Below are positions 1 through 49,967 of a stretch of DNA of 49,967 nt, one piece after another. The stretch is from a virus. Each line of letters begins with the position of its first letter. Position 1 is the first letter of the stretch. Location: positions 1-49,967 of IMG/VR virus record IMGVR_UViG_3300020020_000047, one strand, 5' to 3'. The translations under genes and the position numbers were made by a program. Under the pieces are notes generated by a model. The model saw only the letters and a program-made list of their open reading frames with translations, ran no database searches and was not told the origin of the DNA.

Positions 1-114
1 GCCTTAAAAGTGCGGGGGATTGTGAGCCGTGGGAAAAATATAACGATTTCAAAGAGATAACGGTATTCTGACAACCAATGCTTTCAACTATTTAGCTCAA
101 AATAAAAGTATCAC

Positions 115-143
115 TGGACAAACTGGGCAACCTGTTGTAAACT
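115..143 (+). promoter_or_regulatory. Promoter of the packaging operon
   Basis: TGGACA at 115-120 and TAAACT at 138-143 are separated by 17 bases, a sigma-70 type arrangement. The predicted transcription start, about 7 bases past the -10, lies near 150, and the first ATG is at 154. The mRNA would therefore have almost no leader, and no SD precedes the ATG. The spacer and -10 overlap two copies of a 13-base direct repeat, which suggests operator control. Confidence 0.55.
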
Positions 144-151
144 GGGCAACC
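120..151. repeat. Two direct repeats AAACTGGGCAACC over the first promoter
   Basis: AAACTGGGCAACC occurs at 120-132 and again, identical, at 139-151, a 19-base period. One copy sits in the promoter spacer and the other covers the -10 and the likely start point. The next gene encodes an HTH protein, so these may be its operators (autoregulation) or a packaging recognition site for a small terminase. Both roles are inferred; the repeat is seen directly. Confidence 0.75.
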
Positions 152-153
152 AG

Positions 154-753
154 ATGGCAACGATGGTTAGTCAAGGTTCGATTGAGTTTGCGGGGTTATC
201 CCGCCCAAACAAGGAATGGGCAAAGATACTCGGTGTAACTCCTGAATATGTTTCAATGATCCGCAAGGGGAAAAGAACACCAGCCCCACCCATGCGGGAA
301 AAGATACTAGCGGCTGGTGGGCCGGAGGTTGCCCTGTGGGATCAGCTTATCCACAAGCCTTCAACAGTTGGGGATAAACTCGGGGTTGCCGATCCCCTTG
401 CCGATCCTGAAGAGGACGGGCCAGCATCAGGTTCCCTGCCGCCTGTGGCCGCGACCCCAGACGCGGTAAGGGATATGGCCGATCGTCTGATGAAGGACGC
501 TCAGACGATGCAAAGCGAGCTGATGCGGGGCGAGATGGATCCAGGCGGCCGGATGAACATGCTGGCCAAACTGGCATCAGTGGTAACGGAATTAGGAAAA
601 ATCACTGGTGCTGCAATTATCAATGAGCGCCAGGTTTTAATGTCACCATCATTCCGAAACTTGGTGGATATTATCTTGGAAGCTATCAAGCCATTTCCAG
701 ATGCACTGGAAAGCGTCGTGAATGCACTCGAGTCCAGACGGGTGACGCCATGA
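154..753 (+). CDS. HTH protein, probable terminase small subunit
   Basis: The 199-residue protein has an N-terminal XRE-like helix-turn-helix at about residues 16-45 (WAKILGVTPEYVSMIRKGKR), then a Pro/Asp-rich linker (about 65-110) and a helical C-terminal half. Position is the main functional clue: it begins the operon ending in the large terminase, with only the sigma-factor gene between. Small terminase subunits bind the packaging site through HTH domains and recruit the large subunit. It overlaps the next gene by ATGA. No SD precedes the ATG, which lies about 10 bases past the -10. Alternative: a transcriptional regulator acting on the repeats at its promoter. Confidence 0.6.
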   Translation: MATMVSQGSIEFAGLSRPNKEWAKILGVTPEYVSMIRKGKRTPAPPMREKILAAGGPEVALWDQLIHKPSTVGDKLGVADPLADPEEDGPASGSLPPVAATPDAVRDMADRLMKDAQTMQSELMRGEMDPGGRMNMLAKLASVVTELGKITGAAIINERQVLMSPSFRNLVDIILEAIKPFPDALESVVNALESRRVTP

Positions 754-1523
754 TTGCAATGATGGTGGAAAAAGCCAAAGCTGGGGATCTGGCCGCTCGC
801 ACTGCAGTGTGTGCTTCAATGAATGCATACATACACCAATGTGTAAGAGACATCACTGGAATCAAAGACCACAAGAATCCAATGTATTTGGATTGTTACC
901 AAGCCGCTGTGGCTGGAACTGTATCAAGAGGAGGTTTGCTACATGCCATCGACACATATGATCCGAGTAGGGGGACAAGGTTTATCACACATGCAAGCTA
1001 TTGGATTCGCGCGGCCATTTTCGATACCGCTGCAGATCATCCGGTTATTGGAGTGCGTGTGCGCCAGAGGCATGCAAGGATTAGACGAATGGCTCATGGG
1101 TTGGGGTTGGCCGGGGACGAAACACCCTCCGTTGAGCAAGTGAAAGCAGCATGGGAGGAAAACGTGGTGGATAAGAAAGAAAGGAGCATATCACTGAAGT
1201 CTATTGCTGAGGCATTGAGTAGTGACATTCCTCCCGGCTGGACGGTTCAGGGTCTTGATTCACCCGATGTAGATAGGGATGAGATCATTGATGAGGATAC
1301 TGTAATTGATGCGATCGACAGAAGGGCGAAAGTGAAGAAACTAGAGTCAGCTATTGCCAAGCTGAAACCGAGTGACAGTCGCTTGATTACGGGTATGTTT
1401 GGTTTCAACGGTACACCAATCTCCATTGCATCATTAGCTCAGGATGCGTGTTGCAGTAAGACCACCATCATTCGACGTCGTAACGCAATCATCAACAAGC
1501 TGCATCATGCCCTCACACAATGA
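750..1523 (+). CDS. Sigma-70 family RNA polymerase sigma factor
   Basis: The 257-residue protein carries a recognisable sigma region 2 at about 66-90 (AIDTYDPSRGTRFITHASYW, then IRAAI), the segment that melts and reads the -10. A region-3-like stretch follows (about 98-135, with ETPSVEQVKAAW). Region 4 with an HTH lies at about 195-257 (SIASLAQDACCSKTTIIRRR). The N-terminal region 1.1 of housekeeping sigmas is absent. It sits between the small- and large-terminase genes, overlapping both, so it is made with the packaging proteins. By family it should direct host core polymerase to phage promoters; the CGGTGGTAYAMT sites before late genes are candidate targets, by inference. Confidence 0.85.
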   Translation: MIAMMVEKAKAGDLAARTAVCASMNAYIHQCVRDITGIKDHKNPMYLDCYQAAVAGTVSRGGLLHAIDTYDPSRGTRFITHASYWIRAAIFDTAADHPVIGVRVRQRHARIRRMAHGLGLAGDETPSVEQVKAAWEENVVDKKERSISLKSIAEALSSDIPPGWTVQGLDSPDVDRDEIIDEDTVIDAIDRRAKVKKLESAIAKLKPSDSRLITGMFGFNGTPISIASLAQDACCSKTTIIRRRNAIINKLHHALTQ

Positions 1524-3189
1524 AAACGTAGAAGGGTATTTCCTCAAAAGAGCAAGGGGGCTGCTAAACGCTATTCGTCCACCAGAGGACGAAATGGCCA
1601 AGTTCAAAAAGTACAGGAGAGATCCGGTCAGGTTCTGTAAGGAAGTATTGGGTATTTGGCCCCACAAGAAGCAGTGTGAGATTCTAGAGTCACTGTGCAA
1701 CTTCAAGAGTGTTAGCGTTGCGTCCGGACACAAGTGCGGCAAGTCACTCATTTGGGCTGTGATGGCGCTGTGGTTCTATTGCTGCTTTGACGGTGGCAGG
1801 GTTGTCATTATGGCCGCAACGGATCGCCAGGTGAACAGCATCATATGGAAGGAAGTGCGGCGGCTGGTGCGGAAAAGCATCGTCCCTATTCCCAATGCTG
1901 CTGAGATTCACCTGAAGGCTGCAGCAGGCCTCGTTAACCCATTGGATGATTCCGAGATCAAGGGGTACACAGCCAAGACTCCCGAAGCTGTTGCAGGTAC
2001 ATCAGGTCATTCAACACTGTACTTATTTGATGAAGCCTCGGGTATCGACGACGCAATTTTTTCCGCTATGGATGGCAACACAGCTGGCGGCAACAGCTGG
2101 ATGTGTTTGATCTCCAATCCCACCAAAGCTGAAGGGGAATTCTACAGATCCCACCATTCACAGAAGTACGATCCCAATACCAATCCACATGGGTATTATG
2201 CAATTCATATGAGTTGCTATGATAGCCCCAACGTAACTGGTGAATGGCGCGAGATGTTTCATTGGGTTACTGGGTATGGTTGGGTACAAAACACCGAACC
2301 AATTCCCGGTCTTGCTCAGCCTGAGTACATCGAAAAGATGAAGCACAAGTATGGCGAGGATTCTTGGGATTTCCAAGTCCGTGTGCTGGGGGTGTTTAGT
2401 GCTGCGGAGGATGCCAAGATTTTTCCCCGGCATCTTCTTGAGGAAGCACATGAAAGGTGGCTGGACGACGAAGAGCAGCGCAAGATGGGTGGGGATTACA
2501 AACCGCCTGAGGGAAGGCTTTACATTGGATGTGACCCGGCTGGTTATGCGGAAGGTGGGGACCAATCTGGTTTCGCAGTAAGGCGCGGAAACAAGATACT
2601 CGAGTTAACCGGTCAACGTGGGCTGTCTCCTGAAGCACACATCGTCAAGATTCAAGGCCTGATCCTACAGCATTCAATTCCTTCCGACAAGATATTAAAA
2701 CCAGTTGTTGTATTTGAGTCGGAAGGTAAGGCTGGATGGGAAGCTTATAAGATTGTTAATGATCACGCACACTCTACTGGTGAATTCGAAGTATTCCGCC
2801 TAAAGACTTCTGATAAGGCTGTACGTGAGCCACATATTTACGATCGCATCAGGGACGAGTTGTGGATGTGTGGGGCGTTTTGGTTGAGGAATGACAAGGG
2901 CATGTTGCCACCACACTCGCACATTGATGATGATCTCCACGCTGCACAATGGGCACCCGGCGGAGTAAACGGATTGCTGAAGGCTACAGCAAAGAAGGAT
3001 CTGAAACAACTGCTAGGGAGATCACCTGATATTGGTGATGCGTTCCTGATGTGTTGCTGGGAACCCATGTATTTGAAGATAGGCACCAATGCACACGTTG
3101 ACCAGACCCCACCCCCCACAGCCTATAGGGCCGTCGAACATGTAAACAATGTAATGTCACCATACGAGGGTATGCGGGCGTGGCAATAA
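1507..3189 (+). CDS. Terminase large subunit
   Basis: This 560-residue protein is the packaging motor and nuclease. The ATPase domain has a Walker A-like GHKCGKS at 74-80 and a Walker B STLYLFDEASG ending near 179 (acidic pair D175/E176). The C-terminal RNase H-fold nuclease begins near CDPAGYAEGGDQSG (D343), and SPDIGDAF (D511) fits the last acidic catalytic position. The ATG at 1507 is chosen over an upstream in-frame ATG at 1444 because it gives a 17-base overlap with the sigma gene rather than 80 bases. It is the last packaging gene before a promoter and the portal gene. Confidence 0.95.
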   Translation: MPSHNENVEGYFLKRARGLLNAIRPPEDEMAKFKKYRRDPVRFCKEVLGIWPHKKQCEILESLCNFKSVSVASGHKCGKSLIWAVMALWFYCCFDGGRVVIMAATDRQVNSIIWKEVRRLVRKSIVPIPNAAEIHLKAAAGLVNPLDDSEIKGYTAKTPEAVAGTSGHSTLYLFDEASGIDDAIFSAMDGNTAGGNSWMCLISNPTKAEGEFYRSHHSQKYDPNTNPHGYYAIHMSCYDSPNVTGEWREMFHWVTGYGWVQNTEPIPGLAQPEYIEKMKHKYGEDSWDFQVRVLGVFSAAEDAKIFPRHLLEEAHERWLDDEEQRKMGGDYKPPEGRLYIGCDPAGYAEGGDQSGFAVRRGNKILELTGQRGLSPEAHIVKIQGLILQHSIPSDKILKPVVVFESEGKAGWEAYKIVNDHAHSTGEFEVFRLKTSDKAVREPHIYDRIRDELWMCGAFWLRNDKGMLPPHSHIDDDLHAAQWAPGGVNGLLKATAKKDLKQLLGRSPDIGDAFLMCCWEPMYLKIGTNAHVDQTPPPTAYRAVEHVNNVMSPYEGMRAWQ

Positions 3190-3215
3190 AAGGAATATGA
3201 ATCATTGCCTTACGC

Positions 3216-3228
3216 CGGTGGTACAATG
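3216..3228 (+). promoter_or_regulatory. Extended -10 promoter before the portal gene
   Basis: CGGTGGTACAATG lies in the 45-base gap after the terminase. TG-G-TACAAT fits an extended -10, and no -35 is seen 16-18 bases upstream. The -10 ends at 3227 and the portal ATG is at 3235, so a start 7-8 bases downstream would coincide with the ATG (leaderless). The same core recurs at 18264 and 22073. Confidence 0.55.
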
Positions 3229-3234
3229 TAAATA

Positions 3235-4665
3235 ATGCCGTTTCTTCAGCGTGTGAGCGATGCCGCTAAAGCCCTAATGGGGGTAAGCGAGTATGTGGGT
3301 CATAGCCCATTTTCATCCTCATATCAAATGGATGAGGAACAGGCTATTTCTATTCGCAAGGCATTGGGTGGGCAGATCCAACCCATTGCGTCAACCCCTA
3401 CCCAGTGGTTTCTAGCCGACCTTCAGACTGCGCAGAAAAACGCTGACCTAGGTGATCTGACAAATGTCGCCCGGCTTTGGCGATCCATGCGCCGGGATGG
3501 GATGCTATATGGGTTGATGAAAACAAGGACATCAGGCCTTGTTGCACTCCCGAAGCGTTGGCGCGGTGACGAAAAGCAAATTGAGGAACTGAAGGCAGAA
3601 AACAACGGAAGCCGCCCCATATTCGATGAAATGTTCCCACCTGAGGAACTGGCACAACTCGCCGCTGATGGCATTGTTTGCGGTGTTGGCGTTGCGGAAA
3701 TGGTTCCAGTTGTGGGCCGCAGCTATCCCCGGATGGTGCGCCTTGACCCTGAGTTCCTGCAGTATCGTTGGAATGAAGATACCTGGTATTACCAAAGCAC
3801 TACAGGTGTAATCAAGATTGAACCTGGTAATGGGCGTTGGATTCTCCACGCTCAGGGATCATACCTTGCACCATGGCAGCATGGTGTGTGGGCGGCGCTA
3901 GGTCGTGCGTTCATTGCTAAGGAGCACGCATTACTCCACCGGGCTAACTATTCAGCTAAGCTTGCTAATCCCGCCCGCGTTGCTAAGGCTCCACTAGCAG
4001 CCACTGAACGCCAAAGGGAAGGGTTCCTTGCCTCGTTGATGCGTTGGGGTGTCAATACAGTATTCGAGCTTCCACCCGGTTGGGAGGTTGAACTCATCGA
4101 ATCCAACGGTCGCGGTTGGGATGTGTTCGGCGCTGAGATTGATACGGCTAACCAGGAGTTCATGGTGACTCTGGCTGGTCAAGTGGTTACCACGGAAGGT
4201 GGCACAGGGTTTAGCAACGCCGGTATTCATGCCACTATCACAGCCGACCTGATTAAGGAAACAGCCGACTGCCTTGCATACACGATCAACACACAGGGTA
4301 TTCCTCCGTGGGTGATTCGCGAATACGGTGAAGCTGGATTAAAGAATTGCGCTAGGCTAGAATGGGACATTGCCCCGCCTGCAGATCGTATGCAGGAAGC
4401 TGCGGCAATGAGTGCATTTGCAGGAGCCGTAACACAACTAACAGCTGCACTTCGCCCCTACGAAATGCGGCTTGATGTTGAGGAACTGAATAGCAGGTTT
4501 GGAATCCCCATTGTGGTTGGCGAGAAACCACCGGAACAGGAAGAATTACCCACAACGCCAGGTGCTCCTGGTGCAATGCCAAAGGGTCGCTTACCTACCT
4601 CGCCACCTTCCGGTGAGTCCAAAGAACGCAAAGCGCAAGACGCGCAAGACAAGAAGGCAGCATGA
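3235..4665 (+). CDS. Portal protein, Mu gp29-like (DUF935 type)
   Basis: The 476-residue protein follows the terminase and precedes the head protease, the usual portal position. Sequence features match the DUF935/Mu gp29 type: an N-terminal segment on sampling and lesion of membership (RLWRSMRRDGMLYGLMKTRT), a central region around DPEFLQYRW, and a C-terminal stretch TINTQGIPPWVIREYG. Portals form the dodecameric ring at one head vertex through which DNA is packaged and to which the neck attaches. The last 50 residues are Pro-rich then charged (KERKAQDAQDKKAA). The ATG has no SD and lies 8 bases from a promoter -10. It overlaps the protease gene by ATGA. Confidence 0.8.
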   Translation: MPFLQRVSDAAKALMGVSEYVGHSPFSSSYQMDEEQAISIRKALGGQIQPIASTPTQWFLADLQTAQKNADLGDLTNVARLWRSMRRDGMLYGLMKTRTSGLVALPKRWRGDEKQIEELKAENNGSRPIFDEMFPPEELAQLAADGIVCGVGVAEMVPVVGRSYPRMVRLDPEFLQYRWNEDTWYYQSTTGVIKIEPGNGRWILHAQGSYLAPWQHGVWAALGRAFIAKEHALLHRANYSAKLANPARVAKAPLAATERQREGFLASLMRWGVNTVFELPPGWEVELIESNGRGWDVFGAEIDTANQEFMVTLAGQVVTTEGGTGFSNAGIHATITADLIKETADCLAYTINTQGIPPWVIREYGEAGLKNCARLEWDIAPPADRMQEAAAMSAFAGAVTQLTAALRPYEMRLDVEELNSRFGIPIVVGEKPPEQEELPTTPGAPGAMPKGRLPTSPPSGESKERKAQDAQDKKAA

Positions 4666-6071
4666 AAGCATTTTTTAACACTCCCGGCCTGTATGCCATT
4701 GATGCAAGTGCTGTTGGGATCAACTTAACCCCTGCTGAACCAAAGGCAACTGAGCGCAATGGTGCAATTGGGGTTATCAAGATCGATAGGCCGCTAACGT
4801 ACAATTACGACCCCTGCACACTGAATTACACCCACCTTCGCGGTTGGATTGAATCAGCATTCGCGTCTGATGATATTGGGGCTGTAGTGCTACATATGGC
4901 CACACCTGGCGGCGATGTGTCAGGTGGGTTTGACTTAGCCGCAGATATTCGCGCAATGCGGATCAAGTACAACAAGCCGTTGATTGCATACACGGACGAC
5001 AACTGTTGTTCAATGGGGTATGCGATTGCATCCGCTTGTGATCGCATTGTGGCAAGCCCTTCCGCTAACCTCGGCTCAATTGGTGTAATCGCACAACTTG
5101 TCGATTGCACCAAAGCTGACGCCATGCAGGGGATTAAATTCGAAGTCATTGGATCCGGCGATAGGAAGGCTGATCGCAACCCTCATATGGGATTTAGTGA
5201 AGGAAGCATTAAGGCTGTTGAGGCATCCGTGGATGCTATGGCGGATGTGTTCTTTCACCTGGTAGCTAGGCACCGTGGTAGGACCCCCGAGTATTGGAAA
5301 TCCCTTCAGGCTGGGTGTTACATCGGACAAAATGCCAAAGAAGTTCACTTGTGTGATGAAATCCTCACTTATGGTGAATTCCTTCAAAATGTCGGTGGTA
5401 TGCTATCCACAGCGGCAAATTCATTAACTGCTACCGCGAAAGATAATTGCAATACCATGAGTGACACTGAGGATAAAAAGGAAGCTCGCGCAAAGGCTGC
5501 TAAGGCCCTTGCGGACGCGCAGGCTGCACTTGCGGCCTTTGATGAAGAGGATAAGGCTTCTGCCAAGGATGAGGAAGATGAGAAGGCTTCCGCTAAGGCT
5601 GAGGACGAGGACAAGGATAAGGAGGACAAGAAGGACGAGGACAAGGCCTCGGCTAAGTCTCCTTACGGTACTTCCGCTTCCGTTGATGCCGCGTTGAGCG
5701 ATTCGGTTGTCAAGCTTGCTTCTAGGGTTGCGGCTTTTGAGGCTAAGGAAGCTGCGCAGGAGCGTGCCGCGGTGTTCTCCAAGTATCCTCATGTCTCCGC
5801 TGAGATCCAGGCGTCTCTTGCTCCTATCCCCACAAGTGCTCTGAAGGCTTTGCTTGATAAGCTGCCTAAGGGTCTTGAGGTTGAGAATCCTCTTAAGCCG
5901 ACACTTGCTCAGATTAGCGTTGGTGGAACAGTCAAGGAACTCATGCAGGAGCGTGAAGCTTCTTGGATGGAAATTCAGATGGGTCTTGCGAAGTCTCAGA
6001 AGGGCTTTGTTGCCGATGTTGGCAATGAGCAGATCCTGGGTGATATCAAGTACCTTAAGGATGTGAAGTAA
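4662..6071 (+). CDS. S49 (SppA-like) head maturation protease with C-terminal scaffold domain
   Basis: Residues about 35-245 form a ClpP/SppA-fold peptidase: oxyanion loop MATPGGDVSGGFD (79-91), the likely nucleophile Ser117 in CCSMGYAIASACD, and LGSIGVI (137-143). Residues about 266-350 are extremely rich in Lys, Glu, Asp and Ala, and about 365-469 form a helical tail. This fits a protease plus assembly scaffold as in lambda C/Nu3 and Mu I/Z. The protease would cleave scaffold and head proteins during prohead maturation. An internal ATG at 5457 probably gives the separate scaffold. Codon use changes near that point toward a restricted set (GCT, GCC, AAG, GAG, CTT). Confidence 0.85.
   Translation: MKAFFNTPGLYAIDASAVGINLTPAEPKATERNGAIGVIKIDRPLTYNYDPCTLNYTHLRGWIESAFASDDIGAVVLHMATPGGDVSGGFDLAADIRAMRIKYNKPLIAYTDDNCCSMGYAIASACDRIVASPSANLGSIGVIAQLVDCTKADAMQGIKFEVIGSGDRKADRNPHMGFSEGSIKAVEASVDAMADVFFHLVARHRGRTPEYWKSLQAGCYIGQNAKEVHLCDEILTYGEFLQNVGGMLSTAANSLTATAKDNCNTMSDTEDKKEARAKAAKALADAQAALAAFDEEDKASAKDEEDEKASAKAEDEDKDKEDKKDEDKASAKSPYGTSASVDAALSDSVVKLASRVAAFEAKEAAQERAAVFSKYPHVSAEIQASLAPIPTSALKALLDKLPKGLEVENPLKPTLAQISVGGTVKELMQEREASWMEIQMGLAKSQKGFVADVGNEQILGDIKYLKDVK
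5457..6071 (+). CDS. Nested scaffold protein (internal start in the protease gene)
   Basis: An in-frame ATG at residue 266 of the protease ORF would start a 204-residue protein (MSDTEDKKEARAKAAKALAD onward), consisting of the acidic/basic low-complexity coil and helical C-terminus. Nested scaffolds with this arrangement are known for lambda Nu3 and Mu gpZ. The upstream SD is weak (GCGAAAGATAA), but a CGGTGGTATGCT extended -10-like sequence lies at 5393-5404, about 50 bases upstream. The existence of a separate product is inferred. Confidence 0.55.
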   Translation: MSDTEDKKEARAKAAKALADAQAALAAFDEEDKASAKDEEDEKASAKAEDEDKDKEDKKDEDKASAKSPYGTSASVDAALSDSVVKLASRVAAFEAKEAAQERAAVFSKYPHVSAEIQASLAPIPTSALKALLDKLPKGLEVENPLKPTLAQISVGGTVKELMQEREASWMEIQMGLAKSQKGFVADVGNEQILGDIKYLKDVK

Positions 6072-6072
6072 T

Positions 6073-6501
6073 ATGGCCGCTCTTACAGCACGGCGCGGAG
6101 TTCGTACCCGCACAATGAGCACTGCTAAGCTACCCTCGACACAGGAACAGACGTATCAGGGTGGTGAAGCATGTTGGGATAGTTCCACTGGGTTGGTTAA
6201 GAAAGCTGCGGTTTCTACCACGCTTACACCCATCGGAACGTATATGGAAAACAAGCTGGTTGCTGCGGCTGATCCGACTGTGACCATTCAGCTTCACCGT
6301 GAAGTGCAGGTTCGCGAGTTTGCGAATGACGGTGCTAACCCGGTTGTTGCGGGTACCATCGGCGGGGTTTGTTACCTGTTTGATGATCAGACGGTTTCGG
6401 CCCTTGTTACCGGTAAGTCTATTGCCGGTCGTGTGTGGGCACTCGATGGGTCGGGCGCTACGGCCACAGTTTGGGTTGAAGTCAAGAATTCGGGTGGCTA
6501 A
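6073..6501 (+). CDS. Head decoration (capsid cement) protein
   Basis: The 142-residue protein lies between the protease/scaffold and the major capsid, the usual place of a decoration protein. It has a basic N-terminus (MAALTARRGVRTRT), is rich in Val, Thr, Ala and Gly, and ends with beta-strand-like segments (GKSIAGRVWALDGSGATATV), as in DUF2190/lambda gpD-type cement proteins that bind trimer sites on the expanded capsid. Codon use matches the capsid gene, suggesting high expression. SD AAGGA lies 12-16 bases before the ATG. The assignment rests mainly on synteny and composition. Confidence 0.65.
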   Translation: MAALTARRGVRTRTMSTAKLPSTQEQTYQGGEACWDSSTGLVKKAAVSTTLTPIGTYMENKLVAAADPTVTIQLHREVQVREFANDGANPVVAGTIGGVCYLFDDQTVSALVTGKSIAGRVWALDGSGATATVWVEVKNSGG

Positions 6502-6535
6502 TCGCCAACTTAGGATCATAGGAATAATATAGAAT

Positions 6536-7573
6536 ATGTCCGGTGCAATCAACCTTACACCCACCTGGGTGGCGTCTCTTGAGACGAATATGCGTAAGAT
6601 CGTGGCCACAGACTTTGAGCGTCTGTCCACGGATGCGGCTGCTAAGTTCAGCTGCTTTGCGAAAGAAGTGCCATCCCTCAGCATGAAAGAACAGTTCATG
6701 TGGGTGATTGACACAGCGTTCATGGATTACACAGACAAGTACGGTGGTACTGTCGAATTCCAGGAACTGCAGATGGCCTACCATGAGTTTGAAAATTCTG
6801 CTGTTGCCACTGGGTATGAGATCAACCGGTTCAAGCTGGAAGATCTTGACGGTGGTGGTGTTAGCATGGCGGCTGAGTATGCGCGCCAGATGGCTTTCAA
6901 GGCGGCTTACTGGCCTGTTCAACAGGTTCTTAAGGCTGTTAACAACGGCCATCTTGCGACTAGCTTGACGTATGACGGACTCCCGTTCTTCAGCGCTTCG
7001 CATCTTCTGAACCCGATTAACGCGGCTACCGGCACATACAGTAACCTCATTGCTGCTAAGCCGATTGACCGCACCAATGCGGCGACGCTTGACATCGCTT
7101 TCAACAACCTCTGTGATGTGGTTGCTAGCATTGAGACATTCAAGAATCCCGATGGTCTGACCCCGCGCAACCTCAAGATCAAGGGTATCGCTGTGCCCCC
7201 GGCTCTTCGCGGTCGTGCGGTTCAGCTGACCAACGCTAAGTTCATTGCTCAGGCGGTTGGCTCGGCTGGTGGATCTGGTGACATTGAAGCGGTTGTCTCT
7301 AACTGGGGTTTTGGTCAGCCGTATGTGTTCCCGGAGCTTGGTGCCGCGTTTGGTGGATCTGATACAAGCTACTACATCATGATCGAGGATGCTGGTACAT
7401 CCACAGTTGGTGCGATCGGCTACAGCAATCGTGAGCCTTTCCGAGTTGTTTACAACGGTGAGATGACGGATGCGGATCTCAGCCGAGCCAACAAGCTGCA
7501 GTGGGTTCTCCGTGCACGTAACAACACGTTCTACATGCACCCGTACCTTCTGATCAAGGTCAACGCAACCTAA
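6536..7573 (+). CDS. Major capsid protein, Mu gpT-like
   Basis: The 345-residue protein resembles the Mu gpT family of major head proteins (HK97 fold). It has the N-terminal pattern NLTPTWVASLETNMRKIV, the central GYEINRFKLEDLDGGGVSMA (about 98-117) and a Trp/aromatic-rich region around YWPVQQVLKAVNNG. It is expected to form the icosahedral shell. Codon use is markedly restricted and the gene is followed by a strong terminator, both consistent with a very abundant protein. An AGGA SD lies at 6520-6523, 12 bases before the ATG, and an A/T-rich TAATAT sits 5 bases before the start. Confidence 0.88.
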   Translation: MSGAINLTPTWVASLETNMRKIVATDFERLSTDAAAKFSCFAKEVPSLSMKEQFMWVIDTAFMDYTDKYGGTVEFQELQMAYHEFENSAVATGYEINRFKLEDLDGGGVSMAAEYARQMAFKAAYWPVQQVLKAVNNGHLATSLTYDGLPFFSASHLLNPINAATGTYSNLIAAKPIDRTNAATLDIAFNNLCDVVASIETFKNPDGLTPRNLKIKGIAVPPALRGRAVQLTNAKFIAQAVGSAGGSGDIEAVVSNWGFGQPYVFPELGAAFGGSDTSYYIMIEDAGTSTVGAIGYSNREPFRVVYNGEMTDADLSRANKLQWVLRARNNTFYMHPYLLIKVNAT

Positions 7574-7617
7574 TACACTGGGTCGGGGAAGCATTACTTC
7601 CCTAATAGCCCACAACG

Positions 7618-7648
7618 GGGCGCTGGGCAATACCTGGCGCCCTTTTTC
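7618..7648 (+). terminator. Rho-independent terminator after the capsid gene
   Basis: GGGCGC (7618-7623) pairs with GCGCCC (7637-7642), and the stem extends inward through TGGG/CCTG with wobble pairs. It is followed by TTTTTC. This would end or attenuate the head transcript between the capsid and neck genes. Confidence 0.85.
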
Positions 7649-7664
7649 TTTTCTGGAGGTCAAT

Positions 7665-8135
7665 ATGGCTGCATACATGACATTGATGGAGTTTAAGGAT
7701 CGCACTGTTGCGCCTGTTGAGTATGTTGATGAAGTAGAGGCTCGTCAAGCCGGCTGGACACTAAAGCAGATTGATTTTTGGGGCCGCTGGATAGATTCGA
7801 GGTTGGCTAAGCGGTACGCAACACCATTTATTGTACCTTTTCCTGAAGTTATTTTCAATTGGTTGACGCGCATCGTTACTTGGGAGCTGTACTTAAAACG
7901 CGGTATCGATCCAACTGATGCGCAGAACGAACAGATCAAGGAAAGGGCCGACGGGGCGTTAGCTGAGGTTAAGGAAGCAGCGGATTCCAAGGACGGGTTA
8001 TTTGAACTGCCAGTCCGTGTGTTGTCCGGCGTTGACGATGAGGGTGTAATAAAAGGTGGACCACTGGGTTACACTGAGGTTTCGCCTTACACATGGTCTT
8101 GGGTTCAGAAATACGAAGCGTGCTTTGATGGCTGA
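7665..8135 (+). CDS. Head-tail connector, DUF1320/Mu gp36-like
   Basis: The 156-residue protein follows the capsid directly. Its layout (start MAAYMTLMEFKDRTV, then WIDSRLAKRYATPF, NWLTRIVTWELYLKRG and a charged helix with ERADGALAEVKEAADSKDG) matches the DUF1320 family, which includes Mu gp36 and connector proteins of the gp6/gp15 type. Such proteins form a ring beneath the portal. A good SD (GGAGG, 7654-7658) precedes the ATG. Together with the portal and capsid types it completes a Mu-like head module. Confidence 0.7.
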   Translation: MAAYMTLMEFKDRTVAPVEYVDEVEARQAGWTLKQIDFWGRWIDSRLAKRYATPFIVPFPEVIFNWLTRIVTWELYLKRGIDPTDAQNEQIKERADGALAEVKEAADSKDGLFELPVRVLSGVDDEGVIKGGPLGYTEVSPYTWSWVQKYEACFDG

Positions 8136-8535
8136 GGGAATCGAACGGCTCAACGCAATGATCTTGAAGTTGAATAAACTTGAGGAATTCGTTGAAGAGG
8201 TAACACCGGATATAGCTGAGTCATTGGAAAAGGAAATTAAGTCAACAATCTCAGCTGGAACTTCGTTTGGCGGTGTTCCTTGGACGCCTAAAAAGGACGG
8301 AAGCAAGCCATTAGCCAACGCAGAATCAGCGTTAGACGTTCAGGCCATCGGATCTGTGGTAGTTGCAACCCTAAATGGCCCTGAAGCACGACATCACAAG
8401 GGGGCTGTAAGGGGAAATAAGGGAGGAAATACCCTAAATAGGCCCATTTTACCGACAAAAAAGAGCCTCGGTAAGGTGTCAAATGTGGTCAAAAAGGTGC
8501 TGAAAAAGCGCTTTAACGACATTATGGAAGGCTAA
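8128..8535 (+). CDS. Putative neck/tail-completion protein
   Basis: The 135-residue protein overlaps the connector gene by 8 bases; the ATG at 8128 is preferred to an upstream in-frame ATG at 8056. It begins with a helix (MAEGIERLNAMILKLNKLEEF), has a GGVPWTPKKDGSKPLANA segment and ends very basic (KKSLGKVSNVVKKVLKKRF). The WxPxKDGSKPL pattern with a later HHKGA segment and RPILPT resembles phage virion-morphogenesis/HK97 gp10-type neck proteins, which join head and tail. Identification is by pattern and position only. Confidence 0.5.
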   Translation: MAEGIERLNAMILKLNKLEEFVEEVTPDIAESLEKEIKSTISAGTSFGGVPWTPKKDGSKPLANAESALDVQAIGSVVVATLNGPEARHHKGAVRGNKGGNTLNRPILPTKKSLGKVSNVVKKVLKKRFNDIMEG

Positions 8536-8548
8536 AAAGAGGCATAAA

Positions 8549-9121
8549 TTGGCAACTTTAGCCCTAGAAAAGCTCTATTTGGGTGTGCAATTGGCAATGT
8601 CAACGGATGTTGACGTGCTTTTACCCGTAACTTCGCAGACTTTTGGGTGGCGTGAACCCGAAAAACAGCTCCGAAACCCTCGCCGGATTGTTTGGGTTCC
8701 TGGTGATGATGGTGATGCGGGCGTGATCGGCCCCCCCAGGTATCCAGGTGCAGCGCCAAACAGGGCTTTATTTTCCTGGGATGAATTATTCACTGTCTAC
8801 ATTGCCAATCACGACGCCACAGCCCACACAGTAGAGTTTAATCAATGGGTTGCAACTCGCACACTTGCGGATCAATGGCTTGCCGAATTGTACAGGCAGG
8901 CTCATGGCACCTTTGGCATTGTCAATACCAAATGGGTGGATGACAAAAAGGAGCATCGATATGGTGCAACCTTGCGAATTGTCGGTGGTATACAGTCTAA
9001 GGTAGCGGATAAGGCCGTTGGTATTGCTCCAATTGATACCATGGCTGAGATCACACCGAAACTTATCAACCCGCCTGGAACGGGAACTGACGATATCCTA
9101 ATAGAGGTTCAACCAAGCTAA
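8549..9121 (+). CDS. Putative tail terminator / neck protein
   Basis: The 190-residue protein lies just before the sheath gene, where myoviruses often encode the tail terminator. The start is taken as TTG at 8549 because AGAGG lies 6 bases upstream; an ATG at 8597 is possible. A run of Trp-containing motifs is visible (TFGWREPEKQL, VEFNQWVATRTLADQWL, VNTKWVDDKKEHRYGATLRI) and it ends with a Pro/Gly-rich tail. I do not recognise a specific family. Confidence 0.55.
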   Translation: MATLALEKLYLGVQLAMSTDVDVLLPVTSQTFGWREPEKQLRNPRRIVWVPGDDGDAGVIGPPRYPGAAPNRALFSWDELFTVYIANHDATAHTVEFNQWVATRTLADQWLAELYRQAHGTFGIVNTKWVDDKKEHRYGATLRIVGGIQSKVADKAVGIAPIDTMAEITPKLINPPGTGTDDILIEVQPS

Positions 9122-9122
9122 A

Positions 9123-10562
9123 ATGAGCGTTCCCCAAGTTGTAATTACTGAGCTTGATGGTCAGTTAGGCACACTGCCAATCGGCACGCGGTGCCTGGTT
9201 GTAATCGGCGACACGTCCACCGGTACTGTTAACGTTCCTGCTCCCTACGCTAGGACCAAGGATGTTGTTGCAGCGTTTGGTTCTGGTGCGGCTGTTGTTC
9301 TGGCCAATCGATTCATTGGACTATACAACAAGCCGGTTATCATTGTCAAGACTGCCGCAACAACTGTCGCGACGTCTACCGCTGTTGTTCCGGTCAACTC
9401 TGGTACATCAGTTTTTTCTGCCGGTGCTGACACAACTGCCGATGATAGCTATGAGCCTTACATTGTGTTCCTAACGGGCGGAACTGTTGGAACTGCAGGT
9501 ATCACTTACCAGGACTCTCTTGACGGTGGTCGTACACTCAGCCCGGTTAGGCAGCTGGGTATTGCCAACACAATTGTGATTCCAAACGCGGGTGGAATTG
9601 GTATCGCGCTCGCCGCTGGAACCATTGTCGCTGGTGCTACTGCTACCTGGCGGACAACCGGTCCGGCGCCTAACGCGGCTGACCTTACCGCGGCACTCAC
9701 GGCACTTGCCAATTACACCGGCTCATGGGATGTGGCCGCGTTTGCCAATCCGATTGACGGAACGTTGATCGATACCATCGAAACGGGTTTCGCAAACGCT
9801 TCGTTGCTTTCGAAGTGTTACATTGCCTCGTTTCGTATCCCCACAATCGGGGAATCGGAGGCTACGTACAAGACTGCATTCGATACTGCGTTTGGCGCTA
9901 AGGCCACAACCAAAGGCGGTGTGTGCGCCGGTGCGTGTGAGTCAGTTGATGCAGTGACGGGTCGTCAGTACCTCCGGCCTGCACTGTTCGATGTTGCTCC
10001 TCGTATTGCCTCGCAGTCTGAAGAGATTGATGCGGCGAACACAGATGAGCCGTTGCCGGGCTGCAATATTACAGACGTGAATGGTAACCCCAAGCACCAC
10101 GACGAGCGGTTGAATCCTGGCCTTGATGATAGTCGCGCGATCACTCTTCGAACGTTCCTGGAGTTGCAAGGAACTTATATCAACAACCCGCGGCTGCTTA
10201 GTGCTTCCGGAAGTGATTTCGAATTCATTCAGCACCGCCGGATCATGAACATTGCTCGGCTTGCACTGATCAATTACTTCACGCGCCGGTTGTCCAAGCC
10301 GGTGTTGGTGAACGCGACCACAGGAACGATCCTGGAGGAGGAGGCGCGTGACATTGAAGCAGGTGCGGATGCGTTGCTGTCTGCCACGCTGCTTACCAAG
10401 CCCAAAGCTTCCGACGCGCGTTGTGTGTTGAATCGTACTGACAACATCATCAGCACCAAGAAGCTACGCGCGACAGCATACATCGTACCGCTCGCGTACC
10501 CCAAACTTATCGAAATTGATCTTGGGTTCCGTAACCCGATTCTGCAACAGGTGAACAACTAA
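9123..10562 (+). CDS. Tail sheath protein
   Basis: The 479-residue protein has the two hallmarks of contractile sheaths: an N-terminal segment that reads as a strand followed by a variable, Ala/Gly/Thr-rich insertion domain (about 40-190), and a conserved C-terminal domain ending in TKKLRATAYIVPLAYPKLIE and the sheath-like IDLGFRNP. A helix around GTYINNPRLLSASGSDFEF and an arm EEEARDIEAGADALL precede it. Sheath subunits form the outer contractile cylinder. It overlaps the tube gene, whose ATG lies at its stop codon. Confidence 0.85.
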   Translation: MSVPQVVITELDGQLGTLPIGTRCLVVIGDTSTGTVNVPAPYARTKDVVAAFGSGAAVVLANRFIGLYNKPVIIVKTAATTVATSTAVVPVNSGTSVFSAGADTTADDSYEPYIVFLTGGTVGTAGITYQDSLDGGRTLSPVRQLGIANTIVIPNAGGIGIALAAGTIVAGATATWRTTGPAPNAADLTAALTALANYTGSWDVAAFANPIDGTLIDTIETGFANASLLSKCYIASFRIPTIGESEATYKTAFDTAFGAKATTKGGVCAGACESVDAVTGRQYLRPALFDVAPRIASQSEEIDAANTDEPLPGCNITDVNGNPKHHDERLNPGLDDSRAITLRTFLELQGTYINNPRLLSASGSDFEFIQHRRIMNIARLALINYFTRRLSKPVLVNATTGTILEEEARDIEAGADALLSATLLTKPKASDARCVLNRTDNIISTKKLRATAYIVPLAYPKLIEIDLGFRNPILQQVNN

Positions 10563-11074
10563 TGGCTGGCGATCCAGTTCTGATTAACGGCAATGCCTAT
10601 TCGTGGGGCAGCATCAAGGCGAAAGTTGACGGTGTTGACTACGTCGGATTTTTCGAGATTTCCTACGGGGATAAACTCGAGGTGGCTAAGCTCTATGGTA
10701 TGGGATCTGCGCATGCGCCGAGGGGTAGAAGCCGCGGAAAGTACACCACGGATGAAGTAAAGCTCAAGGGCAGCAAGTCAAGCGTTCAGATCCTGAAGCA
10801 GGCATTGGCTGCACGTTCCAAGTCTGGCAAGTCTTTTGGTAATACAGAATTCACACTGACTGTCAGCTATGTTGAGGGTGATGAAACGCCAATCACAGAT
10901 GTGCTTGAGCGCTGTAGGGTTGTTGGTCATTCCCGTAGTCACACGGAATCCCCTGATCCACTTTCTGATGAGCTTGTGATTGATTGTTTCGGTATCAAGA
11001 CAAACGGTCAGACACTTTACGAGGGTGGATCCTCGGGTGGTTTGATTCCGTCGATTCCTTCTTTCGGCACCTAA
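10562..11074 (+). CDS. Tail tube protein
   Basis: The 170-residue protein follows the sheath, the usual order of sheath then tube. It starts MAGDPVLINGNAYSWGSIKA, has beta-rich segments (VDYVGFFEISYGDKLEVAKLYGM) and ends with a flexible Gly/Ser/Pro tail. Tube subunits stack as hexameric rings inside the sheath. The start codon overlaps the sheath stop, indicating translational coupling. Confidence 0.75.
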   Translation: MAGDPVLINGNAYSWGSIKAKVDGVDYVGFFEISYGDKLEVAKLYGMGSAHAPRGRSRGKYTTDEVKLKGSKSSVQILKQALAARSKSGKSFGNTEFTLTVSYVEGDETPITDVLERCRVVGHSRSHTESPDPLSDELVIDCFGIKTNGQTLYEGGSSGGLIPSIPSFGT

Positions 11075-11107
11075 TACCTTTTCTTTCTCTTAGCGTCAAC
11101 TGAACAG

Positions 11108-11136
11108 TTGACCAGTGGTCCATAGTGTGGTATACC
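11108..11136 (+). promoter_or_regulatory. Promoter before the tail chaperone gene
   Basis: TTGACC (11108-11113), a 17-base spacer and TATACC (11131-11136) with an upstream TGG (extended -10) form a near-consensus sigma-70 promoter. The ATG of the chaperone gene is at 11144, 7 bases past the -10, so the predicted mRNA is leaderless; no SD exists in the preceding 40 bases. Confidence 0.65.
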
Positions 11137-11143
11137 CCATGCT

Positions 11144-11608
11144 ATGGACATTTCTGTTTCTAGGGATACCGAAATTGAGGATCCTCAGGCCAGGCTTAAG
11201 GCACTGCAGGAAAAGCTTGCCGCAGCTCATGCAGCCCGAGCTAAGCGCAAGGAACCCACAATTGACTCACAGTTGAGTGCAGCTGAGATCGAGTTGAACG
11301 ATCTGGCCGTCATCGAAAAGGCAAACTGTGAGTTGGGTGATGAAGGCAAGGAATTCAATTTCATCAGGACTGACCTGGGTGTGATCATCTTCAAGCGCCC
11401 ACATTCTGCGACCTTTAAGAAGTTCCAGGATAAGGGCGACCGGGTAAAGACGGAGGATATTGAGCTCCTCGTTAAGCCCTGTGTGTGGTACCCGGACAAG
11501 TCCACATTTGACAGTTACCTGGAGCGCTGGCCGGCTCTCTTGGGTTCCTGTACCGAAAAGGTTGGCTTCCTTGGTGGCGTGAGGTTCAAGGAAGAAGAGG
11601 GAAAATAA
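11144..11608 (+). CDS. Tail assembly chaperone, short form (gpG-like)
   Basis: The 154-residue acidic protein lies between tube and tape measure, the canonical place for tail assembly chaperones that coat the tape measure before tube polymerisation. It has a coiled helix at about 12-60 (PQARLKALQEKLAAAHAARA), then a globular domain (ANCELGDEGKEFNFIR, VIIFKRPHSATFKKFQDKGD). Its last codons, GAG GGA AAA TAA, form a -1 slippery site that produces a longer form. The start is leaderless-type. Confidence 0.8.
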   Translation: MDISVSRDTEIEDPQARLKALQEKLAAAHAARAKRKEPTIDSQLSAAEIELNDLAVIEKANCELGDEGKEFNFIRTDLGVIIFKRPHSATFKKFQDKGDRVKTEDIELLVKPCVWYPDKSTFDSYLERWPALLGSCTEKVGFLGGVRFKEEEGK

Positions 11609-11778
11609 CAGAGCTTCACCGGGAAGCTGAGAAAAACAACCGGATTGGGGGTGAATGCCTAGATGAGTTCTTTACGCATCAGGATACGGTGAGATCTAAG
11701 GTCGGTGGTATACTAATAGCGGACGGAATTCGCTACCTTAAGGGGATTTATATCGCCCTTACAACACCACCGAAATAG
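11144..11778 (+). CDS. Tail assembly chaperone, -1 frameshift long form (gpGT-like)
   Basis: Slippage at G GGA AAA (11599-11605) into the -1 frame lets translation bypass the TAA at 11606 and continue to TAG at 11776-11778. This adds about 57 residues that begin ITELHREAEKNNRIGGECLD and end LKGIYIALTTPPK, giving about 211 residues in total. The extension reads as a real protein and fills the otherwise empty gap before the tape measure. Frameshifted chaperone pairs (lambda G/GT, with the heptamer GGGAAAG) are conserved in long-tailed phages. The exact join is inferred from the slippery sequence. Confidence 0.85.
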
Positions 11779-11786
11779 TTTCCCAT

Positions 11787-13670
11787 ATGGCAGCCGACGA
11801 CACAGCATCATTTGCAATTGACTTTAAGTTACAGGGGGTAACTGATGTCAAAGCCGCAACAGCCAGCCTTGCGGATATGCGTGCTGCTGTAATGGGGGAC
11901 ACTGAAGCACTCAAGGCAATGCAGGCCACATTGCGCACGCTGAAGGGTAATCCTGCTCAATTTGGCAACGAAATAAAGAAGCTTCAGGCAAACATTACAG
12001 CCCAAAAGGCCGTTATGGCATCCAATGCTGCTGGATTTCTTAGGGCCGGGGGTACCATGAAGGAGTACTCCAAGCTCATGCGCGGGGCCGGAAAAGAGCA
12101 AGCTAGCTGGTTGGAAGGTGTTAAATCAGCCCCAGGACCGCTTGGGAGGTATGCATCCGCCCTTTCCCAGGCGGGTGTTAGCGGTCTGTTTGCAGCCGCA
12201 GCTGGGGTAGCTGTCATTGCAGTATTCCTTAAGCTTGGTGCTGCTGTGGCATCGGCTATTGGTAGCCTCATTTCCTTTGGTGTCTCTTCAGCTTCCGCTA
12301 GGAGGGATGAGCAGCTTCATCTTGAGGCTATCACTAAGCTTCAATGGGGTTGGTGGGGATTGTACGGGGCAATGGGAAGGGTCCAACACAGTGGCGCATT
12401 CCTCCAAAACCAGATCGACAAAGTAAGCTCTAGTGTTGCGTTGGGTCGTGACAAGGTAGCTGGGTACGCGGAGTCACTTTACAAGGCTGGGTTACGTGGT
12501 GGCAACTTGACACGCATGCTCGAGGGAATGAGCATTGTTGCGTCCACCCAAGGTGAGGAAGCCGCAAATTCCTTCCGTGCTTGGGGCATGGGGATTGCGT
12601 ACACGGGTGGTTCCGTCGAGAAGCTGACCAATCACATCAAAGCTAAGCTTGGCGGGATTGCAAAGGCGCAACTGCTTTCGCTGGACGTGCAAACCAAGAA
12701 GCTTCGCGAAAACTTTTCCATGCTTTTTTCTGGTGTGAAGATTGAGCCAATCCTTCACGCCATGAATGAGTTGAGCAAACTCCTTAGCCTTCAGACCGAA
12801 TCCGGCAAGGCTTTGAAGGTGATTTTCGAAACGTGGTTCGGTTCCATGGAAAAGAATGGAGATCGAATCGCCCTGATGTTCAAGAGGTTTTATCAAGGTG
12901 CGATCATCGGGGCGTTGGAGTTGACTCTGCAGTTGATGGATCTGCGAGATTGGCTCAACAAGACTTTCCGCGGCTCCTGGATCGACAAGTGGATCAATGA
13001 CTGGAACGCATTCAGCATTGGGTTAGCTAGCATGAGGATTTTCGTTTTACTCCTCGGGTCAGCTGCTGTTGTTGCTGTTGTGCTCGCTGCGGCTCTTGGT
13101 GTGGTGGCTGTGATCCTCGGTCTCATGGTGATTGGGATCGCTGGGGTAGTAGTTGCGTTTGGTGCACTGATCTACGCAATTGGTTGGGTTGTTAACTTCG
13201 TTGTTGAACAGTTTCAGTGGTTGTGGTCGCAAGCCAAGGATGCTGGCCTCAACATCGCACGTGGTATTGCTGACGGTCTTTCCGCTGGAGCACACCTAGT
13301 TTTTGACGCCATGAAGGGCATGGCCAAAGGCGCATGGAAGTCATTCAAAGAGAAACTCGGTATTGCATCACCTAGCAAACTATTCCGTATGGGTGGTGTC
13401 AACATTGCTCAGGGTGTTGCTCAAGGTGTTGAAGCTGGCAAAGGAAGCGTTGCGGATGCAGTTGGTGGAATGACATCACCGGCTGACATGAGCACAGCCC
13501 CAGCGGCTGGTGGAATGCAAAAGGGGAGCAATGGTACCGTGGTTAACGTTATGCCTGGTGCCATCGTGATTGGTTCCACTGATGCACCACAAAGTGAGTA
13601 CAACAAGCTAGCACAAGCATTCTCGACATTGCTCGAATCGGTGCAGGTCAATATGGGGGCACCAGCCTAA
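11787..13670 (+). CDS. Tail tape measure protein
   Basis: The 627-residue protein follows the chaperones and precedes baseplate genes. N-terminal helices (about 1-110, with VKAATASLADMRAAVMGDTE) are followed by a hydrophobic stretch at about 133-165, and a second large hydrophobic block lies at about 410-470 (VLLLGSAAVVAVVLAAALGV). The C-terminal GIASPSKLFRMGGVNIAQGV motif is common near the ends of tape measure proteins. They set tail length and probably form or open the channel for DNA delivery. At 627 residues the tail should be fairly short. A CGGTGGTATACT sequence occurs 70 bases upstream. Confidence 0.85.
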   Translation: MAADDTASFAIDFKLQGVTDVKAATASLADMRAAVMGDTEALKAMQATLRTLKGNPAQFGNEIKKLQANITAQKAVMASNAAGFLRAGGTMKEYSKLMRGAGKEQASWLEGVKSAPGPLGRYASALSQAGVSGLFAAAAGVAVIAVFLKLGAAVASAIGSLISFGVSSASARRDEQLHLEAITKLQWGWWGLYGAMGRVQHSGAFLQNQIDKVSSSVALGRDKVAGYAESLYKAGLRGGNLTRMLEGMSIVASTQGEEAANSFRAWGMGIAYTGGSVEKLTNHIKAKLGGIAKAQLLSLDVQTKKLRENFSMLFSGVKIEPILHAMNELSKLLSLQTESGKALKVIFETWFGSMEKNGDRIALMFKRFYQGAIIGALELTLQLMDLRDWLNKTFRGSWIDKWINDWNAFSIGLASMRIFVLLLGSAAVVAVVLAAALGVVAVILGLMVIGIAGVVVAFGALIYAIGWVVNFVVEQFQWLWSQAKDAGLNIARGIADGLSAGAHLVFDAMKGMAKGAWKSFKEKLGIASPSKLFRMGGVNIAQGVAQGVEAGKGSVADAVGGMTSPADMSTAPAAGGMQKGSNGTVVNVMPGAIVIGSTDAPQSEYNKLAQAFSTLLESVQVNMGAPA

Positions 13671-13671
13671 G

Positions 13672-14238
13672 ATGTCTAGTTTCAATCCTATGGAAACGCC
13701 AATCGATAGTATCCTGATTGGCGATCCTCCAATTGAATCACCCGGTATCTGCCGTGTCATTGGTGCGTTCGATGCACGCAAGTGGGAAAAAATCATGGGG
13801 CCAGGGTGGAGTGGAGGGTTCTCCCGCTTCATGGGCATGGAATTGTGTGACTACGGCCTGGAGTTTGACCTTGCTTCGGATGAGGACTGGGAAGCGTGGT
13901 GGCCATTCAAAACATTGCTGTGTACTTTGCCAACCGGTAGAACACCCCCGGGGGCTGAAAAAACTGGTGCGTTTAATGCGCTGAAAGTGATTCATCCGTG
14001 GCTAATTGATGCTCGAGTCACAAGCAGTGTTTTGGTGAAGTTGTATCAGCCGGTTAAGCAGGATCAAGGGCACTTCACGATCAAGGCTGACATGCTGGCG
14101 TTTCGAATGCCCAAGATGCAGCTTGCTAAAGTGGAAGGTTCCGCGCCACCCGAAAAACTGGATCCATACGACCAAAGGATCAAAGCACTGAGCGACAAGA
14201 TTGCAGCTCGCAACGCAGCAGGAGCAAACACCGGATGA
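13672..14238 (+). CDS. Tail/baseplate protein of unknown role
   Basis: The 188-residue protein starts right after the tape measure and overlaps the hub gene by ATGA. Visible features are a Gly/Trp-rich stretch (KIMGPGWSGGFSRFMGMELC), the acidic DEDWEAWWPFKTLL, and a helical C-terminus (YDQRIKALSDKIAARNAAGA). By position it corresponds to proteins linking the tape measure to the baseplate hub. I cannot assign a family with confidence. Confidence 0.6.
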   Translation: MSSFNPMETPIDSILIGDPPIESPGICRVIGAFDARKWEKIMGPGWSGGFSRFMGMELCDYGLEFDLASDEDWEAWWPFKTLLCTLPTGRTPPGAEKTGAFNALKVIHPWLIDARVTSSVLVKLYQPVKQDQGHFTIKADMLAFRMPKMQLAKVEGSAPPEKLDPYDQRIKALSDKIAARNAAGANTG

Positions 14239-15368
14239 GCGTTGAAGCTTACATCACAGTCAACGGCCGTTCAGCTTCGAAGGTGCATCTTACCGTGCCA
14301 TTTCAAGGCGCGTGGATGGCTGACGTGGATCTGCATGATGCCACCAAGATCAAGGCGCGGGAAAAAGTATCCCTGAAGATTGGCAACGCAACGTTGGTTG
14401 GTACGGTGCGATCCATTGGATCTTTTGCTGACTCGTCGCAGGTTCGGATTGTTGCCGGTGCTGATGGGTGGAGCCAAGCCGTGAAGGGGAAGGGTTACGC
14501 GAATGATGCCAACGTCCTTGCATCAACTGTCATCACTGACCTTGCACGCGAGGTAAAAGAAACAATCGGCACCAATGCAACTAACCGTCTTGGCGCTGGG
14601 TTCGCGCGCGAGGGTGCTGTGGCATCCTATGCATTAGATGCAGCGGTAAAGGGTAACTCCGTTTGGTGGGTTGATTACGCCGGGGTAACACATGTTGGTA
14701 CGAGGAGTAATGCCAACGCCCCTGAGTCAATAACCGTTCTCAATTTCGACGGTATCTGCAGCGTTGCGACCATCGATGCGAATGAAGTCAACATACTGTT
14801 TCCCGGGATGAAGATCAAGTCGCGTCTCGATGAAATGGTTACCGTTCGCAGCATTGATTACGAAATCACTCACGACAAATTCAGCTGCATTGCCTGGTGT
14901 GGAGCCAACGGAAAGATTTCCCAGATTGGCGACGCCTTAACCGCCATCGTCAGGAAGGTAATCAACGAATCACTTCATGGGGTGTACAGGTATAGGATCG
15001 TGGAGCTTCAGGGTGAAAGGCTTGTGCTGCAGGCTGTAAAGGAAAACAGCGTTATGCCCGACCTGCCGTTAGTGTCTATTTGGCCGGGTAACTATGGGAT
15101 GCATTCAAAACCTGACCTTGGGAAAGAGTGTCTTGTTGCCTTTGCGGATGGTGATCGGGCGTTTCCAGTTGTGATTGCATTCCAGCCGGGATCAGAAGCC
15201 AACGCACCAGTAGCAAGGCAGGGGGATGCAGTAGAGATCCTCGCCCCTGCCGCAATGATCACTGGCACATTAAGCGGTGTTACTCCTTTCACCGGTGTTG
15301 TCACGTTCCCAACCTTCAAGCTGCTGGGTGCTATTACAGGCGGTTCCGGGAAGGCAAGGCAAGAGTAA
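14235..15368 (+). CDS. Baseplate hub / spike-like protein
   Basis: Residues about 1-240 resemble the hub fold of contractile tails (gp27/Mu gp44-like: AYITVNGRSASKVHLTVPF, then KIKAREKVSLKIGNATLVG). Residues about 255-320 look like an OB-fold (YRIVELQGERLVLQAV, LPLVSIWPGNYGMHSKPDLG, then ECLVAFADGDRAFPVVIAF) as in the gpV/Mu gp45 and gp5 families. A single protein may therefore combine hub and spike-base functions. The C-terminus (TGTLSGVTPFTGVVTFPTF) reads as strand repeats rather than a typical spike tip. Confidence 0.7.
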   Translation: MSVEAYITVNGRSASKVHLTVPFQGAWMADVDLHDATKIKAREKVSLKIGNATLVGTVRSIGSFADSSQVRIVAGADGWSQAVKGKGYANDANVLASTVITDLAREVKETIGTNATNRLGAGFAREGAVASYALDAAVKGNSVWWVDYAGVTHVGTRSNANAPESITVLNFDGICSVATIDANEVNILFPGMKIKSRLDEMVTVRSIDYEITHDKFSCIAWCGANGKISQIGDALTAIVRKVINESLHGVYRYRIVELQGERLVLQAVKENSVMPDLPLVSIWPGNYGMHSKPDLGKECLVAFADGDRAFPVVIAFQPGSEANAPVARQGDAVEILAPAAMITGTLSGVTPFTGVVTFPTFKLLGAITGGSGKARQE

Positions 15369-15371
15369 AAC

Positions 15372-15902
15372 ATGTTGACTTATCTTGGCTCCGTAACCAC
15401 TGGGGACATGATCCCTGGTGGCAAGATCGCGGTGCTTGCTGGGTTCGATGGCATCACCTTGGCTATCCCGGATCTTCTCGGGAAGATTGCGGCACTCCAG
15501 GCTTTTGCACCCACCCCTGTATCCTTTACAGCACAACGACAGCTATGCAATGTGATGATCCAGGGTATCAATGCAGCCATCGCCATTGGGCTGCCGATAC
15601 CCGATATAGCCGCCCAGATTGCGGCAGTCACAGCTTTAGTTAATTCGCTACTCGCCACGCTGAACACAATCAACGCTAACCTCAACCTCATCAATGCATT
15701 CCTTTCCTTGTTGAATGAGCCTGGTGTTCACATGTACCACTTTAGCGGCACAACCAACAATCTTGGTGCCGAAATAGCTGCAGCCACATCAGGTGGGTTC
15801 CCCGGTGGCGCTGGAACGGATGCAACTGAAGCGTTGCTAATTGGCACGTCCGTTCCTGGAACATGGGCAGCCATCACACAAATCATGAAAGTGACCCCAT
15901 GA
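15372..15902 (+). CDS. Structural protein of unknown role (baseplate region)
   Basis: The 176-residue protein is rich in Ala, Ile, Leu and Asn, with a long apolar helical region at about 70-115 (AINAAIAIGLPIP-like segments, then TALVNSLLATLNTINANLNL). It ends with a Gly-rich beta-like segment (NNLGAEIAAATSGGFPGGAG). It lies between hub and W-like wedge genes, so a baseplate or spike-tip role is plausible. It overlaps the next gene by ATGA. No family recognised. Confidence 0.6.
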   Translation: MLTYLGSVTTGDMIPGGKIAVLAGFDGITLAIPDLLGKIAALQAFAPTPVSFTAQRQLCNVMIQGINAAIAIGLPIPDIAAQIAAVTALVNSLLATLNTINANLNLINAFLSLLNEPGVHMYHFSGTTNNLGAEIAAATSGGFPGGAGTDATEALLIGTSVPGTWAAITQIMKVTP

Positions 15903-16375
15903 ACAGCATCATGCAGACAGCCCTTGACGCCTCAATCGCATCCACAGAAAAGGTTGCAACTACACCTGAGGAGCCTTTCGGATATGGAACTGACATCAAG
16001 TGTTTCGAATCAATTGATCCTAACGCTGTGGATGTGGACCCATTCTCAACTGAGGCTATTGCTCAGGATGCTTTACACAGGCTTTCCACTGATCCTGGCG
16101 CTATGCCAGACGATCTTGATTACGGCTTTAACCTTGTTGGCATCCTACACAAGGGAACAGATCGAAAATTCGTGGTTATGGCTGAGGGCAGCATTGAGCA
16201 GGAGCTACTCAAGGACGACAGGATCGCTGGTGTTGATGCATTGCTGACGGTTACCAACAACGGAAAGAATTGGCGCGCAACAATCAGGATCACACCTAAG
16301 AGCCACAGACAACCATTCACATTGGTTTTGGCTGTGGTCAATGGTCAAGTACTTTTCGATAGCATCGGGGCATGA
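15899..16375 (+). CDS. Baseplate wedge protein, gp25/W-like
   Basis: The 158-residue protein begins at the ATG overlapping the preceding stop; an upstream in-frame ATG at 15863 would overlap by 40 bases and is less likely. Its arrangement fits T4 gp25/P2 W/Mu gp46-type wedge proteins: YGTDIKCFESIDPNAVDVDP, a helix AIAQDALHRLSTDPGAMPDDLDYG, and a C-terminal sheet (DALLTVTNNGKNWRATIRIT). It immediately precedes the J-like gene, as in P2 and Mu. These proteins form the inner baseplate ring that nucleates the sheath. Confidence 0.75.
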   Translation: MNSIMQTALDASIASTEKVATTPEEPFGYGTDIKCFESIDPNAVDVDPFSTEAIAQDALHRLSTDPGAMPDDLDYGFNLVGILHKGTDRKFVVMAEGSIEQELLKDDRIAGVDALLTVTNNGKNWRATIRITPKSHRQPFTLVLAVVNGQVLFDSIGA

Positions 16376-16392
16376 GGAAGAAATAACGGCAT

Positions 16393-17598
16393 ATGGCAAC
16401 TTTCACGATCGACGATCTCACGACTCCAGCAACCAAGGATGAATTCAAGGTTGCGATTTACAACGTTTTAGCTGCTTCTGGGGTTACCACAACCAACTGG
16501 CGCCCGGGTGCTGTGGTGCGGACAATTATTGCGGCTGTGGCCATCGTTGCAGCATCACTAAGCAGCCTCATTGCTACCATCGCACGTGGTGGGTACCTGG
16601 ATAAAGCCGAGGATCTTTGGCTAACCCTGTTGGCTGAATTCGTGTATGGGGTAACCCGTAATCCCGCAACCTTCGCAACGGGTGAAGTAACTCTAACCAA
16701 CAATGGTGGGGGGTTGTACTCGTATGCTGCTGGAACACTGATCCTTAAGAATTCCGGAACTGGTGTCACATACGTAAACGTTAATGCTGTAAACCTTGCA
16801 GCCGGCCCGGGTACAACCACAACTGACCTTTACACCTGCACAATTCAAGGCGCAGATGGTACGAGCTTTGCGGGCGAGTTGAATTCAATTGAATCACCCG
16901 CATCACCTGGTGTGGGGGTTAATAACGTACTTGCTCTTGTGGGTGTGGATGAAGAGCAAGACCAGGATCTTAGGGTGCGTTGTAAGGAGCGGCTTGGCGC
17001 CATATCCCCCAACGGTCCTCCGGATGCATACTCCTACGTTGCCAAGGGCGCAAAAAGGCTCGATGGGAGTTACATCAACGTAACGAGGGTGCGCCTTGAG
17101 AACTCGGGTGGTGGTCAGCTATTAGCTTATGTTGGTAAGGTGGATTCTGAGGTAACCGGTACAGTTGGTGATCTCAACACTGATCTTGGGTGTGTTGACG
17201 ATGCAATGCAAAAGTTGGCTACACCGCAGTGCATAACTCTTACCACTGTGTCAGCATCCGCAGTTGGGATTAATTACTTCTATGATGTCAGCCTGTATGA
17301 CACTGTGTCGGCAACCAATGCCGAGATCATTGCGGCCATTGAAGCCTCGGTAACTGCTGTACTTGCCGCTACTCCCATCGGTGGGGATATTCAGCCGGGG
17401 TTCAGCGGACGGGTGTACCTGGACAAGATCAAAGCTGCTGTGATGACAACTAAAATCAATGGGGTACCACTGCCAATCTTTAGGCACACCACAAGCGTTG
17501 ATGCCACATCTAACCCGTTCCCACTGAACATTAATGAGTTTCCTGTGTTGGCATCCATAGTCAATTCAGGGGTCTATAGGCTTCCTTATGGCACTTAA
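16393..17598 (+). CDS. Baseplate J-like protein
   Basis: The 401-residue protein matches the baseplate J / T4 gp6 / Mu gp47 family. Its N-terminal helices contain WRPGAVVRTIIAAVAIVAAS, the centre has a strand region with GEVTLTNNGGGLYSYAAGTL, and the conserved block DEEQDQDLRVRCKERLG is followed by PDAYSYVAKGA. J-like proteins form the wedge dimer that iris-opens the baseplate. SD GAGGAAG lies about 20 bases upstream, with AACGG nearer. It overlaps the I-like gene by 11 bases. Confidence 0.85.
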   Translation: MATFTIDDLTTPATKDEFKVAIYNVLAASGVTTTNWRPGAVVRTIIAAVAIVAASLSSLIATIARGGYLDKAEDLWLTLLAEFVYGVTRNPATFATGEVTLTNNGGGLYSYAAGTLILKNSGTGVTYVNVNAVNLAAGPGTTTTDLYTCTIQGADGTSFAGELNSIESPASPGVGVNNVLALVGVDEEQDQDLRVRCKERLGAISPNGPPDAYSYVAKGAKRLDGSYINVTRVRLENSGGGQLLAYVGKVDSEVTGTVGDLNTDLGCVDDAMQKLATPQCITLTTVSASAVGINYFYDVSLYDTVSATNAEIIAAIEASVTAVLAATPIGGDIQPGFSGRVYLDKIKAAVMTTKINGVPLPIFRHTTSVDATSNPFPLNINEFPVLASIVNSGVYRLPYGT

Positions 17599-18256
17599 TG
17601 ATCCGATTCGGTTCCGTGACACACTACTTGCCATAATCCCCAAATGGCTGAAGTTGGGTGTTGGCGGAGCCTTGATGTATGCATTCGGGTTGATGCATGA
17701 TCTACTTGGGGATGCAGCTGGGGAAGCAGTAAAAAGAAGGTTTCCGGGATACGAAGCATACGATTCCCTGAACATAATCGGTAAGGATCGCCGCATCCGT
17801 CGTGGTGCTTTCGAGACAGAAGCCAACTTCGCAGCACGGTTACCACAGTGGCTGGTGGATCACTCGAATAGGGGCGGTCCATACGCACTGTTAAGACAAG
17901 TATTTGGGTTCTATAGCAGCAATCCATTTGACGTAGAACTCAGATATCACAGTGGCCGTAAGTTCGATATGGACACAGCTGGGGACATTGTGCGCGGAGA
18001 TACCATTTGGGTACCCCCCGCTGACACGGATTGGGCAACATGGTTCTTAATATACCAGTGGCCTGGTGCTGTCAATGACGACGGTGACTGGGATGATCCT
18101 GGAACATGGGATGACGGTGGGATCTGGGATAGTGACATAACCTCAGCCGAAAGAGATGAAATCATTCAAGTACCATCTGAGTGGAGAGCCGCGCACGCAC
18201 GTGGTTTCGTTGTGTTGCAGAACGGCGGAAATGAAGCTGTAATGGAGGTTCCGTAA
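17588..18256 (+). CDS. Baseplate/tail protein I-like
   Basis: The 222-residue protein follows the J-like gene as P2 I (T4 gp53-like/Mu gp48) does. It contains FETEANFAARLPQWLVDHSN followed by RGGPYALLRQVFGFY, typical of tail-protein-I-type proteins. The later Asp/Trp/Gly-rich segment (NDDGDWDDPGTWDDGGIWDS, about 150-175) is also seen in related phages. It probably attaches fibres to the baseplate. A promoter-like site follows at once. Confidence 0.65.
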   Translation: MALNDPIRFRDTLLAIIPKWLKLGVGGALMYAFGLMHDLLGDAAGEAVKRRFPGYEAYDSLNIIGKDRRIRRGAFETEANFAARLPQWLVDHSNRGGPYALLRQVFGFYSSNPFDVELRYHSGRKFDMDTAGDIVRGDTIWVPPADTDWATWFLIYQWPGAVNDDGDWDDPGTWDDGGIWDSDITSAERDEIIQVPSEWRAAHARGFVVLQNGGNEAVMEVP

Positions 18257-18263
18257 TGCTTTT

Positions 18264-18276
18264 CGGTGGTATAATG
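18264..18276 (+). promoter_or_regulatory. Extended -10 promoter before the fibre genes
   Basis: CGGTGGTATAATG contains a perfect extended -10 (TGGTATAAT, -10 at 18270-18275) in the 34-base gap after the I-like gene. No -35 is found at 16-18 bases. The following ATG at 18291 has an AGAGGA SD (18279-18284), so if initiation is 7 bases past the -10 the SD would be partly outside the mRNA. Confidence 0.65.
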
Positions 18277-18290
18277 ACAGAGGAATCTAG

Positions 18291-18854
18291 ATGCCTACAG
18301 TACTAACACCAGATGGATCCGGAACTTCCGTTTCTGTTCCCAATGCAGGTGAAAACAGAACTGCGGCATCGGTGCGCACTGGGTATCAGGCATTACTTAA
18401 CCTGAATGAAGCGTTGCGCCAGGATTTCCAGGGCAGCATACACGATAAGTTCGAGGGAAGCTTAGGCGATCCTACTGGTGCACTATCTCAGGCAACCACC
18501 ACATCATACGTGGCCCTATCGTTGTCAGGGGGTAGTGACACAATTGCGTGCCTAGTTGGTGATGATCTTTGGGTTAGCTGGGTTGGCAACTTCCACAAAG
18601 GCGCCGGTGGTGTGGGTGATATCAAGGCACGCATTCGCTTGTCAAGCCCCTCACTAGCTGCAGTAACCATCGCCGAAAACAGAGTGTCAGCATACGTAAC
18701 GGGTGTTGAGGCTTATGGCAGCATTCCACTAGTTGGAACACATGCCTGTGCTTTCAATGAAACGTATACAGCAACGATAGAAATTATTGATACAGGTGTG
18801 ACACCAAACAATGCTGTATTCTCCTCGCACCTTCACATTCACAGGGTGCGCTAA
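18291..18854 (+). CDS. Putative tail fibre/baseplate-distal protein
   Basis: The 187-residue protein begins MPTVLTPDGSGTSVSVPNAG and then has a helix (RTGYQALLNLNEALRQDFQG), the common N-terminal pattern of phage fibre-attachment proteins. It ends in a beta-rich domain (VTGVEAYGSIPLVGTHACAF). It is the first of three ordered, overlapping genes after the baseplate, probably fibre components. No conserved family recognised. Confidence 0.55.
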   Translation: MPTVLTPDGSGTSVSVPNAGENRTAASVRTGYQALLNLNEALRQDFQGSIHDKFEGSLGDPTGALSQATTTSYVALSLSGGSDTIACLVGDDLWVSWVGNFHKGAGGVGDIKARIRLSSPSLAAVTIAENRVSAYVTGVEAYGSIPLVGTHACAFNETYTATIEIIDTGVTPNNAVFSSHLHIHRVR

Positions 18855-19312
18855 TGGCATTACTAGATCCAGTTCAGCCGGGATTTCAGAAGCTTTTCAT
18901 TGATGGAATCGAACAATCTCCCGCGCGTGGGGGGTTAAACTTCACCGGTGGTGGGGTATCAATCAGCGATGATGCACCCAACAACCGAAAAAACATCAGC
19001 CTATCCGGAAGCAGTGGTGGTGGGTTAGCGGTTGTTTCTGTGGTTGCGTCTGGTACCAGTGCTGCGGATACAGTTGAATTGGTAGGGTCACGTTCGGTTG
19101 TGGTAACCCGCAATCTACCCTCCGCTACAGCTGGGCAACGGGTAATGTACTGTGACTCCGGTCAATTAGCCGGTACGTGGAATGTAATCATCGATGCTGG
19201 TGCTGGAACTATCATCAACGGTACCACAGCCTCAACGTTTACTATGACAACGGATGGTGAGGTAACTGAGTTGCTGTGCGTATCCGTTGGCAATTGGATG
19301 GTGATCCGATGA
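18854..19312 (+). CDS. Putative tail fibre protein
   Basis: The 152-residue protein overlaps the previous stop (TAATG). It is Gly/Ser/Thr/Val-rich: DPVQPGFQKLFIDGIEQSP at the N-terminus, then an Asp/Gly segment (GGGVSISDDAPNNRKNISLS) and a C-terminal beta region (WNVIIDAGAGTIINGTTAST). The C-terminal part resembles a trimeric beta-domain of virion fibres, in which a DG-rich strand ends near a conserved Trp. The role is inferred from position and composition. Confidence 0.5.
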   Translation: MALLDPVQPGFQKLFIDGIEQSPARGGLNFTGGGVSISDDAPNNRKNISLSGSSGGGLAVVSVVASGTSAADTVELVGSRSVVVTRNLPSATAGQRVMYCDSGQLAGTWNVIIDAGAGTIINGTTASTFTMTTDGEVTELLCVSVGNWMVIR

Positions 19313-20121
19313 TATTCAACAGCTGGAAGCCTGTACTTGATCTGGACTACACAGCTCAGGCTACACAGGGAACATACAATGGTGTATTCACTACACCTGC
19401 ATTGACTTTTGCTCAGGAACAAACCTCACAGCTAGGCTCTAGGGTACTGACCAACGGCGCCGGTATTGTTCAAACCACCGTTGCGGGTGCAACCAATTGG
19501 GGTGAGAGCGATATCTACACATTGGTTGACGGAGCATCTGCGGCGTACAGCGAAAAGATCCGTCTTGACCTGCTAAAATCTGTGCTTTTCGCTTCTACTT
19601 CAACTGTGGCCGGGCGTGGAATGCGCTACAGGGCAATGCTGCAGTTTTCGCATTCCAACATTGACACATCCGGGGAGATAATCAAGTTTGGGTGGACTGG
19701 CCCCACTGACACCAACAACAGGTTGCATGGTGTGGTGCTGTTTGGAAACAACGGCGCGTCACGCATAGGGTACCAACAGGGTGAACAGGGCCCTGGTGCA
19801 AGCTTGACAATGAATACCATGCCCGGTGGTACCATAGATGTGCTTGTTGCGGAGATCACTTTTCCTTTCGTTTTCAGGCTTGGGTATGGCGCCATGGTGG
19901 GCAGCAGATTCCCCAGGGACAAAGAAATCAATTGGCTTGCCGGTGGCGCTAGCTCCTGGCCGCTGACGGGTACTGGTGGTGTCCGTGGATCTGGCAACGT
20001 GTCATGTGCTGTCAACAATGAAACCGGACCGCCACACCTTGTGTTTGCGATGAAGGCAGCTGCGGGTTCAACGTACACAGTAACAAGGAAGAGGCTACGT
20101 ATTGAAGAATACGTTGAGTAA
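19309..20121 (+). CDS. Putative receptor-binding/fibre protein
   Basis: The 270-residue protein starts at the ATG that overlaps the previous stop; an ATG-less extension to 19276 is not needed. It starts MIFNSWKPVLDLDYTAQATQ and looks beta-sandwich-like, with many aromatic strand segments (GMRYRAMLQFSHSNIDTSGE, FPFVFRLGYGAMVGSRFP) and a basic end (YTVTRKRLRIEEYVE). By position it may bind host surface glycans. No domain can be named. Confidence 0.5.
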   Translation: MIFNSWKPVLDLDYTAQATQGTYNGVFTTPALTFAQEQTSQLGSRVLTNGAGIVQTTVAGATNWGESDIYTLVDGASAAYSEKIRLDLLKSVLFASTSTVAGRGMRYRAMLQFSHSNIDTSGEIIKFGWTGPTDTNNRLHGVVLFGNNGASRIGYQQGEQGPGASLTMNTMPGGTIDVLVAEITFPFVFRLGYGAMVGSRFPRDKEINWLAGGASSWPLTGTGGVRGSGNVSCAVNNETGPPHLVFAMKAAAGSTYTVTRKRLRIEEYVE

Positions 20122-20127
20122 ATAGCC

Positions 20128-20295
20128 ATGGAAAAACTGTGTTTAGAAATGATTGCAGACTCACTGGACACATATGTACTTGATTTCGAAACCGGTGGAT
20201 CCCCACCAGTAGGAAACGAAATCATCGACAACATAGGTGGTGGTGGAACCATCGTTGATGACATCGGTGGTGGTGGGGATATTCAAAATGCTTGA
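20128..20295 (+). CDS. Small acidic Gly-rich protein
   Basis: A 55-residue ORF follows the fibre gene after 6 bases. It starts MEKLCLEMIADSLDTYVLDF and ends with two copies of a short unit (DNIGGGGTIVDDIGGGGDIQ). It overlaps the next ORF by 8 bases. Composition suggests a structural or linker peptide. It has no clear SD, and its reality rests on the ordered, overlapping context. Confidence 0.45.
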   Translation: MEKLCLEMIADSLDTYVLDFETGGSPPVGNEIIDNIGGGGTIVDDIGGGGDIQNA

Positions 20296-20530
20296 AAGTG
20301 AAAAGCCCAAGAAGTTCAAAAAGTGGCTTTACATCCTCCTCACTGCTTTTGGGGTTGGGGCTGTTCCAGCTGCAATTTACTCGGGTTGTCCATCGGGCAT
20401 TGTTGCTGATGTACCGGTGTGTGTAGAGCGTAATGGTCAGGGTGTGTGTACCAAGTACGAATGTGAAGTTAAAGGTTCTAATGGCGAGTGTGCAAAAAAG
20501 GCAACTACGCTGGAATGTGTGGAGTTCTAA
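20288..20530 (+). CDS. Small single-TM protein with Cys-rich exterior domain
   Basis: The 80-residue protein has a Lys-rich N-terminus (MLESEKPKKFKKWLYILLTA), one membrane segment (about 13-30) and a C-terminal domain of six cysteines (SGC, VPVC, VCTKYEC, GEC, LEC), suggesting three disulfides outside the cytoplasm. The positive-inside rule gives N-in/C-out. The ATG at 20288 is chosen because it overlaps the preceding stop. It sits just before a signal-peptide protein, which supports an envelope role, perhaps lysis or superinfection exclusion (inference). Confidence 0.6.
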   Translation: MLESEKPKKFKKWLYILLTAFGVGAVPAAIYSGCPSGIVADVPVCVERNGQGVCTKYECEVKGSNGECAKKATTLECVEF

Positions 20531-21169
20531 ATGAAAAAGCTTATCTATGCGCTGTTTGCCACAGCACTCTTCGTTTTCTTTGCCTCTGGTGCACAGCTAC
20601 CAGTCAATGCTGATGCTGCTGTGAACATGAGTACCATTGCAGCTGGTACCAACTACCTAGCTAATCCTGTGGGGCCTGTAAATGGGTTCTTTCGTGGAAC
20701 GGATCAGGTCAAGTTGGACGCACTTCCAACAGCTACGGCACTGGCAACACAAATCAGTACCGCTGTTGACGGGAAGCTGATGCCAATTGGATCTTGGTGC
20801 GCTACAGGATCCCCAGCAACTACAGCGTTGCGTCAAATGCCAGATGCGTGCACCGCCGCACCGGTTGGTACACCGTTTGCCACTTCACAGCAATACGCTG
20901 TTCCCATGGCGCTAACGTGTACTAGCATTACAGCAACTTACGTGCAGGCTGTCCAGGCTACGGATAATATCACTTTTTGCTTGATGAAGAACGGCGCTGT
21001 AACGGCGCTGTGCACCACGTTGACACCGTCCGTTGCAGCTAGTACTAGCACAGGATCTGTAGCTGTTGCCCTGGCCGATAACTTGGCCGTGCAGATGGTG
21101 CAGTCCGGTTCAGCCGCATCAACAGCGAATACTCGGTCGAGGGTAAGCATCAGCTGCAAAAGCCCTTAA
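20531..21169 (+). CDS. Signal-peptide-bearing fibre-like protein, probably continuing into the SGNH gene
   Basis: The 212-residue protein starts with a Sec-type signal (MKKLIYALFATALFVFFASG, cleavage likely near ASGA-QLP). A fibre-like linker follows (FFRGTDQVKLDALPTATALA), then a small beta domain ending SAASTANTRSRVSISCKSP. Only one base separates its ATG from the preceding stop. Just before its stop lies an AAAA run (21158-21161), and the +1 frame stays open through it into the SGNH hydrolase with sensible protein sequence. A combined polypeptide of about 500 residues is therefore likely, by frameshift or because of a one-base indel. Confidence 0.7.
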   Translation: MKKLIYALFATALFVFFASGAQLPVNADAAVNMSTIAAGTNYLANPVGPVNGFFRGTDQVKLDALPTATALATQISTAVDGKLMPIGSWCATGSPATTALRQMPDACTAAPVGTPFATSQQYAVPMALTCTSITATYVQAVQATDNITFCLMKNGAVTALCTTLTPSVAASTSTGSVAVALADNLAVQMVQSGSAASTANTRSRVSISCKSP

Positions 21170-21266
21170 TGTAGCAACTATCATCCCTGCCGGTATAGCC
21201 ACTCTTCAGGACGTTGAAATAGCGCAAGCCATCGAGCCCGGAGCCCCCGGTCTAACTAATGGCTTC

Positions 21267-22040
21267 TTGATGATTACTACTACCACGTATGCTAGGCTAT
21301 CTGACCCGGCATATACTGGGCCGCTCAATCAGCAAAAGGTAGCGGTCCTCAAAGCCAAAGTATTCAGTACCCCGTACGCACGAATCCTGGCTGATGGTGA
21401 TTCGATCACTTATGGAGCCAACGCTGGAAATGCGGCTGACCCATCCGGCTGTATTGGGTGGAGAAAAACTGTCAATGATGCAATCATCGCATCGCGTGGT
21501 GCGTCAGTACCTGTTGAATGGGTTGGTTTCCAGGATACAGGATACAGCGTTGATACTGTAGTTCGGTACCACGCTGGTGTTGGTGGACGTACCACAACTC
21601 TAGCCACAGCTGCGGCTAATGCTGACATGGGCCCCGGCATTAGGGGTGCAGAAATATGGATCGTTGGGTTTGGTACGAATGATGCGCGATCAAGCAAAGC
21701 TAACGCCACGTTCCAAGCCGACTACACTGCGATGTATAATGCTCGTCGGGCTAGGCTTGTTGCTACCGGCGTGACACCAATACCGATTATCACTTATACC
21801 CCTGAGGACCCTAACGAACCGTCGTTCAACGCATTCATTACAACTTACAACGCGGGTTGGGCGGCATTCGTTGCAGGTCTGGCCGGATCGCCTTTGATCA
21901 CTTCTGGCCCACCCGGTTTGGTGGCCGGTGACATGAACGCTGGTGACAATCCACATCCGCTTGCCACAGGATACGAAAACAAGATTGCCCCACCCATTAC
22001 AACACAGGTATTGAATGCGCTAACCACACTTGGGTTATAG
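21267..22040 (+). CDS. SGNH/GDSL-family hydrolase (probable carbohydrate esterase)
   Basis: This 257-residue ORF has the SGNH blocks: RILADGDSITYGANAG (nucleophile Ser46), a Gly-containing block near GVGGRTTT, FGTNDA (136-140) and the Asp-His pair in GDNPHPLATGYENK (D227, H230). Such enzymes remove acetyl or other ester groups from polysaccharides or lipids. The start at TTG 21267 (ATG at 21270) has no SD. The reading frame is open from 21147 and the upstream residues (NVATIIPAGIATLQDVEIAQ) look real, so the true N-terminus probably comes from the preceding gene. The catalytic residues are intact. Confidence 0.85.
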   Translation: MMITTTTYARLSDPAYTGPLNQQKVAVLKAKVFSTPYARILADGDSITYGANAGNAADPSGCIGWRKTVNDAIIASRGASVPVEWVGFQDTGYSVDTVVRYHAGVGGRTTTLATAAANADMGPGIRGAEIWIVGFGTNDARSSKANATFQADYTAMYNARRARLVATGVTPIPIITYTPEDPNEPSFNAFITTYNAGWAAFVAGLAGSPLITSGPPGLVAGDMNAGDNPHPLATGYENKIAPPITTQVLNALTTLGL

Positions 22041-22072
22041 TCATTTTTCTTAGGGTGTAACCGCAGCATTTC

Positions 22073-22085
22073 CGGTGGTATACTG
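22073..22085 (+). promoter_or_regulatory. Extended -10 promoter before the lysis genes
   Basis: CGGTGGTATACTG lies in the 58-base gap before the first small membrane gene, with the -10 TATACT at 22079-22084 and TGG directly upstream. No -35 match is evident. The ATG is at 22099, so the leader would be about 7-8 bases, without an SD. Confidence 0.6.
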
Positions 22086-22098
22086 AGAGTAACCCACA

Positions 22099-22281
22099 AT
22101 GGCCGAATTTTTCAACACAAATAGGACCACAATCGCCTTAATCGTTAATGCGGCCATGGTGTGCGCTGGCGCGTTTGGGCTACACCTGACCACGATTCAG
22201 ATGGGTGCTGTGATGGGACTCGTTAATCCTGTGCTGGTTTTGCTTGCCCACAAAGCAACCCACCCGAGTAACCAGGAGTGA
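22099..22281 (+). CDS. Small two-TM membrane protein, candidate holin
   Basis: The 60-residue protein has two hydrophobic segments (about 10-28, TIALIVNAAMVCAGAFGLHL; and about 33-50, MGAVMGLVNPVLVLLAH) and short polar ends. It is the first gene of a cluster with an endolysin, so it fits a class II holin that permeabilises the membrane at the set time. Other small membrane proteins follow, so which one triggers lysis is uncertain. Confidence 0.6.
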   Translation: MAEFFNTNRTTIALIVNAAMVCAGAFGLHLTTIQMGAVMGLVNPVLVLLAHKATHPSNQE

Positions 22282-22282
22282 A

Positions 22283-22378
22283 GTGATTTGGGGTATCCTT
22301 AGCGGGATACTCCTGATTGCACTTACCGCGGTAGCATATTGGCCAACCCGAAAATGCAGCTCAGTGAAAAAGGCTTGA
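22283..22378 (+). CDS. 31-residue single-TM protein (candidate lysis peptide)
   Basis: A GTG start with AGGAG 4 bases upstream opens a 31-codon ORF reading IWGILSGILLIALTAVAYWP followed by TRKCSSVKKA. It has one membrane segment and a basic tail. It starts 1 base after the candidate holin and overlaps the endolysin gene in another frame. Good SD and position favour a real gene; the function (holin partner, pinholin-like or antiholin) is a guess. Confidence 0.5.
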   Translation: MIWGILSGILLIALTAVAYWPTRKCSSVKKA

Positions 22379-22824
22379 GATTAATTGCAGCGTTCGAGGG
22401 TTGCAAGCTGCGGATGTACAATGATCCAGTTGGGTATTGTACCATTGGGTATGGCCATCTGATCCATAAGGGCAAAGTTGGAACTGCCCCCAAAGCAGAA
22501 GCACCATATGCAGCCGGGTTGACACAGGAACAGGCTATAGAGTTGTTGCGCAAGGATGCGGCTGTGCAGGAAGCTGCTGTGAATTCATGTATTAGGGTAC
22601 CGTTGAAACAGAACCAATTCGATGCGCTGGTTTCCCTGTGTTTCAATATTGGCACGGGGGGTTTGAAAGCGTCATCCCTGATCCGCTACATTAACTCAGG
22701 TGGCAACAACCCAAATGAAATTACTAAGCTGTTTGGGCTTTGGAATCGCGCCGGTGGGGCTGTTCATCCTGGGTTAGTCGGTCGGCGCAAAACTGAAGCT
22801 TTGGTGTACAATGGCGTTGGCTGA
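22354..22824 (+). CDS. Endolysin, GH24 lysozyme (muramidase)
   Basis: The protein has 156 residues from the ATG at 22354; a TTG at 22339 would add five. The T4-lysozyme active-site triad is visible with normal spacing: Glu15 (IAAFEG), Asp24 (YNDPVGYCT) and Thr30 (CTIGYGH). Further family motifs are NQFDALVSLCFNIGTGG and GLVGRRKTEALVY. It cleaves the MurNAc-GlcNAc bond of peptidoglycan. No signal peptide or SAR segment is present, so it needs a holin. It overlaps the next membrane protein gene by 14 bases. Confidence 0.93.
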   Translation: MQLSEKGLRLIAAFEGCKLRMYNDPVGYCTIGYGHLIHKGKVGTAPKAEAPYAAGLTQEQAIELLRKDAAVQEAAVNSCIRVPLKQNQFDALVSLCFNIGTGGLKASSLIRYINSGGNNPNEITKLFGLWNRAGGAVHPGLVGRRKTEALVYNGVG

Positions 22825-23014
22825 AACCGAGATCATCAGCATTGTGATTACATCCGCAACGGCATTGGTAGGTGGACTCACAACCGGTATCATTGCCGTA
22901 TTCTCTTGGGCTAAAGCTGCGATCAAGACTGAAAAAGACGAATGCGCTCTTCAGGTGGCAAGCCTAGAGCGTCGTATTGATAAGTTAGAAGCGTATCTCT
23001 TTCCGGAAACCTGA
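22811..23014 (+). CDS. Membrane protein with C-terminal coiled coil (lysis-associated)
   Basis: The 67-residue protein has one strong membrane segment (about 8-32, IISIVITSATALVGGLTTGI) and then a charged coiled coil (KTEKDECALQVASLERRIDK). This resembles small holin-like or spanin-like phage proteins such as the XhlA type, though the order is TM then coil. It overlaps the endolysin end and closes the lysis cluster. A spanin partner lipoprotein was not found adjacent. Confidence 0.6.
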   Translation: MALAETEIISIVITSATALVGGLTTGIIAVFSWAKAAIKTEKDECALQVASLERRIDKLEAYLFPET

Positions 23015-23104
23015 ACACTGAACAGACTAGTTTAACACTAGGCTAAGCCTTAGTGTCAGCCATCCGGGTGGTAACCCGTTTAAAGAAAGCGCAATAGGTG
23101 AAAT

Positions 23105-23419
23105 TTGGGTATCGTGGTAGTAGAATGGATCGACGCGCATACAACGGAGTTGGATGAATTAACGCCCGAGATGATCACGGATTCGTTGCACTTTGGGTAT
23201 CCAACAACCTCGATTGGTCACCTGGTAAGGAGTGACGAAAAGGGTGTTAGCCTGGCCACGGATGTACAAACCGGGAAGGACGGAGCCATACATTACCGCT
23301 GCGCGCACTTCATCCCACGTGGAATGGTTGTGAAGGAGAAGGTAATCAAGCCGGATCCCCCCAAACCACGCACGCGCAAGGTGAAGGTTGTGGATAAGTG
23401 TTTGCCGTCGCTTTCCTAA
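23105..23419 (+). CDS. Conserved phage-type hypothetical protein
   Basis: The 104-residue protein starts at TTG with AGGTG 4 bases upstream; a GTG at 23114 is possible. It has VVVEWIDAHTTELDELTPEM, SIGHLVRSDEKGVSLATD and AHFIPRGMVVKEKV, a pattern I know from small phage proteins ending in an IPRGM segment and without assigned function. The C-terminus is Pro/Lys-rich. The 90 bases upstream contain a hairpin (ACACTAGGCT and its near complement, about 23034-23056) without a U-run. Confidence 0.6.
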   Translation: MGIVVVEWIDAHTTELDELTPEMITDSLHFGYPTTSIGHLVRSDEKGVSLATDVQTGKDGAIHYRCAHFIPRGMVVKEKVIKPDPPKPRTRKVKVVDKCLPSLS

Positions 23420-23556
23420 TAGGCGCGGCATACGAGCTGTTTGGAACCATTTGGGTAAGGTGCATTGGAGCCAAGAAGGCACCCGAAGCGGCATACATCG
23501 CCCCACTTCCGGGGGAATCGTTTGAAGCCTACTCGGCGCGACGAAACAGCCGATGA
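23398..23556 (+). CDS. Small membrane protein
   Basis: A GTG-initiated 52-residue ORF overlaps the end of the previous gene. It reads FAVAFLIGAAYELFGTIWVR (membrane segment) followed by CIGAKKAPEAAYIAPLPGES and a basic tail. It ends just before a strong terminator, which supports its being the last gene of the lysis-side transcript. It has no good SD. Function unknown. Confidence 0.5.
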   Translation: MFAVAFLIGAAYELFGTIWVRCIGAKKAPEAAYIAPLPGESFEAYSARRNSR

Positions 23557-23577
23557 GTTGACACGAAATCCAATAGC

Positions 23578-23616
23578 AAAGGCTGTGCCATCATGGTGCG
23601 GCCTTTTTCTTTTTGG
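23578..23616 (+). terminator. Rho-independent terminator
   Basis: A 13-pair stem, AAAGGCTGTGCCA (23578-23590) against TGGTGCGGCCTTT (23594-23606) with G-U pairs and loop TCA, is followed by TTCTTTTT. It separates the late/lysis operon from the accessory region and is followed 18 bases later by a promoter. Confidence 0.9.
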
Positions 23617-23633
23617 AGCCGCAAAATAATTGC

Positions 23634-23661
23634 TTGACACATGTGGGTGGTCGGGTAAAAT
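23634..23661 (+). promoter_or_regulatory. Consensus sigma-70 promoter of the accessory region
   Basis: TTGACA (23634-23639), a 16-base spacer and TAAAAT (23656-23661). The -35 sits inside AAATAATTGCTTGACACA, an 18-base sequence repeated exactly at 24463-24480. The predicted start is near 23668 and the ATG is at 23672, so the mRNA is nearly leaderless. Confidence 0.8.
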
Positions 23662-23671
23662 GAGTATCAAG

Positions 23672-23995
23672 ATGAGCAGCATTGAAGCCCAGTTCTTTGG
23701 CGTCACTGATGAGGTATTGAACATGTCCGAGCCACTTACATACCATGCGATGAATGTGCATCGATGCGAGGCTTTCCGTACCATGCTGGTGGTTAGCCAC
23801 AGCCGAGGGCAAAGCACACCGTTTACCACTTACTTCGTTAATGAAGTAATGAGCATGCGCATGGCACACGCACTAGAGGATCTAGGGTGGCTAACTATTT
23901 GCCCTGGGTACCGTGGTCGACCGTCTACACTTACACTGACTGATGTGGGTGAGTGGATCCTATCCGGTGTAACCAAGCAATACCTGAACAAATGA
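23672..23995 (+). CDS. Possible winged-helix regulator
   Basis: The 107-residue protein starts at the ATG 10 bases past the promoter -10; upstream in-frame ATG/TTG codons lie inside or before the promoter and are excluded. The second half (YFVNEVMSMRMAHALEDLGW followed by LTICPGYRGRPSTLTLTD) resembles a winged helix: recognition helix, wing with a Gly/Arg/Pro turn, closing strand. As the first gene after the promoter it could control the accessory operon. The assignment is tentative. Confidence 0.5.
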   Translation: MSSIEAQFFGVTDEVLNMSEPLTYHAMNVHRCEAFRTMLVVSHSRGQSTPFTTYFVNEVMSMRMAHALEDLGWLTICPGYRGRPSTLTLTDVGEWILSGVTKQYLNK

Positions 23996-24027
23996 TCAGT
24001 CTTTTTTGTGGAGCAAGAAAATAAACC

Positions 24028-24201
24028 ATGTTTTTCATTCCATATTTCATTGGTGCTGCAATCACCTATTCCCTATTCCCAACCAAGGCGATGCAACGAA
24101 ACCCCAATGACATCATCAAGTACTGTTCCATTTGGCCTGCATGGTGGGGTATGTTCATTGCTTGTTATGTTGCAGAAAAGATTGAGGATACACTGTCATG
24201 A
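24028..24201 (+). CDS. Small two-TM protein
   Basis: The 57-residue ORF starts MFFIPYFIGAAITYSLFPTK, then has a hydrophilic turn (AMQRNPNDIIKYC) and a second hydrophobic part (IWPAWWGMFIACYVAEKI). Its stop overlaps the next ATG (ATGA), a strong sign of a translated gene. A GGAG lies 15 bases upstream, a long spacing. Function unknown. Confidence 0.55.
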   Translation: MFFIPYFIGAAITYSLFPTKAMQRNPNDIIKYCSIWPAWWGMFIACYVAEKIEDTLS

Positions 24202-24476
24202 AAATCAAGCAAGCAACTAGGGCAGAAGCCATAGCCATCTATAAGTCCAGATGGTGGACTAAGTACCCTATTCGACAGGTAGCATTATTTCAGTTGCAGC
24301 AGGATTATTCTTGCATGCCGTTCGGTGAATTCCAGGAAGCTGTTGCTACGGCTGTAGGGCATGATGTGTACTCAGCCACACTGTCTCTGATGCGGAATCA
24401 GCTGATTGATGAGTGTATTCAAGCTGTTGCAGAAGCAGGGCTAGCGCCTCTTACTGTTGATGAAATAATTGCTTGA
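24198..24476 (+). CDS. Hypothetical protein
   Basis: The 92-residue, mostly helical protein has KSRWWTKYPIRQVALFQLQQ near the N-terminus and ends EAGLAPLTVDEIIA. It is coupled by ATGA to the preceding membrane protein. Its last codons overlap the -35 region of the next promoter. No family recognised. Confidence 0.5.
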   Translation: MKIKQATRAEAIAIYKSRWWTKYPIRQVALFQLQQDYSCMPFGEFQEAVATAVGHDVYSATLSLMRNQLIDECIQAVAEAGLAPLTVDEIIA

Positions 24477-24500
24477 CACACAATTCGCATTTGATATGCT
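24473..24500 (+). promoter_or_regulatory. Promoter with repeated -35 module
   Basis: TTGACA (24473-24478), 16 bases, TATGCT (24495-24500) preceded by TGA (extended -10). The -35 and its A/T-rich upstream part match 23624-23641 exactly over 18 bases. The next ATG is at 24511, 10 bases past the -10, with a GAGG between. Confidence 0.75.
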
Positions 24501-24510
24501 CTGAGGCACA

Positions 24511-24654
24511 ATGACGAACACCAAGACCACCAGGAACAACCGCAAGATGACTGCAACCACCGGGATCCTGGGTATGCATGTTGCCGAAACGCTGGGTTGG
24601 CAGGTGGCACAGGACAAGCGGTTTTATCTGATTATGAACCTTGTTTCTAAGTGA
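24511..24654 (+). CDS. Small basic protein (MTN-start family member 1)
   Basis: A 47-residue ORF starts MTNTKTTRNNRKMTATTGIL and ends KRFYLIMNLVSK. Its first codons (ATGACGAAC) are shared with the genes at 25053 and 25455, each directly downstream of a promoter. Function unknown; the peptide is Thr/Asn-rich, then helical. Support comes from promoter placement and the shared start. Confidence 0.55.
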   Translation: MTNTKTTRNNRKMTATTGILGMHVAETLGWQVAQDKRFYLIMNLVSK

Positions 24655-24673
24655 AAGTATAAAAGGTAGCAGC

Positions 24674-24922
24674 ATGGCAAACACTGCACGTCGCATCAAC
24701 TCGACCCCCATCAACGAGCACAAGATGGCAGCACTGGGGTATGGCCATGGGTATCATGATGGGTGCAACACCGACAAGGGGATCCATGTGGAATACGAAA
24801 CCATGCGGGAACTCGCCAACGATTCCTTTTGGGATTTGGATGTGAATGATCCGACGGGATACCTTATGGCTGAATTCCAATCTGCCTACATCAGGGGATT
24901 CCGTAAGGGACACGGGGCTTGA
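24674..24922 (+). CDS. Hypothetical protein
   Basis: The 82-residue protein starts at the ATG at 24674, preceded by AAAGG 8 bases upstream. It has a His/Gly-rich part (AALGYGHGYHDGCNTDKGIH), an acidic middle, and GYLMAEFQSAYIRGFRKGHG at the end. The GYxxGYxDG and AYxRGFRxG phrases are common in small phage proteins of unknown function. Confidence 0.6.
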   Translation: MANTARRINSTPINEHKMAALGYGHGYHDGCNTDKGIHVEYETMRELANDSFWDLDVNDPTGYLMAEFQSAYIRGFRKGHGA

Positions 24923-24925
24923 ATC

Positions 24926-25015
24926 ATGCATGCCACATACGCTTGGGCCACCTTTCGCGCGGTTACTGCGATCCAAAACCTCATGGTTGCTTTGGCCCGA
25001 AATGACAGAAAATAA
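24926..25015 (+). CDS. Possible 29-residue peptide
   Basis: A short ORF reading MHATYAWATFRAVTAIQNLM then VALARNDRK follows the previous gene after 3 bases and ends just before the next promoter. It has no SD. It could be a translated helical peptide or chance. Confidence 0.25.
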   Translation: MHATYAWATFRAVTAIQNLMVALARNDRK

Positions 25016-25018
25016 ACC

Positions 25019-25046
25019 TTGATCGTCCCGTTCATTTCGCTATTCT
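25019..25046 (+). promoter_or_regulatory. Promoter of the 25053 gene
   Basis: TTGATC (25019-25024), 16 bases, TATTCT (25041-25046). The ATG is at 25053, 6 bases past the -10, so the start codon would be at or next to +1. The 23 bases at 25040-25062, spanning the -10 and first codons, recur exactly at 25442-25464. Confidence 0.6.
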
Positions 25047-25052
25047 TTGGAC

Positions 25053-25211
25053 ATGACGAACGGCAACACCAAGTCCACCGGCTGCAACGAGACCACCATG
25101 ATTCGCGGTGCGCTGGATATGCTCGAACTGTCCTACCACCGCGGTGAGATCACGGAAGCCCAGTTTCAGCTGGGGACGAGTAACTTGCTCGCGAACCTTC
25201 CGAAAAAGTGA
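25053..25211 (+). CDS. Small protein (MTN-start family member 2)
   Basis: A 52-residue ORF starts MTNGNTKSTGCNETTMIRGA and continues LDMLELSYHRGEITEAQFQL. The C-terminal part looks like a short helix-turn-helical fold similar to short C-terminal domain (SHOCT)-like sequences (two helices with an RGEIT turn). It shares its start region with 24511 and 25455. It is leaderless by promoter position and followed by a terminator-like hairpin. Confidence 0.6.
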   Translation: MTNGNTKSTGCNETTMIRGALDMLELSYHRGEITEAQFQLGTSNLLANLPKK

Positions 25212-25223
25212 AACCCGGGTGGT

Positions 25224-25248
25224 GGGGGCCACCTTAAAACCCCCTTTT
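25224..25248 (+). terminator. Terminator-like hairpin before tRNA-Thr
   Basis: GGGGG (25224-25228) pairs with CCCCC (25240-25244) across an 11-base loop, followed by TTTT. The stem is short but all G-C. It separates the small-gene transcript from the tRNA. Confidence 0.45.
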
Positions 25249-25320
25249 GCCCACCTAGCTCAGTGGTAGAGCAGTAGTTTTGTAAACTACCGGTCACCTG
25301 TTCGAATCAGGTGGTGGGCT
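25249..25320 (+). tRNA. tRNA-Thr (anticodon TGT)
   Basis: Cloverleaf: acceptor GCCCACC/GGTGGGC, D arm GCTC...GAGC with AGTGGTA loop, anticodon stem GTAGT/ACTAC with loop TTTGTAA (anticodon TGT), variable CGGTC, T arm ACCTG-TTCGAAT-CAGGT, discriminator T. CCA is not encoded (CGA follows), so the host must add it. It would read ACA/ACG-type threonine codons and may serve the phage's codon use. Confidence 0.95.
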
Positions 25321-25358
25321 CGAGGCGGAGACCCTGGAAACAGGAAAAGAACCACACC

Positions 25359-25391
25359 AGGTTTGGTAGTTCCTGCGGAAGAAAAACTGCC
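25359..25391 (+). other. Post-tRNA hairpin element, copy A
   Basis: AGGTTTGGTAGT, 11 bases, AAAAACTGC. GGTAGT pairs with ACTGCC (one G-T pair), and TTCC pairs with GGAA inside. A U-rich tract (ATATTTTTATTTTT) follows, so it may terminate the tRNA transcript. A related element follows the second tRNA at 42031-42064. The segment also overlaps an alternative hairpin CAGGAA/TTCCTG (25341-25375). Confidence 0.5.
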
Positions 25392-25442
25392 ATATTTTTA
25401 TTTTTGGCCCAATATGACATGTACAATGGGATTTAGTTTCCC

Positions 25443-25448
25443 TATTCT
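25443..25448 (+). promoter_or_regulatory. -10 element of the 25455 gene
   Basis: TATTCT ends 6 bases before the ATG, in a 23-base block (25442-25464) identical to that at 25040-25062. No convincing -35 is present, so this copy may be weaker or need an activator. Confidence 0.4.
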
Positions 25449-25454
25449 TTGGAC

Positions 25455-25667
25455 ATGACGAACGTGACCAATCCCACGAAGTACATCAACAACAACAACG
25501 CGCGCAGGATCGCGAGCCGCATTGATGAGCTTGGCGCTTCCAGCATCGAGCGTCTTTGCAGTGACTTGGGGCTGGATTTCGTTGTGGTCGGCTGGCTACT
25601 CAACAACTCACTGTTTGACGAATTCACCGCCACCAGTGCACAACTATGGATTCGCCGCGACGCCTGA
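25455..25667 (+). CDS. Small protein (MTN-start family member 3)
   Basis: The 70-residue protein starts MTNVTNPTKYINNNNARRIA followed by SRIDELGASSIERLCSDLGL. The centre looks like a small helical DNA-binding or adaptor fold, and WLLNNSLFDEFTATSAQLWI at the end is winged-helix-like. The ATG at 25455 is preferred to the TTG 6 bases earlier, because the -10 lies directly before it. The first codons match two other promoter-proximal genes. Confidence 0.6.
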   Translation: MTNVTNPTKYINNNNARRIASRIDELGASSIERLCSDLGLDFVVVGWLLNNSLFDEFTATSAQLWIRRDA

Positions 25668-25978
25668 GGGATGTATGGTGCTTTACCTCCCGCTCCGGTG
25701 AAGGGGGTGGGAGGTATCCTGGGGATGGTGGTAGTGGTTACCGTGCAGCTGAACGTTGGACAATAGCCATTTACCAAGGCACTGGAGTAAGCAATAACGG
25801 ATTCTACGTTATTGCTCGTCATGTGTGGAAACCGCGATTTTACTTACATGAGGAACCGCGCTTTTTCGAGTCACTACATAAAGCCCGCATGTATGTGGAA
25901 AGTCTCGCGTCTATATTGGCACGCCGCATGCATGTTGATGATGTAGGTGGACGAGAGAGAAGATTCCAGAAACGATAA
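25646..25978 (+). CDS. Hypothetical protein
   Basis: The 110-residue protein overlaps the previous gene by 22 bases. It starts MDSPRRLRDVWCFTSRSGEG, then has an aromatic beta-like middle (NNGFYVIARHVWKPRFYLHE), a helix (SLHKARMYVESLASILARRM) and a basic end. The exact start is uncertain; no closer ATG is in frame. Function unknown. Confidence 0.5.
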   Translation: MDSPRRLRDVWCFTSRSGEGGGRYPGDGGSGYRAAERWTIAIYQGTGVSNNGFYVIARHVWKPRFYLHEEPRFFESLHKARMYVESLASILARRMHVDDVGGRERRFQKR

Positions 25979-26026
25979 GACCACTGGCTAGCTAGTCTGT
26001 TCAGTGATCCACAAAAGGAAAAGCAT

Positions 26027-26227
26027 ATGGCACGTTACCGCTACTGCATGAATAGCGCTTATGAAGCTGGTGTAAAAACAATTCATCCGGTATCCGACTT
26101 TTCCCGTTGGGCTAAGCCGGCTAATGTCACATCTGGCCAGGGATTTACTATTGCTGATTGCTGGATATTTACCACGGATGTGGAAATTCCACATGAATTA
26201 CCGGATTACATTGAGCAGTTACCATGA
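26027..26227 (+). CDS. Hypothetical protein
   Basis: The 66-residue protein has an SD (AAAAGGAAAA) 7 bases before the ATG. It starts MARYRYCMNSAYEAGVKTIH and ends EIPHELPDYIEQLP. It overlaps the secreted beta-helix gene by ATGA, so the two are translated together. Function unknown. Confidence 0.55.
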   Translation: MARYRYCMNSAYEAGVKTIHPVSDFSRWAKPANVTSGQGFTIADCWIFTTDVEIPHELPDYIEQLP

Positions 26228-27411
26228 AAACCACAGCTAAGCTAATCACATTCATCCTCATCCTTGCTCCACTCCTCTCTCCCCTTGCCTATGCCACTGG
26301 CACAGAATCACCCCCTGCAGCCATCGATCTGTCCGAACTAGCCACCCTAACCCAGGCTTCGTGCAAAGCCTCAGGCGGGCCCTGTGAGCTCAAGCTTGAA
26401 GCAGCCGCATACAGCATTACCAAACCAATCGATGTGTGCCTACCTCTTCGCATCGTCGGTAAGGGGGTGGGTTTCACTAACAGCGGAACCACAATTCTCA
26501 CCAGGAGAACCACGGCGATCCGCACTTGGCATCGAGGGTATTGCCCAAACACCGCCTTGAACGGTAACTCAGGTTCATTGGTGTTGGAAAACGTAACGCT
26601 CATTAATTCCAATATCTTGGGAATGGGCCTAACAATACCAGACGAACCACCTTTCTTTGGTATAGAGCAGAAAACCCGCGTAGCACTCACCAACGTTGCC
26701 ATTCGTGGTTTTGTGCAGGGTATCCGTGTTCAATGTGGGGTTCCGGCCTCCAATTGCAATGGGTCAACTTATACCAACGTTGATATTGAAACTTCCGAGC
26801 ATGCTGGATTCTACGCAAACGGAAGTGATGCGAATGCGATGGTGATCAACAGGATGAGAGCCGACGGAAGCTGTAGAGCAGCAACCAAGTGGAATGCGTC
26901 ATTAAATGCTTCCTTTTGCGCCAAGTACCCAAACCATCTTGCCTGCACAAACGAATGGTACAAGTGCGCAGGGATCTTTGACGCATCCTTTCTTGGTAAC
27001 ACATACACTGGAACAGCAAACGCTTTTGAGAACAATCATGCTGGAATGGTTGTTGTTGGTGGAAATAACTGCACAACTGTAATTGGTTCGTATCTCGAGT
27101 TGGATTCTCAGCCGGGGTATATTGACGCGCGTGTTAACGTTATTGGTGGCCACAGCACCTTCGCTGGGCCTGGTGGGCAGTGGCATGGCGCAAAAACAAC
27201 GGGGCTAACTGTGGAGGGTAATGGGGCTACCCTGAGAATTGGATCCGAATCAAACACACCAAATACGTTGTTCCAGTTCAGTAACACTGCAACGGGACCC
27301 TGGCCATGGAGACTCAAGTTGAACCCCACCAACGGAGATATTTATATGGACACGGGAAACATTGGGCCTGTTAGGTGGGGTGTTCCGTATAAGGTTGGGG
27401 CCACACAATGA
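26224..27411 (+). CDS. Secreted right-handed beta-helix (pectate-lyase-fold) protein
   Basis: The 395-residue protein starts with a clear Sec signal peptide (MKTTAKLITFILILAPLLSP then LAYATG, cleavage after AYA). The mature part shows beta-helix rungs: LRIVGKGVGFTNSGTTILT, SGSLVLENVTLINSNILGMG, VALTNVAIRGFVQGIRVQ, TYTNVDIETSEHAGFYANGS, VVVGGNNCTTVIGSYLELDS. About ten cysteines suggest disulfides outside the cytoplasm. This fold is typical of phage depolymerases and polysaccharide lyases, but I cannot see a defined catalytic set. It lies among small accessory genes, not in the tail module, so export from the infected cell is likelier than virion assembly. Confidence 0.75.
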   Translation: MKTTAKLITFILILAPLLSPLAYATGTESPPAAIDLSELATLTQASCKASGGPCELKLEAAAYSITKPIDVCLPLRIVGKGVGFTNSGTTILTRRTTAIRTWHRGYCPNTALNGNSGSLVLENVTLINSNILGMGLTIPDEPPFFGIEQKTRVALTNVAIRGFVQGIRVQCGVPASNCNGSTYTNVDIETSEHAGFYANGSDANAMVINRMRADGSCRAATKWNASLNASFCAKYPNHLACTNEWYKCAGIFDASFLGNTYTGTANAFENNHAGMVVVGGNNCTTVIGSYLELDSQPGYIDARVNVIGGHSTFAGPGGQWHGAKTTGLTVEGNGATLRIGSESNTPNTLFQFSNTATGPWPWRLKLNPTNGDIYMDTGNIGPVRWGVPYKVGATQ

Positions 27412-27659
27412 GTAACAACCCGGATGGTGTTGAGGCGCACGTAGACGCACCCCAAGATTTGCTTGTTGAAGAAAAAACCTTGTTTGCTGTCGACGTTTGC
27501 TTTAAGCTGGACATGTCGCGTCCACTGAATCCACAGGTGGTTATCGAAACCGGCCCTAAGTGGGAGGATGTGATTTTCTGGGATGAAGAGCAGATCCGCA
27601 TCGTTGCACAGTGGTTTAATGATGCTGTAGGACACATTAACACGAGAGCGAGACTGTAA
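27408..27659 (+). CDS. Hypothetical protein
   Basis: The 83-residue acidic protein is coupled by ATGA to the beta-helix gene. It has VDVCFKLDMSRPLNPQVVIE and WEDVIFWDEEQIRIVAQWFN, an alternating strand/helix layout resembling the other short 60-90-residue proteins at 39297, 43495 and 43670. Function unknown. Confidence 0.55.
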   Translation: MSNNPDGVEAHVDAPQDLLVEEKTLFAVDVCFKLDMSRPLNPQVVIETGPKWEDVIFWDEEQIRIVAQWFNDAVGHINTRARL

Positions 27660-27661
27660 AC

Positions 27662-28081
27662 ATGCCATACACTCCAAACCTTTCAAATCTGCTGTCCGGT
27701 TTGGTACCAGTACCAACACAACCACTTGATTCAAACGGCATACTTGTTGAACCCGGGCAAACCGTGCGCTTCCCTAAGTGGCGGGCTTTCGTTGAATCTG
27801 AGGATATTGTAACCGGTACACCATACTGGGATGAGTACTTGAATGTGTGGCTAGTCAGCACTAAGTATGGTGAAAGGGCGTGGGATATGCTCCACCCGTG
27901 CACTGTGGTTAGGAACGGCTCAAAAACCATGCCAACCAGCACTGATTCTGATGAATTCGTGCGCGGTTTCGCTGCTGGTGTTGCAGCCTTGCGCGAAAAA
28001 CTTCTCACCTTGAAATACGACGCACTAAAGGAAGGTCGGCTTGACCTGGAAAGATTCGACATCAGGAGCGTTGAACCGTAA
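27662..28081 (+). CDS. Hypothetical protein
   Basis: The 139-residue protein starts MPYTPNLSNLLSGLVPVPTQ. A beta-like middle contains GILVEPGQTVRFPKWRAFVE and WDEYLNVWLVSTKYGERAWD, and a helical acidic C-terminus follows (RGFAAGVAALREKLLTLKYD). The middle may be a small SH3-like barrel. Weak SD. Function unknown. Confidence 0.55.
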   Translation: MPYTPNLSNLLSGLVPVPTQPLDSNGILVEPGQTVRFPKWRAFVESEDIVTGTPYWDEYLNVWLVSTKYGERAWDMLHPCTVVRNGSKTMPTSTDSDEFVRGFAAGVAALREKLLTLKYDALKEGRLDLERFDIRSVEP

Positions 28082-28098
28082 AGATTTTTCCTTTTTAC

Positions 28099-28127
28099 TT
28101 GACAACTCGATCTCATTCCGTCATGCT
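28099..28127 (+). promoter_or_regulatory. Promoter with leaderless-type spacing
   Basis: TTGACA (28099-28104), 17 bases, CATGCT (28122-28127). The ATG of the next gene is at 28137, 9 bases past the -10. The -10 is weak at its first base but shares ATGCT with the 24495 element. Confidence 0.6.
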
Positions 28128-28136
28128 TACTGGGCA

Positions 28137-28412
28137 ATGTCAATTCCCAACCTCCACAGCATTTTTATCAACGGCGCCGAAATTAAGGCGTGCATTGCGT
28201 GTGCGATGGGGATTGCCACAAGCGACCCGGACATGGAAGCAATTGCAACGGCTGGCTGTGAAGTATGCGGATCCACCATGCCACCTGCACCGGCAGACGA
28301 AACAGCCATCTCGGAATACATCAAGGTACTAAAGCATTCAGGTACTTTCAAGGCATCGATTTTCCATATTGAATCCCACATGGGAATACACCAAGAAAAA
28401 GAAACAGCATAA
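28137..28412 (+). CDS. Hypothetical protein with Cys pairs
   Basis: The protein has 91 residues from the promoter-proximal ATG; the frame is open back to 28041, but that part overlaps the previous gene and promoter. It reads MSIPNLHSIFINGAEIKACI, then AC, GCEVCGSTMPPAP and a helical end. The Cys pattern (CIAC ... CEVC) suggests metal binding. Function unknown. Confidence 0.55.
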   Translation: MSIPNLHSIFINGAEIKACIACAMGIATSDPDMEAIATAGCEVCGSTMPPAPADETAISEYIKVLKHSGTFKASIFHIESHMGIHQEKETA

Positions 28413-28786
28413 TGTCTAATCTGAATGAAATTCCAGCGCTTCTACTTGGCGCTAAGAAGCGCCCAATCACCGGCGAAGCTGAGGTTATTGACGCAGCGCT
28501 GAAGTCAGACAAGCCATTTGAAACGCTTGCGAAAAGCTGTTATGGTGCGGCGCATATTTGCACTAACGAAGAACGCATGATGTATAGCATGGGTGTGCTG
28601 AATGCAGTGATGCTGTTTGCGGCTATCCGGGATTCATACACGGCAGGGATCCTGGAACACATGGATAAGAGAATTGCGGAAAAGAAGGACACGCTTAGCC
28701 AGATCGATTACATTGTCGATGTAACGGATATGCTAGCCTTGCTTACTTCCAAGGGGTTGGTCAAGGAGCCCGAAGTTACTCGATGA
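28412..28786 (+). CDS. Hypothetical protein
   Basis: The 124-residue protein begins at the preceding stop codon. It is largely helical: MSNLNEIPALLLGAKKRPIT, a middle with YSMGVLNAVMLFAAIRDSYT (amphipathic or membrane-associated), and a charged helix EHMDKRIAEKKDTLSQIDYI. It overlaps the next gene by ATGA. Function unknown. Confidence 0.55.
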   Translation: MSNLNEIPALLLGAKKRPITGEAEVIDAALKSDKPFETLAKSCYGAAHICTNEERMMYSMGVLNAVMLFAAIRDSYTAGILEHMDKRIAEKKDTLSQIDYIVDVTDMLALLTSKGLVKEPEVTR

Positions 28787-29055
28787 AGCCAACAACACCG
28801 GATAATGATCCTGGGTTGGTTGCCCTGACTGAGGCTACAGCAAGCCGCAGCTCACTAGGCATCAGTGCAATCGAGCTTGGGTCTCTCATAGTTGAGTTGA
28901 TGGCTGAAAAAATCAGTTACATGAAATCGAAAGGCATACCGCCGGAACAGGTTACTGCTGCGGGCACATTCTTTGCTCAAGGAATGAGCAAGCTAGCTGA
29001 TACACTTGCTGAGTTTGGCGTGCTGCCTAAGTACAAGCTCAAGCCGCCTGAGTAG
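28783..29055 (+). CDS. Hypothetical protein
   Basis: The 90-residue helical protein has ISAIELGSLIVELMAEKISY and FFAQGMSKLADTLAEFGVLP. It is coupled to the gene before and followed after 9 bases by a zinc-ribbon gene. Function unknown. Confidence 0.5.
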   Translation: MKPTTPDNDPGLVALTEATASRSSLGISAIELGSLIVELMAEKISYMKSKGIPPEQVTAAGTFFAQGMSKLADTLAEFGVLPKYKLKPPE

Positions 29056-29064
29056 AAGCCCCCT

Positions 29065-29247
29065 TTGCCACAGCGTAAAATCCCGGGTCAGTGTTACGAC
29101 TGCGGCGCAACAGAAGATAAATTCTTTCGTTGCGCCGCTTGTCGTATGGTGGCATTGGAAAAGAACAGGGAATTGCGGCAACGAAAAAAGAAGTGGAGGC
29201 ACGACAAAAGGGGGTTGACGGGAAGATTCGAATCAATTAATAAATAG
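29065..29247 (+). CDS. Small zinc-ribbon protein
   Basis: A 60-residue TTG-initiated protein has CYDCGATEDKFFRCAAC, a CxxC-x10-CxxC zinc ribbon, and then a strongly basic helix (EKNRELRQRKKKWRHDKRGL). It probably binds nucleic acid. It is immediately upstream of the UvrD-like helicase. The start lacks a strong SD, so the N-terminus is uncertain. Confidence 0.55.
   Translation: MPQRKIPGQCYDCGATEDKFFRCAACRMVALEKNRELRQRKKKWRHDKRGLTGRFESINK
29215..29243 (+). promoter_or_regulatory. Possible promoter before the UvrD-like helicase
   Basis: TTGACG (29215-29220), 17 bases, TAATAA (29238-29243), with the helicase ATG at 29253. The spacing matches the other leaderless-type sites, but the -10 is a poor match. 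Confidence 0.3.
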
Positions 29248-29252
29248 AGCAC

Positions 29253-30737
29253 ATGAGCCAAGCAACTCAGTTCATTCCAGCTGGACACGACAAGATCCAC
29301 AACCCGCGCGAATGGTCTTCGTTTCAGCATGCCGTTTTCAAGGCTGTGGAGGATGACGAAGCAGGTCACATCGTAGTGAGTGCGGTTCCAGGGTCAGGAA
29401 AAACCACCACGCTGGAACATGCGATCAAGAATTACACTTTTGATGGCGCCAAGATCCTGGTGTGTGCATTCAACAAGGATATTGCTACTGAGCTGCAATC
29501 ACGGATAAAGCTGGCTGGTTGCAAGATTCAGACTCTACACGGATTCGGGTTGTCCGTTGTTACTCGCAACCATGGACGCAGGGCCATTGATACAGCAGGT
29601 AACCGGCTCAACGATGAGCTGAAATCCCGGGTGGGCAAGGAATGGGATAAGCGAGAAGCACGCACGTTCGTCTCCAAGGTAATCAGTATCGGGAAGTCTT
29701 GTCTTGTGGGTGATGCGGAAACCCTAGATGAATTAGCTGATAAGCATGGGTATGAGTGTCCAAAGAACCACGACCGCGCCACCCTTATTGGAATTGCACA
29801 GAGCATCTTGGCTTCCAACGCTACCCAAACCGACGGACTCCTTTCCTTTGATGACATGGTGTGGCTACCGGTTATCCAACGCCTCGGGATGCCAAAGTTT
29901 GACCTGGTATTCGTGGATGAAACCCAGGATTTGAATCCCTGTCAGTTGAAACTCATTAGGCTTGCTGCTGGATCGGATGGTCGGATCATTGCTGTCGGAG
30001 ACAAAAATCAGTCGATCTACGGTTTCCGGGGTGCCGATCCAGACGCAATGCCGCGGATGGTTCGGGAACTCAAAGCAGCCCAGTTGCCGCTATCCATTTG
30101 CTACCGCTGTGACGCTGCCATCGTGAGGGAAGCTGCGGACGTGCACGCCGGGATTATGCCCAGACCCAACGCTCCGGAAGGTATCGTGAGGGATGCTACC
30201 GACAAGGAATGCCTCAGGGATGCGAAAAAAGGGGATTTCATAATCAGCAGAACGAATGCCCCGTTGATTTCCACGGCATTCAAATTCCTTGCTTCCGGAA
30301 TACCCTGCAGCATCCGGGGACGTGATATCGGTGAGGGTCTTGCATCCTGGATCAAGAAGGAAAAATGCCGTGACGTTCCACACCTTATGACGCAGGTGCA
30401 AACCTGGTGCAGCGAGGAAATCAAAAGGCTAACCGCATTGGAAAGACCCGTTGACCTGGTGGTGGAAAAGGCCGAATGCATCATGGCCCTGTGCGAAGGC
30501 ATGAGCAGCATCGAGGATGTGATTAATCGCATCGAGCTGCTTTTTAAAGATGGCGCCTCAGCTGGGATTCAGCTAATGTCTACTCACAAGGCAAAGGGAC
30601 TGGAAACGGATAGGGTTTGGTTGCTGATTGACACTTACTGCAAATGGCCTGGAAAAGAAGAGGAGAATTTGCTTTACGTCGCCGTGACTCGCGCCAAGCA
30701 TGAGTTGATTTATGTCTCAAAAGAACAACAGATATGA
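29253..30737 (+). CDS. UvrD/Rep-like superfamily 1 DNA helicase
   Basis: The 494-residue protein has SF1A motifs in order: Q-like FQHAVFKAVE, motif I SAVPGSGKTTTLEH (43-56), Ia near VCAFNKDIATEL, motif II FVDETQDLN (220-228), motif III AVGDKNQSIYGFRGAD (247-262), IV around LPLSICYRCD, V STHKAKGLETDRVW and VI LLYVAVTRAKHELIYV. This is a compact helicase lacking the large 1B/2B insertions of UvrD. It should unwind DNA in replication or recombination. The end overlaps the HNH gene by 26 bases. Confidence 0.92.
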   Translation: MSQATQFIPAGHDKIHNPREWSSFQHAVFKAVEDDEAGHIVVSAVPGSGKTTTLEHAIKNYTFDGAKILVCAFNKDIATELQSRIKLAGCKIQTLHGFGLSVVTRNHGRRAIDTAGNRLNDELKSRVGKEWDKREARTFVSKVISIGKSCLVGDAETLDELADKHGYECPKNHDRATLIGIAQSILASNATQTDGLLSFDDMVWLPVIQRLGMPKFDLVFVDETQDLNPCQLKLIRLAAGSDGRIIAVGDKNQSIYGFRGADPDAMPRMVRELKAAQLPLSICYRCDAAIVREAADVHAGIMPRPNAPEGIVRDATDKECLRDAKKGDFIISRTNAPLISTAFKFLASGIPCSIRGRDIGEGLASWIKKEKCRDVPHLMTQVQTWCSEEIKRLTALERPVDLVVEKAECIMALCEGMSSIEDVINRIELLFKDGASAGIQLMSTHKAKGLETDRVWLLIDTYCKWPGKEEENLLYVAVTRAKHELIYVSKEQQI

Positions 30738-31446
30738 ATACATAAAGGCATGGCGAAAGGCTAATCCTGATAAGGTATTAGCTACTAGAAAAAGATTTAA
30801 CGCAAGGCACAGGGAACGGATCAATGCCGAGGCCCGTGAATACCGTGTGGTTAATCCAGCCAAAGTGTATGCCACTAACCACCGTCCGCTTGCTGAAGTA
30901 TCGCGCAGACAACAGTGTCACAAGAAAAGAGCAGTTGCAGCAGGATCCAATCCAGGTGGATTATCTGCGGCCGAATGGGTGGAGATCCTAGAAGTATTCG
31001 ATCATAGGTGTGCCTATTGTCTTCGGAAGTGTGATACACTTGAAATGGATCACTTCACAACTATAACCGCCGGTGGTGCAAATGATACGTCAAACATCGT
31101 ACCAGCGTGTAGACAGTGTAACTGTAATAAATCCAGCCTTAATGTATTCGGCTGGTTTGGAAAGTGTGTAGGAGCGAATCAAATGGCAAAGCGTGGACGA
31201 AAACCTAATCTTTACTATGGCGTCACATCCGTTACAGGTACGGAGGATCTGATTAACATTGTGGTGAGGGTTCCGGCGTATTCCTTCACGGATAAGGACG
31301 AGCACATTCGAAAGCGGGATATCGTCAAGGCCGGTGCTGCATGTGGTGCATTGGATGTCTTTACTGAATATCTAGACATATGGCACAACAACATCCCGGA
31401 TATTGGGCCACTTCCTGTTGCGCATCCGGTGGAGGAGCAAGGGTGA
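30712..31446 (+). CDS. HNH endonuclease ORF, in frame with a downstream protein
   Basis: Residues about 1-155 form an HNH homing-type nuclease: basic N-terminal helices (RHRERINAEAREYRVVNPAK), then a zinc-binding HNH core CAYCLRKCDTLEMDHFTTI, GGANDTSNIVPACRQCNCNK. The Cys pairs and the His-Asn-His/Asn order are visible. The frame then runs without a stop into residues about 158-244, which look like a separate protein with its own start at 31183. The HNH N-terminus overlaps the helicase end. Such free-standing endonucleases are mobile genes that promote their own spread. Confidence 0.8.
   Translation: MSQKNNRYEYIKAWRKANPDKVLATRKRFNARHRERINAEAREYRVVNPAKVYATNHRPLAEVSRRQQCHKKRAVAAGSNPGGLSAAEWVEILEVFDHRCAYCLRKCDTLEMDHFTTITAGGANDTSNIVPACRQCNCNKSSLNVFGWFGKCVGANQMAKRGRKPNLYYGVTSVTGTEDLINIVVRVPAYSFTDKDEHIRKRDIVKAGAACGALDVFTEYLDIWHNNIPDIGPLPVAHPVEEQG
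31183..31446 (+). CDS. Probable separate small protein inside the HNH frame
   Basis: An ATG at 31183 has a strong SD (AGGAG, 31170-31174, 8 bases away). The product is 87 residues: MAKRGRKPNLYYGVTSVTGT, NIVVRVPAYSFTDKDEHIRK and so on. The sharp SD and the change of sequence character after the HNH core argue that this is the original gene and that the HNH lies upstream in the same frame. Function unknown. Confidence 0.6.
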   Translation: MAKRGRKPNLYYGVTSVTGTEDLINIVVRVPAYSFTDKDEHIRKRDIVKAGAACGALDVFTEYLDIWHNNIPDIGPLPVAHPVEEQG

Positions 31447-33020
31447 TTCTAATCCAGCTGCATTACGACACCTGCCCCTGGAAGACTCAAGCTCACACAG
31501 CCACCTACAACGAAGCTGTTAGGGCAGCATTTAAAGCTATACCTGGGATTGATTGGGTAAAGGACAGTTCCGCTCTTAATGGGGTTGGGTATTTTTCCGG
31601 CCCCACGGAATGCATCAACCTAGCCCTTGATACCGTCACTGGTGCGAAGATTGGGGTTGTAAAAGACCACCGGCAACCCAAGGAAGCGGGTGGAACCATC
31701 GAGCATAGCAACCTTGATCCTGCCCTGTACCCTTACCAAGTCGAGGGTGTTGGGTGGGCCATTAACCAGCTATCATTCACGGGGGGTGCGTTGCTCGCAG
31801 ATGAAATGGGGTTAGGAAAGACTCCACAAGCCGTCATCACAGAGCTCGAACTATCCCGCATCATGGTTACCCCATGTACCAACGCACTTGTGGTGTGTCC
31901 AGCCGTAGTTACCGAGCATTGGCGTCGACAAGTGATCCGCTGGGGTGGTGACCCGAACTACTTCACGATCCGTTCTTACGAGAAATTCACCAAGGAAGTA
32001 AAAGCCGGAACGTTACCGTACCATCATATTTGCATTTTCGATGAGGCTCATTACCTTTCCAACCACAAAGCCCAACGCACCGCCGCAGCATCCCATTACA
32101 TCAATCAACACTCGCCTATGGTGCTGCTGCTGACTGGCACTCCCATCCTTAGCCGCGTCAAGGATCTGTGGTCGTTGCTCAATCTCATGCATCCGGGTCG
32201 TTGGGGGTCCAAGTTTGACTTCGAGCGCCGTTATGCGAATGGGCACTTTGAAGAAATTAAGGGGCTGGATCGCAACGTTTGGGTGGCGGATGGGCATTCC
32301 AATGAGACTGAACTCCACCAACGCCTTTCCTCTGTCATGCTCCGAAGAACCAAGGCCGAAGTTGGCACCATGCTCCCTCCTAGGGTGCGTACCATTCATG
32401 AAGTCCAGTTACCTAAGAAAGCGCTCAAGGCTCTGCAAAAAGCCGCAGCTGCAATCGACTGGAATGGCAACCAAAAGGCTTCCATATCTTCCCTTCTCAG
32501 TGATATTGAGGCTTACAAAATCGAATTCGCCACCGATTTAGCTAATGAAGTCATCGCTTCCGGTGGTAAACCATTGATCCTCACCTTAAGGAAGGATACA
32601 GCGCGTGCAATATCCAAGGCCCTTTCATGCCCTTGTGTCACGGGTGACGATGATGCGCAAGATCGTCAAGGCATCCTACAGGGTAGCGATTGCGGAGTCG
32701 CTACCATATACAGTGTCACCACCGGGATTGACCTCACCAGCTACGATACCCAGATCCAGGTGGGCTTGGATTGGCTTCCTTCGACAATTCTTCAGGGCGA
32801 GGCGAGAATTCACAGAATTGGCCAGGAGCGTAGCGTCAACATCCATTTCTTGGTAGGGGTGGGGACACTGGACGAGATTGTACGTGAAAGAGTACTTGAA
32901 AGACTTGACACTTTCGAAAAGGTGATCGGCTCCGGTGATGAAGCCAATTTTGCCGTTGACCTGGGTGGGGGAACGGAAGATGATTTGGTTGCGGCTTTCC
33001 TCAACGAGATAATGAAATGA
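31443..33020 (+). CDS. SNF2-family helicase-like ATPase
   Basis: The protein has 525 residues from GTG, with GGAGGAG nearby and overlapping the previous stop (GTGA). Motifs: Q/I region YPYQVEGVGWAINQL, Walker A ADEMGLGKTPQAV (119-131), Ia LVVCPAVVTEHWRRQ, II IFDEAHYLSN (198-207), III LLLTGTPI (228-235), V TTGIDLTSYD and VI ILQGEARIHRIGQERSVN. SNF2-type proteins translocate on double-stranded DNA without strand separation. In phages they accompany replication and recombination genes. The N-terminal 90 residues may be an HARP-like or substrate-binding part. Confidence 0.92.
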   Translation: MILIQLHYDTCPWKTQAHTATYNEAVRAAFKAIPGIDWVKDSSALNGVGYFSGPTECINLALDTVTGAKIGVVKDHRQPKEAGGTIEHSNLDPALYPYQVEGVGWAINQLSFTGGALLADEMGLGKTPQAVITELELSRIMVTPCTNALVVCPAVVTEHWRRQVIRWGGDPNYFTIRSYEKFTKEVKAGTLPYHHICIFDEAHYLSNHKAQRTAAASHYINQHSPMVLLLTGTPILSRVKDLWSLLNLMHPGRWGSKFDFERRYANGHFEEIKGLDRNVWVADGHSNETELHQRLSSVMLRRTKAEVGTMLPPRVRTIHEVQLPKKALKALQKAAAAIDWNGNQKASISSLLSDIEAYKIEFATDLANEVIASGGKPLILTLRKDTARAISKALSCPCVTGDDDAQDRQGILQGSDCGVATIYSVTTGIDLTSYDTQIQVGLDWLPSTILQGEARIHRIGQERSVNIHFLVGVGTLDEIVRERVLERLDTFEKVIGSGDEANFAVDLGGGTEDDLVAAFLNEIMK

Positions 33021-33244
33021 AAAATTACAAACTGCAGGCGAAGGATATTCCAACAGAAGCTGTATTGGAGTTGATTGACCACATTGAATTCACGGAATCC
33101 AGGTGGACGCACGTTAGCGATCTTGAAGCCAGGTGGCCGGATTTCCCTTACAAGGTAATCCTTGCCAAGTGTGACCAGATGATCCGCAGTGGGTTGATCA
33201 CGGGTTGTGCATGTGGGTGTTACGGTGGATTCGAAAGGTACTGA
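33017..33244 (+). CDS. Conserved phage-type small protein (GCACGC end)
   Basis: The 75-residue protein overlaps the SNF2 gene by ATGA. The part KVILAKCDQMIRSGLITGCA and CGCYGGFERY matches a pattern seen in many phages, where a short helix-turn-helix-like unit (LxxLxxRGLVxGCxCGCRG) ends the protein. The three cysteines may bind metal. Function unproven; a small DNA-binding role is possible. Confidence 0.65.
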   Translation: MKNYKLQAKDIPTEAVLELIDHIEFTESRWTHVSDLEARWPDFPYKVILAKCDQMIRSGLITGCACGCYGGFERY

Positions 33245-33250
33245 GTAACA

Positions 33251-33439
33251 ATGAAAGCCACTGATTACGATGGTTTATGCACCTTCCAAGATGACAATGG
33301 GTTCAGCTATGCAATACCCAAGCAAGGTGATGAATTCCTTGCGGATAGAATTGCAACAGCGCTGAAGTTTGCAATCAAGGTAGGTGAGTATCGCGCTAGG
33401 TCTAAGATGCGGCGTGCGTTGGGATTGGAACCGGAATGA
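33251..33439 (+). CDS. Hypothetical protein
   Basis: The 62-residue protein begins MKATDYDGLCTFQDDNGFSY and ends ATALKFAIKVGEYRARSKMR plus RALGLEPE. It overlaps the next gene by ATGA. Function unknown. Confidence 0.5.
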   Translation: MKATDYDGLCTFQDDNGFSYAIPKQGDEFLADRIATALKFAIKVGEYRARSKMRRALGLEPE

Positions 33440-33633
33440 ACGCCGGACACAGGTGGAGACCTGACCACTATACCTTTTATCAGGGTCACCCCTTGCGTGG
33501 TGTGTGGGTACCTGATTGCTACAATGCCTTTTCACAGGGACACTGGATGGATTGCACCACATTCTTTTCTTTTTACGGCTATCGCTGCATTCCGTGGTTT
33601 GATATTCAAGATGGCATGAGGGCACTAAGGTGA
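33436..33633 (+). CDS. Hypothetical aromatic-rich protein
   Basis: The 65-residue protein is unusually rich in Trp, Tyr, Phe and His (RPDHYTFYQGHPLRGVWVPD, HWMDCTTFFSFYGYRCIPWF). It overlaps both neighbours by GTGA/ATGA junctions, so it is probably translated. Function unknown. Confidence 0.5.
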   Translation: MNAGHRWRPDHYTFYQGHPLRGVWVPDCYNAFSQGHWMDCTTFFSFYGYRCIPWFDIQDGMRALR

Positions 33634-34880
33634 ACGATGAGCCCCCCGAAATAGATTGGTCCGATTACGACGAGCCAAAACCCGATCCTGAGTTCCTTGA
33701 GGAAGCGGCCATAGACGAAAGTTGGGTGGATGATGCCAGGAATCCTGATGTAATCACAAGCATCAAGGCCCCTGTTCCCCACGGCACACCCCATGCCAAG
33801 TGGAAACTAGTCCCCGGATCCGAGATTCTTTTTGGTGCCATGCCACCTGTGAATTGGCTCATCGAATCCCTGGACTTGGCTGAGGGCAGACCCATGGGTT
33901 TATGGGGTGCTCCTGGTTCCGGCAAAAATGTCCTGGCCCAAACATGGGGGCTGATGGTGGCATCTGGGGTTTCCCTGGGGCCTTGGGTGGTTTCGGCCCC
34001 ACCCATGCGTGTGCTACATATTACTTACGATATGGGCAAGTATGCAACTTCCATGAAGTATCGCCAACTTGCTAATGGTCTTGGGCTAGATCCTGGGATC
34101 CTGCAGGATAACCTCGATATTGCAGCACATCCGGAATACAACTTAACAACAGATAACGCTGCGGGGAAATTCCTCAAGTTACTCAAGGACGGAAACTATG
34201 GCTTCGTTATCCTCGATAACCTCCGTGCAGCAACACCCGGAAGCAACGAAAATGATTCGGACTTTGGAACTCATGTGGGGAATTTCGGGGCTGCATGCGA
34301 GCATTCCGGCTGTGTGGGATTGTACCTACACCACACCAAGAAAGGCGCGGGAATCAATCTGGAAGCATCTAGGGGAAGTGGTAGCATTCTTGCGGCATCC
34401 GGCCCCATTTGGATGATCGGGGAAAGCTCCAAAAACAAGCCCCGACAACTCCACCACTTGCGGGCACATGATACCACCACAAGCTTTAAAGATCCATCCT
34501 GGGTGCAATTGCATCTTGCCTCCAAACCAGCTGCCCTTATCCCCATGCCCGCGGGCCACCCCAATGCTGCCTGGCTGACCATTACAGCCGACGATCCGAC
34601 ACCAGGCAAGAAGGATAAGGCCAAGCCCGATAAGCGCGTAGAAGCCATCCTTGCGGCACTGAGGGCTACCCCAAACATGGGGATCAACGAAATCCGGGAA
34701 GCGGTTCAAATGTCCAAGCCGGTGGTGGTTGCTGTGGTGAAGGACATGGTAACCAAGGGGTTGATCAAGAATTGTGGCGGTAATGAAAATGGCAAGGCGC
34801 ACAATTACATTGTGGTTGAAACCAGCGATGAAACCGGTTCTGGTTTCGTCGAATCCAGGGAACCGCTTGGGAACCGCTGA
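33630..34880 (+). CDS. RepA-like (AAA_25, RecA-fold) replication ATPase with C-terminal winged helix
   Basis: The 416-residue GTG-initiated protein has an acidic N-terminus (EIDWSDYDEPKPDPEFLEEA), then a RecA-fold ATPase: P-loop LWGAPGSGKNVLAQ (91-104), VLHITYDMG, Walker B FVILDNLRAATPG (192-204), LYLHHTKKGAG, and ASGPIWMI. The order matches RSF1010 RepA-type hexameric helicases and related phage ATPases. The C-terminal 90 residues hold a winged helix (KRVEAILAALRATPNMGINE, VVVAVVKDMVTKGLI). The P-loop ends GKN rather than GKT/GKS, which is unusual. It is probably the replicative helicase or its loader. A large palindrome lies 65 bases downstream. Confidence 0.8.
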   Translation: MNDEPPEIDWSDYDEPKPDPEFLEEAAIDESWVDDARNPDVITSIKAPVPHGTPHAKWKLVPGSEILFGAMPPVNWLIESLDLAEGRPMGLWGAPGSGKNVLAQTWGLMVASGVSLGPWVVSAPPMRVLHITYDMGKYATSMKYRQLANGLGLDPGILQDNLDIAAHPEYNLTTDNAAGKFLKLLKDGNYGFVILDNLRAATPGSNENDSDFGTHVGNFGAACEHSGCVGLYLHHTKKGAGINLEASRGSGSILAASGPIWMIGESSKNKPRQLHHLRAHDTTTSFKDPSWVQLHLASKPAALIPMPAGHPNAAWLTITADDPTPGKKDKAKPDKRVEAILAALRATPNMGINEIREAVQMSKPVVVAVVKDMVTKGLIKNCGGNENGKAHNYIVVETSDETGSGFVESREPLGNR

Positions 34881-34945
34881 CGGAACCGGTCTAAGTATAT
34901 GAAATCATTCAACTATACTTTCTTATGGGCACACCGGTACAGTCC

Positions 34946-34970
34946 TTGTGACACTCTTAGAGTGTCACAA
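34946..34970. repeat. Perfect palindrome downstream of the RepA-like gene
   Basis: TTGTGACACTC at 34946-34956, three bases (TTA), then its exact reverse complement at 34960-34970. Outside it, GTCC (34942-34945) can pair with GGAC after a two-base bulge. No U-run follows, so it is not a classic terminator. The location, in a 135-base gap next to a replication ATPase, suggests an operator or replication-origin element. Confidence 0.8.
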
Positions 34971-35015
34971 ACGGACCGGGGCCGAGTAGGACTGAGAAAC
35001 CACCGGAGGAAATGA

Positions 35016-35246
35016 ATGAGTAAATTTATTTACATTATCCTACTTATGCTCCTATGTGGGTGTTCCTGCACCAACCACGGCACGAGTCTTTCCCTCATTC
35101 TTTGCGACCCCATTTGCGGAACCCATGTTGACGGGCGCAGAGGATGTTGGTATGCATGCGAACAAGACGGCGACAGCATCCAGTTGAGGCGACGGGCTCT
35201 GTTCGTTCCTAATGAGGCGTTTCAGTGTCAACCGAAAGCAAAATAA
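35016..35246 (+). CDS. Small Cys-rich exported/lipoprotein-like protein
   Basis: The 76-residue protein has a strong SD (GGAGG, 4 bases away). Its N-terminus MSKFIYIILLMLLCGCSC is a signal sequence with an LCGC lipobox-like site. The mature part has further cysteines (LILCDPICGTHVDGRRGCWY, ACEQ) and a basic end. An envelope-located role such as exclusion is possible, but no family is recognised. Confidence 0.55.
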   Translation: MSKFIYIILLMLLCGCSCTNHGTSLSLILCDPICGTHVDGRRGCWYACEQDGDSIQLRRRALFVPNEAFQCQPKAK

Positions 35247-35422
35247 GTTACTCGGTATGCCCCCATCGTCGATGGCAAATAAATACCCTTGATACACACT
35301 ATGAATGCTGCTATTGTGGGGAGGTTCTACCCAAGGGTGAACCGGAAACGGAAGCTATCGAGCATTATACTGGATCATCTGGCGAGAATAAGAAACTTTC
35401 TACTGGGAATGTAAAAGGCTGA
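35225..35422 (+). CDS. Small zinc-finger-like protein
   Basis: A 65-residue GTG-initiated ORF overlaps the previous gene by 22 bases. It has CPHRRWQINTLDTHYECCYC, a C/H-C-C arrangement resembling a zinc ribbon, followed by an acidic, polar tail. Probably nucleic-acid or protein binding. Start and function are uncertain. Confidence 0.5.
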   Translation: MSTESKISYSVCPHRRWQINTLDTHYECCYCGEVLPKGEPETEAIEHYTGSSGENKKLSTGNVKG

Positions 35423-35424
35423 AA

Positions 35425-35655
35425 ATGATTACCATTGAATTACGCAAGCGGTCAAGATACCCGTGGACTAAGGAATTAGTTGATTGCTGGTGTGTTTCTA
35501 CCCCATCCGCGGGACTTCACTGGGAATTCTTTCGGCAAGATAAAGCAATCACGGCAGCACACATTTACCGTGATACTGTTGAATCACTGACCGGTTTGCG
35601 GCTTTCCGTTAAAAACTCTGTTGATCCGAGGTATGAAAACCATGACTACACTTGA
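35425..35655 (+). CDS. Hypothetical protein
   Basis: The 76-residue protein begins MITIELRKRSRYPWTKELVD and has an aromatic strand region (CWCVSTPSAGLHWEFFRQDK), then AAHIYRDTVESLTGLRLS. It overlaps the DUF3310 gene by 14 bases. Function unknown. Confidence 0.5.
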   Translation: MITIELRKRSRYPWTKELVDCWCVSTPSAGLHWEFFRQDKAITAAHIYRDTVESLTGLRLSVKNSVDPRYENHDYT

Positions 35656-36394
35656 TAGCATCAAGATGCCGAAACACTACACCGGCCACCCGTCCGGAAT
35701 TGAACCAAAGTCCTTTCTTGGGTGGTTTCCACACTTTGTTGGGTGCGCAATGAAGTATCTGTGGCGGGCTGGATTGAAAGATGGTAACACTGTTGAGCAA
35801 GATTTGCTCAAGGCGAGGGAATACATCGATTTCGAGCTAGAGCGGATTCGCGCCAGCAAACCGACTGAGGTTAAACTGCGGCATTGTGTGCCGGCGTTTG
35901 AAGAGTCCTGGGAAGGATTCAAGGGTAGATTCGAGAAGGCACGTAACCGTGTATCTTACCGTAACCGTAAGGGTGAAGTGATTTTCTGGGCCCATCATCC
36001 CGCCGATGGTCTAGCCGATGCATTCAAGGGCCTAGAAGCATTGAAGGCTGTTTGCACTGACAATGGCCCGGTTCATCTGATTGGGAAGAAAGTACGAAAC
36101 AGTCACAGTGAACACCTTGTGGCTGGTGTCTATCGCTACACCGGCAGTGGTTGGAGCGGACACAAGTACGGCGATTGGTGCGTTCAGTACAACAAGAATG
36201 GTTCCTGGGATTTCGCCTCATCTGTAAAGCTTGTTGAACCACGGGATCCGGATCTTGCGCCGGAGGGCAAGTGCTGGACATGGGGGTCAGGAATTTACGG
36301 CTACACTAGCCGTAAGGTTGCGGATGGTCACAGGAGCGAAAACTCAAAGCCGATAAGGCTGGAAAACATTTCACGGGTATCAGTTGTCCATTGA
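35642..36394 (+). CDS. DUF3310-domain protein (T7 gp1.7-like) with C-terminal extension
   Basis: Residues about 1-60 match DUF3310: MPKHYTGHPSGIEPKSFLGW, FVGCAMKYLWRAGLKDGNTV and EQDLLKAREYIDFEL. This family includes T7 gp1.7, a nucleotide kinase. The remaining 190 residues (a basic NRVSYRNRKGEVIFWAHHPA, then beta-rich WSGHKYGDWCVQYNKNGSWD) are an added domain I do not recognise. The ATG at 35642 is preferred because GAGG lies 10 bases upstream; an ATG at 35633 is too close to it. Confidence 0.7.
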   Translation: MTTLDSIKMPKHYTGHPSGIEPKSFLGWFPHFVGCAMKYLWRAGLKDGNTVEQDLLKAREYIDFELERIRASKPTEVKLRHCVPAFEESWEGFKGRFEKARNRVSYRNRKGEVIFWAHHPADGLADAFKGLEALKAVCTDNGPVHLIGKKVRNSHSEHLVAGVYRYTGSGWSGHKYGDWCVQYNKNGSWDFASSVKLVEPRDPDLAPEGKCWTWGSGIYGYTSRKVADGHRSENSKPIRLENISRVSVVH

Positions 36395-37385
36395 TCCGCA
36401 GATCCTTTCCATTCTCACTTCATCCACCGCAACTGAATGGGGAACTTCCCGCTGGTCCACAATGCGTTATTGTGGATTCAAGTATGAGTTGAAATACGAA
36501 AAGGGCCTTAGGCTAAGAAAGAGGCTACCGGTTGTCGATGATGAGGACGCAATTGAAGCTCTGTTGGATGATGTGTCTTCTGAGCCTGGAACTTCAGCTA
36601 AGATCAAAGCTTCGGGTGATGCTCCAACCTCGGCACCTTGGTTCGCTACTGGTCAGCTCGTACATGCGTGCCAAGAATGGGTGCTGAAAGGGGTGCTGCT
36701 TGGCCAAAACCGCCCCTGGCAGCCGGTGATCGATGCTGCCTTGACCTTGCCCCACCTGTTCCCAAACGCCGCTTACGACCCCAAAGAGAGGACCGTGGAT
36801 GAAGCATCAAGGTTGGTGGATGCGTATTACGGATACCACGGAATTGAAAATGGGGGATTTGAGCATGACTGGAAAATCATTGCTTCGGAATTGCTGTTCC
36901 AATGTGATGATTATTTTTCGTTGCCCATCACTTGTCGCGCCGATTCTATTTGGCAACTGGACACTGGTGAAATTGTCGTTGCGGATACCAAAACCCGTGC
37001 CAAGGACTTGCCAAAAGATATCGATAAGTGGAAAAGGGATGCATCCGTGAATCCCCAGTTCCTTCAACTTTCATGGCAGGCGCGAATACACTTCAACCTT
37101 GATTACTACCCAAGTATTTTCGTTGACACCATCAGCAAAAGTGCGATTCCTAAAGTAAAAAGGGTATTCGTCCACATTGATCCTGATGATGTAAGCGCTT
37201 GGCGCGATAATCATGCCTTGACGCTGGCTGCACATGAGGCTATGCTCCGGGTGGCTCCACGGGGGGTGATGAATTACAATAACTGCAGCCCCCCGATTGG
37301 GTCGCGGTGTGAGTTTTTTGGGTACTGTCACGGAAAATCCGATGAAGCAAGAATGTTGCATCACGAATTTGCATTGAAGGGATAA
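36384..37385 (+). CDS. Cas4/RecB-like PD-(D/E)XK nuclease with probable Fe-S cysteines
   Basis: The 333-residue TTG-initiated protein has the nuclease core: Glu169 (IASELLFQ), Asp187 (CRADSIWQ), and the D-x-K motif VVADTKTR (D201, K203), followed by the QLSWQARIHF helix. Cys30 (TMRYCGFKY) with Cys301, Cys309 and Cys315 (CSPPIGSRCEFFGYC) fits the four-Cys 4Fe-4S cage of Cas4 and AddB-type nucleases. It probably resects DNA ends for recombination with the Sak4-like gene downstream. It overlaps the DUF3310 gene by 11 bases. Confidence 0.85.
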   Translation: MSIDPQILSILTSSTATEWGTSRWSTMRYCGFKYELKYEKGLRLRKRLPVVDDEDAIEALLDDVSSEPGTSAKIKASGDAPTSAPWFATGQLVHACQEWVLKGVLLGQNRPWQPVIDAALTLPHLFPNAAYDPKERTVDEASRLVDAYYGYHGIENGGFEHDWKIIASELLFQCDDYFSLPITCRADSIWQLDTGEIVVADTKTRAKDLPKDIDKWKRDASVNPQFLQLSWQARIHFNLDYYPSIFVDTISKSAIPKVKRVFVHIDPDDVSAWRDNHALTLAAHEAMLRVAPRGVMNYNNCSPPIGSRCEFFGYCHGKSDEARMLHHEFALKG

Positions 37386-37398
37386 AGGAAACAACACA

Positions 37399-37755
37399 AT
37401 GAATCAGAAGCATTTCAACAGGATCTGGCGTGGATTCGAGAAACAGAACTGGAAAGCGGGGTATAGCAGTCTGCATGCTAGCTGCATGAGCTTGACTCCT
37501 GAGGGTAACAAGTGCGTCGCTGGCCACCTGGGAACCGAGCGCGAGTTAAAGGAAAATCCAACGTCAAACATAGAGATCATTATGCGCATCGAAGAATGTG
37601 ATTGGAGTGCTGTGCGTAATACAGCATTGGGCAAGCTGGTTAAGCTGCACGATGGTCTCATAGTAGAGAAGGAAACCAAGAATTTCCCGCGTGACTTCAA
37701 GAGAGCTGTTGTCAGGTTTGCGAAGGAACACGGATTCAAGGTGCCCACCACATGA
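37399..37755 (+). CDS. C-x9-C-GHL protein, copy 1
   Basis: The 118-residue protein has an AAAGGA SD. Its conserved centre SCMSLTPEGNKCVAGHLGTE matches that of the next gene (C-x9-KC-[VA][AV]GHL). The N-terminus contains RIWRGFEKQNWKAGYSSLH, and the C-terminus a helix (NFPRDFKRAVVRFAKEHGFK). The KCAxGHLI phrase recurs in phage proteins of unknown function. It overlaps the next gene by ATGA; the two are tandem paralogues. Confidence 0.65.
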   Translation: MNQKHFNRIWRGFEKQNWKAGYSSLHASCMSLTPEGNKCVAGHLGTERELKENPTSNIEIIMRIEECDWSAVRNTALGKLVKLHDGLIVEKETKNFPRDFKRAVVRFAKEHGFKVPTT

Positions 37756-38171
37756 ACAGCACAAGTAAGCTACTTTCTAGGCAGGAAATTTTCGATAAGG
37801 CTGTATCGGGTCTGGCGTCACAAGGATTCGTTAGGTCACGTCAGTCTACTGACGAGCAAATTATTAATCCCAAGTGTCTTTATCGTGGCCCCAATAACAC
37901 CAAGTGCGCGGTTGGGCACCTGATTCCAGATGATGTGTTCAAGGATCAGTTCAACACATACGATGTGCGGTCGTTGCCGTCTGATGTGCTGTTGGCTGCT
38001 GGACTTGCCATTGACAACAGTGATTATGGGGTTGAAGTGCCACACATACAATTTATCGCCAGTCTACAGGTTCAGCACGATGAAGCAGAAACGCCTAAGG
38101 CGATGAAGTCCAACCTGCGATCATTCGGCATTCGGTATTCACTTTCCATTCCTGAGGTACTTGCAAAATGA
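37752..38171 (+). CDS. C-x9-C-GHL protein, copy 2
   Basis: The 139-residue protein reads QEIFDKAVSGLASQGFVRSR and then KCLYRGPNNTKCAVGHLIPD, with the same Cys spacing and GHL as the gene before. Helices follow (SLPSDVLLAAGLAIDNSDYG and a C-terminal segment). The first 30 residues predict a helix similar to that of copy 1. Function unknown; the conserved Cys pair and His could bind metal. Coupled to its neighbours by ATGA. Confidence 0.65.
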   Translation: MNSTSKLLSRQEIFDKAVSGLASQGFVRSRQSTDEQIINPKCLYRGPNNTKCAVGHLIPDDVFKDQFNTYDVRSLPSDVLLAAGLAIDNSDYGVEVPHIQFIASLQVQHDEAETPKAMKSNLRSFGIRYSLSIPEVLAK

Positions 38172-38551
38172 ATGCAGCTGAATGGGTCGGAATCACAGCC
38201 GGAGGCCTTGCCCTGGTCCTTGCTGTGCGTGACACATTGCGCACGCATTACCAGTCCAAAAACATCAAGGCCGCATTTGACGCAGCATATCAAGCTTTTG
38301 TCGCAAACAATGAAGTTACCCTGGCGTTGACCAATGACATCAAGTCGGTACACGCGCAGGTAAAGACTTTGGATGCAAGGATTGTTGACTCACAACGCGA
38401 GCATGGTAATATTGCAGCAGCAGTAAATTCCATTGCTGCTGAAGTTGTCAGCCAACGGCCGGCATTCGAAAAGTTGGACTTTGCAACATCGGCTATGTTG
38501 GCCCCCAAGAAACGTGGACCGAGGAAAGTGAATGAGGAAAGTGGAACATGA
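38168..38551 (+). CDS. Membrane-anchored coiled-coil protein
   Basis: The 127-residue protein has an N-terminal membrane segment (about 5-22, EWVGITAGGLALVLAVRDTL), a long helix with heptad-like pattern (about 35-95, including TLALTNDIKSVHAQVKTLDA) and a basic tail (PKKRGPRKVNEESG). It lies in the recombination cluster, overlapping the Sak4-like gene. It may anchor replication or recombination factors to the membrane (inference). Confidence 0.5.
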   Translation: MNAAEWVGITAGGLALVLAVRDTLRTHYQSKNIKAAFDAAYQAFVANNEVTLALTNDIKSVHAQVKTLDARIVDSQREHGNIAAAVNSIAAEVVSQRPAFEKLDFATSAMLAPKKRGPRKVNEESGT

Positions 38552-39300
38552 GTGAAGCAACTGAAGAAGTTCGGACACCACCCGCCGTTGATCTGGCGTC
38601 CCTTGGTATCACCACCGGCGCTGAAGCTCAAAAGGACGCATACGCCCGTATCCTGGTGTTGGCGAATTACAAGGTAGGAAAAACCACAGCTATTGCCACC
38701 ACAGCCCCGAAACCACTCATCATAAATTGCGACGGGTTGGGAGCTACCACTGGTGCTCAACACATCAACAGCCAGTTTGAGGATGAGGTTGAATTCCTGG
38801 TGAAGGACTGCAACTCGAGCATGCAGTGGGCGGCATCAGTTGAGGCTGCATACAAGCTTGCTGAAGCTGGGATCATCAAGACAGTTGCCGTGGATACAGC
38901 CACGTTCCTCTTAGCTTCCCTTAAGGTGGAAGCCGAGAACAAGAAATTCGCTGGTTTTGATCTGTGGAATGAAGTGGATTCCACCTTCTCTAAACCCTGG
39001 CGAAAGCTGCTCAAGATTCCCGCCCACCTTATTGTCACTACCCACATCACACCGGGGTACGAAGGTGAAGCAGGTATCGCACCTAGCATTCAGGGATCCG
39101 CAAAGACCAAAATCCCTGGCGCTATGCACGATATTGTGCTAATGGATTGTGTGGCGGATAGGAAGCCGCATGAAAGAGTATTCTACGTGGGGCCACAGGG
39201 TGCAAAGTGGTCAAGCACGGGGTGCAGGAACACGAAGAAATCCGCTATTATTGAAGCTGACTTTTTGAAGCTTTTTAAGGAATTGGGAATTGAACCATGA
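38548..39300 (+). CDS. Sak4-like RecA-fold recombinase (AAA_24)
   Basis: The 250-residue protein has Walker A VLANYKVGKTTAIA (37-50), a PLIINCDGLGA strand, Walker B TVAVDTATFLL (112-122) and a helper region LIVTTHITPGY, the layout of phage single-strand annealing ATPases of the Sak4/AAA_24 type. These promote annealing with the phage SSB. A Cas4/RecB-like nuclease lies upstream and a candidate SSB 2 kb downstream, forming a plausible recombination set. Confidence 0.75.
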   Translation: MSEATEEVRTPPAVDLASLGITTGAEAQKDAYARILVLANYKVGKTTAIATTAPKPLIINCDGLGATTGAQHINSQFEDEVEFLVKDCNSSMQWAASVEAAYKLAEAGIIKTVAVDTATFLLASLKVEAENKKFAGFDLWNEVDSTFSKPWRKLLKIPAHLIVTTHITPGYEGEAGIAPSIQGSAKTKIPGAMHDIVLMDCVADRKPHERVFYVGPQGAKWSSTGCRNTKKSAIIEADFLKLFKELGIEP

Positions 39301-39563
39301 AGAACGAAATAATTGTTGAGGCACTTGGTGGCAAGATTGCAATCGGTGAAGCCGCAAGTGGTCGACCTGCGCTTTCGATTGCAACGCACACGGAAGATGG
39401 TGCGTATCAGTTTTCGGGCGGGGTTGCTTCCGTAGGTACCATCCTCGACTATCAAGCTGCGGATGAGCTGTGCAACTGGCTCATGGCATGGTTGAGCAAC
39501 GAGGATTCCAAGAATGATCCTGGTGACGAGGGTGATTACATTGCGGAGGATTTCCAGCTTTGA
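39297..39563 (+). CDS. Hypothetical protein
   Basis: The 88-residue protein has IVEALGGKIAIGEAASGRPA, a strand-rich first half, then YQAADELCNWLMAWLSNEDS and an acidic tail. The pattern (short sheet, helix with Trp near the end) resembles the genes at 43495, 43670 and 43936. ATGA overlap with the recombinase. Function unknown. Confidence 0.55.
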   Translation: MKNEIIVEALGGKIAIGEAASGRPALSIATHTEDGAYQFSGGVASVGTILDYQAADELCNWLMAWLSNEDSKNDPGDEGDYIAEDFQL

Positions 39564-40039
39564 ACCCCAACAACCTCTTTGATGATGAGGATCTGGAATC
39601 AATGACCACAACGGATGATCTTGAGCAACATGAAAAGGATGCGTTGGGTGATGACGACCCGGAATGGCAACCCGAAGCCACAAAGGATGAAGGTGAGCCT
39701 GATTTCGAGTATCCTTGCGAGGTTTTCACTGATGACATCAACATTGATCCTGCCCCCGCCACATCCCGAGAACCAAACATTCCACTATCCCTTCCCACCG
39801 ACCCCACCATCGAGGAGATCCACGACGAAGCTCTTGCGATTAAGCGGGATCGCATTGCTTATCGTTCTGAGCATCTATCTCGTTCAGCCCTTGGTGTGGC
39901 TCTTGTGGCGGTAATTGAAGCGTTCAACGGTAAGGCTGGAAATTCAGTTGAGTTGTTCGATTTGCTGCAATACAGGGGGTGTTCATTTGGGGAAGCTGCG
40001 CGGATCAAGGATATTTACGAAAGGTTGATTGCACCATGA
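39560..40039 (+). CDS. Acidic hypothetical protein
   Basis: The 159-residue TTG-initiated protein overlaps the previous stop (TTGA). The first half is extremely acidic (DDEDLESMTTTDDLEQHEKD), the second helical (GVALVAVIEAFNGKAGNSVE then LFDLLQYRGCSFGEAARIKD). The acidic part may mimic DNA or bind the SSB/recombinase; this is conjecture. Confidence 0.5.
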   Translation: MNPNNLFDDEDLESMTTTDDLEQHEKDALGDDDPEWQPEATKDEGEPDFEYPCEVFTDDINIDPAPATSREPNIPLSLPTDPTIEEIHDEALAIKRDRIAYRSEHLSRSALGVALVAVIEAFNGKAGNSVELFDLLQYRGCSFGEAARIKDIYERLIAP

Positions 40040-40239
40040 ACACACCGTTTACTATACTTCAGTTGAATGTGTTTGATAATAACAACGGCGAGCCGTCGCA
40101 TACATACTACCTGGAAAAGCAGCCAAGCGGTGAGATTGAGTTTATTGAGCGTTACCATGGCGCCAGCAACGAAGAGTGGTCAACTAGTCCGACTACAGCT
40201 GAATGCATCATTGCGATGCTGAAAGCGGTGATCAAGTGA
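40036..40239 (+). CDS. Hypothetical protein
   Basis: The 67-residue protein starts at the ATG overlapping the prior stop. It has FTILQLNVFDNNNGEPSHTY and IEFIERYHGASNEEWSTSPT, then AECIIAMLKAVIK. Coupled by GTGA to the lipoprotein gene. Function unknown. Confidence 0.5.
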   Translation: MNTPFTILQLNVFDNNNGEPSHTYYLEKQPSGEIEFIERYHGASNEEWSTSPTTAECIIAMLKAVIK

Positions 40240-40562
40240 TCAAGCTGCACAGAATCGGACTCCTCGTTCTTTCCGCATTACTCAGCTGCTCATGTGGCAT
40301 CTTCTCTTCACCGGCCACACCTAACCACAAGGGGGACGTCATCAAGGAAAAAATATGCCAACCAGCATTCTTGGCCTTGTTCGAGGTTGCCCACAACGAA
40401 AACCTAGCGCTGTGTTCCAACAACGATTGCATCAATGCGGAAAACATCAGTTATGCTGTGATGGTAGCTAGCATTGAAGCTGTGTGCATTGAGCCGATCA
40501 AGGCAGTTGCTACCTGTTCACCTAGGTGCGATTTGGCATCAGGAGTCGTTGGCCATGAGTAA
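40236..40562 (+). CDS. Putative lipoprotein
   Basis: The 108-residue GTG-initiated protein has a signal peptide ending in a lipobox (MIKLHRIGLLVLSALLSCSC; LLSC at 15-18). The mature part contains three further Cys pairs or singles (EKICQPAF, LCSNNDCINAEN, AVCIEPI, TCSPRCDLA), suggesting disulfides. Phage lipoproteins often block superinfection or act as outer-membrane spanins, but it is not adjacent to the lysis genes. It overlaps the HAD gene by 8 bases. Confidence 0.6.
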   Translation: MIKLHRIGLLVLSALLSCSCGIFSSPATPNHKGDVIKEKICQPAFLALFEVAHNENLALCSNNDCINAENISYAVMVASIEAVCIEPIKAVATCSPRCDLASGVVGHE

Positions 40563-40938
40563 GGAATCCACTGTGGCTGGTTATGACACCAGCAATGATT
40601 ACATTGGAGTTGACCTAGACGGCACTCTAGCCTTTTGGGATGGCTGGAAGGGTGTGGAACACATTGGAGCTCCGGTGCCTTCCATGGTTGCCAGGGTGAA
40701 AAACTGGATCAAAGAAGGTCGCAAGGTGGTTATCTTCACCGCACGTCTGTCCAGGAGCGATTGTAAGGATGCGCGCGAATATATCCGCGAATGGTCACTG
40801 AAGCATATCGGTGTTGACCTGCCCGCAACTTGCGTTAAGCATGAAGGTATGGCGGAATTTTGGGATGATCGATGCGTCCAGGTGAAGCAAAACACCGGCA
40901 CAAGGATTGGCAAGCAAAAGATTGTGACGGAACCATGA
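40555..40938 (+). CDS. HAD-like phosphatase
   Basis: The 127-residue protein has HAD motif I IGVDLDGTLAFWDG (D20, D22), motif II KVVIFTARLS and motif IV WDDRCVQV. It resembles small phage HAD/polynucleotide-kinase-3'-phosphatase-like enzymes. The ATG at 40555 gives a short overlap with the preceding gene. It may hydrolyse nucleotides or sugar phosphates; the substrate is not evident. Confidence 0.8.
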   Translation: MSKESTVAGYDTSNDYIGVDLDGTLAFWDGWKGVEHIGAPVPSMVARVKNWIKEGRKVVIFTARLSRSDCKDAREYIREWSLKHIGVDLPATCVKHEGMAEFWDDRCVQVKQNTGTRIGKQKIVTEP

Positions 40939-41111
40939 AGTACCGTGTAAAGAATCTGGGTTATGCTGTTAACGTAACGGAATTCGATCTTGCGGATGAT
41001 GAAAGACTGACCCAAGTGATTACACGGTATCGAGGGGATAGCATGCCAACCGAGCTATATGCCGTGGTTGAGGTTGTTGAGTATGAATACACAGCGAATG
41101 AGTTCAGGTGA
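40935..41111 (+). CDS. Hypothetical protein
   Basis: A 58-residue ORF begins at the ATGA overlap: MKYRVKNLGYAVNVTEFDLA ... LYAVVEVVEYEYTANEFR. It looks beta-rich and acidic at the end. It is the last gene before a promoter. Function unknown. Confidence 0.5.
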   Translation: MKYRVKNLGYAVNVTEFDLADDERLTQVITRYRGDSMPTELYAVVEVVEYEYTANEFR

Positions 41112-41134
41112 AACAAAAGTGTTTTACTGAACAC

Positions 41135-41163
41135 TTGACTTCCCATCGGTGGTAGGATACACT
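41135..41163 (+). promoter_or_regulatory. Promoter with leader before the candidate SSB gene
   Basis: TTGACT (41135-41140), 17 bases, TACACT (41158-41163). Here the gene begins 50 bases downstream, so a leader of about 43 bases exists, containing the perfect hairpin ACGTTT-gagag-AAACGT. CGGTGGTA (41147-41154) occurs in the spacer, as in the late promoters. Confidence 0.7.
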
Positions 41164-41213
41164 CTTTCTCACGTTTGAGAGAAACGTCAACAAAGAAAGC
41201 AACATAAATACAC

Positions 41214-41771
41214 ATGTCTAGTTGGACAGGCAAAGAGTTTTCGTGGGATTCCGTTAGCAAGAAGGGTTTGGAGGCGCTGCCCTTTGGGCTTTACGGATTC
41301 CTTGTTTCTGACGCGTCCTTGGGTGACCCCACCAAGAAGAAGCCGAATGGCGAGGGTGGTGATCCCCAGATCAGCGTTGAGCTGAAGATTACGAATAAGC
41401 ACGGTGAGGAAGTTGGCAGCCTCAACCGTAAGTGTTTCAGCAACCTGGTTTTCGTTCCTGGTGGAATGTTCCGAATCAAGCAGATTGCGGAAAGCTTGGG
41501 GGTTGCATTGCCTCCGTTTCCTTTCGAGGATGATGCACTTCAGGAGTTTGCGGAAGCCCTTGTTGCCGCGGATAGCTCCAATGCAACTGTTCTCTTGGGT
41601 CAGCGCAAGGATCCCAAGGATCCGTCCAAGGTCTACAATGACCCCAAGAATTTCTTTACACCTGATGAGCTGAAGGAGTTCCTTGAGTCTGATGCGGCTA
41701 AGGCGCTGACCGAGGCTGTCGAGGAGGATACAGGTCCGAAGCGCCGCAAGAAGGGCGAAAAGGCAGCCTGA
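41214..41771 (+). CDS. Candidate single-strand DNA-binding protein (DUF669-like)
   Basis: The 185-residue protein has an N-terminal WTGKEFSWDSVSKKGLEALP and a beta-rich middle (LYGFLVSDASLGDPTKKKPN; GDPQISVELKITNKHGEEVG), resembling DUF669-type proteins found with Sak-like recombinases. The C-terminus is strongly charged (EEDTGPKRRKKGEKAA). Its codon choice is restricted, like the capsid gene, and it has its own promoter, which indicates abundance as expected for an SSB. The function is inferred. Confidence 0.55.
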   Translation: MSSWTGKEFSWDSVSKKGLEALPFGLYGFLVSDASLGDPTKKKPNGEGGDPQISVELKITNKHGEEVGSLNRKCFSNLVFVPGGMFRIKQIAESLGVALPPFPFEDDALQEFAEALVAADSSNATVLLGQRKDPKDPSKVYNDPKNFFTPDELKEFLESDAAKALTEAVEEDTGPKRRKKGEKAA

Positions 41772-41782
41772 GGATAAGATAA

Positions 41783-41912
41783 CCAGGGGAAAGGCCGAAG
41801 GTAATGCGGAGGTACCTGGCCCCTGTAACAGCGAGCGTTGCGTTTAAAGCCAGTCAGCTGAACTGGAACAGTGTTAACCGAGCTGTGCTGTGAATCGGTT
41901 CAAGGGGCACTG
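41783..41912 (+). other. Structured noncoding region upstream of tRNA-Leu
   Basis: Within the 165-base gap before tRNA-Leu, several hairpins can form: CAGGGG (41784-41789) with CCCCTG (41820-41825); CCAGT with ACTGG around CAGCTGA (41850-41866); AACCGA (41876-41881) with TCGGTT (41895-41900), enclosed by CAGTG (41869-41873) and CACTG (41908-41912). No ORF is credible. It may be a small RNA or part of the tRNA precursor. Confidence 0.4.
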
Positions 41913-41935
41913 ACCTTGTAAATAACAGTGTCAAC

Positions 41936-42030
41936 GGGATTCTGGCGGAATTGGCAGCACGCGACGGACTTAAAATCCGTTTGGGCTTTAGCGGGCCCTA
42001 ATCCTGGTTCGAGTCCAGGGAATCCCACCA
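41936..42030 (+). tRNA. tRNA-Leu (anticodon TAA), CCA encoded
   Basis: Class II tRNA: acceptor GGGATTC/GAATCCC, anticodon stem ACGGA/TCCGT with loop CTTAAAA (anticodon TAA), a long variable arm (GGGC...GCCC), T arm CCTGG-TTCGAGT-CCAGG, discriminator A and encoded CCA. The tRNA-Thr of this genome lacks CCA, so the two were probably acquired independently. It reads TTA/TTG leucine codons. Confidence 0.95.
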
Positions 42031-42064
42031 AGGTTTGGCAGTACAGGTAACCGCTAAAAACTGC
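42031..42064 (+). other. Post-tRNA hairpin element, copy B
   Basis: AGGTTTGGCAGT, 13 bases, AAAAACTGC, directly after the tRNA-Leu CCA. GCAGT (42038-42042) pairs with ACTGC (42060-42064). It corresponds to copy A after tRNA-Thr (25359-25391); the outer stem varies (T in A, C in B) while pairing is kept. Confidence 0.5.
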
Positions 42065-42068
42065 ATGA

Positions 42069-42118
42069 GCGTGTGAGTGCAGGCCATTTAGCTGGTTCGA
42101 GCCCAGCCACACGCCCCA
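42069..42118 (+). tRNA. tRNA-like minihelix (acceptor + T arm + CCA, no D or anticodon arm)
   Basis: GCGTGTG (42069-42075) pairs perfectly with CACACGC (42108-42114). Between them, a 15-base linker (AGTGCAGGCCATTTA) leads to a T arm GCTGG-TTCGAGC-CCAGC with canonical T loop. After the acceptor come discriminator C and CCA (42116-42118). D and anticodon arms are absent. It could be a deleted tRNA gene or a functional minihelix that CCA-dependent enzymes recognise. The structure is seen; its function is unknown. Confidence 0.6.
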
Positions 42119-42273
42119 AGTATCCATCGCGGTAGCGCAGGAAACGGCTTTGATCCGTAGTAGCCAAATTACTGTGTTGGGTCGCCTGAGTAAACGCACC
42201 ATCAGAGGTTGGCTACGGCTCCACTGAGGTTTCAGGTATACCGCCCTAATTTTATCCCCTGACTGGAATTTGC

Positions 42274-42399
42274 ATGGATCAATGGTGGAAAGCAATTGCA
42301 GCTGTACTAGACACCATGCCACGTGGTACTAGGGTCAAGTGGGTACCAGGTGATTGTAGAGTGTGTTTCGAATACCCAGCGTTGTGGGAACTGAAGTAA
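42274..42399 (+). CDS. Small hypothetical protein
   Basis: A 41-residue ORF starts MDQWWKAIAAVLDTMPRGTR and ends VKWVPGDCRVCFEYPALWEL plus K. The tight position before the UDG-exonuclease gene (7-base gap) supports it. No clear SD. The MDQWWKxI start is a phrase also seen in other small phage proteins. Function unknown. Confidence 0.45.
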   Translation: MDQWWKAIAAVLDTMPRGTRVKWVPGDCRVCFEYPALWELK

Positions 42400-42406
42400 T
42401 ACTGTA

Positions 42407-43498
42407 ATGGTGTTTTATGCCCAAAAGCGTTCTGTATCACCTTCTGGCAACACTTCCAATGCCTCGATCGCTTTCCTTGCTGACACACCCATCCGAGCTG
42501 ACCTGGAACATGGTACCGCATTTCATCCTGCTTCTGGTAGTGTTCGGCTCCTTCATCGTGGCTTGTTGCACAACGGAATTTCCCCACAGGATTGCTATTA
42601 CACTCATGCTGTGTTGCACGGTGGGGTTGCTTACGATAAAAAAGCATTGTTGGTAGCAGCGAAAGCAAGGAAAAAGGAGCTGATTAAGGAGTTGGACGAA
42701 TGCGGCGCAAAGTGGATTGTTCCAATGGGACGCATTGCGTTGAAAATGCTCCTAAGCCTAAAAAAGAACCCGGATTTAATGAAGGGCTGGCGTGGCTCGA
42801 TTACCGCAATAGGGGCGGATCGGTATGTCTGTCCTGTTTTGCATCCCTCTTTTTGTTACTCCACCCCAAAGTGGATGCCATGGTTCGAACGTGATATTGA
42901 CCGTATTGGACGACTTGTTAAGGCTGGCACTTGGGCTCCACCTGAAGCGTCGGCAACCATCACCATCGGAACTAGTGTTGAGCGCATACGTGGGTGGTTA
43001 CGAGATAACGCACACCATGGAAGTGCAGCCAGCGACGTTGAAACAGTTGGACTTGGACCAACTAGAACGGGACTGGTGTGCTACGGTATTGGGGTACCTA
43101 AAGGAGCAATTATCATCCCTTGGAGTACATCCTCCAACGGTGCTGAACCTTACTGGAAGCCTAAGGAACGAACTGCAATCGTTGAAGCTGTAAATGGGTA
43201 TTTCGCCACCCGTTACGCAGTTTCGCACAATGGTCCAGCATTCGATCACATAGTTTTACAGCGTTATGGTTTCGTTACTACTCTGTGGCATGACACATTA
43301 TATTGCTCTCATGCCCACGCTGCGCACATGCCCAAGAATCTGGCGCATTTCGCGACCACTTGGCTGGATGTGCCACCCTGGAAACACGCCGACCACGCAT
43401 CAAGCATTGAGCAACTTTGGTTTTACAATGCCCAAGATGTGATCTATACAATCGAGGGGTTTCATGCTATGGTAGCGGAGTTGGGATTTCCAAAATGA
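42407..43498 (+). CDS. UDG-fold / 3'-5' exonuclease protein (N-terminal part of a split DNA polymerase)
   Basis: Residues about 20-170 resemble a family 4-type uracil-DNA glycosylase fold (HGTAFHPASGSVRLLHRGLL, NGISPQDCYYTHAVLHG, WIVPMGRIALKMLL and VLHPSF). The N-terminal glycosylase motif is degenerate, so activity is doubtful. Residues about 205-350 are a DnaQ-like exonuclease: ExoI SDVETVGLG (D210, E212), ExoII SHNGPAFDHIVL (N275, D280) and ExoIII WFYNAQDVIYTI (Y340, D344). In SPO1-type family A polymerases these two parts precede the polymerase domain in one chain; here the polymerase is a separate gene 1.1 kb downstream. Confidence 0.8.
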   Translation: MVFYAQKRSVSPSGNTSNASIAFLADTPIRADLEHGTAFHPASGSVRLLHRGLLHNGISPQDCYYTHAVLHGGVAYDKKALLVAAKARKKELIKELDECGAKWIVPMGRIALKMLLSLKKNPDLMKGWRGSITAIGADRYVCPVLHPSFCYSTPKWMPWFERDIDRIGRLVKAGTWAPPEASATITIGTSVERIRGWLRDNAHHGSAASDVETVGLGPTRTGLVCYGIGVPKGAIIIPWSTSSNGAEPYWKPKERTAIVEAVNGYFATRYAVSHNGPAFDHIVLQRYGFVTTLWHDTLYCSHAHAAHMPKNLAHFATTWLDVPPWKHADHASSIEQLWFYNAQDVIYTIEGFHAMVAELGFPK

Positions 43499-43680
43499 AC
43501 CAAAAAAAGATTCGTGACGGTGGATTTGGCATGAGCTATTACACGTCGAATGGAATTACCCTTGCTGAACACACATCCAATGGATTACGCATCAGGGTTG
43601 ATCGTATTCCACAAGATGAGCTGTTGGGGTTTAGTGAGTGGCTAATGCAGGTATCTGGAGGCAACAAGAATGGCAACTAA
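43495..43680 (+). CDS. Hypothetical protein
   Basis: A 61-residue ORF begins at an ATGA overlap: MNQKKIRDGGFGMSYYTSNG ... LLGFSEWLMQVSGGNKNGN. A short sheet and then a helix with Trp; it resembles 39297 and 43670 in layout. It overlaps the next gene by 11 bases. Function unknown. Confidence 0.5.
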   Translation: MNQKKIRDGGFGMSYYTSNGITLAEHTSNGLRIRVDRIPQDELLGFSEWLMQVSGGNKNGN

Positions 43681-43933
43681 GAAGGGCAGCAGGAAGCAGG
43701 ATCCGCCGGTTGAAGAGATCAGTGTCACAATGGCAACACCCATTGTCGCTACTCTTATCCTTCATGATCTTGAGGATAATGCTCCCATGTGTTTCACATT
43801 CTTTGCAGACGGAGACATCGCTATCCATGGGGAATCCGTCCGCCTACAGCCACCACAGGTGGAGCTAATGATTGCTTCCATCGCTACTGCACACGGGATT
43901 ATGGCTAGGGTGAATAAACCGGTGGTGCACTGA
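43670..43933 (+). CDS. Hypothetical protein
   Basis: The 87-residue protein has a basic start (MATKKGSRKQDPPVEEISVT), a strand pair (CFTFFADGDIAIHGESVRLQ) and a helix (VELMIASIATAHGIMARVNK). Similar in plan to its neighbours between the two polymerase pieces. Function unknown. Confidence 0.5.
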   Translation: MATKKGSRKQDPPVEEISVTMATPIVATLILHDLEDNAPMCFTFFADGDIAIHGESVRLQPPQVELMIASIATAHGIMARVNKPVVH

Positions 43934-43935
43934 AA

Positions 43936-44199
43936 ATGGCTGGGTTGCATTATGGAGAATCACACACCGACATGGTTATGCAAGGCAGTATTGGCGATAT
44001 TCCGCCAGTTATCCGTGTTCCAGGCACAACTATTACTGTGGTGGTGCACGGGCATGTTGGTCTACGGCCCGGGGTATACTGCAGTGGTGTACGGGACGAC
44101 GAGTTGTCTCATCGTCTCGTTGCTCGCTTCATGGGCGCGTACCCGGACCATGACACGGTGAGTAGGATACAGGCGTGGCTAATGGACGGTGGACTATGA
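43936..44199 (+). CDS. Hypothetical protein
   Basis: The 87-residue protein has GSIGDIPPVIRVPGTTITVV, a beta-rich centre, and a helix (LSHRLVARFMGAYPDHDTVS) ending IQAWLMDGGL. It overlaps the membrane protein gene by ATGA. Function unknown. Confidence 0.5.
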   Translation: MAGLHYGESHTDMVMQGSIGDIPPVIRVPGTTITVVVHGHVGLRPGVYCSGVRDDELSHRLVARFMGAYPDHDTVSRIQAWLMDGGL

Positions 44200-44378
44200 A
44201 TTTGATTTGGCGCATCGTTATTTCCATCCTTCTTACAGCTGTGTCTGTGTACGTTGGTACCACACTTTCAGAAAAGCAAACAGTTACACCTTTGATGTAT
44301 GCAGGTGCATCTGTACTTTATTCGATGCTGGGTGTGAGCTATATTTACACGCTGTTCGGATTGGACCAGTTACAATGA
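44196..44378 (+). CDS. Small two-TM protein
   Basis: The 60-residue protein has two membrane segments (WRIVISILLTAVSVYVGTTL; TPLMYAGASVLYSMLGVSYI) and short ends. It starts in the ATGA overlap with the preceding gene and overlaps the next ATG. It is located between the two polymerase gene parts. Function unknown. Confidence 0.55.
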   Translation: MNLIWRIVISILLTAVSVYVGTTLSEKQTVTPLMYAGASVLYSMLGVSYIYTLFGLDQLQ

Positions 44379-44644
44379 CCCCCAACGAAATCGGCCAGCT
44401 GTGCTATGAAGCCCACCAGGAGGAAACACGGAAACTGTGTGCCGGCTGGTTTCACATTCCCTGGCATGCGATGTCAGTGGCGCAACAGATTGTGTGGGAA
44501 AAGGCCGGCGGTGCAGTGTACTATCCAGCAACCAGGACTAAGGACGAAGAGCTAGAGGCAGCCGAATCCCTTGGCTACACCTATGGTTATGCTGATGGTG
44601 TAGAGGATGAAAGGGACAGGAACGAAAAAGAGGACTGCTTTTGA
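44375..44644 (+). CDS. Hypothetical protein
   Basis: The 89-residue protein has MTPNEIGQLCYEAHQEETRK, WFHIPWHAMSVAQQIVWEKA and an acidic end (LEAAESLGYTYGYADGVEDE). The GYxYGYxDG phrase is common in small phage proteins. It overlaps the polymerase start by TTGA. Function unknown. Confidence 0.5.
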   Translation: MTPNEIGQLCYEAHQEETRKLCAGWFHIPWHAMSVAQQIVWEKAGGAVYYPATRTKDEELEAAESLGYTYGYADGVEDERDRNEKEDCF

Positions 44645-46002
44645 TCCCTAATCCTCATTCAGCACTACACATCTATGAAGCCGACAAGAAGTGTGCCGCA
44701 GTATGCACATTGATGTCACAGAATGGGTTCCGGTTCGATGTAGATAGGGCAGCTGTTTACATTGACAAGCTGAAGGGGCTGGAATCGGACGCATTAACGA
44801 GGGCAGAATCAGCCATAAACCGACCTTTGAAACGCACCAAAACCGGTGGAATCAGCGTAAAGGATATGCATGGTGCGTTCTTCTTTGACCTAGGTGCACC
44901 TGTACTGAAACGTAGCGAGTTAACTGGTAAAGCTTCCATCGATGTCAACGCACTCCGAGCCTACTCTGTATGTGCAGATCCCGCGCTTCGTTATTTGGCT
45001 CTTGCAATTCTCGACAGACGCAAGGCCCAGAAGATACGTTCCACCTACATTCAAAAAATCATCCTTGACGCTGATGGGAGAGTCCATCCAACATGGCATA
45101 ATGCTGGGCCTATCACTGGGAGATTCTCCTGTTCCGGCCCCAGCTTCATGCAATTGCCCCGTGGAGCGTCCGATCCGACTTATCAGGAATCTAACGGTAA
45201 GGTTGTCGAGCCGTGGGGTGGCGTGCGTTCGTTGTATGTGCCCGATCCGGGTTACGTGATTGTTGGATTCGACAAGAGCCAATTAGAGCTGAGAGTTGCT
45301 GCGTACACAACAGGATGCCCAGCCTACATTGCAGCTATTGAATCCGGTGACGTGCACAGCCACAATGCCAAGCTGGTGTTTGGTCAGGCGTTCATTGACG
45401 AGCTGAACGAGACCAAAAGGATCAAAGCCTCTGATCCCAAATTCAAGGGAACGGTGCTGTACGTTAAGATCCGCACCCAGGCTAAAACCTTCATCTTTGC
45501 ACTTAACTACATGGCAGGTGCCGAAACAATCTATGCGCAATGCATTGCAGCTGGATTGCAAGTCAAGTTGAGGGGTATTCAAGCCGTACTGAATAAGCTG
45601 CACCGCCAATACAAACACTATTACGATTGGCAGGCTGAAAACCTGCTGAAAATCAAGGCCTGTGGATATGTCTACTCCCCCATTATGCAACGTGCACGAT
45701 GGGTTGGTTTTGATCCCCAGCCGACCGAATGTGCTAACTTTCCTATTCAAGCTGGGGCAGCGGATGTGATGAATACTGAACTACCATTGTTACACGCTGC
45801 CCAACAGAAATACTTCCCTAAGGCCAAGCTGTTGGCTCAGGTACACGATGCAGTGTATTCCGAGGTACCCAGGGCTGAAGCTGATTCTTATGTTGCGATG
45901 CTAGAAGATACATGCCAGCAGGAATTCAGCATCAGCACAAGTGGTAGCGAGTTCAAAGTCCGGTTCCCCATTGATATAGATGTAAGTGAGCGTTGGAAAT
46001 GA
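44641..46002 (+). CDS. Family A DNA polymerase, polymerase domain
   Basis: The 453-residue TTG-initiated protein has the three Pol I motifs: A IVGFDKSQLELRVAAY (D211, E216), B RTQAKTFIFALNYMAG (R278, K282, Phe286, Tyr290) and C AQVHDAVYS (D403). Motif C reads VHDA rather than VHDE; Phe at the O-helix position suggests dNTP discrimination against ddNTPs. The N-terminal part (DRAAVYIDKLKGLESDALTR; the TGRFSCSGPSFMQLPR finger/thumb region) is a full polymerase without a 5' nuclease or exonuclease domain. It pairs with the upstream UDG-exonuclease gene. Confidence 0.92.
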   Translation: MIPNPHSALHIYEADKKCAAVCTLMSQNGFRFDVDRAAVYIDKLKGLESDALTRAESAINRPLKRTKTGGISVKDMHGAFFFDLGAPVLKRSELTGKASIDVNALRAYSVCADPALRYLALAILDRRKAQKIRSTYIQKIILDADGRVHPTWHNAGPITGRFSCSGPSFMQLPRGASDPTYQESNGKVVEPWGGVRSLYVPDPGYVIVGFDKSQLELRVAAYTTGCPAYIAAIESGDVHSHNAKLVFGQAFIDELNETKRIKASDPKFKGTVLYVKIRTQAKTFIFALNYMAGAETIYAQCIAAGLQVKLRGIQAVLNKLHRQYKHYYDWQAENLLKIKACGYVYSPIMQRARWVGFDPQPTECANFPIQAGAADVMNTELPLLHAAQQKYFPKAKLLAQVHDAVYSEVPRAEADSYVAMLEDTCQQEFSISTSGSEFKVRFPIDIDVSERWK

Positions 46003-46211
46003 GCAAGAAGCGTTTTACTTGGGATGGAATTGAATTCTGGTTTGATGGTAAGCCGATCACTGGACTCGAGGAGATTGGCGCTGTTGTGTACGACAACCCC
46101 ATGCGCTTCAGGCTGTCACCTGATCACATCATCCGAGGTTGCGAGCAATGCGTGAAGGATGCTGCATTCGTTGAAGCCGAGCTGCAATGGTTGCAGGATA
46201 ACGCACCATGA
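45999..46211 (+). CDS. Hypothetical protein
   Basis: The 70-residue protein begins MSKKRFTWDGIEFWFDGKPI and ends CVKDAAFVEAELQWLQDNAP. It overlaps polymerase and next gene by ATGA. It contains two Cys in IIRGCEQCVKD. Function unknown. Confidence 0.55.
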   Translation: MSKKRFTWDGIEFWFDGKPITGLEEIGAVVYDNPMRFRLSPDHIIRGCEQCVKDAAFVEAELQWLQDNAP

Positions 46212-46399
46212 GCAAAACCGACGAAAAGTGGACTGCATGGGTAGATCGAGCCTACATCATCAAAAAGACTCCCCATTCAATGACCACCCGCAAGAGGTTT
46301 CCAGTTGCCTTTTGCGCTCATTGTGGGCTAATGGCACTGAAGAATGACGCAACTAAAAGAGCTTTGAAGCAGGGGTGTATTGAATATGTCTACGTATGA
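46208..46399 (+). CDS. Small zinc-finger-like protein
   Basis: The 63-residue protein is basic, with AFCAHCGLMALKNDATKRAL and KQGC; the CAHCG knuckle plus a later Cys may bind zinc. Overlaps its neighbours (ATGA before; 14 bases after). Function unknown. Confidence 0.5.
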   Translation: MSKTDEKWTAWVDRAYIIKKTPHSMTTRKRFPVAFCAHCGLMALKNDATKRALKQGCIEYVYV

Positions 46400-46535
46400 C
46401 CATGCATTCCCTCCGCTATTCTGTTGGCAAACTCAATCCGCTTTGGCATGCCATTCTCCACCACCTAATGATTGGTTCTGGACACTACTGATCATCTGTG
46501 CTATCTTCATTGCTTGTGGGCTGGTGTTTAGATGA
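46386..46535 (+). CDS. Small C-terminally anchored membrane protein
   Basis: A 49-residue ORF: a polar N-terminus with three Cys/Trp patches (FPPLFCWQTQSALACHSPPP) and a C-terminal membrane segment (WFWTLLIICAIFIACGLVFR). It overlaps the zinc-finger gene by 14 bases. Function unknown. Confidence 0.5.
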   Translation: MSTYDHAFPPLFCWQTQSALACHSPPPNDWFWTLLIICAIFIACGLVFR

Positions 46536-46578
46536 TACCTCTATTTTCATTGATGCTACTGAAAGGTTGGTATGTGAA

Positions 46579-47304
46579 ATGGAAGCCTTGAATTTCAGTA
46601 ATGAGCTCACTGAGTTGACCGATGATGTTGACCGCATTGAACGCAACTTGAAGCATACACTGGAGACTATCGACTACATCAAGCGTGGTCCCTATTTAGA
46701 TCACAGTAGGACAGTAGTGGCGCCGGTTCCCAACTGGAAGGCAACCCCAACTGTTATGGGCCCCAACGGCGGGCTTCAAACCGGTTCTAAAAACTTCTAC
46801 ACACCACCCACCATCGTCAACATCGCTCGTTACCTAATGGGTGGAATTGACCTTGATCCATGCAGTGACACCCAGGGTAACATTATTGTCAATGCAACTC
46901 AATTCTATTCTGCCGATGGTCTTTCTCGTCCTTGGGGTGGTAGGTGTCTTGTCAATCCTCCTGGCTCCACAACAACGCCAGGGATGAAGCGTAAACAGGG
47001 GCCGGATGCATGGTGGGATAAGCTGATTGCTGAATTCGACGAAGGTCATGTAACTTCGGGATTCTATGTGAGCTTTGCGCTTGACCGCATGCAAACATCC
47101 CAAAAGGCTGATGGTGTGGGGATCCTGCAGTTTCCCACCTTCATCCCAAACAAGCGTATTGCATATTACGCTTCCAACGGCCAACCCACGAAGGCGCCAC
47201 CCAAACCCAGTTGTTTTACTTGGGTAAGTGAACACGCTGATCTGGATATGTTGGAAGAGGTATTCCACGATAACGGTATTGCTGGAATTGCGGTGCAACG
47301 ATGA
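46579..47304 (+). CDS. N6-adenine methyltransferase-like protein (phage Dam family)
   Basis: The 241-residue protein has a coiled N-terminus (NELTELTDDVDRIERNLKHT), then the Dam-type core: FYTPPTIVNIARYLMG (73-88), GIDLDPCSDTQGN (89-101) and GRCLVNPPGS (121-130). The usual catalytic motif NPPY/DPPY reads NPPG, so the aromatic residue that holds the flipped base is missing or displaced. The ATG at 46579 is chosen; the frame is open to 46498 through GTG/TTG codons. It might protect phage DNA or, if inactive, only bind DNA. Confidence 0.75.
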   Translation: MEALNFSNELTELTDDVDRIERNLKHTLETIDYIKRGPYLDHSRTVVAPVPNWKATPTVMGPNGGLQTGSKNFYTPPTIVNIARYLMGGIDLDPCSDTQGNIIVNATQFYSADGLSRPWGGRCLVNPPGSTTTPGMKRKQGPDAWWDKLIAEFDEGHVTSGFYVSFALDRMQTSQKADGVGILQFPTFIPNKRIAYYASNGQPTKAPPKPSCFTWVSEHADLDMLEEVFHDNGIAGIAVQR

Positions 47305-47552
47305 GCGACGCAATTGACGTGTGCATTAAGGTGCTTAATGAGCGGCGAAGGCAACGAAAGCTTTATGTCGAGGGTAAAATCACACATCGTTGCGAGGATC
47401 CTACAGTAACCTCGGGCCACAAGTTATCAGTCCTCACTGAGGAAGTTGGCGAGGTAGCCCGTGCCCTGAATGATAATGAACCTAAGGAAAACCTCAAGGC
47501 CGAATTGATTCAGGTTGCAGCTGTGGCTGTAGCATGGGCGGAATCACTATGA
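47301..47552 (+). CDS. MazG-like nucleotide pyrophosphohydrolase
   Basis: The 83-residue protein carries the EExxE motif of MazG-type enzymes (LTEEVGEVARALND) and an AELIQVAAVAVAWAESL helix with the partner acidic residue. MazG-like proteins hydrolyse nucleoside triphosphates, cleaning modified nucleotides or adjusting ppGpp signalling. The start overlaps the preceding stop by ATGA. Confidence 0.75.
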   Translation: MSDAIDVCIKVLNERRRQRKLYVEGKITHRCEDPTVTSGHKLSVLTEEVGEVARALNDNEPKENLKAELIQVAAVAVAWAESL

Positions 47553-47761
47553 GTGATACAGCCGATTACGTGGCAGAATGCGTCAGCGACAAATTCGTCA
47601 CACTGGCAATTGATGCATACTCACACATCCTGGCAAAGCTTCCAGATGCTGTTGCTGATGAAGTGTTAACGGAATACTCACGTCGCATCTCGCATCTTGT
47701 GTTTGACGCAGCATTAGCAATCGAGGCATTGGCTACATGCCAAACACCACCAAAATCATAG
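47549..47761 (+). CDS. Hypothetical helical protein
   Basis: The 70-residue protein begins at the ATGA overlap and reads MSDTADYVAECVSDKFVTLA then SHILAKLPDAVADEVLTEYS, ending CQTPPKS. It is helical throughout. It overlaps the metallophosphoesterase gene by 25 bases. Function unknown. Confidence 0.5.
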   Translation: MSDTADYVAECVSDKFVTLAIDAYSHILAKLPDAVADEVLTEYSRRISHLVFDAALAIEALATCQTPPKS

Positions 47762-48468
47762 TCATTCCCGATACCCATGCACCTTACCATGACAAGGCAG
47801 CATACGATCTAGCAATTAGGGCAATCAAGGCAGTTAAGCCGTCCCACATCATTGTAATTGGTGACTTTGCAGACTGCTACTCAGTTTCTTCCCACAGCAA
47901 GAACCCTTCACGCATAGCCAATCTCAAGGATGAGCTGTCCACAGCCCGTAATGAGCTCAAGCGCCTTACATACCTTGCTGATGAGCTAGTGTTCACGGAG
48001 GGCAACCATGAAAACAGAATTGAACGATACCTGTGCGATAAAGCCCCTGAGCTTTACGGAACCGTGTCTGCACAAGAATTGCTTGGATGCGATAGTCCAG
48101 CTTGGCTGTGGCGACCCTATAGAACTCTTTACAAGCTGGGTAAAGTCACATATACGCATGAAGTCGGACACTGGGGTAAGTATGCTACCCATGCATCCCT
48201 GGCAGCATTCGGTGGGAATATCGTGTTCGGTCACTCGCATCGTGGTGGGCTCGCCTTCGATGGAAATATGCGAGGTGACAGGCATTTTGCGCTTAATGTT
48301 GGATGGTTGGGAGATTCATCAAGTATTGATTACGCACACCGGAGCCAAATTAGGTCCTGGATGCTAGGGCTTGGTTACTTGGAAATGGATCAACGCGGTA
48401 ATGCGTGGGCTGGATTCTGCCCGATGATAAACAGAAGCATCATCATAGGAGGAAAACATGTCATCTAG
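47737..48468 (+). CDS. Calcineurin-like metallophosphoesterase
   Basis: The 243-residue protein has all the metal-binding motifs: IVIPDTHAPYHD (D12, H14), IVIGDFADCYS, VFTEGNHENRIE, THEVGHWG and IVFGHSHRGGL. This family in phages includes nucleases and phosphatases acting on RNA or nucleotides. It starts inside the end of the preceding gene and ends within the next gene's start. Substrate unknown. Confidence 0.88.
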   Translation: MPNTTKIIVIPDTHAPYHDKAAYDLAIRAIKAVKPSHIIVIGDFADCYSVSSHSKNPSRIANLKDELSTARNELKRLTYLADELVFTEGNHENRIERYLCDKAPELYGTVSAQELLGCDSPAWLWRPYRTLYKLGKVTYTHEVGHWGKYATHASLAAFGGNIVFGHSHRGGLAFDGNMRGDRHFALNVGWLGDSSSIDYAHRSQIRSWMLGLGYLEMDQRGNAWAGFCPMINRSIIIGGKHVI

Positions 48469-48667
48469 TAAATGGATATGTGATGACTGTATTGAGTTAG
48501 CGCAAGAGTGGTCGGATCACGAATTCGAGATGTTGAGTATTGGTCGTATACCACCCGATTTCTGTGACCTGTGTGGGTATTCTGTGCCTAATGATGAGCT
48601 TCACGCTTATTCAAGTGAGGTTGCATGGCGCGTTGCCTCTGACATCATTAGAGGTGTCTGTGTTTGA
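48458..48667 (+). CDS. Zinc-ribbon protein
   Basis: The 69-residue protein has two Cys knuckles (WICDDCIELAQ and PDFCDLCGYSVP) typical of a zinc ribbon. The SD AGGAGG lies about 6 bases before the ATG (48449-48454). Possible nucleic-acid or protein binding. It overlaps the next small gene by 8 bases. Confidence 0.6.
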   Translation: MSSSKWICDDCIELAQEWSDHEFEMLSIGRIPPDFCDLCGYSVPNDELHAYSSEVAWRVASDIIRGVCV

Positions 48668-48752
48668 TCCCTACTTCATCACCGCACTCATGGCCCTTTG
48701 CGTTGGGTGTTTAACGGTCGGAATTGGCATAGGAATGGCGTTGCCCAAATGA
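48660..48752 (+). CDS. 30-residue single-TM peptide
   Basis: A GTG start overlaps the zinc-ribbon stop, giving FDPYFITALMALCVGCLTVG plus IGIGMALPK, a single membrane segment. The stop overlaps the next ATG (ATGA). Its context suggests translation; function unknown. Confidence 0.45.
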   Translation: MFDPYFITALMALCVGCLTVGIGIGMALPK

Positions 48753-49042
48753 GTAGAGTAACCCTTTCCACCTATTGCAGCTGCTGTCGCTCCACAGGGT
48801 TGGTGCCTGAGGGTCCACCTGGATTCCGTGATCACACGTATGGTGTTATCCGACTCCCCAATGGTGGCAACCTCTGTGCTCAATGTGTAAGGCTGGGGGT
48901 TTCACTATTCGCGGAATTATGGCGATCTCGCGTCAAGAATGAAACCCCTGATCCTACTGATCCAACAGGTGGACCACCAGCCACTGTTTCAGTCAGTTTT
49001 GAAAACCCGAATTGGCGCGGAAGGGACCCTGAGCCGTCGTAA
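48749..49042 (+). CDS. Zinc-finger-like protein
   Basis: The 97-residue protein begins at the ATGA overlap: MSRVTLSTYCSCCRSTGLVP, with a later NGGNLCAQCVRLGVSLFAEL, so C-x-C-C and C-x-x-C could bind zinc. The C-terminal 35 residues are Pro/Thr/Ser-rich. It is the last + strand gene and its end overlaps the convergent gene by 54 bases. Confidence 0.55.
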   Translation: MSRVTLSTYCSCCRSTGLVPEGPPGFRDHTYGVIRLPNGGNLCAQCVRLGVSLFAELWRSRVKNETPDPTDPTGGPPATVSVSFENPNWRGRDPEPS

Positions 49043-49234
49043 GGGATAGTTACCAAATGGCTTATTCGGCTGCATTCCTTCCATAAGCAATAACGTGCCG
49101 ATCCGATCCCTATCCGTCCAAAACCATGTTTTAGGGTTGTCATTCGTGGCCCCCAGCATTGCCACGAATGCAGCACAGTTATCCCACCACTCTTCTGGTG
49201 TGAATTCCTGCCAATCCTCACTTAAAGCCGTCAT
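48989..49234 (-). CDS. Hypothetical protein (- strand)
   Basis: The 81-residue protein reads MTALSEDWQEFTPEEWWDNC, FVAMLGATNDNPKTWFWTDR, then a basic C-terminus. It starts 1 base after the stop of the upstream - strand gene, with AAAAGGG as SD, so the two form an operon. Its 3' end overlaps the end of the + strand zinc-finger gene (convergent). Function unknown. Confidence 0.6.
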   Translation of the reverse strand: MTALSEDWQEFTPEEWWDNCAAFVAMLGATNDNPKTWFWTDRDRIGTLLLMEGMQPNKPFGNYPLRRLRVPSAPIRVFKTD

Positions 49235-49735
49235 TTAGCTAGCCCTTTTCCGCTCGCCACTTCCAGCCCCAGTGTCCTTAACCGGATGCTGGGGCTTTTT
49301 GCTTTCCACCCCGTGGCTATGCTTTCCTTCGTTTTTCAGCTCATCCCTAGCCTTTTCCAGCATCATTCGTGCCATTTCCATGCTGCTCCATTCAATATAT
49401 TGCGCTTTCGTCATCCCCTTACTTTTCGCTGCGGCTGTAATTGGGTCGCTTCCACCATATCCACTCATATCCACCTTGATCCCCACATCCTCAGCAGCAT
49501 GCGGGATCAACACATGCCTCATGTATTGAGCTCGAGTCATGCCATACAGGGTTGCTGCTTTATCAATGATCCCCACATGTTCCCTATACACTTCGCATCC
49601 GATGTTAATGTACGAATACGCTCCTACTGTATCACCCTGCATTACAGCAGTGGTGTTATTGTTGATACCAACAGCGACCATGTTTGCCGATGAGCGGCGC
49701 GTGTAGTTTCTCATACCCCAATGATTAATCCCCAT
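49235..49735 (-). CDS. Tandem ribbon-helix-helix-like regulator (- strand)
   Basis: The protein has 166 residues from the ATG at 49735; a TTG at 49750 and an ATG at 49714 are alternatives. Two similar units appear: AATLYGMTRAQYMRHVLIPH and, about 35 residues later, AAAKSKGMTKAQYIEWSSME. The AAxxxGMTxAQYxxxxxxxxA pattern resembles the two-helix half of ribbon-helix-helix DNA-binding proteins; tandem fusion would allow one chain to bind like a dimer. Its position next to paired direct repeats suggests a regulator of the right-end control region. The C-terminus is charged, low-complexity. Confidence 0.6.
   Translation of the reverse strand: MGINHWGMRNYTRRSSANMVAVGINNNTTAVMQGDTVGAYSYINIGCEVYREHVGIIDKAATLYGMTRAQYMRHVLIPHAAEDVGIKVDMSGYGGSDPITAAAKSKGMTKAQYIEWSSMEMARMMLEKARDELKNEGKHSHGVESKKPQHPVKDTGAGSGERKRAS
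49265..49301 (+). terminator. Terminator for + strand transcripts inside the convergent gene
   Basis: AGCCCCAG (49265-49272) pairs perfectly with CTGGGGCT (49289-49296), followed by a TTTT run. It is oriented to stop the rightward transcript of the DNA-metabolism genes, yet lies in the coding sequence of the - strand regulator (its SKKPQHPVKDTGAGS segment), so the same bases serve two roles. Confidence 0.85.
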
Positions 49736-49750
49736 CACATGGCGCGTCAA

Positions 49751-49967
49751 TGGTGGAAAACAATTATTTTGTGTTTCGTTTCCGTTACTTAGGCCCTATG
49801 GTCTATTACATTCTTGACACGTTGAGGCAACATGGTGCGTGGCGTTATAGCATGTGCACCACATATGTACAGTGATAGTGTCACATATGTACAGGTGTAT
49901 AGTAATGAGCATAAGTATATGAATTCATTGGGGAAACCCCTTCCGCTACAGTATTGAGATTCTCAAG
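49751..49967. other. Gene-free right-end control region
   Basis: I see no credible ORF in these 217 bases. They contain TTGACA at 49814-49819 (no well-spaced -10), the paired repeats at 49861-49894, and TATAGT at 49898-49903. Together with the first 150 bases of the window, if the genome is circular or terminally redundant, this would be the main control region between the - strand regulator and the packaging operon. Confidence 0.5.
49861..49894. repeat. Paired direct repeats ACATATGTACAG, 22-base period
   Basis: ACATATGTACAG occurs at 49861-49872 and 49883-49894, a spacing of two helical turns. Each contains the overlapping palindromes ACATATGT and TGTACA. Such phased repeats next to a putative ribbon-helix-helix gene fit operators for a cooperative dimer. 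The repeat is seen; the role is inferred. Confidence 0.75.

Follow-up and report, generated by a model that had tools for sequence, protein, structure and literature searches.

Positions 42069-42118 of this viral genome have the form of a tRNA acceptor/T-arm minihelix, 50 nt long, in which a 15 nt linker stands in the place of the D and anticodon arms. The reading that we prefer, and to which we give about an even chance, is that the element is the relic of a tRNA, most likely of the His type, that has lost both of these arms and is still processed. Having no anticodon arm, the minihelix cannot decode.

Architecture and genomic setting

All of the pairs in the acceptor (7 bp) and the T stem (5 bp) are Watson-Crick, and direct reading confirms exactly the architecture given in the original prediction (7 bp acceptor, T arm, discriminator, CCA and 15-base linker; Table 1). 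The full acceptor pairing is obtained only with a linker of 15; linkers of 11 and 13 leave six of the seven pairs. In the window (the whole stretch of DNA that was analysed, 49 967 nucleotides), only the minihelix, tRNA-Thr and tRNA-Leu have a 5 bp T arm with a TTCGA loop together with a 7 bp acceptor that is Watson-Crick throughout. The element therefore has the parts of a minihelix (7 bp acceptor, 5 bp T arm with a consensus loop, and NCCA), the stacking of the two stems being predicted only. The D and anticodon arms of the tRNA family RF00005 are absent. ARAGORN does not call the element, and RF00005 gives no match at 42069-42118 even at an E value of 10 in this genome (the 29-bit threshold is not reached). 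A minus-strand match to Rfam RF04354 (Plastid-ycf2) scored 21.2 bits, below the gathering score of 65.7, and was rejected; by inspection, this model looks like a T arm and acceptor in reverse complement.

Table 1. Features of the element and its surroundings.
Feature	Position	Strand	Basis and remarks
tRNA-Thr	25249-25321		True tRNA of the window
Probable single-strand DNA-binding protein (SSB) gene	41214..41771	+	Homologue-based; upstream
tRNA-Leu(UAA)	41936..42030	+	ARAGORN; Rfam RF00005, 53.3 bits; intact, encoded CCA
Spacer, 38 nt	42031..42068	+	Direct reading; taken to be the minihelix 5' leader; A at base -1 (42068)
Minihelix, whole: GCGTGTG-AGTGCAGGCCATTTA-GCTGG-TTCGAGC-CCAGC-CACACGC-C-CCA	42069-42118	+	Direct reading
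Acceptor 5' strand, GCGTGTG	42069-42075	+	Direct reading
Linker, 15 nt, AGTGCAGGCCATTTA	42076-42090	+	Direct reading; replaces D and anticodon arms
T arm, GCTGG-TTCGAGC-CCAGC	42091-42107	+	Direct reading; 5 bp stem, TTCGAGC loop
Acceptor 3' strand, CACACGC	42108-42114	+	Direct reading
Discriminator C73 and encoded CCA	42115; 42116-42118	+	Direct reading
Uracil-DNA glycosylase-type (UDG) domain and N-terminal part of family A DNA polymerase	42407..43498	+	PF03167; phrog_17; downstream

The virus record (49 967 bases) is of the myovirus type, with terminase, portal, sheath and baseplate genes together with lytic replication genes. It belongs to an orphan phage, the best matches to its terminase and polymerase among 50 697 phage records showing approximately 24-28% identity across most of the protein length. 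The minihelix starts 38 nt 3' of tRNA-Leu(UAA), and the two share a 635 nt gap between the probable SSB gene and the UDG-DNA polymerase gene. The product of the upstream gene has no direct family match; its syntenic homologue in a related contig (L134:6328-6876; 35% identity) matches the SSB family phrog_378 (1.1e-5).

Neither a sigma-70-like promoter nor a terminator was found in this gap, and a minus-strand ORF that spans it has no family match. The resemblance of the 38 nt spacer to tRNA is not above that of shuffles. Nor do the neighbouring segments of the gap that were tried qualify as decayed tRNAs: they score no higher than shuffles or random segments of the window, and this holds for a Gln(UUG)-like segment at 42121-42160 too. 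The leader region holds a 12 nt direct repeat, AACAGTGTYAAC, at 41867-41878 and 41924-41935, the second copy lying directly 5' of tRNA-Leu. The family A DNA polymerase is divided between two ORFs within 42407-46002 (UDG and N-terminal part at 42407-43498, C-terminal part at 44641-46002), separated by small ORFs with no family match; L134 has a single ORF of 783 residues.

Chance expectation and predicted folding

In 300 Markov windows read on both strands, three perfect T arms with NCCA occurred, none of them with a 7 bp Watson-Crick acceptor at a linker of 3-33. The chance expectation of the minihelix is approximately 2e-5 per window (about two in 100 000 windows); under a looser definition that allows G-U pairs it is one in 400 shuffles. 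Compared with the 3' ends of real phage tRNAs, the T arm and 3' acceptor strand score 44, whereas the maximum of the shuffle null is 29. The simulated windows and this match bear out the tRNA derivation originally proposed, and the sequence comparisons support an element that is real and tRNA-derived rather than a product of chance.

The folding predictions are less clear-cut. With ViennaRNA the canonical minihelix has an energy of -15.7 kcal/mol, or -16.3 kcal/mol with a 4 bp helix inside the linker; the lowest structure, at -17.2 kcal/mol, keeps the acceptor and re-pairs the T arm, and thus lies 0.9-1.5 kcal/mol below the canonical form. When the 38 nt upstream leader is included, other folds outcompete the minihelix. 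Since the energy model excludes the T-loop motif, the non-canonical minimum is a caution on the minihelix and not a refutation.

Survey of T-arm and CCA sites

A survey covered 257 loci totalling 2.2 Mb, for the most part viral contigs selected by their T arm and CCA and hence a sample rather than a census. It listed at least 985 distinct T-arm+NCCA sites, of which 872 belong to ordinary tRNAs and 113 are orphans. Among the sites listed there is no other convincing armless case, which indicates that the form is rare. Only L052 and L124, of these sites, join a perfect acceptor to a short linker, and both are doubtful. The former has perfect stems and a non-tRNA linker, yet lies within a 790-residue ORF; the latter was set aside because an alternative 36 nt linker contains an anticodon-like hairpin. 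Four other candidates (L034, L101, L189 and L219) proved to be sites within full tRNAs, L016 is a complete but degenerate tRNA whose false acceptor is U-rich, and L208 is an att-type fragment. The L124 element (T arm near 8298, minus strand) pairs GCGCGGG with CCCGCGC across a linker of 24 or 36 nt, encodes its tail, carries a GGU-containing hairpin that resembles an anticodon arm and is passed over by ARAGORN.

The survey bears on the reading that only the 3' part is a tRNA fragment (T arm, 3' acceptor strand and CCA) and that the 5' complement GCGTGTG is coincidental, which we consider unlikely. Orphan 3' tRNA fragments are common: 48 of the 83 strict orphans listed have no normally placed 5' acceptor strand, about half of these 48 being att-type 3' halves in which the anticodon loop is retained. 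A linker without tRNA character would then be expected, and that of the window is the third least tRNA-like of the 48. The fragment in L208 has a false acceptor of this kind (six of seven pairs Watson-Crick, linker 22). By eye, CTGCA (42061-42065) can also pair with TGCAG to form a hairpin with TGTGA in its loop, like a His anticodon arm with an enlarged loop of 12 nt. Against coincidence, a false perfect acceptor at a linker of 8-30 occurs in none of 608 full phage tRNAs, and a perfect 7 bp Watson-Crick complement has a chance of only about 0.2% per fragment. A 7-mer and its complement do, however, stand in the minihelix geometry at 0.23% of window positions, so such a complement must occur among many windows read; because the present case was picked from many windows, coincidence keeps some probability.

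Origin of the element

The discriminator offers the best indication of a parent. Among phage tRNAs C73 is rare with CCA, and 16 of the 23 that have it are tRNA-His; tRNA-His genes with GCG...CGC-C-CCA acceptor ends are known in other phages (L020 and L090). The element shares C73-CCA and the GCG...CGC-type acceptor with these tRNAs and differs from them in having no D arm, anticodon arm or G-1. The C73-CCA tail thus points to a parent of the tRNA-His type without proving it; no parent tRNA-His of the minihelix was found.

An attP site is another conceivable source: a temperate phage may carry the 3' portion of a host tRNA, so that integration restores the host gene. Many of the survey orphans are of this kind, intact from the anticodon loop to CCA (for tRNA-His: L022, L077 and L064). 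Here such an origin is very improbable. The 3' end GGTTCGANNCCAGCCACACGC occurs in no bacterial or archaeal tRNA across approximately 85 000 species (five matches, all without tRNA genes), neither PF00589 nor PF00239 (integrase/resolvase) matches anywhere in the record, and the sequence upstream is not a tRNA 3' half. The 3'-end pattern and the integrase searches together largely refute a host-tRNA origin.

A clean internal deletion of a canonical tRNA would be expected to leave tRNA residues from both sides in the linker, and these were not seen. In a junction test against 608 phage tRNAs, which considered all junction choices and assumed ordinary variable loops, the linker scored 4.23, compared with a shuffle mean of 5.27 and a 2.5% quantile of 5.09 for true deletion junctions; 950 of 1000 shuffled linkers scored at least as high for tRNA likeness. 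Neither U8 nor Y48 is kept: both positions are A, against T at position 8 in 549 of the 608 tRNAs and C or T at position 48 in 532 of them. Taking the linker as the remainder of an anticodon stem followed by a variable loop requires an 8 nt loop, found in two of 606 tRNAs. That the linker is less tRNA-like than its shuffles speaks against a recent clean deletion in a canonical tRNA, although the test would miss an unusual parent or a rearranged junction. As a guess, a microhomology deletion in a tRNA-His, between TGTG in the acceptor and U33-GUG, would account for both C73 and the junction; the match is otherwise a 4-base coincidence and is present in four of 606 tRNAs.

The perfect pairing had been taken to argue against simple decay. 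This argument is weakened by two considerations: an internal deletion spares both stems, and acceptor and T stems that are entirely Watson-Crick are already found in 27% of full phage tRNAs. Even so, drift that erased the linker should also have broken some of the 12 pairs, and this, together with the apparent lack of recognizable tRNA residues in the linker and of a parental tRNA-His, stands against a relic. In its favour are the phage-like 3' end with C73-CCA, the nearby tRNA-Leu, the apparent absence of the element from L134 and the seemingly very rare form.

Relatives

L134 is the only clear relative found (polymerase 41% identity), and the gene order AAA - SSB - UDG-PolA is common to both genomes. 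Its SSB and polymerase genes are only 8 nt apart, with neither tRNA-Leu nor minihelix between them, so the cassette has been gained or lost since the split and is, as far as these sequences tell, lineage-specific. The minihelix was found in no relative in the collections searched, which included a search of viral contigs for the same acceptor, and the compensatory changes that had been proposed as a check are consequently absent. On the opposite side of the SSB gene L134 has a tRNA-like element (L134:6204-6295, plus strand) whose acceptor is 9 bp long and whose T arm has a single mismatch; its middle is non-canonical, the D-side hairpin being enlarged and the anticodon-side stem having a 5 nt loop. 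It scores only 14.8 bits against RF00005 and cannot be aligned with the minihelix of the window; it shows that the lineage carries putative non-standard tRNA-like pieces in this operon.

Processing and possible function

On the preferred reading, a phage gene of the tRNA-His type would have lost its D and anticodon arms, leaving a remnant in a young cassette beside tRNA-Leu(UAA). The remnant keeps features that are recognized by RNase P, CCA-handling enzymes and T-arm enzymes, and since RNase P accepts minihelices as substrates, this and other enzymes would be likely to excise a 50 nt RNA from the tRNA-Leu transcript. The product would be mainly a by-product with no selected role. Charging, which had been suggested, is unlikely. 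Bacterial His identity requires G-1 and C73, and bacterial HisRS charges minihelices that have the G-1:C73 pair (PMC9976931); in the element C73 fits His, yet A replaces the essential G-1, so the minihelix would not be charged efficiently.

A selected, free-standing minihelix RNA, excised by RNase P and ending in CCA but serving no decoding purpose, is in our judgement improbable. It could act as a decoy, sequestering host enzymes that bind tRNAs or defence nucleases that cleave them, or as an RNase P cut mark that punctuates the SSB-polymerase transcript. The perfect stems beside a linker that is not tRNA-like, the T-loop consensus kept although its D-loop partner is gone, the encoded CCA and the location between operon genes would all suit such a role, as would cleavage of minihelices by RNase P. 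The CRISPR nuclease Cas12a3 reads the acceptor, T arm and CCA tail (PMC12851939), phage T5 has annotated tRNA-like stable RNAs of unknown function, and L134 has its own non-standard element across the same SSB gene. Selection is opposed by the absence of covariation and, from the collections searched, of any relative that carries the element, by the lack of a close analogue among the matches listed for the 257 loci, by a canonical fold that is not the predicted minimum and by the failure to find a promoter or terminator of its own. Nothing in this genome favours the decoy or the protection of an RNA 3' end that had been put forward.

Comparison with known systems

The minihelices used as substrates of RNase P and aminoacyl-tRNA synthetases likewise consist of 12 bp of acceptor and T stem, a T loop and N73-CCA, but these are laboratory constructs, whereas the phage element is encoded in a genome and has a bulged linker of 15 nt. 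Prokaryotic and viral tRNA fragments and pseudogenes (PMC9897764) are similarly partial and non-decoding. Such fragments are as a rule unbroken 3' portions, many of which include the anticodon loop, while the phage element, which lies beside a true tRNA, keeps both acceptor strands and is missing the middle. The T5 stable RNAs rna1, rna2 and rna3 (AY543070) are also tRNA-like and lie amid phage tRNA genes; they are longer (73-144 nt), have other insertions and bear no visible sequence relation to the phage element.

If functional, the element would give the laboratory minihelix a counterpart in nature, and the use of stripped tRNAs against tRNA-targeting defences would become testable. If a relic, it would illustrate the decay of a phage tRNA cassette into pieces that standard tRNA finders overlook. 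The form is unusual and testable, yet without conservation.

Another locus of the survey may deserve more attention. L014:14-147 (plus strand; IMGVR_UViG_3300018494_000150) is a tRNA inside a tRNA. The anticodon loop of a tRNA-Lys(UUU) that is perfect in all other respects contains, precisely from 5' end to CCA, a reduced tRNA of 58 nt (positions 48-105) with an acceptor, D arm, T arm and encoded CCA but no anticodon arm. No T4-type RNA ligase (PF09511) was found in the records of the window, L014 or L134; in principle, RNase P, 3' processing and a ligase could free both tRNAs.
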